Assembly: GCA_946534715.1 (NCBI GenBank)
Contig: CAMNCW010000036.1
Coordinates: 1 to 64,000, forward strand
DNA from: an uncultured Bacteroidales bacterium
GTDB lineage: Bacteria > Bacteroidota > Bacteroidia > Bacteroidales > Paludibacteraceae
DNA length: 64,000 nucleotides
Reading direction: 5' to 3'
The notes under the pieces were generated by a model, which was not told the DNA's origin, did not search any database, and saw only the letters and a program-made list of their open reading frames with translations. This document shows, piece after piece, positions 1-64,000 of this stretch (position 1 is its first letter; every line of letters begins with the position of its first letter). Made by a program: the position numbers and the translations under genes.

Positions 1-96
1 CTCCTAAAGCACTCAAAGCTTTTATCTTCTTTTATTTACATGTCAAAGACCACGTGGGAAAGTTCAGTTATCATATACCTTTCAACTTAGCGCCTC

Positions 97-133
97 TTTC
101 GCGGGTATTTCGCGGGTATTTCGCGGGTCTTTC
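97..133. repeat. 11-bp repeat TTTCGCGGGTA x3 (related to 55841 array)
   Basis: tagcgcctctttcgcgggtatttcgcgggtatttcgcgggtctttc vs tagcgccactttcgcgggtatttcgcgggtatttcgcgggtatttc. Confidence 0.85.
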
Positions 134-239
134 GGGATCTCGATCCAAAATTTCAGTGATAAAAGGATAATTTTAACTCTCGATAAAATGACGATTTTGG
201 ACAAAAAAGTAAGAAAAAAATCATTTTTTTGTCAAAATA

Positions 240-271
240 TTTGGTCATGTCAAAAAAAAGCAGTACCTTTG
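240..271 (+). promoter_or_regulatory. Bacteroidetes-type promoter for rpmB operon
   Basis: TTTG-N20-TACCTTTG. Confidence 0.8.
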
Positions 272-336
272 CGCGATTTTTCGCGTTTATTGCGAAGAAC
301 GTCCTGATTGAAAATAATAATAAAATATATAATACA

Positions 337-573
337 ATGTCAAAGATTTGTCAAATTACAGGCAAGAAAGCCATGGGCGGATGCAACGTTTCGCACTCGA
401 AGCGTCACACCAAACGCAGTTTTGATGTGAACCTTTTCCGCCGCAAGTTCTACTGGGTAGAACAGGATGTATGGATCGAGCTGAACGTGAGTGCAGCTGG
501 TCTGAGAACTATTAACAAGATCGGTCTCGACAACGCGCTGAAACAAGCCGCTGAGAAGGGCTATCTCAATTAA
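337..573 (+). CDS. rpmB: 50S ribosomal protein L28 (internal ATG of the 229..573 ORF)
   Basis: [40 protein letters not shown] is characteristic L28; the ORF-track start at 229 overlaps the promoter. Confidence 0.95.
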
Positions 574-590
574 ACGAAAGGAGCTGAACT

Positions 591-779
591 ATGGCAAAGA
601 AAACAAAAGAAGCACGCGTTCAAGTTATCCTTGAGTGCACCGAGCAGAAGAACAGCGGAGTTGCTGGTATGAGCCGTTACATCACGACCAAGAACCGCAA
701 AAACACTCCGGACCGTTTGGAACTCATGAAGTACAATCCCTATTTGAAGAAATACACCCTTCACAAAGAGATTAAGTAA
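591..779 (+). CDS. rpmG: 50S ribosomal protein L33
   Basis: [19 protein letters not shown]...[35 protein letters not shown]. Confidence 0.95.
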
Positions 780-807
780 TTAACCCTAATTAGAAAGGCT
801 TAGAACT

Positions 808-960
808 ATGGCAAAGAAAGCGGTCGCAACCCTTCAAACCGGTAACTCCGGACGTGCGCACTCTAAGTGCATCAAGATGGTGAAGTCGCCTAAGACGGGT
901 GCTTACATCTTCCAGGAGGAAATCGTACTGAACGAGAAAGTAAACGAGTACTTCAAGTAA
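808..960 (+). CDS. DUF4295-type small protein (50 aa, absent from ORF track)
   Basis: Manual translation MAKKAVATLQTGNSGRAHSKCIKMVKSPKTGAYIFQEEIVLNEKVNEYFK*; position after rpmB-rpmG is typical of Bacteroidetes. Confidence 0.85.
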   Translation: MAKKAVATLQTGNSGRAHSKCIKMVKSPKTGAYIFQEEIVLNEKVNEYFK

Positions 961-1004
961 AAATCATGCTAAAGGCGAATTGCTGATAGCTAATTTCAAA
1001 AAAA

Positions 1005-1038
1005 ATCGAGATACATTTGCATATCTCGATTTTTTTTT
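1005..1038 (+). terminator. Rho-independent terminator after rpmB-rpmG-DUF4295
   Basis: atcgagata-catttgca-tatctcgat followed by T8. Confidence 0.85.
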
Positions 1039-1047
1039 GTAATTTTG
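1016..1047 (+). promoter_or_regulatory. Bacteroidetes-type promoter for lipid kinase, overlapping upstream terminator
   Basis: TTTGCATATCTC, TTTG-N20-TAATTTTG. Confidence 0.7.
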
Positions 1048-1092
1048 CACCGCAATTCGTACATCGTAAATCGTCAAATCGTAAATCTTATC

Positions 1093-2016
1093 ATGTTAGG
1101 CATCATAATTAATCCCAAATCGGGCAAGAAAGCCTTTCGCGCGCAACGCATATACTTATGGAAACTATTGCGCGCGAGACATCTGCCTTTCGCCTATCGT
1201 GTCACCAAGTATGCCGGACACGCTATTGAATTAGCGCGGGAGTTAGTCGAAAAAGGCTATGATGAGATACTCATTCTCGGCGGTGACGGTACCCTCTCCG
1301 AAGCGATTAATGGCATCATGCGGGCGAATATCGCACCCGAGCAGCGCGCGCAGGTACAAGTAGGCCTCATGCCCCGCGGGACAGGAAACGACTTCGCCCG
1401 TTACTGGCTCCTCGACAAACGCTTCAAAGAGAGCCTCCGACGCTTCTTCGAAGGCGAAGGACATCCTATCGACATCGGTTGTGTTACCTATTGGCGAAAC
1501 GGTATTGAGCATCATCGCTATTTCATCAACTCCGTCGGTTTCGGTGTGGATCCCCTCTGCTGCAAGAAAGCCGAGACCCTCAAGTATTATCTCGGCTCCC
1601 ACCATGTGAACTATCTCTTCGGACTCATAGCCGCTATTATCGAGCATAAAGCGCAACACATGGTATTGAGCGTGGACGGCAAAGTGGCGGTGGACGACCG
1701 GCTCTTCACTATGAACATCGGAAACGGACCTTTCTCAGGAGGTGGCATCAAGCAAAACCCCGAAGCCGACCCTACAGACGGGCTCTTCCACGCGATGTTC
1801 GTCAAGAAACCCACACTCAAACAGATCATCAAGGCTTTGCCTAAACTCTATAACGGCAAACTGACGGAACTGCCCTTTATCTATCCCCTTTGCGGCAAAG
1901 AGATCGAGATCTCTTATCACAAACACATACTCTTTGAGGCGGATGGTATTTTGGAAAACATCATCGGTCCCTGCAAAGTGACCTGCCTCCACCACGCGCT
2001 GCAATTTAAATGCTAA
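1093..2016 (+). CDS. Diacylglycerol/lipid kinase family protein (YegS/DagK-like)
   Basis: GIIINPKSGKK, LILGGDGTLSEAINGIM, GLMPRGTGNDFAR motifs; start moved to ATG 1093 because 1064-1085 is repeat. Confidence 0.85.
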   Translation: MLGIIINPKSGKKAFRAQRIYLWKLLRARHLPFAYRVTKYAGHAIELARELVEKGYDEILILGGDGTLSEAINGIMRANIAPEQRAQVQVGLMPRGTGNDFARYWLLDKRFKESLRRFFEGEGHPIDIGCVTYWRNGIEHHRYFINSVGFGVDPLCCKKAETLKYYLGSHHVNYLFGLIAAIIEHKAQHMVLSVDGKVAVDDRLFTMNIGNGPFSGGGIKQNPEADPTDGLFHAMFVKKPTLKQIIKALPKLYNGKLTELPFIYPLCGKEIEISYHKHILFEADGILENIIGPCKVTCLHHALQFKC

Positions 2017-2022
2017 TGAATT

Positions 2023-2979
2023 ATGCAAATCGCAAAGCAAGGAAGTAACAGGGTTTATTCGCGCGAGACGGACACGAACGGCCGCTCTGTCATCCGTGTG
2101 GAGGGTACGAACCGGGACGAGAATCACGCCTTCATCTACATGGCGCGCCATTTCCATGAATTAGGCCTTCCTGTCCCCGAACTCTATTGGGTCAGCGATG
2201 ATGAGATGTCTTATACCCAGCAGGATTTGGGCGACCTCCTCCTTTTTGAGGCTATTCAACACGGACGTGAGACCGGCATCTTCTCCGCCGAAGAGCGCAC
2301 CTTGTTGGAACGCACGATACGCGCGCTCGCACACATACAAGTCGAAGGTGCGCAGAATTTTAATTGGTCCGTCTGTTTCCCTGTTCCCGCAATGGACGAA
2401 CGGTCTGTTCGATGGGACCTCAATTATTTCAAATACTGTTTCCTCAAAGGCACTAAGATCGAGTTCTCCGAACCTGCTCTTGAAGATGATTTCGACCAAA
2501 TGGTCAAAAATCTTCTATCAACTTTCAACTTTCAACTTTCAACTTTCTTATACCGCGATTTCCAAAGCCGCAATGTGATGATCAAAGACGGCATGCCGTA
2601 TTTTATCGATTTCCAAGGCGGCCGACGCGGACCAACGCAGTATGACGTAGCTTCCTTCTTATGGCAGGCGAAGGCGAATATCCCCCAAAACCTCCGCAAC
2701 GAACTCATAGACGCCTATCTGGACGAATTGAAGAACCTTCAGCCAAGCTTGGCTGAAGCAGATTGGAAAGCCCTCTTGCCGCATTTCGTCCTCTTCCGCA
2801 CGCTCCAAGTACTCGGCGCGTATGGCTACAGGGGCTATTTCGAGCGCAAAACCCATTTCCTCGAATCAATCCCCAATGCCCTGCGGAACTTATCCGAACT
2901 ATTCGCCATGCATGGCGAATTACAAACCCAATACCCCTATCTCTATGCTATTAGTAACGATTTACTCATTCTCCTTTAA
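2023..2979 (+). CDS. Aminoglycoside-phosphotransferase-family sugar kinase, AmgK-like (MurNAc/GlcNAc anomeric kinase)
   Basis: QDLGDLLLFE, LYRDFQSRNVMIKDGMPYFIDFQGGRRGPTQYDVASFLW; adjacent to MurU-like nucleotidyltransferase. Confidence 0.75.
   Translation: MQIAKQGSNRVYSRETDTNGRSVIRVEGTNRDENHAFIYMARHFHELGLPVPELYWVSDDEMSYTQQDLGDLLLFEAIQHGRETGIFSAEERTLLERTIRALAHIQVEGAQNFNWSVCFPVPAMDERSVRWDLNYFKYCFLKGTKIEFSEPALEDDFDQMVKNLLSTFNFQLSTFLYRDFQSRNVMIKDGMPYFIDFQGGRRGPTQYDVASFLWQAKANIPQNLRNELIDAYLDELKNLQPSLAEADWKALLPHFVLFRTLQVLGAYGYRGYFERKTHFLESIPNALRNLSELFAMHGELQTQYPYLYAISNDLLILL
2518..2547. repeat. Family A heptad array inside AmgK-like gene
   Basis: (TCAACTT)x4 + TC, exact. Confidence 0.97.
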
Positions 2980-3346
2980 ACGGGGCATTCCTGCTGACGA
3001 ATCCGGCAATGGTGGCGGCTATGTCTTCGACTGCCGCTCGACCCATAATCCCGGCAAATACGACCAATACAAAGCCCTGACGGGCTTGGATCAGCCGGTG
3101 ATAGACTTCTTGGAGAAAGATGGCGAAATACTCACCTTCCTGGATTCGGTCTATCGCCTCGTGGATCATCACGTGGAGCGCTTTATCGAACGCGATTTTG
3201 CGAATCTTCAAGTCTCTTTCGGTTGTACCGGCGGACAACACCGTTCTGTCTATTGTGCCGAGCATTTGGCGCAACATCTCAAAACGAAATACGACATCCG
3301 TATCCGTCTCATCCACCGCGAACGAGGAATAAACGTAACATTATAA
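2945..3346 (+). CDS. RapZ C-terminal-domain-like protein
   Basis: ATG 2945: MLLVTIYSFSFKRGIPADESGNGGGYVFDCRSTHNPGKYDQYKALTGLD...VSFGCTGGQHRSVYCAEHL...HRERGINVTL; overlaps upstream CDS by 35 nt in another frame. Confidence 0.8.
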   Translation: MLLVTIYSFSFKRGIPADESGNGGGYVFDCRSTHNPGKYDQYKALTGLDQPVIDFLEKDGEILTFLDSVYRLVDHHVERFIERDFANLQVSFGCTGGQHRSVYCAEHLAQHLKTKYDIRIRLIHRERGINVTL

Positions 3347-3370
3347 TTTTCACCCAAGGACGGCCTGTTT

Positions 3371-4135
3371 ATGAAAGCTCTGATTTTTGCTGCTGGTTTA
3401 GGTACGCGTCTCAAGCCCCTGACCGACACGATGCCGAAGGCATTGGTCCCCCTCGCCGGGAAAACGCTTCTTCAATGGCAAGTGGAGAAACTGCGGGATG
3501 CCGGGATAACCGACATCTTTGTCAACGTACATCATTTCCCCGACCAGATCATCGATACCGTCCGCCAAAACGAAGGGTGGAGTACGTCCGTCACCATTTC
3601 CGACGAACGGGATCAACTCCTCGACACCGGCGGTGGACTCAGGAAAATCATCAATGAGCAATTCATGACGCTGAACGAACCTATCCTCGCTTGCAATGTG
3701 GATATCCTCTCGAATATAGACATCAAAGCGCTCATCGCCCGTTATGAATCGACAGGCCTCTCCCAATTGGTAGTCTCTGACCGCAATACACAGCGCTACC
3801 TGCTCTTTGACGAGACAGGCATGCTCCGGGGATGGACGAATATCAAAACCGGTGAACGGAAACCTCAAAATCTCCCATCACCTATCACCAATTACCGGCA
3901 ACTCGCTTTCTCCGGCATGCAGATCTTGAGCCCGGAGGTGTTGGCACGTTTGAATGAAATGACGCAGGAAAAATTCTCCCTCATAGATTTCTATCTCCAC
4001 CTCTGCGAAACAAACTCGCTCACTTCCCCTGAATCAACCTTGCTTGCGTATATTCCCGTCAATTACCGGATGATGGATGTGGGAAAAATTGAACAAATTC
4101 AGGAGGCGGAAAACTTTGCCAAATCCTTGTCTTGA
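3371..4135 (+). CDS. Sugar nucleotidyltransferase, MurU-like
   Basis: MKALIFAAGLGTRLKPLTDTMPKALVPLAGKTLLQWQVEKLRDAGI NTP_transferase signature; next to AmgK-like gene. Confidence 0.75.
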   Translation: MKALIFAAGLGTRLKPLTDTMPKALVPLAGKTLLQWQVEKLRDAGITDIFVNVHHFPDQIIDTVRQNEGWSTSVTISDERDQLLDTGGGLRKIINEQFMTLNEPILACNVDILSNIDIKALIARYESTGLSQLVVSDRNTQRYLLFDETGMLRGWTNIKTGERKPQNLPSPITNYRQLAFSGMQILSPEVLARLNEMTQEKFSLIDFYLHLCETNSLTSPESTLLAYIPVNYRMMDVGKIEQIQEAENFAKSLS

Positions 4136-4240
4136 AGGACCGAAAAATCACATCAATCGACAAAATAAGTCTCATTATGTCGCACTTTTTGTTGTTTTTT
4201 GCGTAAATATGCGTTTTTTTTGAAAAAAAATGCAAAAATA

Positions 4241-4272
4241 TTTGCGTATGTCAAAAAAAAGCAGTACCTTTG
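4241..4272 (+). promoter_or_regulatory. Bacteroidetes-type promoter for tRNA-Lys/tRNA-Arg
   Basis: TTTGCGTATGTC, TTTG-N20-TACCTTTG. Confidence 0.85.
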
Positions 4273-4340
4273 CACCCGCTTTTGAGAAGAACGACATTTT
4301 TTGGCTCTCCCTCGGGATCATACCAACAAAGTGAAAGCGA

Positions 4341-4413
4341 GTCTCCCTAGCTCAGTTGGTAGAGCAACTGACTCTTAATCAGTGGGTCGAGGGTTCGAGT
4401 CCCTCGGGGGACA
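4341..4413 (+). tRNA. tRNA-Lys (anticodon CTT)
   Basis: 73-nt cloverleaf; acceptor GTCTCCC/GGGGGAC; anticodon loop ACTCTTAAT; GGTTCGAGTCC T-arm. Confidence 0.95.
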
Positions 4414-4442
4414 CAAAAAGCACAAATGATTTTTGAAAGTCT

Positions 4443-4516
4443 GGTCCATTAGCTCAACTGAATAGAGTACCACACTACGGATGTGGGGGTTGCAGGTTTG
4501 AATCCTGCATGGATCA
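4443..4516 (+). tRNA. tRNA-Arg (anticodon ACG)
   Basis: Acceptor GGTCCAT/ATGGATC; anticodon stem CCACA-CTACGGA-TGTGG; T-loop GGTTTGAATCC. Confidence 0.93.
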
Positions 4517-4527
4517 CATACAAAAAG

Positions 4528-4566
4528 AAAACTCATCTGAAAGTTCACTTTCAAGTGAGTTTTTTA
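4528..4566 (+). terminator. Terminator after tRNA pair
   Basis: aaaactca ... tgagtttttt inverted repeat with T-run. Confidence 0.75.
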
Positions 4567-4581
4567 TTTTGGATGTAGAAA

Positions 4582-5100
4582 TCACCACTTCTCCCCCTCT
4601 GAGAGGGGGGCGGGGGGTGTCTCATGCTTAATGATATAGTAAGGAATGCCCAGTGCCTGTATCTCCGCTTCGTACCGGTTGAACAGTTCTAACCGCATTG
4701 CCTCATCGCCGTTGTAGCGCGCCGGATCTGGGATCCACGGAAGATCCGGATAAGTCAGCAGATACACATCCATAGGATACGCTTTTATCGCCTCCTCTAA
4801 CCATTCCGGCACTTTGCCAAAAGCATATTCAAACCACACTTTCGTGACAATCAGCTCCGTATCAAAGAAAGCCACTTCGTTTTCAGACCGGTTCTCTCTC
4901 AAGCAGTAAGGTTTCATTTCCTCTATCTGATGCCGCGCTATGCCGCACAGTTCGTCATACGTGACCTCCTGGCTCCCTTTCTGCTCTATATACGTGCGCG
5001 CGTACTCGGGCACGTACGTTCCTTTATATCTATTGGCTAAATAAAGAGCCAACGAGCTTTTGCCCGTTGACTCCGGTCCTATGATACCTACTCGATACAT
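4582..5100 (-). CDS. AAA-family ATPase / NadR-like ribosylnicotinamide kinase
   Basis: MYRVGIIGPESTGKSSLALYLANRYKGTYVPEYARTYIEQKG; C-terminus TPPAPLSEGEKW* encoded by G-rich repeat. Confidence 0.8.
   Translation of the reverse strand: MYRVGIIGPESTGKSSLALYLANRYKGTYVPEYARTYIEQKGSQEVTYDELCGIARHQIEEMKPYCLRENRSENEVAFFDTELIVTKVWFEYAFGKVPEWLEEAIKAYPMDVYLLTYPDLPWIPDPARYNGDEAMRLELFNRYEAEIQALGIPYYIIKHETPPAPLSEGEKW
4591..4621. repeat. Family B-I G-rich palindromic element (encodes NadR-like C-terminus)
   Basis: ctccccctctgagaggggggcggggggtgtc. Confidence 0.85.
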
Positions 5101-5108
5101 CCTAATTC

Positions 5109-5150
5109 TCAAATCTCAAATATCAAATCTCAAATCTCAAATCTCAATTA
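5109..5150. repeat. Family A heptad array (TCAAATC)n between sprA stop and NadR-like start
   Basis: TCAAATC TCAAATA TCAAATC TCAAATC TCAAATC TCAATTA; sprA stop TAA lies in the last unit. Confidence 0.9.
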
Positions 5151-8100
5151 CCTCGTGAGCATTAACTTGATGTTAATACCGATATTATCCGATTTGACGG
5201 GATAACTGGATGAGATGAGAGGAGTTGTCCCCTGGTGGTCGTAGAAGAGCTGTAAATTGATTTTCTGGCTCAATACGTAGTCCGCCGAGATCTTGATGCC
5301 TAACACCTTGTTTCCGCTCGATGCCTGTGTGATACCTTCTTCCACTTTGCGGAGCAGCATCTTCACATCCTTATACGATATATCGACTTGCAGTTTGAGG
5401 TCATTGCTTACTTTCTTTTGAGCGCCGTCTTTGTTCTTGGTGATGAAACTGAGGTTCTTGATGGTGTAACCGCCGCCGATCACAAACTCGCTCGTGTGGC
5501 CTTCTGTCAGTTGTACGCTCGTCACATTGAGTGCCAGGTTACGCTGTTTGCGGTATTCGGCTTTGAGGTTCATCGAGTTCTTCATCGTCATGTTCACACC
5601 GATGAGCGGCGAGAATGCCTCGGTGATGGTCACATTGCTGATGTCGAACGCCGAACTCGGACGCGGGGTATCGGTTGTCACGTCGCGTACGAAACCGATC
5701 TGGCGGTTAGCCGATTCGGAACCGACCCAAGTGGAGTAGGAGCCGAATGAACCGATGGCGTACTTACAGGTGTAAGCGTGCGTCAGGGTGACGGACTTGA
5801 AATGGTCTTTCATCCACGGCAGTTTGCCTAAACCGTCATAGGTCACTGACCAGTTCGGCAGGATGCTCAGGAAGCCCAGGAAGGGGTTGAGGCTCACGCG
5901 GTTCGGGTCTCTGCCGGTATAAGCCGCCAGGAACGCCGGTACTAACACATCGGCGGAGTTGCGGTTCACTTTGCCGTGCTTGCTCGGGTCATACACCGTT
6001 CCTGCCGGTATATTGCTCATAAAGCCCACTGTCGGCAGTACCGTCCCGGTATATTGCCCTTGTACGCGGTCGGTCAGGATAGCCCTGTTCGCGATGAACG
6101 TATTGAAGGCCTCGTTGTTGAAGTTCTCCTCTTGGCGTCCTACGCGCTTGAACATTGTTCCTATTGCCACTTGCGTGATGTTGAACGAACCGGTGATGTT
6201 CTCCTGCAAATGGTCGTAGGAATAGATGATCGAGTTCGATTCGGCCATGTAGCGCTTTCCGTTCAGCTGAATCTTCAGACCCGGCAGCGGCTCCATGGTC
6301 ACCTTAATATCAAAATCGGACGTGTGCGCGCGCGTTGCGGGTTGTACGATAGTGGTGTCCGACGAGAGCCACTGATACCGTTTGGCGCGCTCTAAGATGT
6401 CGTTGCGGATGAAGCCGAACGCAAAATCAAAGCCCGGCGCATAAACGCCGTTGGTTTTGCGCTGACCCATGAATCCGGCCTCCGGCATGAAGCCCGGCAT
6501 CGTCATGGAGTTCGTCTCGCGGTAAGTCACTTGTAACCTTCTGAACATCGTTCCGACGTAAGCGAACATGTCTCCTGCCACTTGTGCCGGTGTCCGCTCG
6601 TTCGGGTCGCGCGTCGTGACGGTCACGGTCGCCGAAGCGCAATCGGCTTTCGGGGTCATCGTGATCTTTGTGTTACCCGACGGGCTGAAATGAACTGGAA
6701 TGCTCTTGCCGGTCGAGTCCGCTACAGTAACCGTCAGCAGTTCGCTGTTGAGCCGGTGGGTGATCTCTACCGCCTCGCCTTTGTGCAAAGCTACGGTCTG
6801 CGTGTACGTCTTGGGTCTGAAGTTCCTCCGCGCACCACGGCCGGTGTAACGCTGTGTCATCGACTTCCAGTATTTGGACTTGCCGTACCAGGTCTCAAAA
6901 TTGATCGTTCCGTCCACTTGCCAGGTCTGCAAACTGGTCACGGTATTACCGCGGTTCACACCATTGGTCGTCGAAGCGGTTCGGGTCCAGTTGTAGTTCG
7001 CGTTGTACGATGCGTTCGCGGTCAATGCGTCCAGACCCGGAATACGGTTGAACGGCACGTTCCAGCTGGCGGTGAACACCTGTTGATAGGTGTATGGCGA
7101 ACCGAATTTGGCTAACGACCGTTGGATCGTATCTTTCCATGCCTCGTATTTGTCGTGGTTGAACTGCTCGTCAAAATAGCCGCTTTTGAGGATCTCCGGC
7201 GTGTATTTACCTTCGTCAATGATCGCATTCATCGCGCTCTGGAACGAGAACTTCATGTTCTTCGTCAGGTCGTATTTGATATCCACGTTGCGGTCCCAGG
7301 TAAAGTCCTTGCTGAACGTCAGATCCATCGCCTCTGCCGACACACCTGCCAAATCGCGCATCTTCATGTGGCTGAAAGTACGGTGCATGTTCGTGCTGAA
7401 TGCCCATGATTGCGGCAGATAGTAGAAGTTCATCTCTTTGAGGAATTTCACCTTCTGCACTTTCTCCACTTTGGCAAACGGCTCCCACGGTTTGGGGTTG
7501 AAGCTGTACGAATATTGGAACGAACCCTTATGGTCGGTGGTGATGTTCTTTTCCATCTCCGGCGAGTGCTCGTTCTGTTTGTTGTACGACGCGGAGATAG
7601 AAAAGTTCGCCGGGTCGTAGAACATGTCTTTCTTCTTCGAGTGGATATTGACCTTCATGTTGCTTACGCTGAACGACGTGGACTCATGCACGGTGTTCGA
7701 ACGGGTCTTGATCGAGTCTTTCTCGCGTTTGGTGTTAAACGTATTGAGGGTCTCGGCTAACTTGACGTCGGTGTCCAACGGGTCGTAGTCGGGACTGGTG
7801 GTCTCGTTGCTGTAGGAAGCGTAGATCGGCAACTGGATCTTCGCCTGCTCCGGGAAGAGACGGCCTGCCTCTATGGCACCGCTGACGCTCAACTGGTAGA
7901 AGTTGTCAAGGTTTCGGTCCAGCACGTTCGATTCGATCGAACCATAGCCGGCGGTCTCTAATCGCCCTGCTACATTCACTTGCGCAATGTCGCTCACCGC
8001 CAGAGCTGCATTCGCCATCGCGGCAACACCGCCTTGCTCGTTGAACTGGCTCAGACGCAACTCGTTCACCCATATCTCACCGCTGGCGTCGTGCTGGCCG

Positions 8101-11100
8101 GAGTTGCGTACACCGATCATGATCGTCGTCACTTCCTCCAAGGTCGGGTTACCGAGCACCGTGATCTTGTTCTGCGGCTTGCCCGAGGCCTCGTCGTAGA
8201 TGACGTAAGGAATAGTGTTGCTCACACCCTCGTTGCCCGCGCGTTTGGCTTTGTTTCGCGCTATCTTCGCGTCCGTCAGCACTTTGAGTGCAAAGTCGAA
8301 CATGTTCTCTTTCGGCCAAACGATCTCGCGGTCTGCGGCGGAGTTGTTATTGTATTGACCCGGCTGTGTCAGCACAAGCGGGATCTCATATTCGTAGTAG
8401 TTGTTGCGCAAGTCGGCTCCCAAACGGATGAAACAGCTCAAATCGCCGTCTTTCAGCTCGGGGTCAATGCTGCTCATCTGCTCCGCGTGGACGAACATCT
8501 GCAGGTTTTTGTATTGACGCATGTCGTAGCCGGTGTTCTTGTACATCGCACGTGCATCGCGCGGACTGAGGTTCATCACGCGCAACACCATAGCCTGCTC
8601 GTTCTGCGCGATGAGTTGTGCCTGACCCGGGTCGGTCTGACGGCTCACGCCCGGAGGTAACACGTAGTTGATCGGAGTACGGGTGTTGTTCTCCTCTATA
8701 TTGACGGTCTGTACGTCTATCTGCGCTCCGGTGTTGACGGCTACGCCCACAGGCGCCAAGTCGCGCGTGTACTGACGCCAGTCGCCACGTACCAGATCCA
8801 TCGTCGCAAAACGAAGGTGCGTCTCTTTCTCAAAGCCTGTCAGGTATATACGCATGAAGCGGATCGACTTCCAGTTGCGGATCGAACCCACACGCTGCAT
8901 GTTCGCACTGTCGCCGCGGAGAGGTATCTTGAACTGATACCATGTCACTTCCTGCGTCTCGCCGTTACGAAGGGTCACGCGGCGCACTTTCTTTTCCGTG
9001 ATGTGCTGGCGGCCGACCTCCATCATGTCCGGACGGAGGATCACTTTGTATTGATAGTATTTCTCGTATTCGTTGAGGGTGTTGTCTTGGTTGATATCCT
9101 CTATATCCGGGGTCATGGTAGCTGCCGTTCCGTAACTCTCGGTCTGCTGCTCCGATGCCGGCGAGTTGCCTTCCGTTCCGTTGAAGTGCTTGTAGCGGTT
9201 CAGAATGCTTACCTGCTCCTGGTCGAAGTCCGTGCCGCGGTAATAGTGGTAGTTATCGCCGGCAGGGTCGTTAAGCGGCGAGAAACGGTCGTTCTCCCAT
9301 TGTGCGAGTACTGAACTGTTCACTTTGCTCCGCAACTCATCTACATACGTCTTGTATGCCGGCCAGTTCTGCTCTTGCGTCGTACTCAGTCCGTTCAGAC
9401 CCACATCCTGCAAAGCCCGCGCACCTGCCTCGTTGCTGAACGCCACTACCGTACTGTTCGTACGCGGCGTGTAACCCCATACCGTCGAATCGATGCGGCC
9501 TTGGTCTGCGGCGCTCACGGGCAAACCGTGCTCGAAGCTCTTCTTGCCGTCGCGTAAGATATCTTCGCTCACATCACCGAGGTTGAAATACAACTCGCCT
9601 TCGTACCCGTCGGGGTTCGTCAGACCCGGATCCATCAACCAGAACTGGATATACTCGATATTCGCTTTTTCGAAGTCCGTGTTGTCCAACTTGCGCATGA
9701 TACCAGCCCAGCGTTTCTTCGGGTTCGTCAACTGACCCTCGCTGTTGATCTCGCTGGCGCTGACGTTATACTGACCGCGCTCGGTGGGGTAGTATGCTAA
9801 GTTCAGTACGGACAGCTTCGTGTCCACGTTGCTGGCTTCCTGACGGTTCGGATAAATCTCTTCCTGATAAACGATACGCGTGCGGTGGTCGCTCAAGGCC
9901 GCTAAGTCATTACGGATGTGGTCCGGCGTGTTCGTCTGCGGGAAACCGAAGATAGGATCGACGGCGAACCATGCCATGTGAGCACGGTTCTTGTTGTAAC
10001 TCGTCTGGTTGATATCTTTGGATTCGGCAAAGACCGTCGGAGTTGCCGCTAAATACCAGTAACTGGGGTAGTGGACGTCGATGTTCGTCGTCGTGGCCTC
10101 AAAATCGTCGATATACGCCGTTCCTACTTTGCCCACATCGCCCGTATGGCCCGGAATGAGGTGCGCAAACTCTGCGTTCAAAGAGAACGTGGAAGGAGCG
10201 GTGGCGGTGATCCAGGGGATCTTGTCTATCGCGTTCGTTAACCATTGCATCTCCGTCTTCCAACTGCCGTTGAGACCCCATATCGTGTTCGCTAACGGCT
10301 CTGAACCCGTGGTCACTTTCGTCGTCAGAGGACGTTCGCGTAAGTGCATGATCGTACCGCCGAGAACAAAGTCTTTGGTGAACTCGTACTCCATATGGGC
10401 GCCGAAAAGGGACTTGCGTTGCATCGAGAACGTCGATTGGTTTTCCAATTTCACATCCACGTTCGTTCCTGACTCCAAGATCGAGCTGTTGAGAATGGTC
10501 ACGGTTCCCATCGTGTAATCGACCGTGTAGTCCACGTTCTCCACGAGGGTCGCACCGCCGGCGGTTACCGTCACAGAACCGCGAGGCACGTTCATCGCAC
10601 CCAAACGGATCTCGCTTCCGTTCGTGCCTTTGTATTTACCGGTCAGGTGGAATTTGTTCTTCTCGCTCAACTCCTGCGCGATGACCAAAGTCGAGTCGTA
10701 CAACTCCGGGAAGCAGTATTTGGCTACTAACCGCGGGTCATTGCCTAAACTCTTTGCCAGGTGACTGCCGAATGGCTCCAATACCGGGAAGATGATGCGG
10801 CCGTTCGAGGCATACACCGTCAGACCCTCTAACCAGTCGAACCGGCCATCAGGACTCGCGTTGTGCTTCTGGTCCAAACGGTCTAAGTTCATCACGCGGA
10901 TCAGCTGTTTGCCGTTGATCGGACCTTCGTTCAGGTATTGTACATCCGTTCCCACCGAGTCGTTTCGGTATGTCACGTATAACTCGAATTTCTCTTGATT
11001 GATGCTGGTCGCGCCTAACGAATAGATGTTTTTCATCATCAGGTCCCATGTGCCGCGGCCTTTCTTACCCGGCGCGTTGGTCGTGCTTTTCAGCATCTTC

Positions 11101-12812
11101 AGAGCCAGGGTCGCCGAACGGTTCTGATCTGCCGGAGAGGAATAGAGCGTATCTACCACCTGGTCGGTCGAGAACTCACCCACTTGGTAAACTTGACCGT
11201 TGTACGTAAATTCATAGGCTACCGCCAACACCTCGTCTTGGTTCAGCGCGCTCTTCAAAGAAATGTAACCCAACGCGGGATTAAGCGTATATTCGCTGCT
11301 GGAGAGCAGACGTGCTGACTCGATCTTGTCGAAATCCACACCGCCTTCCATGCCGTTCAGACCTTCCAATACCGAACTGGTCTGCTGGATGTCGCGGAAG
11401 GGAGTGCCTTGAATGACGCCGTAAAGGGTGTTGGCGTTGTTATCGGGGATCACATTCGCCGCGCTGCTCCAGGCGCTGTTCTGTACGTGCTCGCTGTTTT
11501 CACCTAAGTCCGCAAAAGCCACGATGTTACGTGCCTGGTCATAGTTACCGCGTTTGTTCGTGATCCACACCTCGATCTTGTTGATCTTCACGCCGCTCGC
11601 TACATATGGAACGGAAGCCATCGCCTCTTCGTAATGGTCGCGGAAGAAATGACCGAGGAAGAAGTGCCGGTTCTCGTCGTAACTGTCGCCGCTGATGTCG
11701 AAGCGCGTCATCTGTGCACCGCCTTTGCTGCTTACCGTCTGAGCCTCGCTGTTCTGCTGGCTGATCAACGCCTGAATGCGGAATTTGCCGAACTTCAGAT
11801 TCGTCTTGATACCGAAAAGCGCCTTACTGCCTCGAATCAACGAACTCGGCAAATCCAACGACACGTTTCCGGCTTCGATGCTCTGGATGATGTCGTCCTC
11901 TTCACCTTTGTAGTTCAACTTCAGGTTCTGCTGGTCAAACGAGAACGACGCCTCCGTGTTGTACGAAAGGTTGAAATTCAACTTCTGTCCGACCTTACCT
12001 TGAATGCTGGCTTGGATCTTCTCGTCAAAATCGAAGATGTTGTTGTTTCTCGCCCGGCGCGTCAGAGAGGGATTGTCGATGTACTGGTGTTTGAAGCCCA
12101 ATAACAACTCGGCGCTTCCTTGCATCTTCAGTTGTACACCGCCCGGACCGAACACTTTGTCTGCCGGACCGATGTTGAACTTCATGTCCGTGATGTCGAA
12201 CTTCTTCTCGTTGTTATGCTCCACTTCGCCGATCTTCTGTTGCCAGTACTGATGCATGATCTGCCGCTCCGCGTAGTGGTTGTACTCGTCTTGCGTCAGC
12301 ATGTACGGCGTCGTGATGTCCGTGTCGCCCATTTTCGTGCGGAGCACATAAGTACCCGTCTCCGGCTGATACTCCACCGTCGTGGTGATGTTGTCCGGAT
12401 CCCGCAGGTCCATCGAACTCTTCGGACTGCTTAACTCGCCGAAGTTCTGAGCGCCTAATTGTTTCACTTTGGTCGGAGCCCAGTAACTGCTGTCGGTCTC
12501 CGTCACGAAATCCGCTGCCTCTTCCGGCGTCAGAGCCGTTGTACTCACGCTGTCTTCGCTGTTAGCCTGTTCATAGGCTCTCTTACGCCGTTCCTCACGC
12601 GCTTTGCGGGCTTCCTCTCGCTTCGCCTCTTCCTCCGCCTTACGCGCTTTCTCTGCCTCTTTCGCCGCTTTCTCCGCCTCTTTCTGAGCCTTCTCTTCCG
12701 CTATCAGCTCCTTCAGGCTCTTTCCCTTGCTCTGTGCGGCTACACCCGTGGACAACACAGGCATCCACAGCAACAGACTAACCAATATGATATGAAAAAA
12801 TCTATGTCTCAA
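5148..12812 (-). CDS. sprA: Cell-surface/outer membrane translocon protein SprA (T9SS, gliding)
   Basis: 2554-aa ORF, signal peptide, SprA-like sequence (e.g. ...FNIGPADKVFGPGGVQLKMQGSAELLLGFKHQYIDNPSL...), downstream of ruvA; TTG start. Confidence 0.9.
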   Translation of the reverse strand: MRHRFFHIILVSLLLWMPVLSTGVAAQSKGKSLKELIAEEKAQKEAEKAAKEAEKARKAEEEAKREEARKAREERRKRAYEQANSEDSVSTTALTPEEAADFVTETDSSYWAPTKVKQLGAQNFGELSSPKSSMDLRDPDNITTTVEYQPETGTYVLRTKMGDTDITTPYMLTQDEYNHYAERQIMHQYWQQKIGEVEHNNEKKFDITDMKFNIGPADKVFGPGGVQLKMQGSAELLLGFKHQYIDNPSLTRRARNNNIFDFDEKIQASIQGKVGQKLNFNLSYNTEASFSFDQQNLKLNYKGEEDDIIQSIEAGNVSLDLPSSLIRGSKALFGIKTNLKFGKFRIQALISQQNSEAQTVSSKGGAQMTRFDISGDSYDENRHFFLGHFFRDHYEEAMASVPYVASGVKINKIEVWITNKRGNYDQARNIVAFADLGENSEHVQNSAWSSAANVIPDNNANTLYGVIQGTPFRDIQQTSSVLEGLNGMEGGVDFDKIESARLLSSSEYTLNPALGYISLKSALNQDEVLAVAYEFTYNGQVYQVGEFSTDQVVDTLYSSPADQNRSATLALKMLKSTTNAPGKKGRGTWDLMMKNIYSLGATSINQEKFELYVTYRNDSVGTDVQYLNEGPINGKQLIRVMNLDRLDQKHNASPDGRFDWLEGLTVYASNGRIIFPVLEPFGSHLAKSLGNDPRLVAKYCFPELYDSTLVIAQELSEKNKFHLTGKYKGTNGSEIRLGAMNVPRGSVTVTAGGATLVENVDYTVDYTMGTVTILNSSILESGTNVDVKLENQSTFSMQRKSLFGAHMEYEFTKDFVLGGTIMHLRERPLTTKVTTGSEPLANTIWGLNGSWKTEMQWLTNAIDKIPWITATAPSTFSLNAEFAHLIPGHTGDVGKVGTAYIDDFEATTTNIDVHYPSYWYLAATPTVFAESKDINQTSYNKNRAHMAWFAVDPIFGFPQTNTPDHIRNDLAALSDHRTRIVYQEEIYPNRQEASNVDTKLSVLNLAYYPTERGQYNVSASEINSEGQLTNPKKRWAGIMRKLDNTDFEKANIEYIQFWLMDPGLTNPDGYEGELYFNLGDVSEDILRDGKKSFEHGLPVSAADQGRIDSTVWGYTPRTNSTVVAFSNEAGARALQDVGLNGLSTTQEQNWPAYKTYVDELRSKVNSSVLAQWENDRFSPLNDPAGDNYHYYRGTDFDQEQVSILNRYKHFNGTEGNSPASEQQTESYGTAATMTPDIEDINQDNTLNEYEKYYQYKVILRPDMMEVGRQHITEKKVRRVTLRNGETQEVTWYQFKIPLRGDSANMQRVGSIRNWKSIRFMRIYLTGFEKETHLRFATMDLVRGDWRQYTRDLAPVGVAVNTGAQIDVQTVNIEENNTRTPINYVLPPGVSRQTDPGQAQLIAQNEQAMVLRVMNLSPRDARAMYKNTGYDMRQYKNLQMFVHAEQMSSIDPELKDGDLSCFIRLGADLRNNYYEYEIPLVLTQPGQYNNNSAADREIVWPKENMFDFALKVLTDAKIARNKAKRAGNEGVSNTIPYVIYDEASGKPQNKITVLGNPTLEEVTTIMIGVRNSGQHDASGEIWVNELRLSQFNEQGGVAAMANAALAVSDIAQVNVAGRLETAGYGSIESNVLDRNLDNFYQLSVSGAIEAGRLFPEQAKIQLPIYASYSNETTSPDYDPLDTDVKLAETLNTFNTKREKDSIKTRSNTVHESTSFSVSNMKVNIHSKKKDMFYDPANFSISASYNKQNEHSPEMEKNITTDHKGSFQYSYSFNPKPWEPFAKVEKVQKVKFLKEMNFYYLPQSWAFSTNMHRTFSHMKMRDLAGVSAEAMDLTFSKDFTWDRNVDIKYDLTKNMKFSFQSAMNAIIDEGKYTPEILKSGYFDEQFNHDKYEAWKDTIQRSLAKFGSPYTYQQVFTASWNVPFNRIPGLDALTANASYNANYNWTRTASTTNGVNRGNTVTSLQTWQVDGTINFETWYGKSKYWKSMTQRYTGRGARRNFRPKTYTQTVALHKGEAVEITHRLNSELLTVTVADSTGKSIPVHFSPSGNTKITMTPKADCASATVTVTTRDPNERTPAQVAGDMFAYVGTMFRRLQVTYRETNSMTMPGFMPEAGFMGQRKTNGVYAPGFDFAFGFIRNDILERAKRYQWLSSDTTIVQPATRAHTSDFDIKVTMEPLPGLKIQLNGKRYMAESNSIIYSYDHLQENITGSFNITQVAIGTMFKRVGRQEENFNNEAFNTFIANRAILTDRVQGQYTGTVLPTVGFMSNIPAGTVYDPSKHGKVNRNSADVLVPAFLAAYTGRDPNRVSLNPFLGFLSILPNWSVTYDGLGKLPWMKDHFKSVTLTHAYTCKYAIGSFGSYSTWVGSESANRQIGFVRDVTTDTPRPSSAFDISNVTITEAFSPLIGVNMTMKNSMNLKAEYRKQRNLALNVTSVQLTEGHTSEFVIGGGYTIKNLSFITKNKDGAQKKVSNDLKLQVDISYKDVKMLLRKVEEGITQASSGNKVLGIKISADYVLSQKINLQLFYDHQGTTPLISSSYPVKSDNIGINIKLMLTR

Positions 12813-12813
12813 T

Positions 12814-12841
12814 TTGTAATTTCTAATTTTTAATTTTTAAT
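12814..12841. repeat. Family A heptad array between ruvA stop and sprA start
   Basis: TTGTAAT TTCTAAT TTTTAAT TTTTAAT. Confidence 0.8.
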
Positions 12842-12843
12842 TT

Positions 12844-13449
12844 CTATAGCATCTTCAATGCCTCTCGGATCACGGCCTCTACTTTCATACTCGGGTCGTT
12901 CTTCAATATCTTATCTACCGCTTTCGCGCTCGCTGCACTTGCAAATCCAAGCATCGTCAATGCGCTCACGGCCTCGGCTTTGACGCCGCTGTCGGCCTCT
13001 ACGTCTAACATCGGAATCTCCGTCGGGTCGCCGCCCAAATCAAGTTTGATTGCTTTGTCTTTCAGATCCACGATGATACGTTGGGCGGTCTTCGGACCTA
13101 AACCTTTCACTTTCGACATCGCTTTCGCATTGCCCGTTGCAATTAACATCCGCAACTCGTCGGCGTTAAATGCGCTCATGATCATCCGTGCAGTCGATGC
13201 CCCCACGCCGCTTACCGTCAGCAGTAACTCAAACAACTGCCTCTCTACTTTCGTCACAAAACCATACACCTCATGCGTATCTTCGCGGATAATTTCCGAG
13301 ATAAAGAGTTTCGCCTCTTTCTCTTCTTTTCCCACCAACGCGCTGTATGTCGGCAATGTGATCGCTATTCCGTAACCCACACCCGCTGCTTCTATCACAG
13401 CTTCCGTCGGGTTCAGTTCTGTCAATATTCCTTTTATATATTCTATCAT
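12844..13449 (-). CDS. ruvA: Holliday junction branch migration protein RuvA
   Basis: MIEYIKGILTELNPTEAVIEAAGVGYGI; LLTVSGVGASTARMIMS; VKGLGPKTAQRIIVDLKDK. Confidence 0.95.
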   Translation of the reverse strand: MIEYIKGILTELNPTEAVIEAAGVGYGIAITLPTYSALVGKEEKEAKLFISEIIREDTHEVYGFVTKVERQLFELLLTVSGVGASTARMIMSAFNADELRMLIATGNAKAMSKVKGLGPKTAQRIIVDLKDKAIKLDLGGDPTEIPMLDVEADSGVKAEAVSALTMLGFASAASAKAVDKILKNDPSMKVEAVIREALKML

Positions 13450-13549
13450 ATATGTTGATGTTCCGTTTATCTGTTGAATTCTTTTTTCACAGATGCTGTC
13501 TCATCTGTTGATTTTCTTTTATATTCCTTTTATATATCTTGTCATATAT
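13426..13549 (-). repeat. Imperfect direct duplication of the ruvA start region
   Basis: TATTCCTTTTATATATTCTATCATATAT (13426-13453) vs TATTCCTTTTATATATCTTGTCATATAT (13522-13549), 25/28 identical. Confidence 0.7.
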
Positions 13550-13584
13550 TCTTATTCGTTTTGTATATGTACACAAAAAACGCG

Positions 13585-13616
13585 CAAAGTTACACTTTTT
13601 TTTTCACATACGCAAG
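13585..13616 (-). promoter_or_regulatory. Bacteroidetes-type promoter for ruvA-sprA
   Basis: Minus strand (C)TTG-N20-TAACTTTG; -33 element is weak (CTTG). Confidence 0.6.
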
Positions 13617-13760
13617 CGCACATGTGTTTTTTTTATAAAAAAGTGCTTTTTTCTTAAATTTTACTACTTTTTGACTGCTTATACTCTCTTTTGACTCAAT
13701 AACTGAACTTTCCCACTTGATCTTTGATCCACGATGCTTTATTTATTTTTCTCGGCTTCT

Positions 13761-13840
13761 AATCCGCTTGTAATTACGATACATACACGATAGATATACG
13801 ATAGATACACGATAGATATACGTTAGATAAACGATACATT
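13761..13840. repeat. 80-bp dispersed repeat copy 1 with 11-bp iterons
   Basis: ACGATACATAC ACGATAGATAT ACGATAGATAC ACGATAGATAT ACGTTAGATAA ACGATACATT; 79/80 identical to 46669-46748. Confidence 0.95.
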
Positions 13841-14035
13841 AAGCGACCCTCATGCTACCATCGTCATGCCATCAGGAACATGTGAACTTTGCTCCAAGGA
13901 TTTTTTTTGCTTTTTTGGGGGTCTTTTGGGCTTGTTTTGGACGAAAGAAAATTTTGTTTCTTTTGTTCCCTTCGTGAACGAATTAAACCATTTTTGCCTA
14001 ATTTTTGATAATTTTTGACCAAATAACCAAAAAAA

Positions 14036-14067
14036 TTTGCATATATGCAATTTTTGTTGTATCTTTG
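14036..14067 (+). promoter_or_regulatory. Bacteroidetes-type promoter for thiL
   Basis: TTTGCATATATGC with TTTG-N20-TATCTTTG. Confidence 0.75.
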
Positions 14068-14099
14068 TAGCCGAATTGTGCATATACGATTATAAAGCT

Positions 14100-15128
14100 A
14101 TGACAGAAATATCCAAATACGGTGAGTTCGGCTTGATTAAGCACCTCACTAAAGACCTCAAAACGGTGCAACCTTCTACCCAGAAATCCATCGGCGACGA
14201 TTGTGCGGTAATGAATTTCGGGAAAGGACAAAATTCCAAGGAAACGCGTGTGCTGATGACAACAGATATGTTGCTCGAAGGCATCCATTTCAACTTGGAA
14301 TACGTGCCTCTCAAACACCTCGGCTACAAGGCGGCGGTGGTTAATTTCTCGGACATCTACGCCATGAACGGTACGCCGACGCAGATCACCGTCTCGCTCG
14401 GTATCTCCAAGCGTTTCTCCGTAGAAGACATCGAAGCCCTTTACGGCGGTATCCGTCTGGCGTGCGAGCGGTACAACGTAGATTTGGTGGGCGGAGACAC
14501 ATGTGCTTCCATGACCGGTTTGACCATCTCAATCACTTGTCTCGGCGTAGCGAACGACAAAGACATCGTCTATCGTAATGGCGCCAAACTCAATGATCTC
14601 ATCTGCGTCTCCGGAAACCTCGGAACGGCGTATATGGGGCTCCAACTCTTGGAGCGCGAACGTCTCGCAAATGCGGAGCAACCCGACTTCTCCGGCAAAG
14701 AGTATTTGTTGGAGCGCCAACTCAAACCCGAAGCACGCAGAGACATTCTCGAAGCGCTTCACAAAGCCGGTGTCAAACCCACAGCGATGATGGATGTCTC
14801 CGACGGACTTTCGTCCGAACTTCTGCATATTTGCACTCAGTCCAACGTGGGTTGCTGTGTGTATGAGGACAAACTGCCAATTGACTACGAAGCAGCGGCA
14901 CTTGCCGAAGAAATGAACCTCAATATCGTTACTTGCGCCCTCAACGGAGGAGAAGACTACGAACTCCTCTTCACCTGTTCATTGGACGATTACGAGAAAC
15001 TGATCCCCATTGAGGACCTCTATATTATCGGTCACATCACCAAGCCCGAATACGGCTGTAACCTCATCGGCAGAAACGGCGAAGAACTCGCCCTCAAAGC
15101 CCAAGGCTGGAACGCGTTTGAACAATAA
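14100..15128 (+). CDS. thiL: Thiamine-monophosphate kinase
   Basis: KSIGDDCAVM, TTDMLLEGIHFNLEYVPLKHLGYKAAVVNFSDIYAMNGTPTQ, MMDVSDGLSSEL. Confidence 0.93.
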   Translation: MTEISKYGEFGLIKHLTKDLKTVQPSTQKSIGDDCAVMNFGKGQNSKETRVLMTTDMLLEGIHFNLEYVPLKHLGYKAAVVNFSDIYAMNGTPTQITVSLGISKRFSVEDIEALYGGIRLACERYNVDLVGGDTCASMTGLTISITCLGVANDKDIVYRNGAKLNDLICVSGNLGTAYMGLQLLERERLANAEQPDFSGKEYLLERQLKPEARRDILEALHKAGVKPTAMMDVSDGLSSELLHICTQSNVGCCVYEDKLPIDYEAAALAEEMNLNIVTCALNGGEDYELLFTCSLDDYEKLIPIEDLYIIGHITKPEYGCNLIGRNGEELALKAQGWNAFEQ

Positions 15129-15131
15129 CCA

Positions 15132-15166
15132 ATTGTAAATTGTGCATTGTGCATTGTGAATTGTAT
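15132..15166. repeat. Family A heptad array (ATTGTGC) upstream of and touching ispD start
   Basis: ATTGTAA ATTGTGC ATTGTGC ATTGTGA ATTGTAT. Confidence 0.9.
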
Positions 15167-15848
15167 GTATAACCTCGCGGTCATATTAGCAGGAGGAATA
15201 GGCAGTCGAGTGGGAGGAGAAAAACCGAAGCAACTCTTGCCGTTGGCGGACGGACGCTCTATCTTGGAGCATTCCGTCGATGCCTTCGAAGACTCGCCCT
15301 TCATTGACGAGATAGCGGTTGTCATGCACCCCGATTGGATCAACACCATGGAACAGTTGCGCCAAACCAACACCTGGCATAAACTGTCCCAAATCATCCC
15401 CGGTGGCAAAGAGCGTTGGGAAAGCAGCTACAATGCTATCAAAGCATTCTGTTCTCCCTCCCTTGTGGGGAGGGATGGGGTGGGGTTATTGCTCCACGAT
15501 GCCGCGCGGCCCTTTGTCTCGCAACGTATCATCGCGGATGTCTGCAAAGCCTTGGAAACGCACGAAGCAGTCACGGTTGCAGTTCCGGTTACCGACACCC
15601 TCTACGAGGTACTAAACAACGAAGTACAAGCGGTGAAGAATAGGAGCGGATTTATGCGTGCACAGACACCACAGGCGTTTCACTTGGACGTGATAGCCGC
15701 CGCTTTTGAGGATGCTATACAGAAAGGCTACATCCGTTCCGTGACGGATGACGTAGCAGTCCTCAAAGCCTATAAACCCGAAATACCGGTTTATATCGTT
15801 TCGGGAGACGAGCAGAACCGCAAAATAACCTACAAGGAAGATTTATAG
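15165..15848 (+). CDS. ispD: 2-C-methyl-D-erythritol 4-phosphate cytidylyltransferase
   Basis: MYNLAVILAGGIGSRVGGEKPKQLLPL; LLLHDAARPFVS; AQTPQAF; VTDDVAVL. Confidence 0.93.
   Translation: MYNLAVILAGGIGSRVGGEKPKQLLPLADGRSILEHSVDAFEDSPFIDEIAVVMHPDWINTMEQLRQTNTWHKLSQIIPGGKERWESSYNAIKAFCSPSLVGRDGVGLLLHDAARPFVSQRIIADVCKALETHEAVTVAVPVTDTLYEVLNNEVQAVKNRSGFMRAQTPQAFHLDVIAAAFEDAIQKGYIRSVTDDVAVLKAYKPEIPVYIVSGDEQNRKITYKEDL
15453..15487. repeat. Family B-II element inside ispD
   Basis: tctccctcccttgtggggagggatggggtggggtt, in frame as SPSLVGRDGVGL. Confidence 0.9.
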
Positions 15849-15853
15849 ATAAA

Positions 15854-17014
15854 ATGAAGATAGTAATTTTAGGAACAGCATACCCGTATCGCGGTGGTCT
15901 CGCTACGTTTAACGAACGCCTTGCGCGGCAGTTCTTGTCCGAAGGACATGAGGTCGAAGTGTGGACCTTCACACTCCAATATCCCTCCTTCCTTTTCCCC
16001 GGCAAGACGCAGTACTCGTCTGAGAAAGCGCCCAACGATCTGTTGATCCGCCGTGTACTGAACTCCTGCAATCCTTTCAATTGGTTGCGTGTGGGACATC
16101 AGCTCCGTAAGGCGGCTCCGGACATGCTCATCTGCTGTTACTGGATGGCGTTCTTTGCGCCGGCATATGGTCTGATCTCGCGCATTGCTCGCCGGAACGG
16201 CAAGACCAAAGCAATCGCACTCGTCCATAACATGATGCCGCACGAACCCTCCATCCTGGATAAACTCTTCGCGCCGTATTTTGTCAAATCCCAGAACGGC
16301 TTTGTCGCCCTCTCGGAGAGCGTAAAAGAGGATATTGAGAAAATTGAATCCTCCCTCCCTTGTGGGGAGGGTCGGGGTGGGGTTTCTCCGGTCTCCGTTT
16401 CCCCTCATCCCATCTATGACCATTACGGCGAACGGATGACCAAAGAGGAAGCATGTAAGGTATTGGGCTTAGATCCCAAGAAGAACTATATGCTATTCTT
16501 CGGACTTGTGCGCGCGTACAAGGGCTTGGACTTGCTGTTAGATGCCTTCGCGCAAATCAAAGACCAACTGCCTTCGCTCCAACTCATCATTGCCGGTGAG
16601 TTCTACGAGGACGAAGAGAAATACCGCGTGCAGATAGCGTCGAACGGACTTGACGAACGCGTCATTCTGCGTAATGAGTTCATCCCCGATGCCGATCTGC
16701 GGAAGTATTTCGGAGCGGCTGACCTCATCGTGCAACCCTATAAATCCGCTACCCAAAGCGGTGTGACACAAGTGGCATTCCATTTCGAGAAACCGATGTT
16801 GGTAACGAATGTCGGCGGTTTGGGAGAGATCGTCCATGACCACCAAATGGGGTATGCCTGTGCGCCGACTGCCGATGCCATAGCCGAGGATGTATTGGAT
16901 TATTTCACCAATAACCGGCAAGCCGCTTATACGGCGTACCTGCAAAAAGAGAAAACCAAATACGCATGGTCCAAAATAACCGAAGCGTTTATTAAAATCA
17001 CCAATAACGAATGA
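15854..17014 (+). CDS. Glycosyltransferase family 4 protein
   Basis: MKIVILGTAYPYRGGLATFNERLARQF; LFFGLVRAYKGLDLLLDAF; VQPYKSATQSGVTQVAF. Confidence 0.88.
   Translation: MKIVILGTAYPYRGGLATFNERLARQFLSEGHEVEVWTFTLQYPSFLFPGKTQYSSEKAPNDLLIRRVLNSCNPFNWLRVGHQLRKAAPDMLICCYWMAFFAPAYGLISRIARRNGKTKAIALVHNMMPHEPSILDKLFAPYFVKSQNGFVALSESVKEDIEKIESSLPCGEGRGGVSPVSVSPHPIYDHYGERMTKEEACKVLGLDPKKNYMLFFGLVRAYKGLDLLLDAFAQIKDQLPSLQLIIAGEFYEDEEKYRVQIASNGLDERVILRNEFIPDADLRKYFGAADLIVQPYKSATQSGVTQVAFHFEKPMLVTNVGGLGEIVHDHQMGYACAPTADAIAEDVLDYFTNNRQAAYTAYLQKEKTKYAWSKITEAFIKITNNE
16350..16389. repeat. Family B-II element inside GT4 gene
   Basis: cctccctcccttgtggggagggtcggggtggggtttctcc, read as SSLPCGEGRGGVS. Confidence 0.9.
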
Positions 17015-17038
17015 CCAAACATCAATCACCAATAATAA
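16997..17038. repeat. Degenerate heptad array spanning the GT4 stop / kdsC start overlap
   Basis: ATCACCA ATAACGA ATGACCA AACATCA ATCACCA ATAATAA. Confidence 0.55.
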
Positions 17039-17517
17039 AGCTCTTCCTGACCGATGTGGACGGCTGTTTGACGGACGGCGGCATGTATTATTCCGCTTCC
17101 GGCGAGGAACTGAAACGTTTCTGCGTCTATGACGGGATGGGAATGGTGTGCCTTCAGAAAGCCGGCATTCCTTGCGGTATCCTGACCTCCGAACAATCGC
17201 CGATCGTCAAAGCCCGCGCAGAGAAACTGAAGTTGCAGTTCCTTTATTTGGGCGTCGGCTCCAAAGTGAACCCCGACTGCTTGACCAAACTGCAAGCCGC
17301 AGAGGAAATCTGTTCCCAATTGGGTATTACGCTCGATGAGGTGTGTTATGTGGGTGATGATATAAACGATTTGGATCTGCTCCGCGCGGTGGGATATCCT
17401 TGTTGTCCGCCGAACGCACGCCCCGAAGTGAAAGCCGTTCCCGGCATCAAAGTATTGACTACACCCGGTGGACAAGGTGCTATCCGCGAAATAGCGGACC
17501 AACTATTGGATAATTGA
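17011..17517 (+). CDS. kdsC: KDO-8-phosphate phosphatase (HAD family)
   Basis: LFLTDVDGCLTDGGMYYSASGEELKRFCVYDGMGM; CYVGDDINDLDLLRAVGYPCCPPNA. Confidence 0.92.
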   Translation: MTKHQSPIIKLFLTDVDGCLTDGGMYYSASGEELKRFCVYDGMGMVCLQKAGIPCGILTSEQSPIVKARAEKLKLQFLYLGVGSKVNPDCLTKLQAAEEICSQLGITLDEVCYVGDDINDLDLLRAVGYPCCPPNARPEVKAVPGIKVLTTPGGQGAIREIADQLLDN

Positions 17518-17580
17518 TAATTCTTATCTCGCTTCGCTCGAACGATTATTTTCGACAAGCGAAAATCTTGACAATTGAGA

Positions 17581-18603
17581 ATGACTAATGACCCTCTAAA
17601 TATAGAACGCGTTATAGCGCGCGCGAAAGAATGCTTGCAATGCGAGGCTTCGGCGATTGAAGCACTCATCCCACGTTTGGATGAGAATTTCATTGCCGCC
17701 GTGAAGGCGATACAAGCCTGCAAAGGCAAGATCGTGGTAACCGGAGTCGGCAAGTCCGGACATATCGGATCGAAAATAGCCGCTACCTTAGCAAGTACCG
17801 GCACGCCGGCATTCTTCTTAAATCCCTTGGATGCGTACCATGGTGATTTGGGCATGATAGGTTCGGACGATCTGGTGTTGGCTATCTCGTATTCCGGCGC
17901 AACGGATGAACTGCTGAGGTTCTTGCCGCTTATTCAGGCAAAGAAAATCTGCATCATCGGCATGTCCTCCAATCCCGATTCGCCATTAGCCAAGTGTGCG
18001 CAGATCCATCTGAACATCGCCGTAGAGACGGAAGCGGATCCGATGAATTTGGTCCCGACCGCTTCTACTACCGCTACGTTGGCGTTAGGCGATGCGTTGG
18101 CTTGCGCTTTGGTGGAAGCGAATCATTTTCAACCCACGGACTTTGCGATGCTGCATCCCGGAGGCGACCTCGGGCGCAAACTGTTAGCGAAAGTGGAAGA
18201 CGTCATGTTCACCGAAAACCTGCCCTTCCTCACGCCCGAAATGCCGATGTCCGAAGCTATCGAGATCGTCACCAAAGGCACATTAGGTATCGGCATTGTA
18301 GTGGAACAAATCTCCTCCCTTGAGGGGAGGCCGGGAGGGGTTTCAAAGCTTGAGGGTATCATAACTGATGGAGATATACGTCGTGCGATGCAGCGTTTAG
18401 GAGCGGATTTCTTCGCAACGCCTGTCTCAGCGATCATGTCCACAACTCCGAAAACAATCTCCCGCTCTGCCAAGATCGTCGAAGCCGGCGAGAAGATGAA
18501 TAATCATTCCATCCACACGTTGCTTGTGGTAGATGACCGCGGCTCGGTTGTTGGCGTAGTAGATTCCTTCTCCTGTTTGCCGGGCACACGATTTTATCAT
18601 TGA
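17581..18603 (+). CDS. kdsD: D-arabinose 5-phosphate isomerase (SIS + CBS domains)
   Basis: GKIVVTGVGKSGHIGSKIAATLASTGTPAFFLNPLDAYHGDLGMI; CBS repeats. Confidence 0.92.
   Translation: MTNDPLNIERVIARAKECLQCEASAIEALIPRLDENFIAAVKAIQACKGKIVVTGVGKSGHIGSKIAATLASTGTPAFFLNPLDAYHGDLGMIGSDDLVLAISYSGATDELLRFLPLIQAKKICIIGMSSNPDSPLAKCAQIHLNIAVETEADPMNLVPTASTTATLALGDALACALVEANHFQPTDFAMLHPGGDLGRKLLAKVEDVMFTENLPFLTPEMPMSEAIEIVTKGTLGIGIVVEQISSLEGRPGGVSKLEGIITDGDIRRAMQRLGADFFATPVSAIMSTTPKTISRSAKIVEAGEKMNNHSIHTLLVVDDRGSVVGVVDSFSCLPGTRFYH
18312..18344. repeat. Family B-II element inside kdsD CBS region
   Basis: tcctcccttgaggggaggccgggaggggtttca read as SSLEGRPGGVS. Confidence 0.85.
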
Positions 18604-18765
18604 GATGACTAAGGTCAGGGTAGGGAAAAGGTAGGGAAAAGTCATTAAACAAAAAGTGTCTCAAGAGTCTCATGCAAAAAAATGCATTGAGAAATGTGAG
18701 AATTCTCAGAATTCTTAAAATTCTCAAAGCAAATAAATCAGAAACGGTCAAAAAACAAATATAAA

Positions 18766-21174
18766 ATGAATAAAATCAATTGGAAATCTATCTGGCAGCA
18801 GAGTTGGCCGCACATGGTGGCTATTATTGTATTTCTTCTCCTTGTAGTGGTTTATTTTGCACCGCAAGTGTTTGACAATAAACAACTTCCGCAGGGAGAT
18901 ATGATCAGTTTTGCCGGTATGGGACATGATGCCCAAGTATATCGTGCCCAGACGGGAGAAGATTCGCACTGGTCTAATGCTATGTTTAGCGGCATGCCGT
19001 ATAACGTGACTTCCGGAAACACTACAAAGAATATTTTTCGTCCATTATCCGGTTGGGTAAAAGTAGGCTTAAATGGCAATACAACAGGTATGCTCTGGCT
19101 ATTGTTAATAGGCTTCTATATTTTTATGCTGTCAGTAGGCTGTAGTCCTTGGTTAAGTTTAGTAGGAGCTGTTGCTTTTGCATTCGGGTCTTATAATCTG
19201 ATTATTATTGATGCCGGTCACGTAACGAAAGGGTGGGTTTTAGCAACCCTTCCGGCTGTCATAGGTGGATGTTTGCTATGCTATCGCAAGAAATATATTG
19301 CAGGATTTATAGTAACGGTTTTGGCAACAGGTCTTAACGTGTATTGGAATCACCAACAAATTTCGTATTATACATTGCTGATGCTGATTCCATTAGCGAT
19401 AAGTTACTTTATTTATTCGTTACGTGAGAAAGAACAGAAACATTTCTGGGTAGCATCATGTATATTACTGATAGCAGCCGTTATGGCTGTGATGCCTGCT
19501 GCTGATAAGTTAGTGACGACATGGGATTATTCGAAGGAGACGATGCGTGGCGGAGTGGCTTTGCATGGCGCAGAGGATAGCGAGGCCGGAAAAACAGGTC
19601 TGAACAGAGACTATGCCTTCATGTGGAGTTACGGTAAGGCAGAGACGATGACGTTGCTGATCCCGAATTTCTATGGAGGAAGCAGTAATTATCCGTTGGG
19701 AGAAAAGAGCGAGACATATAACACTATTAAGAAATATGCCGGTGCATCGCAAGCCAAACAGTTTGTGAAAGCGGTTCCGACTTATTGGGGCGATCAGCCT
19801 TTTACTTCCGGTCCTGTCTATGCGGGAGCGATCATCTGTTTCTTGTTCATTTTAGGTCTGATGGTTGTTCCACAAAAAGAGCGCTGGTGGCTGTTGGCTG
19901 CGGCTGTGATAGGAATTGTGTTGTCTTGGGGACGTAATTTCCCGGCTGTGAACAATTGGCTCTTTGATCATTTGCCGTTGTATAACAAGTTCCGTACACC
20001 GAGTATGTCGCTTGTGATGACGACTACGGCGATGGCTATGATGGCGATGTTGGCGCTTAAAGAAGTGTTGGAAAGGAATGTTACCTTGAAGCAAGTCAGC
20101 ATAGCCGGAGGTGTTACAGCCGGAGTATGTCTGCTGTTTGTTGTTTTCCCTGGTTTGGCAGGAAACTTTACAAGCTCGGTGGATGCACAGATGCCGGAAT
20201 GGTTGACGAATGCTATTATTGCTGATCGTCAACACATGCTTACCGCGGACGCATGGCGTTCTATCTTCTTCATTCTGCTTGCTTGCGCAGGGATAGTTCT
20301 TTATCTGAAGATGGAAAAGATGAAGAGTCTGGTGCTTGTGGCTATTATGGGAGTGCTCATTTTGGGCGATTTGTGGGCTGTAGATAAACACTTCCTGAAT
20401 GACAGCCATTTTGTACCGAAAAAACAACAGTTGATCACCCCAACGGCGGCAGACAAACAGATCCTGGCAGATACAGACCCGGACTATCGTGTGCTGAACT
20501 TGGCATCGAATACGTTCAATGAGTCTCGTACCAGTTATTTCCATAAATCGGTCGGTGGATATAGCCCGGCAAAGTTGCGTAGATATCAAGATATTATCGA
20601 CTATTATCTGTCGGGACGCATCAATATGAATGTGCTCAATATGCTTAATACGCGCTATGTGATCACACAGCAAGGGGTTCAACGTAATCCGGAAGCCTTT
20701 GGCAATGCGTGGTTTGTAAAATCTGTTCAGTGGGTGAACACACCGAATGAAGAGATTGAAGCTATCGGCGATGCAGATTTGCAGGAGGTAGCGTTTATTG
20801 ACACTTGTTGGCAGGGTAAAGTGCAAGGCGCATTAGCAATGACTCAGCCTGCGAAGATTGAACTGACAAGGTATGCTAACCCGGGTAATTTGTTCTATGA
20901 GAGCGAGAGTGCCGAGGAGGGTTTGGCGGTATTCTCGGAGGTTTATTATAAGACATGGAAAGCGTTTGTGGACGGCAAAGAAGTGCCTGTTTTACGCGCG
21001 AACTACATATTGCGCGCGTTAGAGGTGCCTGCCGGTAAACATACGATCGAGTTCCGATGCCAGGATGAGTTGTTAGTAAAAATGCAGATTGTTTCCTTGG
21101 TAGCATCCATTTTGGTGATTTTAGTTATAGTCGGACTAGTTATTCTATCTATTATAAGAGCAAGGAAATGCTGA
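18766..21174 (+). CDS. YfhO-family multi-spanning membrane protein
   Basis: 802 aa, many TM segments; GDMISFAGMGHDAQVYRAQTGEDSHWSNAMFSGMPYN. Confidence 0.75.
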   Translation: MNKINWKSIWQQSWPHMVAIIVFLLLVVVYFAPQVFDNKQLPQGDMISFAGMGHDAQVYRAQTGEDSHWSNAMFSGMPYNVTSGNTTKNIFRPLSGWVKVGLNGNTTGMLWLLLIGFYIFMLSVGCSPWLSLVGAVAFAFGSYNLIIIDAGHVTKGWVLATLPAVIGGCLLCYRKKYIAGFIVTVLATGLNVYWNHQQISYYTLLMLIPLAISYFIYSLREKEQKHFWVASCILLIAAVMAVMPAADKLVTTWDYSKETMRGGVALHGAEDSEAGKTGLNRDYAFMWSYGKAETMTLLIPNFYGGSSNYPLGEKSETYNTIKKYAGASQAKQFVKAVPTYWGDQPFTSGPVYAGAIICFLFILGLMVVPQKERWWLLAAAVIGIVLSWGRNFPAVNNWLFDHLPLYNKFRTPSMSLVMTTTAMAMMAMLALKEVLERNVTLKQVSIAGGVTAGVCLLFVVFPGLAGNFTSSVDAQMPEWLTNAIIADRQHMLTADAWRSIFFILLACAGIVLYLKMEKMKSLVLVAIMGVLILGDLWAVDKHFLNDSHFVPKKQQLITPTAADKQILADTDPDYRVLNLASNTFNESRTSYFHKSVGGYSPAKLRRYQDIIDYYLSGRINMNVLNMLNTRYVITQQGVQRNPEAFGNAWFVKSVQWVNTPNEEIEAIGDADLQEVAFIDTCWQGKVQGALAMTQPAKIELTRYANPGNLFYESESAEEGLAVFSEVYYKTWKAFVDGKEVPVLRANYILRALEVPAGKHTIEFRCQDELLVKMQIVSLVASILVILVIVGLVILSIIRARKC

Positions 21175-22376
21175 AAGTTTTATTTGTAAATACGACAATT
21201 ACTCATTATAACCACCCTTTGTTTAATAAGATAGGTGAGCGAGACATTGATCTTGTAATGCTTATTCCCCAGCATAATTCCCGTACCGTCGGAGCCGGTG
21301 TTAAGAGAAATGAGGACCAAAATCAGAAATATCTGGTTATTCTTACTCCGTGTGAAAAAGCATGGTATGGAAAGGACTATTTGCCGGATCTACTACGTAC
21401 CCTTGAAGTAGAAAAACCGGATATATTGATAATAGGATGGCCCTATATGTTACAATTATTCTTTTATCCAAGAATACTCAAGTACCTAAAAAGCCATGCT
21501 ATTAAGCTGATTTTGCATGAGATACCCTTTCAAGTGCCGCCTTTTGGTCAACTCGACTATTTCAAAAGTCATCCTGTGTATAATGAGTCTATGCAGTTAA
21601 TGAGCAAAGGGTTGAAATTTTATGCAAATGCCTTATTATTGATGTGGATTCGTAAGTATCTATATGGTAAGGCAGATGCATCGTTAAACTACTGTTCTCG
21701 CGGATATGAGTTGTGGCCGAGTTACGGAGTACCGAAAGAGAAGATATTTGTGAGGTATAATTCCGGAGATACAGAGGCTTTCTTTGACAGGAAAGAGGGC
21801 GTGATGAAAGCTCCCGAATTGTTACCGGCATGCTCGAAACGTATCTTACATATCGGGCGTTTGGTAGCGTGGAAACGGGTTGATTTGTTGATAAAGGCAT
21901 ACGAAAAAGTATATTCTCGTTTCCCGGATTCTGAATTGACAATCGTGGGCGATGGCCCTGAATTGGAAAATCTTAAGAAACAGGTGTCACTATCTTTTGC
22001 GAAAGATCACATTCGGTTTGTAGGAGGCGTATATGACCCATTTGAGTTAGGGCGTTATATGAAAGAATCGTCGGTGTATGTATTAGCAGGTATGGGAGGA
22101 CTGTCGATAAATGATGCGATGTGCTATGAAATGCCGGTGATATGTTCTGTATGTGACGGAACAGAGAAGGATCTGGTAGAAAATGGGAAAAACGGCTATT
22201 TCTTTAAAGAGGGTGATGCTGAGGATTTGACAGAAAAAATAGAAATTATCCTTACAGATGAGCACACACGGAAACAAATGGGCAAAGAATCATTACGGAT
22301 AATAGAACAGAGAATTAATATCAATACAGTTGCAGATAATTACCTAAAGGTATTCCATGATGTGATGGATAAATGA
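21168..22376 (+). CDS. Glycosyltransferase family 4 protein
   Basis: ILHIGRLVAWKRVDLLIKAYEKVYSRFPDSELTIVGDGPELENLKK. Confidence 0.88.
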   Translation: MLKVLFVNTTITHYNHPLFNKIGERDIDLVMLIPQHNSRTVGAGVKRNEDQNQKYLVILTPCEKAWYGKDYLPDLLRTLEVEKPDILIIGWPYMLQLFFYPRILKYLKSHAIKLILHEIPFQVPPFGQLDYFKSHPVYNESMQLMSKGLKFYANALLLMWIRKYLYGKADASLNYCSRGYELWPSYGVPKEKIFVRYNSGDTEAFFDRKEGVMKAPELLPACSKRILHIGRLVAWKRVDLLIKAYEKVYSRFPDSELTIVGDGPELENLKKQVSLSFAKDHIRFVGGVYDPFELGRYMKESSVYVLAGMGGLSINDAMCYEMPVICSVCDGTEKDLVENGKNGYFFKEGDAEDLTEKIEIILTDEHTRKQMGKESLRIIEQRININTVADNYLKVFHDVMDK

Positions 22377-23536
22377 AAATAGTTCTTGTAAATACAAAGG
22401 CTCCCGGAGGTGCTTATGTGGCATGTCAGCGGCTGTGTGACGCTTTGAAGAAGCAGGGGATAGACGTGTCCTTTGTGGTTATCAAAGCTACCAAATGGAA
22501 TTTTCTATGGGAACGTTTCTGTATTTGGGTTAATAATCGGTTTTCTCGCAAGAACCTTTTTGCTGTTTCTATCGCGAACACAGGAACGGATATTTCCCAA
22601 CTGCCTGCTATTCAGCAAGCGGACATAATTCACTTGCATTGGATCAATCAAGGAGGCTTGTCGCTGCGTAACATAGAACAGTTGCAAGCCTTAGGAAAAC
22701 CCATCGTTTGGACAATGCATGATATGTGGCCTTTTACCGGCATTTGTCACCATGCACATAACTGTGAAAAGTATAAATCGCAATGTTCTGCTTGTCCTCA
22801 AATAGCCGGACGGCTTGCCTCGGAGGTCTTTAATAAGAAATTGAATCAGTGGAAAAATATTCATTTTGTGGGATGTAGTCAATGGATATCAAAGTTAGCA
22901 GAAAGCAGTCATTTGACTCAAAAAAGTAAAGTCAAATCTATCCCTAATCCAATAGATACCACCTGTTATCGCCCCATAGATAAACAAGATGCACGTAGAA
23001 AACTGGGGCTTGATGAAGATAAAAAATACATTCTTTTCGGCGCAATGAATACAACCACGCCAATGAAGGGATTCAGTTATTTATGTGCGGCGGATAAACT
23101 GATACAAAAGGATGAAGTACAGTATTTAGTATTTGGTAAGAATAGTGCAGATTTAGCGGCATTACTTACTCATCCAGTAATAAATATGGGGTACGTATCA
23201 AGTGATCAACGTAAAGCTTTGATATATAGTGCCGCAGATGTGTTTGTCACCCCGTCCTTAGCAGAAAATCTTCCTAATATGATTATGGAGGCAATGGCTT
23301 GTGGAACACCTTGTGTGGGTTTTCATATCGGTGGAATACCCGAGATGATCAATCATATGCAAAATGGCTATGTCGCAGAATATAAGAATGCAGCTGATTT
23401 TGCTAAAGGTATAGAGGAAGTGTTTAAGAATGATCTATTTCAGGAAAAAGCATTGGATAAAGTAATTAATCATTATTCCGAGTCTGTTATTGCTCAGCAA
23501 TATATTCAGCTTTATCAATCTTTGTTAGGCAAATGA
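22373..23536 (+). CDS. Glycosyltransferase family 4 protein
   Basis: MKIVLVNTKAPGGAYVACQRL; WTMHDMWPFTGICHHAHNCEKY; VTPSLAENLPNMIMEAMACGTPCVGF. Confidence 0.9.
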   Translation: MKIVLVNTKAPGGAYVACQRLCDALKKQGIDVSFVVIKATKWNFLWERFCIWVNNRFSRKNLFAVSIANTGTDISQLPAIQQADIIHLHWINQGGLSLRNIEQLQALGKPIVWTMHDMWPFTGICHHAHNCEKYKSQCSACPQIAGRLASEVFNKKLNQWKNIHFVGCSQWISKLAESSHLTQKSKVKSIPNPIDTTCYRPIDKQDARRKLGLDEDKKYILFGAMNTTTPMKGFSYLCAADKLIQKDEVQYLVFGKNSADLAALLTHPVINMGYVSSDQRKALIYSAADVFVTPSLAENLPNMIMEAMACGTPCVGFHIGGIPEMINHMQNGYVAEYKNAADFAKGIEEVFKNDLFQEKALDKVINHYSESVIAQQYIQLYQSLLGK

Positions 23537-24267
23537 TTTCTATTATCACCATTACATATAACGCGGCTAAATGGCTTGAGCGGACGATGCGGAGTGTACT
23601 TGCGCAGAGTTGCAAGGATTATGAGTATATCATCGTTGATGGCGGTTCGAAAGATGGCACTATCGATATAGTCAAGCGTTTAGAACCGCTGTTTGAGGGG
23701 CGATTGTCATGGAAGTCAGAGCCAGACAAAGGACTTTATGACGCGATGAATAAAGGTATTGCGCGTGCGAAAGGCGATTTCCTCTGGTTCGTCAATGCCG
23801 GCGATGAGATCTATGCGCCGGATACATTGGGGCATGTAGTAGCTGCGGCTATGGATGATACGGATATCGTTTATGGCAAGGCCTGTATCGTCAATGCGGA
23901 AGGCGTTAAGGTGAGCGAGCATCATAAGGTGACACCGCCGGACTTACAACGCAAGCATTTTTTGAACGGCTTGGTGGTAAGCCATCAGGCGATTTTGGTC
24001 CGCCGTTCTATTGCTGCGAATTATGATACGCACTATCGCATTTGCGCAGACTATGATTGGTGTGTGCGTGCAGTAACGGCTTCGCGGAAGAATGTGTATC
24101 TGGATGAATATGTGTGCAAGTTCCTGACGGAAGGTGTGAGCGCAAAACAAAGAAAACGCGCCTGGAAGGAACGTTTTCATATCATGCGAGCACATTACGG
24201 TCTATTACAAACCCTCTGGGCGCATTTCCTTATCGCCCTCAAATACCCGTTCTCGATTAAATATTAG
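23533..24267 (+). CDS. Glycosyltransferase family 2 protein
   Basis: MISIITITYNAAKWLERTMRSVLAQSCKDYEYIIVDGGSKDGT. Confidence 0.92.
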   Translation: MISIITITYNAAKWLERTMRSVLAQSCKDYEYIIVDGGSKDGTIDIVKRLEPLFEGRLSWKSEPDKGLYDAMNKGIARAKGDFLWFVNAGDEIYAPDTLGHVVAAAMDDTDIVYGKACIVNAEGVKVSEHHKVTPPDLQRKHFLNGLVVSHQAILVRRSIAANYDTHYRICADYDWCVRAVTASRKNVYLDEYVCKFLTEGVSAKQRKRAWKERFHIMRAHYGLLQTLWAHFLIALKYPFSIKY

Positions 24268-24269
24268 TG

Positions 24270-26024
24270 TTATTGAATAGGAGGAATGAGTAATTGGAAA
24301 CAATTGTCTTCCCACACAACGGTATAATTGTTGTCTTGAACGAATCGGGATAGATATTCATTTTTCTCTTTGATAGAGGGATGCCAATCCCAACAATCCA
24401 AGATACTATTCCAATTCTTATTTACGGATGTCCACTCCTCTCCATTGGATTTAGAAACTACAATAATAGGAAGTGGTTTCTCTTTTTGTGCATTATCGAA
24501 GGCAATTTGATATGTATTAAGATCCATAATGCCTATCCATGGTTGAGTTAAATAAGGCTTAGCCGTTGCTAAGTAATTGATGGCAGGTATAGAAGGATAT
24601 GCAAGAAGATAAGTGTTATTTGTTAAGTGAGGCTGCAAATGAACAAAAAGCGAATCTATTTGTGCGGCTTTTTCTCGCGTAGTATAAGTCGTTGGTATTA
24701 TTGTTTGTGTTGGACGATAAGTTTTGAGCAAACGGCTTCCAGTGTCTCTACAAGCTCCCATATATGTAGCACTCAAAACAATAATAATGGTGTATATAAG
24801 AAAGACGGTACTATATTTCCTATATGAAGAAAAGTATTGCTTGTCAGAAATATTGGTGTCGTGCCCAAATATTACGCCAATAGAAAGCGGTAATGCTAGA
24901 TACATGGCATTGCTACCAACATTAAGGATACCACCATCACTGCCTAAGGGGAGTAGAATCATAATTAGCAAAGCCAATAATGAAAGATACGTTTTTTGCT
25001 CATTCTCGTAATAAGATAAAACGTTATATCCCAAGGCTAAAGTACAGAATGCAAATATAGAAATAGTGTTTTTCCATGGACCTCCGAATGTCCAAACAAA
25101 GAGGGAAACAAGTATTATTTGCAAGGTAATAGACAACCATTTAATAGTTTCCTGTTTGTGTAAATAAACACTTATAAGAGGAAAAGCTAAGAAAACTGCT
25201 GCATGTAAACTGATATCACGTATCTGCAATAAGTACTTATTTAGCATGCCGGCTGAATTGTGCGTGGAATCGGATTGTGTAAGATAGGAAGTGGCAATAT
25301 TGAGCATATCATAAAATGGCTCTTGATGATGGAGTAAATATATCAATCCGACATTTACGCATATTCCAATTATAACTCCTAATACTGCATATCCTAAAAA
25401 GGTAAAAGTTTGTTTAGCTGAGCGAGTGTATAAAAAGAAAGGAATTAATGCTGCAATCATTCCGCATAAACATACATTAGGCAAGCGGAAAAAGAAACTA
25501 ATCCCGACTAAAATTCCAGCAATTAGCATCTTGTATGTTTTTCGTTGTATGCATGCTTGATATATCAATAGGGCAATAATCAATACCAACAAAGCAGAAG
25601 TGTAGTCATAATGTAGAACACGTATAAACCGCAAATTAACAATACAAATGCCTACCCCTAAAAATATATACCATCGATTAATGACGTCTTTTAATAATCC
25701 ATATACTATATAGGCAATAGCGGTTAAACATAGTGCTGAGGCGATGCGGAAAGCAATGATGCCTAAAGAGGGTAGAAGCAGATGAAATAGCCCGCCAACG
25801 AGTAGGGTGTTGTAAATTGTAAATATCCCGCTGATGGTAGAGGCATCATTGTATATTTGCGAGAAGCCGGTACTAGCCCAACCTTCGTCTGTCATATCGA
25901 AACCTTGGAGCCCAATAAGAATACAATATAGCAATACAGAAAATACATATATTACTATAAATGTCCATTCGGGGAGGTTATTGAGTTTATTGTAGAGTTG
26001 CTTCATGATATCACTAATTTTCAT
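24270..26024 (-). CDS. Polytopic membrane protein, probable GT-C type glycosyltransferase
   Basis: 584 aa, multiple TM; operon with GtrA/GtrB-like genes. Confidence 0.55.
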   Translation of the reverse strand: MKISDIMKQLYNKLNNLPEWTFIVIYVFSVLLYCILIGLQGFDMTDEGWASTGFSQIYNDASTISGIFTIYNTLLVGGLFHLLLPSLGIIAFRIASALCLTAIAYIVYGLLKDVINRWYIFLGVGICIVNLRFIRVLHYDYTSALLVLIIALLIYQACIQRKTYKMLIAGILVGISFFFRLPNVCLCGMIAALIPFFLYTRSAKQTFTFLGYAVLGVIIGICVNVGLIYLLHHQEPFYDMLNIATSYLTQSDSTHNSAGMLNKYLLQIRDISLHAAVFLAFPLISVYLHKQETIKWLSITLQIILVSLFVWTFGGPWKNTISIFAFCTLALGYNVLSYYENEQKTYLSLLALLIMILLPLGSDGGILNVGSNAMYLALPLSIGVIFGHDTNISDKQYFSSYRKYSTVFLIYTIIIVLSATYMGACRDTGSRLLKTYRPTQTIIPTTYTTREKAAQIDSLFVHLQPHLTNNTYLLAYPSIPAINYLATAKPYLTQPWIGIMDLNTYQIAFDNAQKEKPLPIIVVSKSNGEEWTSVNKNWNSILDCWDWHPSIKEKNEYLSRFVQDNNYTVVWEDNCFQLLIPPIQ

Positions 26025-26400
26025 TTCTTTGAAACCATATAGAACGAAACACGTATCGAACCATAATAAAATTAATTGGTACTGCTATACAATATACCGG
26101 TATCGGTGCAAGCGTTTCGGATAAACCGAGCCACAAGAACAAGTTGAGTAATACCATGTGTAGCACATAGTTGATGCCATGACTCACAGCAAATCCCACT
26201 CCTCGTTTAACAGAAGTCTCGCTCTTAAAAGTAAAATGTGCAGACATGTAGAAGTTGCAACACCATGCAATCACATAGCCTATGGTGTAAGCTATATTGA
26301 CGTTCATTACGAGATTCAGTAGGTAATACAGCCCATAATGAATACCCGTAGATATAACGCCTACGATAACAAAGCGAATAAACTCCTTAAACTTATCCAT
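26014..26400 (-). CDS. GtrA family flippase-like protein
   Basis: FIRFVIVGVISTGIHYGLYYLLNLVMNVNIAYTIGYVIAWCCNFYMSAHFTFKS. Confidence 0.88.
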   Translation of the reverse strand: MDKFKEFIRFVIVGVISTGIHYGLYYLLNLVMNVNIAYTIGYVIAWCCNFYMSAHFTFKSETSVKRGVGFAVSHGINYVLHMVLLNLFLWLGLSETLAPIPVYCIAVPINFIMVRYVFRSIWFQRNEN

Positions 26401-27349
26401 TTTGCTTAATTTGCATTAACACCTTCGTCTGATTCAGAAACTCCTCTCGCCATTCATTGACATGCGTCTTGTAATTAGCCACAAAATACCGCATCTCTTC
26501 CTCGAAATGATTGCATGCCGGCATCGTTTGCTGCGTCGTTCCCTCTTGCGTCTCAATCGTCAACGTTGATTGAAAATCCGGTGGTAACGCATAGGCGCGT
26601 TCCAACGATAGCAGTCCCTTACTACCCCAGATCACCTGCTGACTCTTGTACTTATTATTAAATCCCGACACGAGATTTGCTACTCTTCCATTTCCGAAAT
26701 CCAATAATATCGTAGCGTGCGTCTCTACCTCACGTCCATCCTCTTTACTCAAAACGGCATACACGTTCTCCGGTTCGCAACCGTAGAAATGTCGTGCAGA
26801 ATGCACAAGGTACGCACAAGAGTCGAGAACACAACCTCCTCCTAGTGCTTTCTTATACCGGAAGTCCGTATCGGCTATCGGAGGAAAACCAAACCAACCC
26901 TGGAACAGTTGCGGTTCACCTATTGCTCCATCGGCAATCAGTTGGTTCTTGATCTTATGCTGTGCATGGAACTGGTACATAAATCCCTCAAAGATAGGGA
27001 TATTATATTCTTTACCTAATTCCGCAATGCGTTCGGCATCTGCCATCGAACCGGCAAGCGGTTTCTCGCAGAGGATATTCTTCCGATACGGAGCCACTTG
27101 CTCCACTATCTGCACGTGGATGGCATTAGGAGTGGAGATATACACGGACTCAAAATCATAGGTCTCCAACACATGATGCAGATCCGTCTCAAACGGCAAA
27201 CCGAATCGTGTTTCGACTATTTCCTGTTTCCGCTCATCTGTATCCACCACGCATACCACTTCCGTCGCACCGCTATTTATCAGTGCCGGTATACTACACC
27301 TCTGCGCAATATTCCCGCATCCGATTACGATAAATTTCATCTTTTCCAT
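26393..27349 (-). CDS. Gfo/Idh/MocA family oxidoreductase
   Basis: IVIGCGNIAQRCSIPAL; VYISTPNAIHVQIVEQVAPYRKNILCEKPLAGSMADAERI. Confidence 0.9.
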   Translation of the reverse strand: MEKMKFIVIGCGNIAQRCSIPALINSGATEVVCVVDTDERKQEIVETRFGLPFETDLHHVLETYDFESVYISTPNAIHVQIVEQVAPYRKNILCEKPLAGSMADAERIAELGKEYNIPIFEGFMYQFHAQHKIKNQLIADGAIGEPQLFQGWFGFPPIADTDFRYKKALGGGCVLDSCAYLVHSARHFYGCEPENVYAVLSKEDGREVETHATILLDFGNGRVANLVSGFNNKYKSQQVIWGSKGLLSLERAYALPPDFQSTLTIETQEGTTQQTMPACNHFEEEMRYFVANYKTHVNEWREEFLNQTKVLMQIKQNG

Positions 27350-27350
27350 A

Positions 27351-28787
27351 TCATTGTAAACTAATAGCCGACAATAGACTGCGGGCTGCGATATTCAAAT
27401 AATTATTATACGTCACGAATGACAACATCTGGTTCAGTGTCATCCAGCAGTAGTTCTCATCGACTTCCAACGGAAACTCATCTCCCACTTCCACAATCAT
27501 ATTTAAATTCTGCTCCTTATAGAATCGTCCTCCTTCCTCACTCTGATAGCAAGTATACCAAATCTTCTCTTTCGGAGCATTAAGTACCTCATCTATATAG
27601 GGAATGGTATATTCATTTTCTCCTTTACGATAGTTGCCGGTAAGGCACTGCACTGTGGGAGCCAACTCTACCACGTCAAAATTTCCTGCTTCCAGTTTGG
27701 CTTGTACAAGGAAATGATAGATGCCGTTTATCTTCTTTACGATAAATGCCATGATGCCTTCTTGTGCCGAACGCACCATAGGCTGACACCATGTATGCAC
27801 TTCCCGATTTCCTATTTCGCACCGAACACCAATCACATCAAAGTACTTATTTTTCTCATGATGAATCGTATTTCCATCATAAATCCAGTTACGCGTTTGG
27901 GATAGTCCAATCGACTGCACCTCCATCTCGTATTTGAACTTCAGCGCAGTAATCCAATGAATGATCGTCTCTAACTCGTGATAATGATTTTGCTCGCTTA
28001 ATACCGAATAGATATAGGAATTCTTATGTGTCAGATTCGCCTGAGGATTGAGCGCATTCAGCAAATGCAGCGTCTGCTCCGAATAACTGCCATAACGGAT
28101 GCATGAGATAACGGTGCGCGTATCCATATTCACTACATTCGGATACCAAAGCAGTTCCTTTATCTGTTTCAAAGAAACCCACACAAAATTCGGCAACATC
28201 GGTACGTCCTCATGCTCATCAACCTCTACAATAATATTACGATTGCGTTTATGCAAGAACCGTGCTCCTTGCTCTGATTGTAACTGATCAACTAATACCT
28301 GAACCGGTTTTTCCCCATTGAAGTACTCTAAATAATTAGGTCTCGTGCCTCCGTGCACGCGCGTGTAGTTACTGCGTGTAGCTTGCAGCGTCGGAGAAAG
28401 TTGTACTACATTCAGGTTTCCCGGTTCAATCTTCGCTTGTGCCAAGAAATGCAGCACGCCATTGAACTTCTTCGTGATAAATCCCAAAAATCCAATCTCC
28501 GGCTGATTGATAATAGGTTGATCCCACTCCGGAGTATTACGATAGTTGGTGTGTATGCGAATACCCTCAATCGAAAAGAATTTACCGGAGGCGTGGCATA
28601 GCATATCGTTTGCCATGTGCCACCCTTCCAAATCCTTCAACGGAATAGGTTGCACGTTATTCACAACCGTTTCGTTCTGCTCTTGCAACCAGTTCAGTAC
28701 TTTTTCCGTACTGATAAACCGTCCGTCACTCAAAGCGGATACCAGAAAATCCAATTGGATGTCTTCTATTTTTCGTTGATCTCTCAT
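27351..28787 (-). CDS. NDP-hexose 2,3-dehydratase family protein (two tandem domains)
   Basis: W...N..SGKFFSIEGIRI, QPIINQPEIGFLGFITKKFNGVLHFLAQAKIEPGNLNVVQLSPTLQATRSNY, repeated as QPMVRSAQEGIMAFIVKKINGIYHFLVQAKLEAGNFDVVELAPTVQCLTGNY. Confidence 0.82.
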   Translation of the reverse strand: MRDQRKIEDIQLDFLVSALSDGRFISTEKVLNWLQEQNETVVNNVQPIPLKDLEGWHMANDMLCHASGKFFSIEGIRIHTNYRNTPEWDQPIINQPEIGFLGFITKKFNGVLHFLAQAKIEPGNLNVVQLSPTLQATRSNYTRVHGGTRPNYLEYFNGEKPVQVLVDQLQSEQGARFLHKRNRNIIVEVDEHEDVPMLPNFVWVSLKQIKELLWYPNVVNMDTRTVISCIRYGSYSEQTLHLLNALNPQANLTHKNSYIYSVLSEQNHYHELETIIHWITALKFKYEMEVQSIGLSQTRNWIYDGNTIHHEKNKYFDVIGVRCEIGNREVHTWCQPMVRSAQEGIMAFIVKKINGIYHFLVQAKLEAGNFDVVELAPTVQCLTGNYRKGENEYTIPYIDEVLNAPKEKIWYTCYQSEEGGRFYKEQNLNMIVEVGDEFPLEVDENYCWMTLNQMLSFVTYNNYLNIAARSLLSAISLQ

Positions 28788-29656
28788 AGGTCTTTTACAA
28801 AATCTCTGAGTCGTTTGTACTCTATCGGTTGGATAGCTGCCCGTATCTTCGTGTCATCAAAATACGTATCTCCACTCTCAATCAGCAGATCTTTCTCCGG
28901 CCAATCTACAGTCAATACCTGCACGCCATACTTATCAGATATAATCTGCGCAGCATCATGCAGGGACAAAGTCTCGCCTCCGATATTATATATCTGCTCC
29001 TTGTCTCGCTGATTAAATGCCGCATTCACAATCTGATAACATACATCTTCAATATGCGTAAAGGTGCGCTTTATCGTTCCTCCGCCATACAGCGATATGT
29101 TCTCTCCGGCTTTAGCTCTGCGAAGGAATGCTCCTACTGTACCAAACGAATAATCTCCCGACAACATATTTCCATACGGCACACAGATGCGACAGATCGT
29201 ATAAGGTATTTCGTACCGATTTGCATAGGCGTGCAGTAAGTGTTCGCAGGCTATCTTATTGGCTGCATAGATGGTCTTTGCGTCTTTCTCATCGTCCTCT
29301 TTCAGCGGTTTATCTACTCCCTTGTATACAAGTCTTGACGAAGGGAAGACAATATGTGGACGATACGGTGATTGACTAATCAAATCTAACAGATTCATCA
29401 ACCCCACTTCATTCACCATCGTGTATTGTTCATACTTTTCAAACGATGCATGTGTCCCTGTCAATCCTGCAAATACGAACAGGAAGTCCACGTCCAAGTC
29501 AATACTTTGCAAAGACTCTTTCTTCGTCAGATCTATCTGTTCTACATCGTAGCATGCCGGTTCGATATGATACACTGTTTGTATGTAATGCACCAAGTGC
29601 TTACCTATATAACCGTTATTTCCTATGATTGCACAACGTTTACTCATCTTTCTCAA
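28784..29656 (-). CDS. NAD-dependent epimerase/dehydratase
   Basis: CAIIGNNGYIGKHLVHYIQ Rossmann; Y..NK motif (YAANKIACE). Confidence 0.88.
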   Translation of the reverse strand: MRKMSKRCAIIGNNGYIGKHLVHYIQTVYHIEPACYDVEQIDLTKKESLQSIDLDVDFLFVFAGLTGTHASFEKYEQYTMVNEVGLMNLLDLISQSPYRPHIVFPSSRLVYKGVDKPLKEDDEKDAKTIYAANKIACEHLLHAYANRYEIPYTICRICVPYGNMLSGDYSFGTVGAFLRRAKAGENISLYGGGTIKRTFTHIEDVCYQIVNAAFNQRDKEQIYNIGGETLSLHDAAQIISDKYGVQVLTVDWPEKDLLIESGDTYFDDTKIRAAIQPIEYKRLRDFVKDL

Positions 29657-30590
29657 AATTGATACGTTCGCTTACTATATATGACGGACGACCTTTCGAT
29701 TGCTCGTAAATCTTTCCGATATAGACACCAACCAATCCCATCAAAGCGATCTGCATACCAAACACAAACCAGATAGAAACGAACAGCGTCAACCATCCGT
29801 CTACCGTAATACCGGTACATAGATAATGAATTGCCAATATCAAAGCAGCAAGTATTGACAAAGCAGAAATCCATACACCTACCTTCATCATCAGTCGCAA
29901 AGGTTTGTCTGAAAAAGCGATAATTGTCTCTACTGCCAAATTGATACGCTTGCGCAAGGTGTATGACGATGACAATCCATCCGTACGTTCTGCATGCGGA
30001 ATGGGTTCTACGTACTGACGGAATCCTACCCACTTATTCATCAGCGGATAATATCTCCTGTAGTCTCCCATCGTTTTCATTGCATCCACTACTTTGTGGT
30101 TGTACAGAATGAAATTAGCTATCGACTCATCCATCTCAACTTCCGTTAGGTATTTCATCACTTTGTTGAAGGCATGCGACCCCAAACGTTTTATAGCCCC
30201 GTCCTGTCGCTGTTGACGACTGGCCAATACGATGTCATAACCTTCTTGAGCCCGGTTGTACATTGTCTGAATGAAAGCCGGTGTGTCTTGCAAATCACAA
30301 TCCAGGGTCACGATCCACTCCCCTTGAGCCGCATCCAATCCTGCATTCAGCGCATACTGCTGACCAAAATTCTTACTAAGGAACACGCCCTTTACATGCG
30401 CGTCTTTTGCACATATCTCGCGGATGATCTGCCTACTATTATCCGGTCCATGGTCCTCCACAAGAATGATCTCGTACTCCTTCGATATCGGTTCCACAGC
30501 TTCTTCAATCTGCTTCACTAACTCATGTAAGGTCTTCTCAGCTCTATATACCGGAGAGATGACAGATATATGTATGTTTTTTTTCATCAT
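29640..30590 (-). CDS. GtrB/ArnC-like glycosyltransferase family 2 (polyprenyl-P sugar transferase)
   Basis: ISVISPVYRAEKTLHELVKQIEEAV; SKNFGQQYALNAGLDAAQGEWIVTLDCDLQDTP; two C-terminal TM. Confidence 0.88.
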   Translation of the reverse strand: MMKKNIHISVISPVYRAEKTLHELVKQIEEAVEPISKEYEIILVEDHGPDNSRQIIREICAKDAHVKGVFLSKNFGQQYALNAGLDAAQGEWIVTLDCDLQDTPAFIQTMYNRAQEGYDIVLASRQQRQDGAIKRLGSHAFNKVMKYLTEVEMDESIANFILYNHKVVDAMKTMGDYRRYYPLMNKWVGFRQYVEPIPHAERTDGLSSSYTLRKRINLAVETIIAFSDKPLRLMMKVGVWISALSILAALILAIHYLCTGITVDGWLTLFVSIWFVFGMQIALMGLVGVYIGKIYEQSKGRPSYIVSERINFEKDE

Positions 30591-30916
30591 TTAATCATTT
30601 TTCTTATTTCACATAACTCCTCTTTGACGCGGAGGAGGATCTCAAGGGCGGACTGTCGTTCGTCGGAGCGTCTGGTATTTGAGGCTAACTCTTTGCGAAT
30701 GGCTTCTATGCGCGTGATCTTCAGTTCGTCGCGGATATATTTGATACGTTTGATAAGTTCGTGATTCTCAGGCGTATAATACCGGTTTCCATGGCCGTCC
30801 TTACGCGGCACAAGATCATTGAACTGCTTCTCCCAATAACGCAGCGTGGTGGCAGGTACGCCTGTCATCTCCTCCGTCTCGCGTAGCGAGTAATATTGTT
30901 TCTCTATCTCTTTCAA
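30587..30916 (-). CDS. MerR family transcriptional regulator
   Basis: YYSLRETEEMTGVPATTLRYWEKQFNDLVPRKDGHGNRYYTPEN. Confidence 0.88.
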   Translation of the reverse strand: MKEIEKQYYSLRETEEMTGVPATTLRYWEKQFNDLVPRKDGHGNRYYTPENHELIKRIKYIRDELKITRIEAIRKELASNTRRSDERQSALEILLRVKEELCEIRKMIK

Positions 30917-30956
30917 GGGTCAGTTATTGGTGTTTCTCGGACCTGATGATTGTCTG

Positions 30957-32261
30957 TTATTTGCAGATTTTCAGCTTCTTACCATCGCGGATATTGTCGC
31001 TGGTCAATCCATTCCATTGTTTGAGTTGTTTGACGGTGCAATGGAATTTCTTAGCAATGCCGCCGAGTGTGTCGCCTTTTTTGATGGTATAATAGGTCAC
31101 TCCGTTCACACGATACGCGCCGGTGATGGATGTCACCTTCGCCAAATCAATCTCCGCGCGACGGTTATTGATCAAACTATCTGCCTTGTATGCCAGAATG
31201 TTGTTTTCCTGCTCAATGAACGCACCTACTTTCTCAGAGGGCAGGCAAAGCGCATATGGTGTTCCTCCGGGCAGAATATCCCGCGAATACTGCGGGTTCA
31301 GCCGACGCAGTTCATCCATCGGAATATCCAGATTCTTGCTTACCTGTTGCAAGTGTAGCCGTTGGGTCGTTAAAATAGTGTCCGTCAACATGGTCTTCTC
31401 AATCGGCGCCTTGCAAATACCGTGTTCTTCGCCATAGGTCATGGCGTAGTTGGCGGCAATGAAGATAGGCACGTAGTTGCGGGTCTCTTTTGGCAGATAC
31501 GGATAGATAGACCAGAAATCACGTTTTCCTCCTGCGCGGCGGATGGCTTTGTTGACGTTTCCGCTTCCGCAGTTATAGGCGGCGATGACCAGATTCCAAT
31601 CGAAATAGATATTGTACATGCTGGACAGGAAGCGGCAGGCAGCGTCGGTCGATTTGACAGGATCCATACGCTCGTCCACTAAGGAATTCACTTCCAAACC
31701 GAACAACTTACCCGTTCCCGGCATGAACTGCCAAAGTCCTGCAGCGCCCGCATGCGAACGCGCAATGGGGTTCAAAGCCGACTCGATGATAGGCAAGTAT
31801 TTGAGTTCGTAGGGCAGGTTATATCGTCCCAAAGCCTCTTCAAATATCGGGAAATAATACTCGCTCATGCGCATCATGCGCGCCACTTGTTTGGGGCTGC
31901 GTTTGACATACCTTAATATAAACGCGCGCACGCGTTCGTTGTACGGCAGTTCAATGACGCATGGCAATGCCTGCAAGCGCGCCTTATAAACCGAGTCGGG
32001 CAGACTCGCGGTGTCTAATGAAGCTACGCAACCTGTGGTGTCGAGCCATTGGAGACTCCAATCCAGCGTCCGGTATTCGATGTCCGTCAGATCCTGCTCT
32101 TTCCACTGTGCGTAGTAGGGTAGAATAGGGATGACGGTGTCTTCGGCGATTTCAATGCTGTCTTGGATGACGAGACTGTCAATACCCAGACTGTCTGCCT
32201 CTTGCGCGCATACACATACCGTGGCGCAGAGACCTAATAATATTCCAAAAATCTTTCTCAA
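30957..32261 (-). CDS. Lytic transglycosylase with LysM domain (MltD-like)
   Basis: LPYELKYLPIIESALNPIARSHAGAAGLWQFMPGTGKLFGL; C-terminal LysM YYTIKKGDTLGGIAKKF. Confidence 0.9.
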   Translation of the reverse strand: MRKIFGILLGLCATVCVCAQEADSLGIDSLVIQDSIEIAEDTVIPILPYYAQWKEQDLTDIEYRTLDWSLQWLDTTGCVASLDTASLPDSVYKARLQALPCVIELPYNERVRAFILRYVKRSPKQVARMMRMSEYYFPIFEEALGRYNLPYELKYLPIIESALNPIARSHAGAAGLWQFMPGTGKLFGLEVNSLVDERMDPVKSTDAACRFLSSMYNIYFDWNLVIAAYNCGSGNVNKAIRRAGGKRDFWSIYPYLPKETRNYVPIFIAANYAMTYGEEHGICKAPIEKTMLTDTILTTQRLHLQQVSKNLDIPMDELRRLNPQYSRDILPGGTPYALCLPSEKVGAFIEQENNILAYKADSLINNRRAEIDLAKVTSITGAYRVNGVTYYTIKKGDTLGGIAKKFHCTVKQLKQWNGLTSDNIRDGKKLKICK

Positions 32262-32902
32262 AACTGTATAGCTAATTTTAATTCAGCACTCTTTTGTTGC
32301 TGTAAATCATAATAAATCTGCGGTTCTATATTCAGCGTCAGGTCAGGTGAGATGTCATAGTCAAATAACTGCGCATCCACGTACGCATCTATCAGACTCA
32401 GCGCATACACAATGACGGTCGCTAAAATGGAATAGTCCCGGTATCGGCGATAGATGTTCTGTTGGTTTTTGAGGGTGTTCATCCATGTGCTCTCTCCGCC
32501 AACGCGGGCTAATGTGTATCCGTCCGGCAGCACCGCGATATACGTCTTGTCGGCATCTTCCGTCACCGTTCCGGCTTGTACATCTTTGTATAAGTCCAGA
32601 TAGGCGGTTTTGTAGCCAGAATAGCGGTTTTGCATCTGACTGATGGCATAGCCGCATCCCATGAAAGCGCCATAGACGATCGGCAGTTTCCAATAGGAGC
32701 GGTTGTAGATCTGTCCTGCTCCGGGGATGATCACACCGAGCCACACCGCTTTGCGGGCGTCTGGCAGTTTGGTCATGTCGATATAGTACTTATAATCCGC
32801 GTCGGAGGTGCTTGTTGTGTCCGGGGTGTAATAGACCTGTCCGCTCTGCGCAGATGCAGAACCGACCCAGAAAAGCAGTACTATAATCCACCATTTTCTC
32901 AA
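32258..32902 (-). CDS. DUF5683-like membrane protein
   Basis: ARKAVWLGVIIPGAGQIYNRSYWKLPIVYGAFMGCGYAISQMQNRY. Confidence 0.7.
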   Translation of the reverse strand: MRKWWIIVLLFWVGSASAQSGQVYYTPDTTSTSDADYKYYIDMTKLPDARKAVWLGVIIPGAGQIYNRSYWKLPIVYGAFMGCGYAISQMQNRYSGYKTAYLDLYKDVQAGTVTEDADKTYIAVLPDGYTLARVGGESTWMNTLKNQQNIYRRYRDYSILATVIVYALSLIDAYVDAQLFDYDISPDLTLNIEPQIYYDLQQQKSAELKLAIQF

Positions 32903-33732
32903 CCTAACTTGCTGATTATCTGTTGTAATTCTTCTTCGTTGGCAAACGCGATCACCACTTTGCCTTCCTGTATCTTCACTTTCAGTCCGGTACGCTGGCT
33001 AAGCTCGTTTTGCAATGCCTCGTATGGGTTTTCGCCTTTGTTTTTGGACTTTTTGCTCTCCACCTCTTTCTCTTCCTGCGCCAGCGCCTCTACTTTGCGG
33101 ACGGAAAGTCCCTCTTTCAGAATTCGCTGATAGAGTGCCAATTGCCGTTCCGCCGAAGGGGTCGCCAAAATAGCACGGGCATGACCCATATCAATCTTTT
33201 TCTCTTTGATACCTACCTGTATCTCTGCCGGCAGTTTGAGCAAACGCAGATAGTTGGCTACCGTTGCGCGTTTCTTGCCCACACGTTCCGACATACGCTC
33301 TTGCGTCAGGTTATAGTCGTCCATCAGTCGCTGATAAGCCAAGGCGATCTCGATAGCATCCAAGTCTTCACGCTGGATGTTCTCAATGAGGGCCCATTCC
33401 ATCACCTGCTCGTCTTTGGCGGTGCGGATATATGCAGGGATGCGATCCAGACCGGCTATCTTGCTGGCTCTGAAACGACGTTCACCGGCGATGATCATAT
33501 AGGTGCCGTCACTGTTGTCACGCAGCGTGATAGGGGAGATCACACCATGTTCGCGGATCGAGTCTGCCAACTCCTGCAACGCCTCTTCGTCGAACGTACG
33601 ACGCGGCTGATCCGGGTTCGCTACGATCTGATCCAAAGCAATCTCCGAAATCGAACTGCCGCCGTTGGTATCTACATGCGAGGTGTCGATCAAGGCATCC
33701 AACCCTCGTCCAAGTCCTGTCATCTTTTTCAT
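32899..33732 (-). CDS. parB: Chromosome partitioning protein ParB
   Basis: MTGLGRGLDALI; IVANPDQPRRTFDEEALQELADSI; ITLRDNSDGTYMIIAGERRFRASK. Confidence 0.95.
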   Translation of the reverse strand: MKKMTGLGRGLDALIDTSHVDTNGGSSISEIALDQIVANPDQPRRTFDEEALQELADSIREHGVISPITLRDNSDGTYMIIAGERRFRASKIAGLDRIPAYIRTAKDEQVMEWALIENIQREDLDAIEIALAYQRLMDDYNLTQERMSERVGKKRATVANYLRLLKLPAEIQVGIKEKKIDMGHARAILATPSAERQLALYQRILKEGLSVRKVEALAQEEKEVESKKSKNKGENPYEALQNELSQRTGLKVKIQEGKVVIAFANEEELQQIISKLG

Positions 33733-33737
33733 AATTG

Positions 33738-33751
33738 TCAATTATCAATTT
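33738..33751. repeat. Short heptad pair between parA stop and parB start
   Basis: TCAATTA TCAATTT. Confidence 0.55.
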
Positions 33752-34514
33752 ATTTATTTCTCGCAATCAGTTCCTTCGCCAATGATTTGTAGTTCTTGGC
33801 ACCCTTGGAAGAGGGGTCGTACTCGATCACGGACACGCCATGAGACGGAGCCTCGCTCAGACGCACGTTACGCGCAATCACCGTATTGAAGACCAGATCC
33901 CCGAAATGGCGTTTCACCTCTTCATAGACTTGGTTGCTGAGTCTCAGACGGTTGTCGAACATCGTCAGCAGGAAACCCTCAATCTTCAAATCGGGGTTCA
34001 GTTTGGATTTGATGATCTTGATCGTATTGAGCAATTTGGCAATGCCCTCCAACGCAAAGAACTCGCATTGCACCGGAATGATCACACTGTCGCTGGCGGT
34101 CAGGGCATTGACGGTGATCAGACCCAGAGACGGACTGCAGTCAATCAAGATATAGTCGTATTCGTCCTTCACCTGTGCTAAGATATTTTTGAGCAGCAAC
34201 TCGCGGCGCTCTAAATTCAGCATCTCTATTTCCGCGCCAACCAGGTCAATATGGCTTGGTAGTACGTCTAAATTCTCCGTTTCGGTATGAATAATTGCTT
34301 TATGCGGGTCAATAGCATTGATGAGGCATTCGTAGATAGTGTTGTCCAACTCACGCAACTCTATTCCCAAACCCGACGAAGTGTTCGCCTGCGGGTCTGC
34401 GTCAATCAGTAACACATGTTTGCCTTCTTTGGCTAACGATGCGGCTAAGTTGATTGAGGTGGTCGTCTTGCCAACGCCTCCTTTTTGATTCGCTATGGAA
34501 ATAACTTTACTCAT
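33750..34514 (-). CDS. parA: Chromosome partitioning ATPase ParA/Soj
   Basis: MSKVISIANQKGGVGKTTTSINLAASLA; DADPQANTSSGLG. Confidence 0.96.
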   Translation of the reverse strand: MSKVISIANQKGGVGKTTTSINLAASLAKEGKHVLLIDADPQANTSSGLGIELRELDNTIYECLINAIDPHKAIIHTETENLDVLPSHIDLVGAEIEMLNLERRELLLKNILAQVKDEYDYILIDCSPSLGLITVNALTASDSVIIPVQCEFFALEGIAKLLNTIKIIKSKLNPDLKIEGFLLTMFDNRLRLSNQVYEEVKRHFGDLVFNTVIARNVRLSEAPSHGVSVIEYDPSSKGAKNYKSLAKELIARNK

Positions 34515-35503
34515 ATATGTTGTATTATTGTTTCTGCTTCTATTTCTTTGCAGGCAAAATTAGCGTACCTGCAATGATTTGTTCCGTGGCATGTGCAGGG
34601 TCTGCAACGCAAGTCGTGCCGCTGGATGATGTCATTCGGGTTCTGTTTCCATCCGCCGAAACCGATGATAGGGTGAGTTGCACACCAAACGCTGATGGCT
34701 CGCAGTCCCACTAAACTGGATAAGTGCTGGTTTGCGCTGTCCATACAGATCATCACGTCCAAATCCCGCATCAGCTCCAGCTCCTCTTCTAATTTCAGTT
34801 TGCCGGCTACGCTCTCCGTTCTCGGAAAGACGCTGGCCCATTGGCGTAACATCTCGCACTCCACGGAGCCGGCTCCGAATAGAAAGACACGGGTATGCTT
34901 GTCCGCTGTGAGCATCGCGATGATGTCTTTCGTCACGCGGTAAGGTAGCATGTTCGATTTCGATTTGGCGAACGGCGCCAAGCCGATCCATCGTCCCTCT
35001 TTCTCGCCGAACATAGTGCGTACGTGTTTGGCGGCTTTCTTGTTCACCGGCAACGCTGTGAACGATTCGTCGGTCTCTAACCCCGCGCGGCGGAACGCAT
35101 CTTCGTAGCGCTCGAACTCAGTGGGCATTGAACGCCTCATACCGATACCGAAGAGGGTGATCAGATGTTTGCGAAAACGTCCGTAATGAACGCGTGTCAC
35201 TTTTTTGCCGCTCAGCCATAGTAAGGCATCCAATGCCCTCGTGCGGTTTATGTCTTGCAGGTCAATCACTGCATCCACTTCGCTGCGCAACTCTTTCCAT
35301 AAATCCCAAACGCCGTTCCAATCCAGCCTATTGTCCACTTCGTGAAAACGCACATTGGGCATCGGGGCGAACATGGCGCTCAGCTCTTTTTTGGCGGCGA
35401 TGACGAATTGATCATTCGGGTAGCGCTTGCTCAGTGATGCTACAACAGGAACCGTCATGGCTACATTTCCTAAAGTGGCAAAACGAATGATCAGATAAGT
35501 CAT
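34511..35503 (-). CDS. Glycosyltransferase family 9 (heptosyltransferase-like)
   Basis: YLIIRFATLGNVAMTVPVVASLSKRYP; WIGLAPFAKSKSNMLPYR; MICMDSANQHLSSLVGLRAISVW. Confidence 0.88.
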   Translation of the reverse strand: MTYLIIRFATLGNVAMTVPVVASLSKRYPNDQFVIAAKKELSAMFAPMPNVRFHEVDNRLDWNGVWDLWKELRSEVDAVIDLQDINRTRALDALLWLSGKKVTRVHYGRFRKHLITLFGIGMRRSMPTEFERYEDAFRRAGLETDESFTALPVNKKAAKHVRTMFGEKEGRWIGLAPFAKSKSNMLPYRVTKDIIAMLTADKHTRVFLFGAGSVECEMLRQWASVFPRTESVAGKLKLEEELELMRDLDVMICMDSANQHLSSLVGLRAISVWCATHPIIGFGGWKQNPNDIIQRHDLRCRPCTCHGTNHCRYANFACKEIEAETIIQHI

Positions 35504-35524
35504 GGTGATTGGCGATTGGACGAT

Positions 35525-36433
35525 TTACAATTGGATAGCATCAAACCAATCCTGGTCTGTGGCAAACTTTTGCTCCCCGTTGTTCCATTCGCTCCAGCAT
35601 GCGCCGAAGAAATAGGTTAGGGTATCACCGATGTTGTATGGCCGCACGGCATACAGAATACCGTCTTGGATATTCGTGGAGGCGCCGTTCGGAATGACTA
35701 CGGCGATGTAGTTCCTGCCTTGCGAGGTGGAGCCGTTATAGTCGTAGTTCATCTTGGCGGCGGTCTTGTCGCTCAGTGCATCTTCCGCGTAAGCGGCAAT
35801 ACCGCAGTGGTCGCAGGTATAGACATTTTCCACGCTGTCATGGATGCAGATACCTCCGCCGAGCCACAGGGTACCTTCGTATGCGTATTCGCCGCTCAAC
35901 ACTACGTCCGCGCGGTTCAGCATCTTACCTGCTTCGGCGGTGATGGTGATGCTCTCTTGCAGTACATGACCGTTGATCTCAAAACTGTCATACTCTAATT
36001 TGAACACGATCTTCTCCGGTGTCTGCTCCAAGATTTGCCAGCGGTCATAAGCGCCGCCTACATAGATTTTGTCGGACGGATCGTCATCTATCATCGCCAC
36101 TAATCCGCCGGCTCCGCAGGTGTGCCCCACTTTATAGCAATCCAACCCCTTGCCGTAATTGATGTGATAAGGCAGACCCAGCACATGTTCGCGGTAGTAG
36201 AAACTATCTACCACTAATTCCGGGCTTGCTTTGAGCCACAGATCCACACCGTTGCTGGGGTTTTCAGGACGAAGCGCAGGACCGTACATGCGGAATGCCG
36301 CATATTCGTTTTCCCACGCAAAGTCATCCTTTCGCTCCGGTACATAACGCCCGTACACTTTGGGCTGCACTGCCTCTTTGTGGCAGGCTGTCAGACAAAA
36401 CAGCACTCCTATAAATAATACTATCCTGCGCAT
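35525..36433 (-). CDS. DUF4861-family lipoprotein
   Basis: Lipobox LFCLTAC; YVPERKDDFAWENEYAAFRMYGPAL. Confidence 0.75.
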   Translation of the reverse strand: MRRIVLFIGVLFCLTACHKEAVQPKVYGRYVPERKDDFAWENEYAAFRMYGPALRPENPSNGVDLWLKASPELVVDSFYYREHVLGLPYHINYGKGLDCYKVGHTCGAGGLVAMIDDDPSDKIYVGGAYDRWQILEQTPEKIVFKLEYDSFEINGHVLQESITITAEAGKMLNRADVVLSGEYAYEGTLWLGGGICIHDSVENVYTCDHCGIAAYAEDALSDKTAAKMNYDYNGSTSQGRNYIAVVIPNGASTNIQDGILYAVRPYNIGDTLTYFFGACWSEWNNGEQKFATDQDWFDAIQL

Positions 36434-36437
36434 ACCG

Positions 36438-36472
36438 TCAATTATCAATTATCAATTGTCAATTATCAATTA
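36438..36472. repeat. Family A heptad array (TCAATTA)n; kduI stop lies in last unit
   Basis: TCAATTA TCAATTA TCAATTG TCAATTA TCAATTA. Confidence 0.9.
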
Positions 36473-37312
36473 CTTCAAGTCCGTGATCTTGCTGAAATCT
36501 TGGTCTCCGTAATCAAGGTTTTCGCCGCCCATGCCCCATATAAAGGTGTAGTTGTGCGTAGCGGCGGCACTGTGGATCGACCATTCGGGACTCAGCACGG
36601 CTTGGTTGCCTTTCATCCAGATATGACGGGTCTCTTCTACCTCGCCCATGAAGTGGCAAACAGCCTGCTCTTCGGGTACTTCGAAATAGAAATACGCTTC
36701 CATACGGCGGCTGTGTACGTGAGCCGGCATGGTGTTCCATACGCTTCCGGTGTTCAGTTCCGTCATACCCATTTGCAGTTGGCAGGTCGGTAACACTTGG
36801 TTCACAAGCATCTTGTTGATATCGCGTTCGTTGGACATCTCCAGACTGCCCATGTGAGCCACTACCGCATCGGCTTTCGTCACTTTCTTGTCCGGGTACG
36901 CGCAATGTGCGGTCGTGGAATTGAAATAGAAGAGTGCAGGCTTGTCTGCATCCATACTCTCAAACTTCACCTCTCTGTCGCCGCGACCGAGGTAAAGCGC
37001 CTCTTTGTAATCCAACTCATACACCTTGTCGCCGGCAATGACGCGACCTTTGCCGCCTACGTTGAAGATACCCATCTCACGGCGAGTCAGGAAAAATGGT
37101 GCCTTCAGCGGATCTATAGCCTCCAACAGCAATGTCTCGCCTACGGGCATGGCTCCGCCAACGATCATGCGGTCGTACATGGAATAAACCATGTTCACTT
37201 CGTTCTTTACAAACACGTTTTCAATCAGGAAATCCTTGCGGAGTCTTGTCGTGTCATAACTCTTCGCGTCAACAGGGTTGGACGCATACCGTACTTCATA
37301 ATTTGTTTTCAT
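36470..37312 (-). CDS. kduI: 5-dehydro-4-deoxy-D-glucuronate isomerase
   Basis: RYASNPVDAKSYDTTRLRKDFLIENVF; MPVGETLLLEAID; TMPAHVHSRRMEAYFYFEVPEEQAVCHFMGE. Confidence 0.94.
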   Translation of the reverse strand: MKTNYEVRYASNPVDAKSYDTTRLRKDFLIENVFVKNEVNMVYSMYDRMIVGGAMPVGETLLLEAIDPLKAPFFLTRREMGIFNVGGKGRVIAGDKVYELDYKEALYLGRGDREVKFESMDADKPALFYFNSTTAHCAYPDKKVTKADAVVAHMGSLEMSNERDINKMLVNQVLPTCQLQMGMTELNTGSVWNTMPAHVHSRRMEAYFYFEVPEEQAVCHFMGEVEETRHIWMKGNQAVLSPEWSIHSAAATHNYTFIWGMGGENLDYGDQDFSKITDLK

Positions 37313-37347
37313 ATATTTTTGCAATTATCTATTATCAAAAATTTGTG

Positions 37348-37379
37348 CAAAGGTACGAAAAAAAAATGACATATGCAAA
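37348..37379 (-). promoter_or_regulatory. Bacteroidetes-type promoter for kduI
   Basis: Minus strand TTTGCATATGTC, TTTG-N20-TACCTTTG. Confidence 0.8.
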
Positions 37380-37483
37380 TTTATTTTAAATTTGACATGT
37401 TAAACTGAAAATCAACAGATATTTTTGTATGAATCTGTGAGGTGTGTGGAAGATGCCCCGGGCGAATGTGGCGCGGGCGCGAA

Positions 37484-38110
37484 TTATCGTATGGGAAGAA
37501 GCCATCCGAGATTGACGCTCAGGTCAAAGGGAGAGGCAAGGCTGTATTTGTCGATGAGCGTAGTGCCGTAAATGCCACCGAAGGAGTAGTTTGCACGGAT
37601 CTCCAATTGGTATAAGCCGGCTTTCTTGGTCTGGATGTAAAATCCTGTTCCGCCGGCTAAACCCCAATCGAACCGGTGATCAACGGTCTTGGTCTCGTCC
37701 TTGACGCAATAACCGATTTGTGGCCCTAAGTTCAAGAACCATTTGCCGACCTCGCCACCGAAATTGAGGTGCATAAGGATCGGCAGTTCGATATAATGAA
37801 GGTTGTTATAAGTGTGTCCGGCGGTCTCGGTATAGGTAGCCCAGCCTCTGTGAAGGTAGTTCAGTTCCGTTTGGAAATGGCAGTATTTATGTCCGGCATA
37901 GCGGAAGACGAAACCTCCGTTTCCGCCTAACACAGCGGCATTGGTGATAGGCGTCATACCTTCCATAGATGGCCTGAAAAAGACCGTGGAAGCCGTTACG
38001 CCGCCATGGAAACCGACGTAGAACTCCGGTCTCTTCAACCGCGGTTGTGCGAACGCTGCCACACAGCATACCACCACGACCACACATCCTATGAATCGTT
38101 TAATTATCAA
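37484..38110 (-). CDS. Outer membrane beta-barrel protein (OMP_b-brl_2-like)
   Basis: Signal peptide KRFIGCVVVVVCCVAAFAQ; GFHGGVTAST...; TTG start in repeat. Confidence 0.7.
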   Translation of the reverse strand: MIIKRFIGCVVVVVCCVAAFAQPRLKRPEFYVGFHGGVTASTVFFRPSMEGMTPITNAAVLGGNGGFVFRYAGHKYCHFQTELNYLHRGWATYTETAGHTYNNLHYIELPILMHLNFGGEVGKWFLNLGPQIGYCVKDETKTVDHRFDWGLAGGTGFYIQTKKAGLYQLEIRANYSFGGIYGTTLIDKYSLASPFDLSVNLGWLLPIR

Positions 38111-38120
38111 TTCTCAATTA
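38100..38120. repeat. Family A heptads at CDS junction
   Basis: TTAATTA TCAATTC TCAATTA. Confidence 0.7.
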
Positions 38121-39519
38121 CCCTCACTTCTTCGTTTTGCCATCCGCCTTCGCCTACTTGTGTCCAGCGGATAATAGACTGTAAACCTTGCGTTTCTTTT
38201 TCACCGTTGAGCCATCCGATCATAGCGCGCATAAGGTCATAACCCAAAAGGTCAAAACGCGGTGCATCGGAAGTGTGATTGGTCAGATAATAGTGTTCCC
38301 AGAGGTTGTCATACTCTTCGTGGTCGGTCTCTTTGCGGAACACCGAGGTGTACACCTGCGGCAGGTCGAGGTTCTCCTTCTGCCATGCGTACTGGCTGAC
38401 GAGGCGCACTTTGTAGCCTTTTTCCTGTAAGAGTGACAAATGGGGCAGGAGGATGCGCACATGTTGGAACTTGTCGGAATAGAGAATGAAGAGGTTCTCT
38501 TTGGCGCTATCCAAGGCATACTCGATGGAGTCGATCATCAGGTCATGAAGGGGAACGGACGTATATTGGATCTCGCTCCGTTGGAGACGTTTGCGCAGTG
38601 CGCGGACAGGCGCCGATAGTTCTGCATCGCGTACATCCACGGTGATGCAATGGGTCGCGCTGTCATGCGCTGCAATCCACGTAAAGAGACTGTCCGCCTC
38701 CTGTTCGTCCGTAGAGTTGAATTGCAGCACTTGCTTGCGGTTGGCCAGATCCATATCGTCGCTGAAGGGGAGCAAGAGGGGCACTTGATGGGTCTCGCAC
38801 CATGCCGCCATACGCTCGATCTGTATCGGATAAACCAAGCCCAAGATCCCTCGTACGCTGTCTAACTCGGTGCTGTCACAGAGGGCGTTGATGCGTCTCT
38901 CGCTCCGTTCGGTGTCATAGACGCGCAGACGATATAAAGTGCTGTCATTCTGCATCGTGCGCAAAGCCAACAAAGCGCCTTGATAGAACTCCATCATCCG
39001 CTCGGCGTTCGTGCTCTTTTTGGTCTGATGGCTCTCAAAGGGTAGCATAAGGGCTAATTCCACCACCTTGCGCTCAACCGGCTGTACTGAATCGGTCATT
39101 ACCGAATCCGTCTGTAAGGTATCGACCGATAGAATCGTGTCCGGTTTGATGGGGTCTGTTTGGCCTTTCAAACTATCTACGATCATCTGTAAACTATCCA
39201 CTTTTTGCTTCAACGGGTTCGCATGCACTTTTTCTATTTCTCGTCCTGTTGGCAGATACAGGGTCTCGCCGAAATGCAGACCTCGTTCGCGTAACTGCGG
39301 GTTCAGACGAACAATCTCCGCTTGCGGCACATTGAAATTGACACCGATGCGGTATAGACCGATGCTGCGTTCCACTTGATAGACATATACTTCCTCTCCG
39401 TTGATGGTGTCTAACGGATAGTTCAGTAACTCTTGCGCCTGTGTCCAAGCGCAGAAAAAGATGCTCAGCAACAGGGCGGACAGTCGCAGCCCTTTCGACT
39501 CAAATCTCTCAACTTTCAT
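38107..39519 (-). CDS. LysM-domain protein with periplasmic substrate-binding-like region
   Basis: VYVYQVERSIGLYRIGVNFNVPQAEIVRLNPQLRERGLHFGETLYLP; ABC-binding-like central region. Confidence 0.72.
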   Translation of the reverse strand: MKVERFESKGLRLSALLLSIFFCAWTQAQELLNYPLDTINGEEVYVYQVERSIGLYRIGVNFNVPQAEIVRLNPQLRERGLHFGETLYLPTGREIEKVHANPLKQKVDSLQMIVDSLKGQTDPIKPDTILSVDTLQTDSVMTDSVQPVERKVVELALMLPFESHQTKKSTNAERMMEFYQGALLALRTMQNDSTLYRLRVYDTERSERRINALCDSTELDSVRGILGLVYPIQIERMAAWCETHQVPLLLPFSDDMDLANRKQVLQFNSTDEQEADSLFTWIAAHDSATHCITVDVRDAELSAPVRALRKRLQRSEIQYTSVPLHDLMIDSIEYALDSAKENLFILYSDKFQHVRILLPHLSLLQEKGYKVRLVSQYAWQKENLDLPQVYTSVFRKETDHEEYDNLWEHYYLTNHTSDAPRFDLLGYDLMRAMIGWLNGEKETQGLQSIIRWTQVGEGGWQNEEVRVIEN

Positions 39520-41174
39520 ATTTCTTTCCTCTCGTACCTGTGTTTTCTTATTCCCCAAACCAATCCGCCGATGAGTGCTAAAATGCCGATAGGCAGACTG
39601 ATACTGAGTGTTTGTATTTGCGCGCGGTATTGATGCGCACGTTGGTCATTCAATAAGCGCAATGCGACGCTTTTCTCCCGTAGCCCGATGATGCCTTCGC
39701 TGTCCGTGAGCCAGAGAATGGCATTGACCGCAAAATCGCGGTTGGAGAACTGCATTCCGCTGTAACGGTCATAACCCATGGGGAGCACTTGTCCTTTCTG
39801 GGTCTCGTTCAACAATATACTGCCGCTACCGATCACCACTTGCCGGGTCTTGACGCCCGTTTTGCGGATTGGCTCGTCGGTCTCGATGCCTTTGGGCATC
39901 ATACGGTGCGCATAAGCGCTGCTGAAAGCTCCTTCCAAAGAAACGGCTATCGGAACGTACTGATAGACGAATGTCTTGGCGTCGGGGTTCATGTCATCCA
40001 GGTTCACTTTGCCCGGTGTGGCGGTTACGCGGCTTGCAGTGCTGGTGGCTAAAAGCACACGTTTCTCAATTCCGTCTTCGCCGCCGACAGCATCAACGGG
40101 GCTGACAAAAGTACTCATCACTTGCCCCATGTTTCGGGTGATAGGTGACCCTTGGCTGGTTAGCAGTAACGGAGCATAGGTCCACGGCATTGGCTGTAAG
40201 TTCGGCTGAGACGGATCGGAACTGACGTTCACCGGTATCGGCAGACATTGGATATCTTGCACCAGGGCGGGGTTGACCCGTACACCGTATCGGAAGAGCA
40301 TATCCGACAGACCTAATTCCATGGCGATGATGGGGGTGAAACCTTCCTGTTGTAGCACTTGTTCGCTGAACTGAACACCGTTAACCGCCCATAGGACAGC
40401 GCCGCCGCGCATGATGTATTGGTCTATCACAAAGCGCTCTGCATCGCTGAATGCCGTAACTGGATTGACGATGATTACCGCCTTGTACCCGTCTAAGATG
40501 TGCGCGTTCACATGCTCGTCCGTTATGCTTCCCCGGTCCACTTGGTAGTACTTGCTCAGCGCGCTCATCAGGTCATAGGTGTGTGCCTCATCCGGCTCTC
40601 CGTGACCTTCCAGAATCGCCACACGCGGGGTCTCTTTTTGTTGCAACAGATGCAACGCTTCCGCAAATGCGAACTCCAACTGCTCAATGCTGGCGTTGAG
40701 GTTCTCTTCGCCGCTCAGGCCGCGGGTGTTCTTGAGCAGACTCACCACAGCGCGTTTGCCTTTGTACTGCATCAACGCATAGGGATAGACGGTGGTCTGT
40801 GCGGTCTTGCCGTTCTGTTCTCGCTCATGGATGACGATGGGATTCAAACCTAATGAATCCGCAATCTCAATTGTGCATTGTGCATTGTGAATTGTGAATT
40901 GTGCATTGTGCATTGTGAATTTCCCATACACGTTCATTTCGTCGATCGTCTCTTCCGTGGCTTTTTTGAGCCTTCGGAAACCCGAATTAAGGTCGCCGTC
41001 TAAGAGTAGCGTGATCTCGATCGCCTCGTCGGTCTGGCGAAGCATGGCCTTGGTCGCTTCGCTCAGACTGTAGTGTTTGTCGTCCGTCATGTCCCAACGA
41101 ACAGGCAATAAGTATGAGGCCGCGATCATCGCCGCCAACACACCAAGCACTATGATAAACCGCTCAATTCTCAA
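39516..41174 (-). CDS. gldG: Gliding motility-associated ABC transporter substrate-binding protein GldG
   Basis: DDKHYSLSEATKAMLRQTDEAIEITLLLDGDLNSGFRRLKKATEE; VAILEGHGEPDEAHTYDLMSALSKYYQVDRG; C-terminal TM. Confidence 0.85.
   Translation of the reverse strand: MRIERFIIVLGVLAAMIAASYLLPVRWDMTDDKHYSLSEATKAMLRQTDEAIEITLLLDGDLNSGFRRLKKATEETIDEMNVYGKFTMHNAQFTIHNAQCTIEIADSLGLNPIVIHEREQNGKTAQTTVYPYALMQYKGKRAVVSLLKNTRGLSGEENLNASIEQLEFAFAEALHLLQQKETPRVAILEGHGEPDEAHTYDLMSALSKYYQVDRGSITDEHVNAHILDGYKAVIIVNPVTAFSDAERFVIDQYIMRGGAVLWAVNGVQFSEQVLQQEGFTPIIAMELGLSDMLFRYGVRVNPALVQDIQCLPIPVNVSSDPSQPNLQPMPWTYAPLLLTSQGSPITRNMGQVMSTFVSPVDAVGGEDGIEKRVLLATSTASRVTATPGKVNLDDMNPDAKTFVYQYVPIAVSLEGAFSSAYAHRMMPKGIETDEPIRKTGVKTRQVVIGSGSILLNETQKGQVLPMGYDRYSGMQFSNRDFAVNAILWLTDSEGIIGLREKSVALRLLNDQRAHQYRAQIQTLSISLPIGILALIGGLVWGIRKHRYERKEI
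40870..40918. repeat. Family A heptad array (7 units) inside gldG
   Basis: ATTGTGC ATTGTGC ATTGTGA ATTGTGA ATTGTGC ATTGTGC ATTGTGA. Confidence 0.95.
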
Positions 41175-41191
41175 TTCTCAATTCTCAATTA
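41164..41191. repeat. Family A heptad array containing gldG TTG start
   Basis: TCAATTC TCAATTC TCAATTC TCAATTA. Confidence 0.9.
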
Positions 41192-42913
41192 TCACTTCTT
41201 TATTTTCTCCCACATCTCCTGGTCGATCTCGACGGGGTATTTGGCGCGCAGGGCTTTGATCCACTCGGCCTCTAAGTAATCCTGGTAGTCGGTGGTCACT
41301 TTGCCTTTCTCGTCTGTCCAACTCTCCGGCGCTTTCAGCTTCTTGCCCATCATCTCCACTACCGGCATCTCTTCGGATGCGGCGGAAGGCACTTGGTCTA
41401 ACTCCCAGAGACCGTGCTGTACTTTCACGTAAGTCACGGTATCTTGATTGATGCGGTGGTTGATATAACTCTTGATCGAATCCGGGTGAGCGCTCTTGAT
41501 GATGGCTTTGGCGGCCTTGGCGCTGTTCTTGTCTTTGGCGTGGATAATATAGCCTTTCCAACGAGGTGCATCCCAGGTGTATTTCTTCTTGTTGGCTTTG
41601 AAGAACGCCTCCAAACCTGCGGTGTCTTTGGCGGCTTTGTCCCATACTTCGTTCAGCGAAACCTCAAAGAGCAGGATGCCGTCGTGGTATTCTTGTACCA
41701 GATGGCGCAGTTCGGTGTATTTCTCCTCCAAGTGCTCGTCGGCGTAAGCGCGCACCTCTGCATCGCTCATGCTTGCCGGCAGATGGTACTCGGCGCGGGT
41801 CTTGCGGATGAAACTCTTGTCCGCCTCTTTCGCACGCTCGTCACGCATCACTTGACGCTTAATTTGAGTGTACATCGAGTCGAGCGGTTGAATACCGCGT
41901 TCACCCTCTTTGAGAATAATATGCCAGCCGTATTGGGAACGTACCGGCGCACTGATCTCACCTTCTTTGAGCGCAAAAACAGCATCCTCAAACGGTTTCA
42001 CCATCATGCCTTTGCCGAACCAGCCTAACTCTCCTCCGCGTGCACTGCTACCACGGTCATCGGACTCGCGGGCGGCTACTTCGGCAAAGTTGTCCTTGGT
42101 CAAAGTGGCGGCAATCGAATCAATCAGCGCTTTCTTTGCGCTCTCGGCGGCTGCATCGTCGCGAGGAACCATCTTCATGATGTGGCTCGCTTTCACCTCT
42201 ATATGGTCGCGCTCCTCTTCTACAAGCACGAAGTGGAAACCGTACTGAGTGCGGAAAATCGGACTGTAAGCGCCTACAGGGGTGTTATAAACTGCCTCCT
42301 CCAACGGATAGACATAGCGGAACGGGGTGATCCAGCCTAACTCGCCGCCGGTCTCTTGTACGTTCGGGTCGGTGCTCACTTCGCGGGCTACCATCTCAAA
42401 CGGGTCGGTCTTGTAGCGAACGGCTTTCGAGCCTCTGGCTTTCACGGGTTTGCCCACGGTCACACGATGGTATGCGTCGGTGATCTTTGCCAATGCTTCT
42501 GCTTCGGTGGCGCTGTCGGAGTTCATCGGGCATTGAATCGCGATATGCGCTGCACGGCGGTCTTTCGACATGCGTTGCCAACTCATCCGGATCAGGCTGT
42601 CCAGCGCTGCCTCGTCTTGAAGGTACTTAGGCGTAGCTTGTGCGCGGTAGCCTTTCAGCTCTTTCTTGAAACTCTCGGTCGTGTCTATGCCTTGTGCTTC
42701 CGCTTCGGCTACTTTGAGCTTGAAATTGATGAACATGTCCAAGTACTCGTCCATGGTCTTGGGATCCACGGCGCCGGCTTGGTTATTCTTCTCATAGATG
42801 TACAAAAATTCTTCTGCGCTGATGCCTTTTCCATTGATGGTCATCAGCGGTTTTTCTGCCCATACGGCCATACTCATCGCCGCGATGGTTGCCAATAAAA
42901 TGCTTTTTTTCAT
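41192..42913 (-). CDS. Peptidylprolyl isomerase (PpiC/SurA-type, two rotamase domains)
   Basis: TGGELGWITPFRYVYPLEEAVYNTPVGAYSPIFRTQYGFHFVLVEEERD; RGGELGWFGKGMMVKPFEDAVFALKEGEISAPVRSQYGWHIILKEG. Confidence 0.92.
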   Translation of the reverse strand: MKKSILLATIAAMSMAVWAEKPLMTINGKGISAEEFLYIYEKNNQAGAVDPKTMDEYLDMFINFKLKVAEAEAQGIDTTESFKKELKGYRAQATPKYLQDEAALDSLIRMSWQRMSKDRRAAHIAIQCPMNSDSATEAEALAKITDAYHRVTVGKPVKARGSKAVRYKTDPFEMVAREVSTDPNVQETGGELGWITPFRYVYPLEEAVYNTPVGAYSPIFRTQYGFHFVLVEEERDHIEVKASHIMKMVPRDDAAAESAKKALIDSIAATLTKDNFAEVAARESDDRGSSARGGELGWFGKGMMVKPFEDAVFALKEGEISAPVRSQYGWHIILKEGERGIQPLDSMYTQIKRQVMRDERAKEADKSFIRKTRAEYHLPASMSDAEVRAYADEHLEEKYTELRHLVQEYHDGILLFEVSLNEVWDKAAKDTAGLEAFFKANKKKYTWDAPRWKGYIIHAKDKNSAKAAKAIIKSAHPDSIKSYINHRINQDTVTYVKVQHGLWELDQVPSAASEEMPVVEMMGKKLKAPESWTDEKGKVTTDYQDYLEAEWIKALRAKYPVEIDQEMWEKIKK

Positions 42914-42959
42914 TTCTGTTATGGTTAATTTATTTGATTCATCAAGTAATCGTTCGGGG

Positions 42960-44045
42960 TTATCCTTTCTCCCCCTTTGAGAGGGGGGCGGGGGGTATTA
43001 CGTACTTCTTGTACGTCTTTTCAAACAACCCCACGGCTTGCGCCAAGCTTCCGAATAGTTCGCCTCCCGAGGCATTGGCGTGACCGCCGCCGTGAAAGAC
43101 CTCGCTGGCCCATATGTTCACCGGACGGTCGCCTTGCGAACGGAAGGAAATGCGGATGCGCGGTTTGGGGGTGCCGGGTTTGGGACGTTCCTCACGCATC
43201 ATCACCGAGTAATAGATATCCGCTATCTGCAACGGCATGTTCACGATGCCCTCGGTGTCGCCCACTTTGTAGTGGTATTGGTCCAACTCGTCAGCACTGA
43301 GGGTGATGAGCGCCAAGTGGTATTCGGGGTAGATACGCATCTTGCGGTATAACGCATAACCCGTCATTCGCAAACGGTCTGTCGAGTATTGGTTGAACAC
43401 GGCGTTGTAGATCGCATCTTTCTGTACGCCCGCGCGTAGCAAAGAAGCGATGATGTCGTACAACTCTGCGTTCGTGGAGTTGTAACTGAAATTGCCGGTG
43501 TCGGTCATCAGACCCGTATAAATACATGTCGCAATCTCGTAACTCAACGGATTCCTTTCTCCCTCCCTTGAGGGGAGGGCTGGGGTGGGGTTGACTCCTG
43601 CTATCAGCTTGTACACCACTTCACATGCCGAACTGGCGGTGGGGTACGAGTGTACCTCCGTCCATATATCCAAACTGCATTGCGGATCCAACAGGTGGTG
43701 GTCAATCATCACTTTGGGGCAGGGGTTTGCTAACATCTTTTCGCCAACGGGACCGATGCGTTTGGGGTCGTTGAAATCCGTGCAGAGCAACAGATTCGCC
43801 CCTTCGATGAGTTTGTTGCAAACGGCGGTCTCTTTTTCATACACGCGTATTTGGTCTGCTCCGGGCATCCAGTTGTAGAACGCCGGAAAAGCATTCGGTA
43901 CAATCACCGTGCATTGTGAATTGTGCATTGTGCATTGTGAATTGCAATAGTGCCACAATGCCAATGCTGAACCCATCGCGTCACCGTCGGGCGCCATGTG
44001 CGTAAGTATTATAATATGTCCTGCTTTTGCTATTAATTCGTCCAT
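42960..44045 (-). CDS. DHH/DHHA1 family phosphoesterase (NrnA-like)
   Basis: ILTHMAPDGDAMGSALALWHY; IVPNAFPAFYNWMPGADQI; MIDHHLLDP; FHGGGHANASGGE. Confidence 0.92.
   Translation of the reverse strand: MDELIAKAGHIIILTHMAPDGDAMGSALALWHYCNSQCTMHNSQCTVIVPNAFPAFYNWMPGADQIRVYEKETAVCNKLIEGANLLLCTDFNDPKRIGPVGEKMLANPCPKVMIDHHLLDPQCSLDIWTEVHSYPTASSACEVVYKLIAGVNPTPALPSREGERNPLSYEIATCIYTGLMTDTGNFSYNSTNAELYDIIASLLRAGVQKDAIYNAVFNQYSTDRLRMTGYALYRKMRIYPEYHLALITLSADELDQYHYKVGDTEGIVNMPLQIADIYYSVMMREERPKPGTPKPRIRISFRSQGDRPVNIWASEVFHGGGHANASGGELFGSLAQAVGLFEKTYKKYVIPPAPLSKGEKG
42967..42999. repeat. Family B-I element encoding DHH C-terminus
   Basis: ttctccccctttgagaggggggcggggggtatt; protein IPPAPLSKGEKG*. Confidence 0.85.
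43559..43592. repeat. Family B-II element inside DHH gene
   Basis: ctccctcccttgaggggagggctggggtggggtt; minus-strand peptide NPTPALPSREGE. Confidence 0.9.
43909..43943. repeat. Family A heptad array inside DHH gene
   Basis: GTGCATT GTGAATT GTGCATT GTGCATT GTGAATT; peptide NSQCTMH NSQCTV. Confidence 0.95.
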
Positions 44046-44063
44046 AAGCATAAAAAAATCGTG

Positions 44064-44094
44064 CAAAGTTACACTTTTTTTTGCATATATCAAA
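44064..44094 (-). promoter_or_regulatory. Bacteroidetes-type promoter for DHH gene
   Basis: Minus strand TTTG-N19-TAACTTTG; interleaved with divergent promoter. Confidence 0.7.
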
Positions 44095-44111
44095 ATTTTT
44101 CTGTAATTTTG
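44080..44111 (+). promoter_or_regulatory. Bacteroidetes-type promoter for methyltransferase
   Basis: TTTGCATATATC, TTTG-N20-TAATTTTG. Confidence 0.78.
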
Positions 44112-44131
44112 CAACGAAAAAATGAATATCT

Positions 44132-44986
44132 ATGGATAAAATCAGCAAATCGCAGGTTAAAATGGTGAGAAGTCTCCAGCAAAAAAAGTTCCGGGACGAA
44201 CTTGGATTGTTTGTGGCTGAGGGGGAAAAATGCGTGTCGGAATTGTTAAAATCTTTCGACCCTGAACTCCTCATCGTCTCAACCGACAAATCTGAATTCT
44301 CTTCTCCCCCTTTGAGAGGGGGCGCGGGGGTGTCCTCAATTCTCTCCGCCTCTCCCACTGAGATTGAGCAGATGTCTTCGCTCCGTACGCCCCAAGGCGT
44401 CATCGGCGTTTTCCATAAACGCCCCTCTCAATTATCAATTGTCAATTCTCAATTATTAATTGCCCTCGATGGCATTCAGGACCCCGGGAACCTGGGCACG
44501 ATCATCCGTACTTGCGATTGGTTCGGTGTCCACGATATCGTTTGTTCCCTTGACACCGCAGATTGTTATAACCCAAAGGTGGTACAAGCCACGATGGGCG
44601 CGCTTTCGCGCGTACGCGTTCATTATGTTAATCTCCCCGCATGGCTTGAATCCCTCTCCCCCTCTGAGAGGGGGGCGGGGGGTGTCCCCAATATCTTCGG
44701 CACGCTCCTTGAGGGAAAAAACATGTACGATGTCTTGGCTGATCTCTCTTCCGCCTATTCCCTGTCGTCCCCCCTTGGGGGGACTGAGGGGGGCTTTTCT
44801 TCCATCATCGTCATGGGCAACGAGGGAAATGGTATCTCTCCGGAGGTTCGCTCGCTGGTCACCCATCCTATCCGCATTCCCTCGTTCCCCGAGAATGCCG
44901 AGACTTCCGAAAGCCTCAATGTCTCGATTGCTACTGCAATCGTCCTTGCCGAGTTCCGCAGAATTCTTAAAGAAAAATTCGCCTAA
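44132..44986 (+). CDS. TrmH/SpoU-family RNA 2'-O-methyltransferase
   Basis: SLQQKKFRDELGLFVAEGEKCVSELL; IALDGIQDPGNLGTIIRTCDWFGV; VMGNEGNGISPEVRSLVTHPIRIPSF; SLNVSIATAIVLAEFRR. Confidence 0.92.
   Translation: MDKISKSQVKMVRSLQQKKFRDELGLFVAEGEKCVSELLKSFDPELLIVSTDKSEFSSPPLRGGAGVSSILSASPTEIEQMSSLRTPQGVIGVFHKRPSQLSIVNSQLLIALDGIQDPGNLGTIIRTCDWFGVHDIVCSLDTADCYNPKVVQATMGALSRVRVHYVNLPAWLESLSPSERGAGGVPNIFGTLLEGKNMYDVLADLSSAYSLSSPLGGTEGGFSSIIVMGNEGNGISPEVRSLVTHPIRIPSFPENAETSESLNVSIATAIVLAEFRRILKEKFA
44302..44335. repeat. Family B-I element inside methyltransferase
   Basis: ttctccccctttgagagggggcgcgggggtgtcc; SSPPLRGGAGVSS. Confidence 0.88.
44428..44462. repeat. Family A heptad array inside methyltransferase
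   Basis: TCAATTA TCAATTG TCAATTC TCAATTA TTAATTG; SQLSIVNSQLLI. Confidence 0.95.
44655..44687. repeat. Family B-I element inside methyltransferase
   Basis: tctccccctctgagaggggggcggggggtgtcc; LSPSERGAGGVP. Confidence 0.9.
44768..44797. repeat. Family B-III element inside methyltransferase
   Basis: tccccccttggggggactgaggggggcttt; SSPLGGTEGGF. Confidence 0.85.
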
Positions 44987-45010
44987 TTCGCCTAATTCGC
45001 CGTCCTATAA

Positions 45011-45043
45011 TTCTTAATTCTTAATTTTTAATTTTTAATTTCC
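45011..45043. repeat. Family A heptad array upstream of the PBP-AraC regulator
   Basis: TTCTTAA TTCTTAA TTTTTAA TTTTTAA TTTCC. Confidence 0.85.
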
Positions 45044-46561
45044 ATGAAAAAGTTCCTCCTCCTTTTACCCCTTGTATTAGTAGCTTGTACAGCGCGGCAA
45101 CCGCAGTTCCGAATAGGCGTGAGCCAGTGTCTGGACGATGCGTGGCGCCAGAAGATGAACTATGAAATGGAGCGCGAACTGCTCCTGCATCCCGATATGC
45201 ACCTCACCCATCGCATCGCCTATGGAAGCAACGAACTCCAATGTGCACAGATTGACAGTTTTATTCGCGAACGTGTCGATCTGCTCATCGTCAGTCCCAA
45301 TGAGGCGGAGCAGGTCAAACCCGCTGTCACGCGTGCTTTCCGGGCTGGTATTCCCGTGATCGTGGCGGATAGAAGGGTCACTGGCGATGAGTGGACCGCT
45401 TTCATCGGTGGAGACAACTACAAAGTGGGACAACTCATGGCGAAGTGGGTGATCAAGAAATACCAAAACAAACATCACACTTCACACTTTACACCTCACA
45501 CATCTTTTACCGTCCTCGAGGTCGCCGGACTCCCCGGTTCTACTCCTGCTACGCTGCGCCATAAAGGCTTAATGGAAGGTCTTGCTTCCCTCTCCCCCTC
45601 TGAGAGGGGGGTGGGGGGTGTCACGCTCCACTCTGTAATGGGATCTTGGTACAAAGAAGGGGCTTATCAGGTCGTAACGGATTACTTGACTTCGCATCCT
45701 CTGCCGGATGTCATCGTCGCGCACAATGACCTTATGGCGATCGGCGCCGCCGAAGCACTTGAAAATTGTCAATTATCAATTCTCAATGATCAATTGTCGA
45801 TTCCCATCATGGGAGTGGACGGTATCCGGCCGGGATTGCAAGCCATTACTGAAGGTAAGATTGAATGTACCGCCACATATTCCTCACGAGGGGACATGAT
45901 TATTGATGCCGCCTCGCGGATCTTGCATCATCAGCCTTTTGTGCGAGACACTGTCTTGGAAACCGTCATGCTCGATGTGGAAGCTGCTTACCCGATGCTC
46001 AAACAGGACGAAGCCATCGCACGCGATTTGGAAACATTGCATATCGTGCAGGTGCAAACGCAAACCCAATGGAAACAACTCCAAAACGGCCGCATCGTCC
46101 TGATCTCTTTTATCGCCGCTTTCTTCGTGCTCCTTATCGTCGTCCTGGCGTTCATCATCCGCACACAGTTTAAACTCCAAACCGAGATCAAGAGCGATAT
46201 CCTTCCGCAACTGGAGGAGGTACAGGAAGCGATTCAGGTGAGCCGAAAGGATGAAGCCTTTGCGGAGCGAATGAAACAGATTGTGGAGGATCATCTCTCC
46301 GACCCGAATTTGAATGTGGAGTACCTGGGCACGATGCTGCAACTGAGCCGCACACAACTCTTCCGGCGTGTCAAATCCGTTACCGGCAAAGGACCGCTCG
46401 ATTACATCCGCGAGCGCCGACTCATCAAAGCCGACCAACTTCTGCATACCACCGACATGACCATTCAGCAGATTTCCCTTGAACTCTGTTTCTCCAATCC
46501 CGGTTACTTCACCAAATGTTACAAGGAGTATTTCGGTCATCTCCCCAGTGATCGTTCCTAA
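45044..46561 (+). CDS. Membrane-spanning regulator: periplasmic sugar-binding (LacI-like) domain + TM + AraC HTH
   Basis: Lipobox-like LVACTA; LLIVSPNEAEQVKPAVTRAFRAGIPVIVADRR; TM IVLISFIAAFFVLLIVVLAFII; AraC HTH LQLSRTQLFRRVKSVTGKGPLDYIRERRLIKADQLL. Confidence 0.85.
   Translation: MKKFLLLLPLVLVACTARQPQFRIGVSQCLDDAWRQKMNYEMERELLLHPDMHLTHRIAYGSNELQCAQIDSFIRERVDLLIVSPNEAEQVKPAVTRAFRAGIPVIVADRRVTGDEWTAFIGGDNYKVGQLMAKWVIKKYQNKHHTSHFTPHTSFTVLEVAGLPGSTPATLRHKGLMEGLASLSPSERGVGGVTLHSVMGSWYKEGAYQVVTDYLTSHPLPDVIVAHNDLMAIGAAEALENCQLSILNDQLSIPIMGVDGIRPGLQAITEGKIECTATYSSRGDMIIDAASRILHHQPFVRDTVLETVMLDVEAAYPMLKQDEAIARDLETLHIVQVQTQTQWKQLQNGRIVLISFIAAFFVLLIVVLAFIIRTQFKLQTEIKSDILPQLEEVQEAIQVSRKDEAFAERMKQIVEDHLSDPNLNVEYLGTMLQLSRTQLFRRVKSVTGKGPLDYIRERRLIKADQLLHTTDMTIQQISLELCFSNPGYFTKCYKEYFGHLPSDRS
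45474..45501. repeat. Degenerate heptad array inside PBP-AraC gene
   Basis: ATCACAC TTCACAC TTTACAC CTCACAC; peptide HTSHFTPHTSFT. Confidence 0.75.
45590..45623. repeat. Family B-I element inside PBP-AraC gene
   Basis: ctctccccctctgagaggggggtggggggtgtca; LSPSERGVGGVT. Confidence 0.9.
45769..45803. repeat. Family A heptad array inside PBP-AraC gene
   Basis: TCAATTA TCAATTC TCAATGA TCAATTG TCGATTC; peptide CQLSILNDQLSI. Confidence 0.93.
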
Positions 46562-46632
46562 TCTCCCCATATCCCCGCACTTTACAACCCCATAACCCCC
46601 ACTTGACAGCCCCACACCCGCACTTAGCAAAC

Positions 46633-46659
46633 AAAAAAGCGCTTCATTTGCGCTTTTTT
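46633..46659 (+). terminator. Rho-independent terminator after PBP-AraC gene
   Basis: aaaaaagcgc-ttcattt-gcgctttttt. Confidence 0.85.
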
Positions 46660-46668
46660 GTTGCTTTT

Positions 46669-46748
46669 AATCCGCTTGTAGTTACGATACATACACGATA
46701 GATATACGATAGATACACGATAGATATACGTTAGATAAACGATACATT
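46669..46748. repeat. 80-bp dispersed repeat copy 2 with 11-bp iterons
   Basis: 79/80 identical to 13761-13840 by eye. Confidence 0.95.
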
Positions 46749-46781
46749 CAACGCCCCTCGTGCCCCCTCCACCTCCCTTTC

Positions 46782-46874
46782 TTCCCCCTTTAGGGGGATC
46801 GAGGGAGTCTTTCTAAGGGAATCGAGGGGGTCTTTCACTCTTCCCCCTCTAGGGGGATTGAGGGGGTCTTATTC
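46782..46874. repeat. Intergenic cluster of family B-III elements
   Basis: ttccccctttagggggatcgagggagtctttc / taagggaatcgagggggtctttc / ttccccctctagggggattgagggggtctt. Confidence 0.85.
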
Positions 46875-46956
46875 TCTCCCATTCCCCCATTTTCGAAAGA
46901 TTTCGGTACGTTTCGAAGCGCAAAATGAATAATTTTACGAAAAAATGCACAAAACA

Positions 46957-46988
46957 TTTGCATATTTCAAAAAAAAGTAGTAATTTTG
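46957..46988 (+). promoter_or_regulatory. Bacteroidetes-type promoter for MFS transporter
   Basis: TTTGCATATTTC, TTTG-N20-TAATTTTG. Confidence 0.78.
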
Positions 46989-47066
46989 TGCTCGATTTTG
47001 TAAAAAACATGTATAAACAGAAAAATTTACAAATTAAAAATATCAAATTATAAATCATTTGATACC

Positions 47067-48431
47067 ATGCAGAAACGAAATTTATCCTTTGCACAGCTCT
47101 TCAATTTGAGCTTTGGATTCTTCGGAGTACAGATTGCTTACGCGCTTCAGAGCGCCAACATCTCCCGTATTTTTGCAACTTTAGGCGCTGACCCTCACAC
47201 GCTCAGTTTCTTTTGGATTCTGCCGCCGTTGATGGGTATGATCGTTCAGCCGCTCGTGGGTAAGTACAGCGATAAGACATGGACTCGTCTCGGTCGCCGT
47301 AAACCGTATTTGTTGGTGGGCGCGCTCATTGCCGTTGCTGTGATGCTCCTCCTGCCGAACGCCGGTAACTTCACCTTCACACAATCGCTCTTCCTGGGCT
47401 TGAATGCCGCTATGTGGTTCGGGCTCTTCAGCCTTATGTTCTTGGATACCTCCATCAACATCGCTATGCAACCGTTTAAGATGATGGTCGGCGACATGGT
47501 GAACGAAGAGCAGAAAGGAACGGCTTATGCTATCCAATCGGCGCTCTGTAACGCCGGTTCGTTAGTGGGGTATGTCTTCCCGATCTTCTTCACATGGATC
47601 GGTATCGCCAATACGGCTCCCGAGGGCGTCATACCTGACTCGGTCAAATGGTCCTTCTACGCGGGCGCGCTAATCCTTATTTTATGTTCGCTTTATACCT
47701 TTATAACCGTGAAGGAACTTAACCCGCAGGAGTACGCTGAGTTCCACGGTATCAAAGAACAATCTCAAACGACCTCAAACGATGTCAAACCGTCTCAAAC
47801 AGAGGAGGAAGGTTTCGTAACCTTACTCCGCAAAGCTCCGTCGGCTTTCTGGACAGTGGGTCTTGTGCAGTTCTTCTGCTGGGCGGCTTTCATGTACATG
47901 TGGACCTATTCGAACGGAGCTATCGCTTCCAACTGCTTCGGTTGGGATGGTGTGAATGCGGCGGATGGCGCATTCCAGCAAGCCGGTAACTGGGTGGGAG
48001 TAGTCTTCGCTATTCAGGCGGTCGGCTCTCTTCTCTGGGCGGCTTTCCTGCCGAAACTTGAGCACTGGACAGGCAACAAGGGGGCATATGCCATCTCCCT
48101 GCTGGTCGGCGCAGTTGGCTTTATATCAGTCTATTATGTTACGAACCAATACGTGCTCTTTTGCAGCTACGCCCTCATCGGCGCTGCTTGGGCGGCTATG
48201 CTCGCACTTCCGTTCACCATCGTTACCAACGCTATCAAGGGCGGAAATATGGGCTACTACCTCGGTCTCTTCAACTGCACGATCTGCATCCCGCAAATTG
48301 TGGCAGCGCTCTGCGGTGGTCTCCTCCTTAAATATATATGCGCGCACGTACAAGCCGGTATGCTCGTCGTTGCCGGTGCACTACTCATACTGGGCGCCGC
48401 ATCGGTATTCTTAATCAAAGAGAAAGAATAA
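47067..48431 (+). CDS. MFS transporter (SLC45/sugar-type)
   Basis: FAQLFNLSFGFFGVQIAYALQSANISRIFATLGADPHTLSFFWILPPLMGMIVQPLVGKYSDKTWTRLGRRKPYLLVGA. Confidence 0.88.
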   Translation: MQKRNLSFAQLFNLSFGFFGVQIAYALQSANISRIFATLGADPHTLSFFWILPPLMGMIVQPLVGKYSDKTWTRLGRRKPYLLVGALIAVAVMLLLPNAGNFTFTQSLFLGLNAAMWFGLFSLMFLDTSINIAMQPFKMMVGDMVNEEQKGTAYAIQSALCNAGSLVGYVFPIFFTWIGIANTAPEGVIPDSVKWSFYAGALILILCSLYTFITVKELNPQEYAEFHGIKEQSQTTSNDVKPSQTEEEGFVTLLRKAPSAFWTVGLVQFFCWAAFMYMWTYSNGAIASNCFGWDGVNAADGAFQQAGNWVGVVFAIQAVGSLLWAAFLPKLEHWTGNKGAYAISLLVGAVGFISVYYVTNQYVLFCSYALIGAAWAAMLALPFTIVTNAIKGGNMGYYLGLFNCTICIPQIVAALCGGLLLKYICAHVQAGMLVVAGALLILGAASVFLIKEKE

Positions 48432-48439
48432 ACCATCAT

Positions 48440-48481
48440 CCATATAGGGTCGATTCCAAAACAGCCATCGACCATATATGG
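48440..48481. promoter_or_regulatory. Imperfect dyad upstream of the lipoprotein-SusC-SusD genes
   Basis: CCATATAGGGTCGAT-N12-ATCGACCATATATGG, one mismatch. Confidence 0.5.
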
Positions 48482-48521
48482 GCGACATAAAAGATATAAA
48501 CATTTAACATTTAATAACATT

Positions 48522-49493
48522 ATGAAAAACAAATTACTTGTAAGTGCATGCGCAGTAGCGATGATGGCTTCCATGTTTACATCGTGTAAACAGAAGGTGG
48601 ACTTTGATGCTATTGCGGATGGTGTCTCTAAGGAGACATTGCAGGGCTATTTCTCCGGAGCTGAAGTATTTGGAGACGCTCTTGTGATGAACGTAGTGCA
48701 GTACAACTTTGCTGAGGACGGTTCAGTTGAGCGTACAACGATGGAAATCGGTGACGGTGTGTACAAGGCTCCTGCTTCAAAAAAGTACTCGTCATGGAGT
48801 TTCGGTGACTATTTTGAGGGTAACAAAGGTCGTTATTTGACCTTGAATGCCGCTGATGGTACAGAGCCTCTCAAACTGAAGTTTTACTTTGGTGGTATTA
48901 TGGAGGATGCACAGCCCGCTGCATTGGATAAGAATGACAAGATTGCGTCTATCTCTTCTACCAATACTGATGTGCTTGGTAAAAAATGGTATGGTAACGA
49001 CACAACCTATTACAAGATTGATACTTTAGTCAATGTTCGTAGATTGGATACTATCTATACATATACCCCGAAGAAAGATCCTGAGACCGGAAAATATATG
49101 AAAGACTCAACAGGGCATATTATTTATGAACAGACCATTAAGGAAATTAAGGAATCATTCATTCCCACCAAAATGAAATGGCCGATTGCTCCGAAGACAA
49201 TCGATATCCGTTGTATTGAACTCTATCGCGATTCAACGACGCTGGCTAATACCGGTAAATGGTATATGCTATCCAAAGCTTATGACATGAACGAGAAGCG
49301 TATAACAAAACTTACCAAAGATACTACGGCTTCCTATGACTTCCATTGGACATATTATACCTATTCCTCTACCTCTGCTTTCGTGATTGAAGCCGTGCAG
49401 GATAATGGTACAGTTGAATTCTTTGAATGTGGATATGATTTCAAGTTGCCATCGGTTACTATTGACAAGCAAGTCTTGAAAGTTAAAGAGTAA
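48522..49493 (+). CDS. Hypothetical lipoprotein
   Basis: Signal peptide/lipobox MASMFTSCKQ; no family recognised. Confidence 0.6.
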   Translation: MKNKLLVSACAVAMMASMFTSCKQKVDFDAIADGVSKETLQGYFSGAEVFGDALVMNVVQYNFAEDGSVERTTMEIGDGVYKAPASKKYSSWSFGDYFEGNKGRYLTLNAADGTEPLKLKFYFGGIMEDAQPAALDKNDKIASISSTNTDVLGKKWYGNDTTYYKIDTLVNVRRLDTIYTYTPKKDPETGKYMKDSTGHIIYEQTIKEIKESFIPTKMKWPIAPKTIDIRCIELYRDSTTLANTGKWYMLSKAYDMNEKRITKLTKDTTASYDFHWTYYTYSSTSAFVIEAVQDNGTVEFFECGYDFKLPSVTIDKQVLKVKE

Positions 49494-49516
49494 TAACAGC
49501 ATAAATACAAGTATAT

Positions 49517-52500
49517 ATGAAAAACATTAGTAAAAATGCAATGCGATATGTGCTGACAGTATGCGTGCTGTGTAGCGCAATGCTTGCTTTCGCGCAGACT
49601 ACCGTTAACGGTACAGTTATTGACGCTGCGAATGGCGAACCGATTATCGGTGCTTCCATTCTCGAAATGGGTACTACAAACGGTACTATCACCGACTGGG
49701 ATGGTAATTTTACCCTCACGGTGCAACCCGGTGCTAAACTCTCTATCTCCTATATGGGTTACAAAACCCAGGAGTTGGCAGCTGCCCCGAATATGTCCGT
49801 CAAACTCGGAGAAGACTCCGAACTCCTTGACGAAGTCGTTGTGGTTGGTTATGGTGTCGTTAAGAAAAACGATGCTACTGGTTCGGTAACGGCAATCAAA
49901 CCCGATGAGATGAACAAAGCCCTTACCACTACCGCTACCGACATGTTGTCCGGTAAAGTAGCCGGTGTGGTTGTTACATCTGCTGGCGGTGCTCCGGGTA
50001 GCGGTGCTACTATCCGTATCCGTGGTGGTTCGTCTCTTTCTGCTTCCAACGACCCGTTGATCGTCATTGATGGACTCGCTATGGATAATGATGGTATCCA
50101 AGGTGTGTCTAACCCCCTCTCTATGGTAAACCCTGCGGATATTGAGTCAATGACTGTCCTCAAGGATGCTTCTGCTACCGCTATCTACGGTTCGCGTGCT
50201 TCTAACGGTGTCATCATCATTACTACCAAGAAAGGTAAAGCAGGCTCGAAACCGAAAATAAATTATGAAGGTAATGTCTCTGTTTCTACTTTGACTGACC
50301 GTATAGAAGTATTGAACGGCAATCAACTGCGCGCATATGCTAACTCGCTTGGTATGGACGCAACAGCAATGAATGTACTTGGCAATGAGAACACAGACTG
50401 GCAGGCTGCTATATACCGTCCGGCTGTTTCTACTGACCATAACCTCTCCCTCATGGGTGGTACAAAACATATGCCCTATCGAGCTTCTATTGGATATACG
50501 TTGGGAAATGGTATCGTTAAAACTAACCAAATGCAGCGTGTAACTGCCGCAGTTAACCTCTCTCCCTCATTTTTGGAAGACCACCTTAGTTTCAATTTGA
50601 ATGCAAAAGGTATGTATATCTACAACCGCTATGCGGATGGCGTACAGGGTGCTGCGTTGGATATGGATCCTACACAGCCGATTTATGATCCGAATAATAT
50701 TGGATTTGGTGGCTATTATCAACGTACAACTCAAGGCTCCTATAAAGACTCTGAGGCTGTAAACCCGGGTGATAAGTGGTACCTTACGAATAACTCACAA
50801 TCTACTGCTAACCCGGTAGCTTCATTGATGCAGAAGGAAAATAAGGCTAATTCAGGCTCATTTGTTGGTAATCTGGATGGAACCTATAAAATTCATGGCT
50901 TTGAGGATTTGATTCTGCATGCAAACTTTGGTGCGGATTATTCCTATGGCAAGCAAACTACCAATGAGTCGCCGGAGTCCTTTTTCTCACATTACTTTGG
51001 TAGTTATGGATGGTCCAAACAGATGAAATATAACCTCCTTTTTAACTGCTACGCGCAATATTATAAGGATTTCAACGAAAAACACCATTTTGATGCAATG
51101 GTGGGTTATGAGTGGCAGCACTTCTATCGCAAAGGTACTGCGGAATACTATGGACTCTATCCGCAGACAGCTACCGATCCTGCGCTCCGTGGTACGAAAT
51201 ATGAACATAAGACCACAGCCGTTAATGACTATGCTACGGAGAGTTATCTCGTTTCCTTCTTCGGTCGCGTGAATTATTCTGCATTGAACCGGTATATGAT
51301 TACTGCAACACTCCGTGCGGATGGCTCTTCGCGTTTTGCTCCGGACAAACGTTGGGGTTATTTCCCATCAGCCGCTTTAGGATGGAAAATTAAAGAAGAA
51401 GCTTTCCTGCGTGACGTGAACTGGCTCAATGACCTTAAACTCCGTCTCGGTTATGGTATCACTGGTCAGCAGAACTTAAACATGGGTGATTACCCATATA
51501 TGCCGACATATGATATTTCCAAGCAATATGCGTATTCTACACTCGGTCAGCAGGCTACTACCGCAAATTTGACAGAGTTGCAAAATCTTGGATACAAAGA
51601 GGGAGTGGACTATGTCGTATCTTCGGATAACTACATTTTCTATGTAACTAACCGTCCGAACGCATACAACCCCGACTTGACGTGGGAAAAAACAACCACT
51701 TATAACGCTGGTATTGATTTCGGTTTCCTAAATAACCGTATCAACGGATCTATTGATTATTACTATCGTAATACAACGGATCTTATCAACTATGTGGATA
51801 TCCCTGCCGGTACGAACTTTAAGACTATGGTTACTCGTAATATCGGTTCGCTCCGTAACCAAGGTGTTGAGTTCGCACTTAATGGTGTGCTGGTAGATCG
51901 CAAGAATTTCAAGTGGGATATTTCTTACAACGTTACTTGGAATGACAACAAAATTACCAAACTTGTTGGAGGCGATGAAAAGGACTATTTTGTTGCAACC
52001 GGAGAGATCCGTAACGGAAAGCGTATCCAAGCACACAAAGTAGGTTATGCTGCTTCTTCATTCTATGTTTACAAGACGGTCAAGGATGAGACTACAGGTA
52101 AGCGCGTTATTGTGGATCTGAACGAGGATGGCAAGATTGATGAAAACGATAAGTATTTCTATCATAACCCTGCTGCTCCTGTAACAATGGGACTCTCGTC
52201 CAAATGGCAGTTCTATGGTTTTGATTTAGGTATTACATTCCGTGCTTCCATTGGAAACTACGTATATAATTCTGTTCTTTCCGGAAACTTGCAGAATATT
52301 GAGAAGGCACAAATCTATGATAGCAAGGCTGGTGGATTCCACAACCTAATGCTGACAGCACTCCAAGCGCATTATGTGGACGGTGTGCATCGCTCGGATT
52401 ATGTGAACCAGATAGACGAACTCGACTATTTTGTTGAGAATGCTTCGTTCCTCCGTTGTGATAATATCACGCTTGGTTATTCTTTCGAGAAAGCGGTTAA

Positions 52501-52642
52501 GGGACGTGTTTACTGCACGGTCAGCAACCCCTTCGTACTCTCACGTTATAAAGGTCTTGACCCGGAGGTGTTTGGTGGTATAGATAATAATATCTATCCG
52601 CGTTCATTGTCTGTCAGCCTTGGAACAAGTTTAAATTTCTAA
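49517..52642 (+). CDS. SusC/RagA-family TonB-linked outer membrane protein
   Basis: Carboxypeptidase-like N-term TVNGTVIDAANGEPIIGASI; DEVVVVGYGVVKKNDATGSV; DASATAIYGSRASNGVIIITTKKG. Confidence 0.96.
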   Translation: MKNISKNAMRYVLTVCVLCSAMLAFAQTTVNGTVIDAANGEPIIGASILEMGTTNGTITDWDGNFTLTVQPGAKLSISYMGYKTQELAAAPNMSVKLGEDSELLDEVVVVGYGVVKKNDATGSVTAIKPDEMNKALTTTATDMLSGKVAGVVVTSAGGAPGSGATIRIRGGSSLSASNDPLIVIDGLAMDNDGIQGVSNPLSMVNPADIESMTVLKDASATAIYGSRASNGVIIITTKKGKAGSKPKINYEGNVSVSTLTDRIEVLNGNQLRAYANSLGMDATAMNVLGNENTDWQAAIYRPAVSTDHNLSLMGGTKHMPYRASIGYTLGNGIVKTNQMQRVTAAVNLSPSFLEDHLSFNLNAKGMYIYNRYADGVQGAALDMDPTQPIYDPNNIGFGGYYQRTTQGSYKDSEAVNPGDKWYLTNNSQSTANPVASLMQKENKANSGSFVGNLDGTYKIHGFEDLILHANFGADYSYGKQTTNESPESFFSHYFGSYGWSKQMKYNLLFNCYAQYYKDFNEKHHFDAMVGYEWQHFYRKGTAEYYGLYPQTATDPALRGTKYEHKTTAVNDYATESYLVSFFGRVNYSALNRYMITATLRADGSSRFAPDKRWGYFPSAALGWKIKEEAFLRDVNWLNDLKLRLGYGITGQQNLNMGDYPYMPTYDISKQYAYSTLGQQATTANLTELQNLGYKEGVDYVVSSDNYIFYVTNRPNAYNPDLTWEKTTTYNAGIDFGFLNNRINGSIDYYYRNTTDLINYVDIPAGTNFKTMVTRNIGSLRNQGVEFALNGVLVDRKNFKWDISYNVTWNDNKITKLVGGDEKDYFVATGEIRNGKRIQAHKVGYAASSFYVYKTVKDETTGKRVIVDLNEDGKIDENDKYFYHNPAAPVTMGLSSKWQFYGFDLGITFRASIGNYVYNSVLSGNLQNIEKAQIYDSKAGGFHNLMLTALQAHYVDGVHRSDYVNQIDELDYFVENASFLRCDNITLGYSFEKAVKGRVYCTVSNPFVLSRYKGLDPEVFGGIDNNIYPRSLSVSLGTSLNF

Positions 52643-52663
52643 CCTAAGGAAAAATCTATCATT

Positions 52664-54286
52664 ATGAAAAAGTTTAATATTCTTTTAGTTTCATTCTTGG
52701 CTGCTGTAGGATTTACTTCTTGTGTGCAAGACTTAAATACGCAGCCGATTGATCCGAACGTATTACAAACGTTTGACCAGGATCGTATCTATTATAAGAT
52801 TTACGCCGGACTTGGAACTTCCGGTCAGGTTGGTCCTAATGGTAACTGTGATATCGTAGCAAACGATGAAGGTTATTCGGTGTTCTATCGTCTGATGTTC
52901 GTTCATAACGAATTCCCTACTGATGAGGGGTGGTGGATTTGGAATGACGCTGGTGTTACTGACCTTAACGAAATGACATGGAATGCTACTAATGACTTTA
53001 CTAAATTGTTGTACAACCGTTTGGAGTTTAACGTAACAACCTGTAACCATTTCTTGGATAATACGGAAGGAAAAACGGACGCTAAAACCGTCCGCCAACG
53101 CGCGGAAATCCGTTTCATGCGTGCGCTCAACTATTATTATCTGCTTGATTTCTTTGGTAACCCGCCTTTCACCATGACCGTTTCTTCTGCTAACCCGAAA
53201 CAAATAGAGGGTGGACGTCCTGCACTCTATCGCTGGGTTGTTAACGAATTACTCGCGGCTGAAGATTATCTGGAGGAGAATACTGAAGTATATCGTGTGA
53301 ACAAAAATGCGGCTCGTTTGCTTCTATCCCGTCTCTACCTCAATGCGGCAGTTTATAAAGGTTTGGATGTAAATAGTCCTGATCCGTTAGATTTGGATTC
53401 GGCGGCTTTGTATGCTAAGAAGGTGATGGATAACGGCAAATACAAACTGACCAATAATTATGCGGAGATGTTTATGGGCGATAATGACCATAACAATGGT
53501 GCATGTGAGGTAATTTTTGCAATTCCGCAAGACGGAGATTATATCCAGTCTTGGGGAGCTTCTTCCTGTCTCGTTTGCATGACTCGTGCACAAGGTATGA
53601 TGCCTTGGGGATCGGATGACAAGTGGGAGTGTTTCCGCTCATCGCCGGAATTGGTAAATGCATTTTGTAAGCCTGTTGGTAAGACACCGGGCACAATCAA
53701 AGCGGATGAGTTCCATATGCCGGCTGAACTGACAGATGACCGAGCTATCCTCTGCAATGAAGCAAAGGCGGTTTCTACCAGTCCGGATTCGGTCACATGG
53801 TCCGCTTCCAATGTCGGTGGTGCTGCATATGGTACGGGTAATTTTAACAAAGGTTGGGCTATGTGTAAATGGACAGGATGCTATTCTACAGGTGAACAAC
53901 GTGGTAAACATAAAAACTTTGTAGATACTGATGTTCCTCTGCTGCGTGTAGCTGAAGCATATATGACATATGCCGAGGTACTTTATCGTCAGAATAAAAA
54001 AGATGAAGCGATGAATGTCATTACTGACCTGCGCGCAACTCGCCATGCGGATCCGTTGTCTGGTACGCTTGATGACGAGGTGCTGCTTGATGAGTGGCTT
54101 CGTGAGTTCCACTGCGAGGGACGCCGTCGTATAGACCTTATTCGTTTTGGTCAGTTCTGCGGTCCTAACTCAACTAAAGAGTGGGAAGGACACAAAGCAG
54201 GCAAGGATGCCAAGTATATTGTGTACCCAATCCCGAGTACGGATATTGTAGCAAACTCCAACTTGGTACAGAACCCGGGTTATTAA
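52664..54286 (+). CDS. SusD/RagB-family nutrient-binding lipoprotein
   Basis: GFTSCVQDLNTQPIDPN; AEIRFMRALNYYYLLDFFGNPPF; DLRATRHADP; WLREFHCEGRRRIDLIRFG. Confidence 0.95.
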   Translation: MKKFNILLVSFLAAVGFTSCVQDLNTQPIDPNVLQTFDQDRIYYKIYAGLGTSGQVGPNGNCDIVANDEGYSVFYRLMFVHNEFPTDEGWWIWNDAGVTDLNEMTWNATNDFTKLLYNRLEFNVTTCNHFLDNTEGKTDAKTVRQRAEIRFMRALNYYYLLDFFGNPPFTMTVSSANPKQIEGGRPALYRWVVNELLAAEDYLEENTEVYRVNKNAARLLLSRLYLNAAVYKGLDVNSPDPLDLDSAALYAKKVMDNGKYKLTNNYAEMFMGDNDHNNGACEVIFAIPQDGDYIQSWGASSCLVCMTRAQGMMPWGSDDKWECFRSSPELVNAFCKPVGKTPGTIKADEFHMPAELTDDRAILCNEAKAVSTSPDSVTWSASNVGGAAYGTGNFNKGWAMCKWTGCYSTGEQRGKHKNFVDTDVPLLRVAEAYMTYAEVLYRQNKKDEAMNVITDLRATRHADPLSGTLDDEVLLDEWLREFHCEGRRRIDLIRFGQFCGPNSTKEWEGHKAGKDAKYIVYPIPSTDIVANSNLVQNPGY

Positions 54287-54355
54287 TCGTAACATCAATT
54301 TTGATGCGAATATAAAAAACTAATTAACATTATTAACAATTAAAATTTTTCTATT

Positions 54356-55702
54356 ATGAAGAAGTTTTATGCAATGATTACTGCTGCGCTTATTAGCGTA
54401 AGTATGTTTGCAGCAACCCCTACTGTCAATGATTTGACTAAGTATCAGAAAGCAGATCATTATGTAGCATGTTTCCAAGCTCCTGCCGATGCTCGTTGTA
54501 ATGACATCGTATGGGTAGGTACCTACAATGAGTGGAATCTTCAAGATGAAGACATTCTTGTTTGTGAGAATCTTGCTGGTTTTGATGGTTGGTACGTTGT
54601 TGTAGTTCCGGTAGATGCTGAAGGTAAGAACGAAGGTAAGCCGGTAATCGTAAACGAGTGTGGAGAGCGTAACTGGGAGTATCAGTGCGGTACTGTAGTT
54701 GCTGTTGATTGTCCGGATGGACTTATTAATCCGAATGGAGCAGAATGTGACCTCAAAGGATGGCCAACTGACAAGCCGGCTATTGTTGATGTTCAAGCAT
54801 GGAAGAATGGAAACAATCCTTGTACCAAGCAGTGTGCTGCTGTTAACATGACGTTCATTGTATATCCTCCTTTCTGTGAGGATAATCCTGAATTGGCTCC
54901 GACTATGAAAGGTTCTTGGAACTGGGATGCAGAGCCTGTCGTATTTGAATTTAAGGGTTCCTACTTTGAGGCTGTAGTAAAAGTTGATCCTTCTATCTTG
55001 AAATTCAAATTCAATAACGATCCTGCTGGTTCGTGGGACAATCAGTTTGAATACTTTGTTCCCGAAGATACTGAAAATGATGTACCTGCTCACTGGGCAC
55101 AATTCCACGACTTTGAGTTCTATAACACGGAGGATCCTCAGAATAATTTCTTTAAATATGAGAACAATACCTTAACATTTGATTTCTCGGATACAGAGAA
55201 GTTCCGTTATGCAACCTGTGGTCTTGATGAAACTGAGTACGATGTCACAATTAACCTCAAGACGACGGCTGATGCTCCTGCTGCTGGTATTGAAGTTGCT
55301 GGTAACTTTGCAAGCGAAGACTGGAGCGTATTCGCAATGATGACTCCTTCCGAAGATGGTGTTTATAGTGCAACACTGAAAGCAAAGGCTGCTAACGTAT
55401 TCAAATTCCGTGAGGCAGGTACTTGGGATAACGAAATCGTTTATGTAAATAAAGTTACCGATGAAGGTGGCGCTAAAGGACTTGACGATATCAAGTTTGG
55501 CGATAAATGGGATGAAAACCATGTAATCAATCTTGATTTCAGTGATCCTACTATCTATGTATGGAAAGCAAATTGGGTTGCTCCGCAAGGCATCGAGAAC
55601 GTTGTTCTGACCGAGAAGGCACAGAAAGTTGTTGTTGATGGTGTTCTCTACATCGTTCGTGACAACAAGATGTTCAACGTACAAGGTGGCCAAGTTCGTT
55701 AA
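54356..55702 (+). CDS. Secreted protein with C-terminal sorting-like tail, probable SusE/F-like or starch-binding-like
   Basis: Signal peptide; repeated GSWNWD / FKFREAGTWDNE segments; tail AQKVVVDGVLYIVRDNKMFNVQGGQVR*. Confidence 0.6.
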   Translation: MKKFYAMITAALISVSMFAATPTVNDLTKYQKADHYVACFQAPADARCNDIVWVGTYNEWNLQDEDILVCENLAGFDGWYVVVVPVDAEGKNEGKPVIVNECGERNWEYQCGTVVAVDCPDGLINPNGAECDLKGWPTDKPAIVDVQAWKNGNNPCTKQCAAVNMTFIVYPPFCEDNPELAPTMKGSWNWDAEPVVFEFKGSYFEAVVKVDPSILKFKFNNDPAGSWDNQFEYFVPEDTENDVPAHWAQFHDFEFYNTEDPQNNFFKYENNTLTFDFSDTEKFRYATCGLDETEYDVTINLKTTADAPAAGIEVAGNFASEDWSVFAMMTPSEDGVYSATLKAKAANVFKFREAGTWDNEIVYVNKVTDEGGAKGLDDIKFGDKWDENHVINLDFSDPTIYVWKANWVAPQGIENVVLTEKAQKVVVDGVLYIVRDNKMFNVQGGQVR

Positions 55703-55756
55703 GCCGAATAATCCATCATCCGATCAAGTTCGTTTATACGAACAAAGATCATTAAC

Positions 55757-55782
55757 AAAAGCGTCCTTCGGGGCGCTTTTTT
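55757..55782 (+). terminator. Rho-independent terminator of the Sus-like locus
   Basis: aaaagcgtcc-ttcg-gggcgcttttt. Confidence 0.85.
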
Positions 55783-55840
55783 CGTCCTCACTCTTGCATA
55801 TTTCAGAAAAAAGTTGTTTACGCACATTTTAGCGCCACTT

Positions 55841-56005
55841 TCGCGGGTATTTCGCGGGTATTTCGCGGGTATTTCGCGCTGTGACTAAAACTGAATCTTA
55901 AAAATCGTATATTTTATCACGGTATCTCGTCGGTGTCTCGTCGGTCTCTCATGATCTATCGTCCCGTATGTTTCCCGTAAGCGAGTCGTAAGAGGGTCGT
56001 GTCGG
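55841..56005. repeat. 11-bp phased intergenic array
   Basis: (TCGCGGGTATT)x3 TCGCGCTGTGA ... CACGGTATCTC GTCGGTGTCTC GTCGGTCTCTC ... TCCCGTATGTT TCCCGTAAGCG AGTCGTAAGAG GGTCGTGTCGG on one 11-nt register. Confidence 0.65.
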
Positions 56006-56045
56006 GCTTATAATTGCCACTATCTTCGTTAAAAGTGCAAAATTA

Positions 56046-56077
56046 TTTGCATATATCAATTATTTTTCGTAACTTTG
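56046..56077 (+). promoter_or_regulatory. Bacteroidetes-type promoter for glucosaminidase operon
   Basis: TTTGCATATATC, TTTG-N20-TAACTTTG. Confidence 0.8.
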
Positions 56078-56108
56078 CACCCAAATGCATAAATTGAAAA
56101 ATACAACA

Positions 56109-57128
56109 ATGAAAAAACAACTCCTTATCCTCTTGCTGGCTGTTTTTAGTGTGGCGGCGCAAGGACAACTGAAAAGCAAAAATTATTTGGCATATATTGA
56201 CCGGTGGAAAGAGATTGCGGTATTTCAACAAATCGATTACGGCATTCCCGCTTCCATAACCATGGCACAAGCGCTCCTCGAATCCGCAGCAGGACAGAGT
56301 GAATTAGCGCTCAATGCCAATAACCATTTCGGGATCAAGTGCAATAACGATTGGATGGGCGGCGTATATTATTATGACGATGATTCCAAAGGCGAGTGCT
56401 TCCGTCATTACAACGATGCGGCGGAAAGTTTCAAGGATCATTCGCTTTTCCTGCAACGGAGCCGATATGCCACCTGTTTTGAGATCGCGGTGGAGGACTA
56501 TGAAGGCTGGGCACGCCGGCTCAAAGAGTGCGGCTATGCTACCGATCCGCTTTACGCAGAGAAATTGATCAAGATCATCGAGGACTACCGGCTCGATACA
56601 CTCGTTAACGGTGCGCCTGTGGGCAAACCGGAGATCAAGACCGAGACGAATAAACCCCTCAAAGCCGCTATCGTGCATCGTGCAGAGCCGATCATGAAGG
56701 TCAATAACGATCCCGAGCCGGAGTACGTAAAACCGCTGACCGCTAAGGAGGAAAGAGAGCAATTCCTGCTTTCACACCCCAAGAAACGTGCGAACGGCGT
56801 GCCGTATATTGATGCCCGCGAGGGAGATACATATGCCAATATCGCTTTCCGTCTCAACATGCGCGAACGCGACCTGCGCGAATACAACGACGCTCTGGGA
56901 CGTGACTTGGCGGAAGGAGACCGCGTCTATATGGCATCGAAAAAGAACGTCGGCATCAATACGTACATCTGGACGTATCCGGGCTTGTCCTTCTGGAAAC
57001 TGTGTCAGGAGGAAGGCGTACACATGGAAGCCGTGCAGAAACTGAATAACATGGATCCCTCTATCCGCGTGTTCCGTACGCGGGAAAAACTATATCTGAA
57101 GAAAGTTAAAGACGATGGCAACCGCTAA
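56109..57128 (+). CDS. Glucosaminidase (peptidoglycan hydrolase) with LysM-like C-terminus
   Basis: GIPASITMAQALLESAAGQSELALNANNHFGIKCNNDWMGGVYYYDDD...CFRHYNDAAESFKDHSLFL. Confidence 0.9.
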   Translation: MKKQLLILLLAVFSVAAQGQLKSKNYLAYIDRWKEIAVFQQIDYGIPASITMAQALLESAAGQSELALNANNHFGIKCNNDWMGGVYYYDDDSKGECFRHYNDAAESFKDHSLFLQRSRYATCFEIAVEDYEGWARRLKECGYATDPLYAEKLIKIIEDYRLDTLVNGAPVGKPEIKTETNKPLKAAIVHRAEPIMKVNNDPEPEYVKPLTAKEEREQFLLSHPKKRANGVPYIDAREGDTYANIAFRLNMRERDLREYNDALGRDLAEGDRVYMASKKNVGINTYIWTYPGLSFWKLCQEEGVHMEAVQKLNNMDPSIRVFRTREKLYLKKVKDDGNR

Positions 57129-57408
57129 TTCTCTTTCGCTTACCGATGCTTTGGTCACCTATCTCCGCGAGAGCGGTTTGGAAAAGCCTGTATTGGAAGT
57201 GCAGGCAGAGGAAGTGTGGCCGAAAGTGATGGGTGAAATTGTCACCAAACTGACCCGTAGCGTCGAACTCAAAGACGGCGTGTTGTATGTCCGTGTCAGT
57301 TCCGCCGCGCTCAAAGCACAACTCTTTGAGAACCGCTTCGAGTTGGTGGCAAGGATGAACGACGCCCTCGGCGCGAAAGCAATTAAAGATTGTAGAATTT
57401 TAGGCTGA
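57115..57408 (+). CDS. DUF721-family protein
   Basis: VQAEEVWPKVMGEIVTKLTRSVELKDGVLYVRVSSAALKAQLFENRFELVARMN. Confidence 0.85.
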   Translation: MATANSLSLTDALVTYLRESGLEKPVLEVQAEEVWPKVMGEIVTKLTRSVELKDGVLYVRVSSAALKAQLFENRFELVARMNDALGAKAIKDCRILG

Positions 57409-57415
57409 TAGACAA

Positions 57416-59755
57416 TTGACATTTTATCCTGAAAATATAGAACAGAAGATCGACTTCACGGTCATCCGTGAGGAGTTGCTGCGTCGTTGCGCCTCGCCTT
57501 TAGGACGCGAGTGCGTGGAGGCGATGCAGATGGAAACGGAGTACGAAACCGTGAGCCGCCTGTTGCAGACCACCGACCAGATGCGTCTGGCGCAAACGGA
57601 TCCTATGCTCACGTTCCCCCGGGGCGAGATTCACGACCTGCGCGAATCCATCTCGCGTATCCGTATCGAGGGCTTGTTCTTGGACGAAGCGGAGTTGGAC
57701 GCTTTGCGGAAGAGCCTCTCTTTCGCTGTGGAGTTAGAGACATTCTTTGGCTCTCTGGATGAGCATAAGTACCCCTTGTTGCGGGAAACAGGCAACTCCG
57801 GCAACTCAGGTGTGCTCGGACGCATCGTCAAAGAGATAGACCGAATCTTGGACCGTTACGGCCGTTTGGCGGATCATGCTTCGCCGGAACTGGCGCATAT
57901 ACGTCGCGAATTAGTGAATACCCAAGGCTCTGTCGGACGCACCTTAGCCGCCCTGTTGCGGCAAGCGAAAGCCGATGGATTCGTCGATGCCGATGCGGCT
58001 CCCACTTTGCGCGAAGGACGATTGGTCATACCTGTCTCACCCGGCTACAAACGCAAGATAGGCGGTATTGTGCATGACGAGTCCGCTACGGGAAAGACGG
58101 TCTATATAGAGCCGCAACAAGTGGTGGATGCCAATAACCGGATCCGTGAGTTGGAAGGAGCCGAACGCCGCGAGCGGGTACGTATATTGCAGGAGATCAC
58201 GCAATCCCTGCGTCCGCAGGCAGAGGCGATCATGGCGTCGCAGAGCATGTTGGCGCAAGTGGATTTCCTGAGCGCAAAAGTCTCCCTGGCGCAAACGCTC
58301 AAAGCCATCCGGCCGGAGCTGATCAACGAACCGATGCTCGAATGGTCCGATGCCCGTCACCCGGTGCTCTGTCTCCATTATGAGCCGCAGGGCAAGAAAG
58401 TAGTGCCGCTCTCAATTCGTCTGCACGCTGACGAAAACCATGTGCTCGTCATCAGCGGTCCGAACGCCGGCGGTAAGTCCGTTTGCCTCAAGACCGTTGC
58501 CCTGTTGCAATACATGACCCAATGCGGTCTGCTTGTGCCCGTGTCGGAGCAGAGCAGGGCAGGGCTCTTCAACCGTATCATGATCGATATAGGCGATGAG
58601 CAGTCTATTCAGGACGAGTTGTCCACCTATTCATCCCACTTGCGCAACATGCGTGCCTTCCTGCGTTGGGCGGACGAGCGCACCTTGATCCTCATTGACG
58701 AGATGGGAACAGGAACCGAGCCCCTTATAGGCGGCGCGTTAGCCGAAGCGATATTGAGCCAACTGGTACAACACCGCGTATTCGGTGTCATTACTACCCA
58801 CTATACGAACCTCAAACACTTCGCCGAAGAGACCAAAGGGGTCGTGAACGGCGCGATGTTATACGACCGGGGAGCGATGAAACCGCTCTTCCAACTGTCT
58901 ATCGGGCAAGCCGGCAGTTCATTCGCTATCGAGATCGCCCGTCAGACAGGACTGAGCGAAGAGATCATCCGTTACGCCACGGACTTGGTGGGTGAAGAGC
59001 ACATCGACTATGACAAACAACTGCAAGACATAGCCCGCGACAAGCGGTATTGGGAGAATAAGCGTCAGGCAATCCGCCAAAAGGAAAAGACCTTGGAAGA
59101 GCGCATCGCGCAATATGAGGAACAGATGAGCGGTATCAAAGCCAAGAAGAAAGAAGTCTTGGAAGAAGCGCGCCAACAGGCGGAAGAGCTTCTCCAACAG
59201 TCCAATGCAGCGATTGAACGTACCATCCGCGAAATCAAAGAAGCCAAGGCGGACAAAGAGAAGACCAAGGCCGCTCGCCAGCGTGTGGAGAACATGAAGG
59301 AAAAGGTCAAGAACCAAGCGCCTAAAGCAAAAAACTCCAAAACAACTGCGAATAGCCGGCAGCCTGTTGCAATTCCCAAAGTGATGCGCGATTTCTCGGA
59401 GTTACGCAAGTTGAGCAAGACCATGGCATCTACGCCGGAGACGAAGAGCAACACGTCCGTCCGCTCCACGGTGCGTCAACGGACACTCAGTTTTGAACGT
59501 ACCTTGGACCTCCGCGGAATGCGTATTGACGAGGCTACAGAGCGCCTGATCGCGTATATGGACGATGCACTGATGGTCGGAGCCGGCGAAGTGACGATCC
59601 TGCACGGCACAGGAACAGGCGCGCTCAAACAACTCACCCGAGATTACCTCAATGACCTCAACCGCCAACGCCGTAAACGCGGACAAATAGCCTTGGATTT
59701 CGGCGATGGAGATGTAAACCACGGCGGAGCTGGACTAACCGTAGTGAAATTATAA
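57416..59755 (+). CDS. mutS2: Endonuclease MutS2 (MutS-like ATPase + Smr)
   Basis: VLVISGPNAGGKSVCLKTVALLQ; LILIDEMGTGTEPLIGGALAEAIL; Smr LDLRGMRIDEATERL...LHGTGTGALKQ. Confidence 0.95.
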   Translation: MTFYPENIEQKIDFTVIREELLRRCASPLGRECVEAMQMETEYETVSRLLQTTDQMRLAQTDPMLTFPRGEIHDLRESISRIRIEGLFLDEAELDALRKSLSFAVELETFFGSLDEHKYPLLRETGNSGNSGVLGRIVKEIDRILDRYGRLADHASPELAHIRRELVNTQGSVGRTLAALLRQAKADGFVDADAAPTLREGRLVIPVSPGYKRKIGGIVHDESATGKTVYIEPQQVVDANNRIRELEGAERRERVRILQEITQSLRPQAEAIMASQSMLAQVDFLSAKVSLAQTLKAIRPELINEPMLEWSDARHPVLCLHYEPQGKKVVPLSIRLHADENHVLVISGPNAGGKSVCLKTVALLQYMTQCGLLVPVSEQSRAGLFNRIMIDIGDEQSIQDELSTYSSHLRNMRAFLRWADERTLILIDEMGTGTEPLIGGALAEAILSQLVQHRVFGVITTHYTNLKHFAEETKGVVNGAMLYDRGAMKPLFQLSIGQAGSSFAIEIARQTGLSEEIIRYATDLVGEEHIDYDKQLQDIARDKRYWENKRQAIRQKEKTLEERIAQYEEQMSGIKAKKKEVLEEARQQAEELLQQSNAAIERTIREIKEAKADKEKTKAARQRVENMKEKVKNQAPKAKNSKTTANSRQPVAIPKVMRDFSELRKLSKTMASTPETKSNTSVRSTVRQRTLSFERTLDLRGMRIDEATERLIAYMDDALMVGAGEVTILHGTGTGALKQLTRDYLNDLNRQRRKRGQIALDFGDGDVNHGGAGLTVVKL

Positions 59756-59757
59756 TG

Positions 59758-59778
59758 GATAATTGACAATTGATAATT
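59758..59778. repeat. Family A heptads between mutS2 stop and next start
   Basis: GATAATT GACAATT GATAATT. Confidence 0.75.
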
Positions 59779-60552
59779 ATGAAAAGAATTCTTTACTTAA
59801 TGATGTGTGTGCTATGCGCTACCAGCGCGTTGGCAGTACGGCGACCGGGGTTTGGCGAACGGAACTACCAGCTCACCGCCATGGCGGAGTATAGTTTTAA
59901 CACCACCTATCGCCACCATGCCAATGTGGATGTACAGGCTCTCCTGCCTTTCAATCCTAATTTCGAGATGGAAGCGAAGATGCAGTTATCCACCGCGAAT
60001 GTGCATTCCGGCAATGTGATCATCCGCCCGAAGTTCGAACTGCCGGTTGGAGAGATGTTCTTGGAGACTGACATTTACTACCGCGCTATTTCCCGTAGCC
60101 GCATGAGCGACATCACCGCGGCATTGGGCATCGGTTACCGAATGGATTATGTCTCTGCTACATTTGGTGTTTTTGCGCGCGTATTGAGCGATTGGGACCG
60201 TTCGTGGTATTCGAATGAGTCATACGTGGTGGAGCCTTTCAACCTCCTTTACCGCGTGGAAGCATTCGTCCGTCCGCAGGATAACCCCTGGAACGTATCG
60301 TTCATGATCAGCAATATAGATGACTATCAGATGGAGCGAATGTATCAGCCTCTCTTCCACGTGGGCGGCTATTACGATTTTGACGAGCAGTGGAGACTTA
60401 ATTTCGGCGTACAATGCAAACCCACCGGCATGTTCCACCTCGATGCTACCTTCTATGGCATGACCCTGCGCGCAGGATTTACTTATCGCTTCCATCAGAA
60501 AGAAGAGAAAAACAACTCGAATACGGACACTCAAATACCGGCAGAACTATGA
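59779..60552 (+). CDS. Hypothetical secreted/outer-membrane protein
   Basis: Signal peptide MKRILYLMMCVLCATSALA; alternating beta-strand-like sequence. Confidence 0.65.
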   Translation: MKRILYLMMCVLCATSALAVRRPGFGERNYQLTAMAEYSFNTTYRHHANVDVQALLPFNPNFEMEAKMQLSTANVHSGNVIIRPKFELPVGEMFLETDIYYRAISRSRMSDITAALGIGYRMDYVSATFGVFARVLSDWDRSWYSNESYVVEPFNLLYRVEAFVRPQDNPWNVSFMISNIDDYQMERMYQPLFHVGGYYDFDEQWRLNFGVQCKPTGMFHLDATFYGMTLRAGFTYRFHQKEEKNNSNTDTQIPAEL

Positions 60553-61430
60553 AAAAATTGACTTATATCCTTCCTTTCCTCCTGCTACTCACGGCTTGTA
60601 GCAAAGATTCTACCCTCGACTTCGCGGGTATGTTCTCCTCGAACGGTCCGTCCGTCAAAACGCGGTTTGAACAGTCCATGACCTTTAACCGGAACAAAGG
60701 ACCGCTCCATATGAATATGGGTTCGGACAACTATACCGTCTATGTCTGCACAGACAGTCATATCACGCGTAAGACGCATAAGAATCTCGATTACTTCATC
60801 GCACAATACCAAGCCGCTCCTTCGCCTAAGTTCGCGATCCATTTAGGCGACTTGATAGATGCACAACTGAATATTCCCTGCGCGGACAGTATCATCCATT
60901 TCCCCGGTCAGACCATCAAAGACACCGTCTTTATGACCACCGGAAACCATGATATTTACTTCAAACAATGGGATATATTCAGGGATTACTTCAAGACCTC
61001 TGTCTATTGGTTCGATACCTATAACGGCGCGAAGAAATTGGATCTGTTTATCTGCCTCGACACGGCGGAAGGTACTTTGGGCGAAGACCAGCTTCGCTGG
61101 CTCAAAGAGTTGCTCTCCGTCAAATCAAAAGAGGGATACCGCCGTATTATCGTTTATACCCACACGCATTTCTGGAAGCTGGACGGCTCGCAGGGACATA
61201 CTTCCAATTTCGCCATGGAGGAGACGTACGAGTTAGCCGCGATATTGTCGCAGTATAACGTCAATTATGTATGGTCGGGACACCAGCATGCACGTCAGTC
61301 CGTGCTCTTCAAAGGCGTTAATTTCCTGGTGTTGGACGCTACCAAGGACAGCGAGAAGGGACAATCGTACATGACAGTAGATATGGGCGAAAATGCCATC
61401 TACCATTATTACGACTATCCTAAGTGGTAA
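60549..61430 (+). CDS. Metallophosphoesterase lipoprotein
   Basis: Lipobox LLLTACSKDS; VCTDSHITRKTHKNLDYF; HLGDLIDAQ; TTGNHDIYF; WSGHQHARQS. Confidence 0.88.
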   Translation: MKKLTYILPFLLLLTACSKDSTLDFAGMFSSNGPSVKTRFEQSMTFNRNKGPLHMNMGSDNYTVYVCTDSHITRKTHKNLDYFIAQYQAAPSPKFAIHLGDLIDAQLNIPCADSIIHFPGQTIKDTVFMTTGNHDIYFKQWDIFRDYFKTSVYWFDTYNGAKKLDLFICLDTAEGTLGEDQLRWLKELLSVKSKEGYRRIIVYTHTHFWKLDGSQGHTSNFAMEETYELAAILSQYNVNYVWSGHQHARQSVLFKGVNFLVLDATKDSEKGQSYMTVDMGENAIYHYYDYPKW

Positions 61431-61439
61431 ACAGTCCGT

Positions 61440-63155
61440 TTACTTGCAACCCTTGAAGGCATTCTTGCCGATTTGTACTGCGGGCGCCAGAACAGGCGTC
61501 CGTAAGTATTTACATTCCATGAATGCTTCAACACCGATCGTTTGCAGCGAGTCGTTCCATTGCACCTCGCGCAAACTGCGACAACCGAAGAAGGCGCCGT
61601 CCTCTATCTCTTTGAGACGGGTGTTGAGGATCACTTTCTGAAGATTGATACATTGGGAGAAAGCACCCTTTTGCAACACTTTGAGGGACTCCGGGAGTTT
61701 TATCTCCTCTAACATCTTACACTCCATAAATGCGCTTTCTTCAATCATATGTATATGATCCACCAGCGCGATCCCGCGTAGTTGCATGCAGTTGTAGAAC
61801 GCACGTTTGCCGATCCGGAAGGTGGATTTGGGAATATTGATTTCTTCGAGCGCTACACATCCGTCAAAAGCCCCGTCTCCGATGGCATACAATCCGTCCG
61901 GAAGAACGATTTTATAAAGCCGTGTGCATCCCTGGAATGCCTCTTTGGGGAGCTGGTTCACGTTTTCCGGTATCACTATCTTATGTAAGGTGGCGCATCC
62001 GGCAAATACTTGTTCGCCCAGAAAATCGAGCGTCTTAGGCAGTTCGACCGCCTCCAGATGGGAACAACCGGCAAAAACACCTGCATCTATCCGTCGGAGG
62101 TGCGCAGGAAGAGCGATATTCTTGATCCCGCGGCACATGAAGAAAGTAGCGCGTTCGAGCACTTCAATCTGATCGCTCAACACTTGTTCTTTGAGATTGA
62201 TGCAACCGTAGAAAGCACCGGCTCCAAGACGCTCCAAGGTATTGGGCAGTAGAGCATTCTTCAAGAGCGGACAATCATAGAACGCATAGTTGCCCACTTC
62301 GCGAACGGTGGAGGGGATGGTCACATCCGTCAAACTCTCACATCCGAAGAACGCCGCTGTGGGAATAGCGGTGATGCTTTCGGGGATCTCGACCGTTTTG
62401 AGTTTCTTTTGATTGCTAAAAGCGCGCTCGGCTATCAGACGGATAGGATTTTTGCTCTTGAAGATATATTTCTCCGGCAGATCCGCATTCGTCGCTACCA
62501 GACAATCGTCGATGATGAGTGCTCCTTTTTTCCATTTGTTCTCGGTTAGGTAGATGCCCGAATGGGTGAACGCATCCTCTCCGATCGAAGTGACACTACT
62601 CGGAATAACTACCTTCAGGAGGTTCTTACAGTTATAGAACGTCTCATGGTCGATACGCGAGATGCAAGACGGCAGTTCGATCCGTTCAATCGTTTTGTTC
62701 CCGGCAAAAGCACCTGCGGCAATGAGCCGGGTTCCTTCCGGCACTACAAAACGCGGTTTGATATTCTTGTCCGTCGCAATGAGAATACTGTCTATCCACA
62801 GGCATCCTTCCGTCCAGTTCTCTTTGTTTGACATGATACCTGTTCCCTCGAACGCCGACCGATAGACACGTTGCAGTGTGCGCGGTAAAACGACAGCCGT
62901 CAGGTTTTTGCAACCCTTGAACGCCTTGTCGCTGATAGAGGTAACGGTATAGGTATTTTGCCCCACAACAATCTGCTCGGGAATAAAGAGTTCGCCGGAC
63001 GCTTTGGGGTTCAGTGCTACTTCTGCGGTGAGATGATTGATATCGATGGTATAATACACATCCTGATATTGTGCATCTTCTGCGTTAGCGGTGAATACGG
63101 CGGCCAGTAACATCAAAATACAGGTCGCCTGCTTGAATAAAGAGTTTGCCTTCAT
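61440..63155 (-). CDS. BspA-type leucine-rich repeat surface protein
   Basis: Signal peptide MKANSLFKQATCILMLLAAVFTANA; repeated (F)xGCxxLxxIxLPxxLxxIGxxAF units. Confidence 0.92.
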   Translation of the reverse strand: MKANSLFKQATCILMLLAAVFTANAEDAQYQDVYYTIDINHLTAEVALNPKASGELFIPEQIVVGQNTYTVTSISDKAFKGCKNLTAVVLPRTLQRVYRSAFEGTGIMSNKENWTEGCLWIDSILIATDKNIKPRFVVPEGTRLIAAGAFAGNKTIERIELPSCISRIDHETFYNCKNLLKVVIPSSVTSIGEDAFTHSGIYLTENKWKKGALIIDDCLVATNADLPEKYIFKSKNPIRLIAERAFSNQKKLKTVEIPESITAIPTAAFFGCESLTDVTIPSTVREVGNYAFYDCPLLKNALLPNTLERLGAGAFYGCINLKEQVLSDQIEVLERATFFMCRGIKNIALPAHLRRIDAGVFAGCSHLEAVELPKTLDFLGEQVFAGCATLHKIVIPENVNQLPKEAFQGCTRLYKIVLPDGLYAIGDGAFDGCVALEEINIPKSTFRIGKRAFYNCMQLRGIALVDHIHMIEESAFMECKMLEEIKLPESLKVLQKGAFSQCINLQKVILNTRLKEIEDGAFFGCRSLREVQWNDSLQTIGVEAFMECKYLRTPVLAPAVQIGKNAFKGCK

Positions 63156-64000
63156 ATATAAATTTACGATTTGACGATTGACGATTGATAGTTTCATCCA
63201 TTCCCTGCGGATGGTTATTGACGATACCTGAAAGTAAGCAGATAGCATTCTCTATCAGCCGTTTGCCGTCGGTGGTGAGATAGGCGGTCGAATACTCGCT
63301 CACGCCGATCATGTACATCGCTTGGGGTAGAGTAGTGCCGTTACAGTCGGTTCCTTGCGGCAGATATACGATGGAACTATAGTCCGCTTGAGATACAGGT
63401 GAAGCCAAGAGATCAAAGCCTTCGGTATTCGTCCATGTGGAGATAGCCGTAACGGCCTTGGTGTTGCATTGTGCGAAGAGTTGTACCGTCCCCTCAGTGA
63501 TAGTTACGCCTTTGAAAAGCGGATGAAGAGGATCCGTTACCGAGACAGAGAGATCCTCTGTGTTGACGGCATTTCCCCAATTCCAAACGGTATTCTTGAG
63601 CAAGAACGGTTTGAGAAGTACCATCGGTTTGTCATAGCCTTTGAGTGCCGCAAAACCCGTAGCACCGCTATTCGGTTTGGGCCCCAGGACAATCACATCG
63701 TACGTACTATAATCCACTTCCGGGTCGGTCGCGTCCGCTTCAACTACCCATAAACTGTCATTCGCACGCAGGTATTTGAGCAGCGCTTTGTCTTCGCTTG
63801 CTCCCGGCAAGGTTACAAAAGCAACCGCCTTTGTACCTTTCGGCTGAACAGACGGAACGGTGTCGCCTCCTGCCGGCTCCGGGTCATGGCGTTCGCCCGG
63901 AGACTCATAGCAACCTAAATCCGGTGCTAAACCGTTATACCCCAAGTTGACATCTATTCCGGCATCAATAAGACGAGAGGTAGAGGCAAGCCGGAGGTAT
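63085..64000 (-). CDS. Right-handed beta-helix/pectate-lyase-like secreted protein, C-terminal part (5' end outside window)
   Basis: YLRLASTSRLIDAGIDVNLGYNGLAPDLGCYE at window edge; tail RKFIYEGKLFIQAGDLYFDVTGRRIHR*. Confidence 0.65.
   Translation of the reverse strand, partial: YLRLASTSRLIDAGIDVNLGYNGLAPDLGCYESPGERHDPEPAGGDTVPSVQPKGTKAVAFVTLPGASEDKALLKYLRANDSLWVVEADATDPEVDYSTYDVIVLGPKPNSGATGFAALKGYDKPMVLLKPFLLKNTVWNWGNAVNTEDLSVSVTDPLHPLFKGVTITEGTVQLFAQCNTKAVTAISTWTNTEGFDLLASPVSQADYSSIVYLPQGTDCNGTTLPQAMYMIGVSEYSTAYLTTDGKRLIENAICLLSGIVNNHPQGMDETINRQSSNRKFIYEGKLFIQAGDLYFDVTGRRIHR

Follow-up and report, generated by a model that had tools for sequence, protein, structure and literature searches.

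Two genes on the minus strand of the 64,000-nt stretch of Paludibacteraceae DNA analysed here (the window) share 71 nt in different frames, and these 71 nt are very probably a true dual-coding region. Read in the upstream frame, they would give the final 23 residues of the C-terminal tail of a secreted pectate-lyase-like beta-helix protein, and read in the +1 frame, the Sec signal peptide of a BspA-like leucine-rich-repeat (LRR) protein. The A/T-rich, unstructured linker codons ahead of the tail would act as the start region of the downstream gene. The evidence is comparative (conservation, constraint on each frame, the composition of the start region, and homologues elsewhere that carry ordinary signal peptides), and from it we infer translation, export, the function of the tail and the order of the evolutionary steps. 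The features concerned are as follows.

63085..63155, minus strand: 71-nt overlap, probably dual-coding, with the downstream gene in the +1 frame (open reading frames read from the sequence)
63085..64000, minus strand: 3' part of the upstream gene, encoding a predicted secreted Pel9A-like right-handed beta-helix protein (open reading frame, Pfam, orthologs)
63088..63165, minus strand: C-terminal tail KFIYEGKLFIQAGDLYFDVTGRRIHR of the upstream protein (tail profile match)
63085..63087, minus strand: stop codon TAA of the upstream gene
61440..63155, minus strand: gene for the BspA-like leucine-rich-repeat protein, 571 aa (Pfam LRR_5, PF13306, E = 5e-107)
63081..63155, minus strand: MKANSLFKQATCILMLLAAVFTANA, predicted signal peptide of the BspA-like protein (n-region, h-region and c-region recognized by eye)
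63153..63155, minus strand: start codon ATG of the BspA-like gene
63156..63195, minus strand: A/T-rich, weakly folded region of degenerate heptads before the start (TRF array at 63162-63188)
5148..12836, minus strand: gene for SprA, the type IX system (T9SS) translocon, elsewhere in the window (PF14349, E = 6e-205)

The upstream gene runs past the window edge; on its contig (C36, 63085-65220) the whole open reading frame encodes 711 aa, with an N-terminus, MKKHLLSLVLCTWSICTFA, that is its own signal peptide and with a match to the Pel9A-like right-handed beta helix (Pfam PF22842, E = 3.2e-10). Its stop codon lies at 63087-63085 and the ATG of the BspA-like gene at 63155-63153 in the +1 frame, so that the two genes overlap by 71 nt. 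The sequence-only reading from which this work started had claimed an out-of-frame overlap of this length, and its coordinates were exact, on the minus strand, with the upstream frame ending in KFIYEGKLFIQAGDLYFDVTGRRIHR before the stop. The BspA-like N-terminus encoded by the same DNA reads MKANSLFKQATCILMLLAAVFTANA followed by EDAQ..., and 71 of the 75 nt of the signal peptide fall within the overlap. The mature protein is predicted to begin EDAQYQDVYYTIDINHLTAEVALNPK and carries the LRR_5 repeats of BspA-like proteins.

Comparison of orthologous pairs had been proposed as a check on the overlap, and 178 genomes of the genus, all of the genomes compared being metagenome-assembled (MAGs), were searched. 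A close ortholog of the upstream gene was present in 78, and the junction could be read in 77 and classified in 76. In 54 of these 76 the pair overlapped by 62-71 nt; the frame was +1 in every case and the start was the homologous ATG. In four the BspA-like gene followed without overlapping, and its signal peptide was a conventional one located past the stop (L022, L075, L112 and L114); L075 was placed in this set because its conventional signal peptide follows the stop, even though it keeps an in-frame ATG. The remaining 18 of the 76 lacked the BspA-like neighbour. Both genes had the length of their orthologs, and the orthologous pairs kept the overlap. As judged from these 54 pairs, whose sequences are related and whose counts are not independent events, the overlap is far beyond chance. 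In L110, the upstream gene was apparently cut short or frameshifted ahead of the tail, and the downstream start was retained.

A frameshift or sequencing error, or the absence of either product, had been named as a possible undoing of the observation; as far as sequence can tell, neither applies. In 33 of the 37 closest records of the BspA-like gene, the tail had an ATG 62-71 nt ahead of its stop codon. One of the 33, L183, duplicates the non-overlapping pair L075, and its removal leaves 32. The public records of this group are Bacteroidales or Paludibacteraceae MAGs, mainly from rumen or other ruminant gut, and sequencing error was excluded because these 32 of 37 records, from several assembly projects, show the overlap.

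To assess what each frame imposes on the other, each tail was recoded synonymously with the codon usage of the genus. The ATG was retained in 46% of draws, and the ATG together with an open frame in 30%. Mean maximum hydropathy was 0.76 in the recoded tails compared to 2.76 in the 54 real overlap sequences, and ATG, open frame and hydropathy were kept together in just 0.3% of recodings. The reverse recoding, in which the signal peptide was fixed, left a tail with its motif, turn and stop in 0.14% of draws. The ATG and open frame were present in 54/54 orthologs with the overlap and in 0/18 of those without the neighbour; the latter lacked the ATG altogether (0/18) and had a mean maximum hydropathy of 0.76.

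Synonymous divergence was assessed in 16 sister pairs, in keeping with the comparative test of constraint that had been suggested, and was depressed in both frames. It was 0.109 in the overlap compared to 0.356 in the rest of the gene for the upstream frame, and 0.064 compared to 0.355 for the downstream frame. Control tails from four non-overlap pairs had no such drop (0.51 in the tail, 0.59 elsewhere). Fisher tests gave 3e-18 for the upstream frame, 3e-26 for the downstream frame and 0.23 for the control tails, but because they assume independent sites and the sequences are related, the effect size counts more than the p-values. Nucleotide divergence was lower in the overlap than in the downstream gene in 15 of the 16 pairs, in an ungapped comparison in which at least two pairs (L061/L062 and L076/L077) were inflated by downstream misalignment. 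By these measures, purifying selection acts on both frames in the overlap, and both are constrained.

These results bear on the explanation that a single frame is real, the +1 signal-like peptide being a by-product of the codons of a functional tail, or the reverse. The tail family is widespread and the +1 frame is open in 9 of the 18 tails without a neighbour, which would suit such a by-product. Yet neighbour-less tails have neither the ATG nor the hydrophobic core, recoding of either frame alone hardly ever keeps the other, and synonymous divergence is depressed in both, which together make this explanation extremely improbable. The comparisons instead indicated that the overlap is real, conserved and doubly constrained.

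The ATG of the downstream gene is usually spelled by the Asn/Asp-Gly codons of a tail motif, K-[FY]-[IL]-x-[ND]-G-x-L-[FY]-I. In some species an ATG lies one codon earlier, either with both ATGs present or with the later one lost. The window is a case of the latter; its start is one codon upstream of the usual position, and Glu in place of Asp/Asn abolishes the usual ATG. Start-codon misannotation is the usual cause of such overlaps, and in a 2008 survey 5' extension was given as the cause of 57% of the overlaps exceeding 60 bp between co-directional genes (PMC2478687). Under that explanation the BspA-like protein would start later, for example at an ATG 29-32 nt before the upstream stop, which is the commonest alternative start, and the overlap would be shorter or absent. 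Most species do have a second in-frame ATG. A start there, however, would leave about 11 residues and no basic n-region, L068, L076, L077 and L088 have no later ATG at that place, and L023 has no alternative at all, the next ATG, GTG or TTG lying over 60 nt beyond the stop of the upstream gene. The upstream ATG is kept in 54/54, with Lys/Arg after it and the start region just before it, and synonymous sites are constrained throughout the overlap. Misannotation is thus very unlikely. An in-frame stop lies at most three codons upstream of the ATG in 11 species or pairs, and in some relatives the overlapping ATG is, from these sequences, pinned by flanking in-frame stops and missing alternatives. 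The earlier claim that one DNA segment encodes a C-terminal tail in one frame and a signal peptide in another was supported by conservation, constraint and this pinned ATG.

The heptads upstream of the start codon in the window run TCAATCG, TCAAATCG, TAAAT..., and the same bases double as codons for a linker of the upstream protein, TINRQSSNR. The heptad-like array previously noted before the second start was confirmed as a period-7 array of 3.7 copies (63162-63188) adjoining the ATG. Across the 54 pairs, AT content was 81% from -20 to 0, 66% from -40 to -20 and 41-54% further upstream, and local folding energy was -0.3 kcal/mol at -20 compared to -5 to -8 kcal/mol further upstream. Position -3 was an A in 91% of pairs, and positions -11, -12 and -13 were each an A in 91-96%. 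Start regions of Flavobacterium johnsoniae, in which As at -3, -6, -12 and -13 and low structure favour initiation (PMC6847099), are similar in the A at -3, -12 and -13 and in low structure near the start. They differ in that position -6 is T here, and in that here these bases are also codons of the tail of the upstream protein. The start in the window lies one codon upstream of the usual position, which puts the favourable As of -3, -12 and -13 out of register there.

The tails differ accordingly between overlapping and other genes. The Lys codon was AAA in 53/54 overlap tails compared to 24/43 other tails, the residue preceding Asn/Asp had a codon with a middle A in 53/54 compared to 19/43, with Arg avoided, and the Asn/Asp codon was AAT or GAT in 47/54 compared to 4/43. 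These differences suggest that the tail is adapted to the start of its neighbour, and that codons and residues of the upstream protein have apparently been bent toward a Bacteroidota-type start region. Lag-7 identity in the linker was 0.47 in the overlap group compared to 0.30 in both other groups, which indicated that the heptads go with the downstream start. Heptads as a general feature of the tail linker were rejected, since lag-7 identity was high in the overlap group only.

Coupling by termination-reinitiation falls off within about 20 nt (PMC10666635), and it is unlikely here because the start lies about 70 nt before the stop. The A/T-rich, unstructured linker before the tail makes internal initiation probable, and we infer that the BspA-like gene is initiated directly in this way. 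Programmed +1 frameshifting would produce a different product, a fusion of the enzyme to the BspA repeats by a slip within the tail, with the ATG incidental. Frameshifting would fit a downstream gene that is in the +1 frame in every pair and an overlap that has been conserved. Frameshifting, however, needs neither a conserved ATG nor an A/T-rich unstructured start region, and a hydrophobic signal peptide in the middle of a fusion would be senseless. The stops in the downstream frame at most three codons before the ATG in 11 species mean that any slip must fall within the short overlap. The one candidate RNA hairpin, predicted within the overlap between +20 and +60 (counted from the start) in the 54 species, was rejected as a conserved structure; its strong local fold of about -13 kcal/mol had a z of only -1.3 relative to shuffles, and its covariation was not clearly beyond that of shuffles or slid partners. 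We consider frameshifting most improbable, and internal initiation on a dual-coding overlap the better reading.

The signal peptide in the +1 frame has the anatomy of a type I Sec signal peptide. A hydrophobic core was present in 54/54, and a putative cleavage site preceded by small residues was identified by inspection; the maximum 9-residue hydropathy in the window was 3.16. The first 14 residues of the 54 overlapped signal peptides had a net charge of 0 to +3, with Lys/Arg after the ATG. The sequence-only reading had called the terminal signals of both products functional, which is presumed here. The signal peptide runs beyond the upstream stop in L084, L095, L100 and L101. Heptad repeats were seen within the BspA-like signal peptides of L095, L100 and L101, past the upstream stop, and of L198; one example is a (CACCTTT)n insertion that encodes SPFTFHLSP.

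The tail of the upstream protein, which includes the peptide LFIQAGDLYFDVTGR, is about 27 residues long and follows the pattern K...NGQLYI..G...YD.TG..V, with the alignment consensus xxKxxxNGQLYIxxGxxxYDxTGxxxx; other examples are at 55619-55702 of the window and in L011, L140 and L144. Its resemblance to the tail of the protein encoded at 54356 had been correctly recognized, and tails of this kind recur about 60-90 times in each genome. With the tail profile, 62 copies were counted in this incomplete genome; the three relatives had 61-88, two of them 88 and 73. Most of the matches listed sit at the ends of long open reading frames. SprA and PorV were found in 9/9 genomes, one SprA being that of the window, and the genus also carries a few classical CTDs. 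The upstream protein combines an N-terminal signal peptide with this recurrent tail (61-88 per genome in four genomes), as expected of T9SS cargo, and the tail probably serves the type IX system in sorting or anchoring. Like the CTD of T9SS cargo (PF18962; PMC5445135), it is a C-terminal module on many proteins in a genus with SprA and PorV. It differs in length, about 27 residues compared to about 70-80, and by eye resembles just the first half of a CTD (...YDxxGRxV). In Porphyromonas, the last 22 residues of the CTD, which hold PxGxYVV and KxxxK, suffice for secretion (PMC5445135). Neither motif occurs in the last 22 residues of the tail, and its sorting role is offered as a proposal because of this; the tail may be a shortened T9SS sorting tail. 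It had no match in Pfam or NCBIfam, PF18962 and the sorting-domain models included. At about 30 loci, no other tail gene overlapped its neighbour by tens of nt, the most being 4 nt.

Where BspA homologues occur in other contexts, their signal peptides are ordinary, and in some of them a similar mature start follows, which suggests that the overlapped signal peptide was probably overprinted de novo. The overprinting probably arose once, in this genus: an ATG would have formed where the tail has its Asn/Asp-Gly codons, the +1 frame, being open, would have joined the downstream gene, and the ancestral signal peptide would have been lost. In the upstream-protein tree the overlap rows fall within a single large group of 66, in which the neighbour has been lost in places, and L112 and L114 lie outside it; a single origin is the simplest but not the only reading, because forks inside the group are partly open. 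L022 and L075 are nested in the overlap group, and both have an open +1 frame without the hydrophobic core, L075 retaining an ATG at 65 nt. This is as expected of relics left after the gain of a new signal peptide, and the opposite direction is also possible. It is likely that a Sec signal peptide was born de novo over the frame of a C-terminal sorting tail, replaced the ancestral one and was kept through the diversification of much of the genus as a conserved functional overlap of more than 60 nt, with tail, signal peptide and start region on about 100 nt.

In a large survey, no overlap of more than 60 bases between bacterial genes of the same direction proved genuine, and shorter conserved overlaps are known, such as those of comQXPA (PMC4008528). 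The closest known case is likewise same-strand, partial, out-of-frame and conserved across a genus or family. The present overlap differs in its 62-71 nt in 54 species with little start or stop variation, and in that both encoded ends look export-related. The comQ-comX-comP genes of Bacillus (PMC4008528) also have conserved same-strand overlaps between neighbours, of 13-22 codons, but those extensions vary and stem from stop or start mutations within part of a clade; here, in contrast, one frame of the overlap carries the greater part of a signal peptide and the other carries a tail. No report of a bacterial C-terminal tail and signal peptide sharing DNA was found in the literature searched, the coverage of which was incomplete. 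Overprinted same-strand overlaps are already known, and the sharing of DNA by tail and signal peptide appears to be the new part. An overlap of more than 60 bases has been kept in 54 species with both frames under measurable selection, and non-overlapping and neighbour-less relatives serve as natural controls, offering a traceable case of a signal peptide arising by overprinting. The case further suggests that the start-region needs of one gene altered amino acids of its neighbour. A gene caller that shortens long overlaps would strip the BspA-like protein of its signal peptide.

Seven-base tandem repeats adjoining a start codon are also known as the TAACTGA heptads of Beggiatoaceae, Cyanobacteria and a few Bacteroidetes (PMC4679880). 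The array before the BspA-like gene is likewise a 7-base repeat next to the start, but its unit is not TAACTGA; the units are AATCGTC, AATCATC and similar, and variable, and the array lies inside the coding sequence of the upstream gene. Heptad arrays in the window were enriched before starts (6/43, compared to 5/669 gene-body stretches), and no other period tested was enriched before start codons there. Varied seven-base tandem units (TCAACTT, TCTCAAA, ATTGTGC, TCAATTA and others) are scattered through the window, with arrays at 1057-1087, 2518-2547, 5107-5147, 12811-12846, 15131-15164, 36438-36472, 40870-40921, 41163-41199, 43909-43944 and 45008-45041, among others. A near-identical heptad array, TCAATCGTCAAATCGTAAAT, was seen in L003, L004 and L007 (each at about 1501-1531) and in L008 (about 1501-1525). 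It lies in frame within open reading frames matching a glutamate-synthase-like oxidoreductase, chorismate synthase and the RsgA GTPase, and also just upstream of an apparent tRNA, and it looks mobile or expanding. Distant 11-bp tandem arrays in the window also share units, TTTCGCGGGTA at 97-134 and 55839-55878, and ACGATAGATAC at 13776-13836 and 46684-46744.
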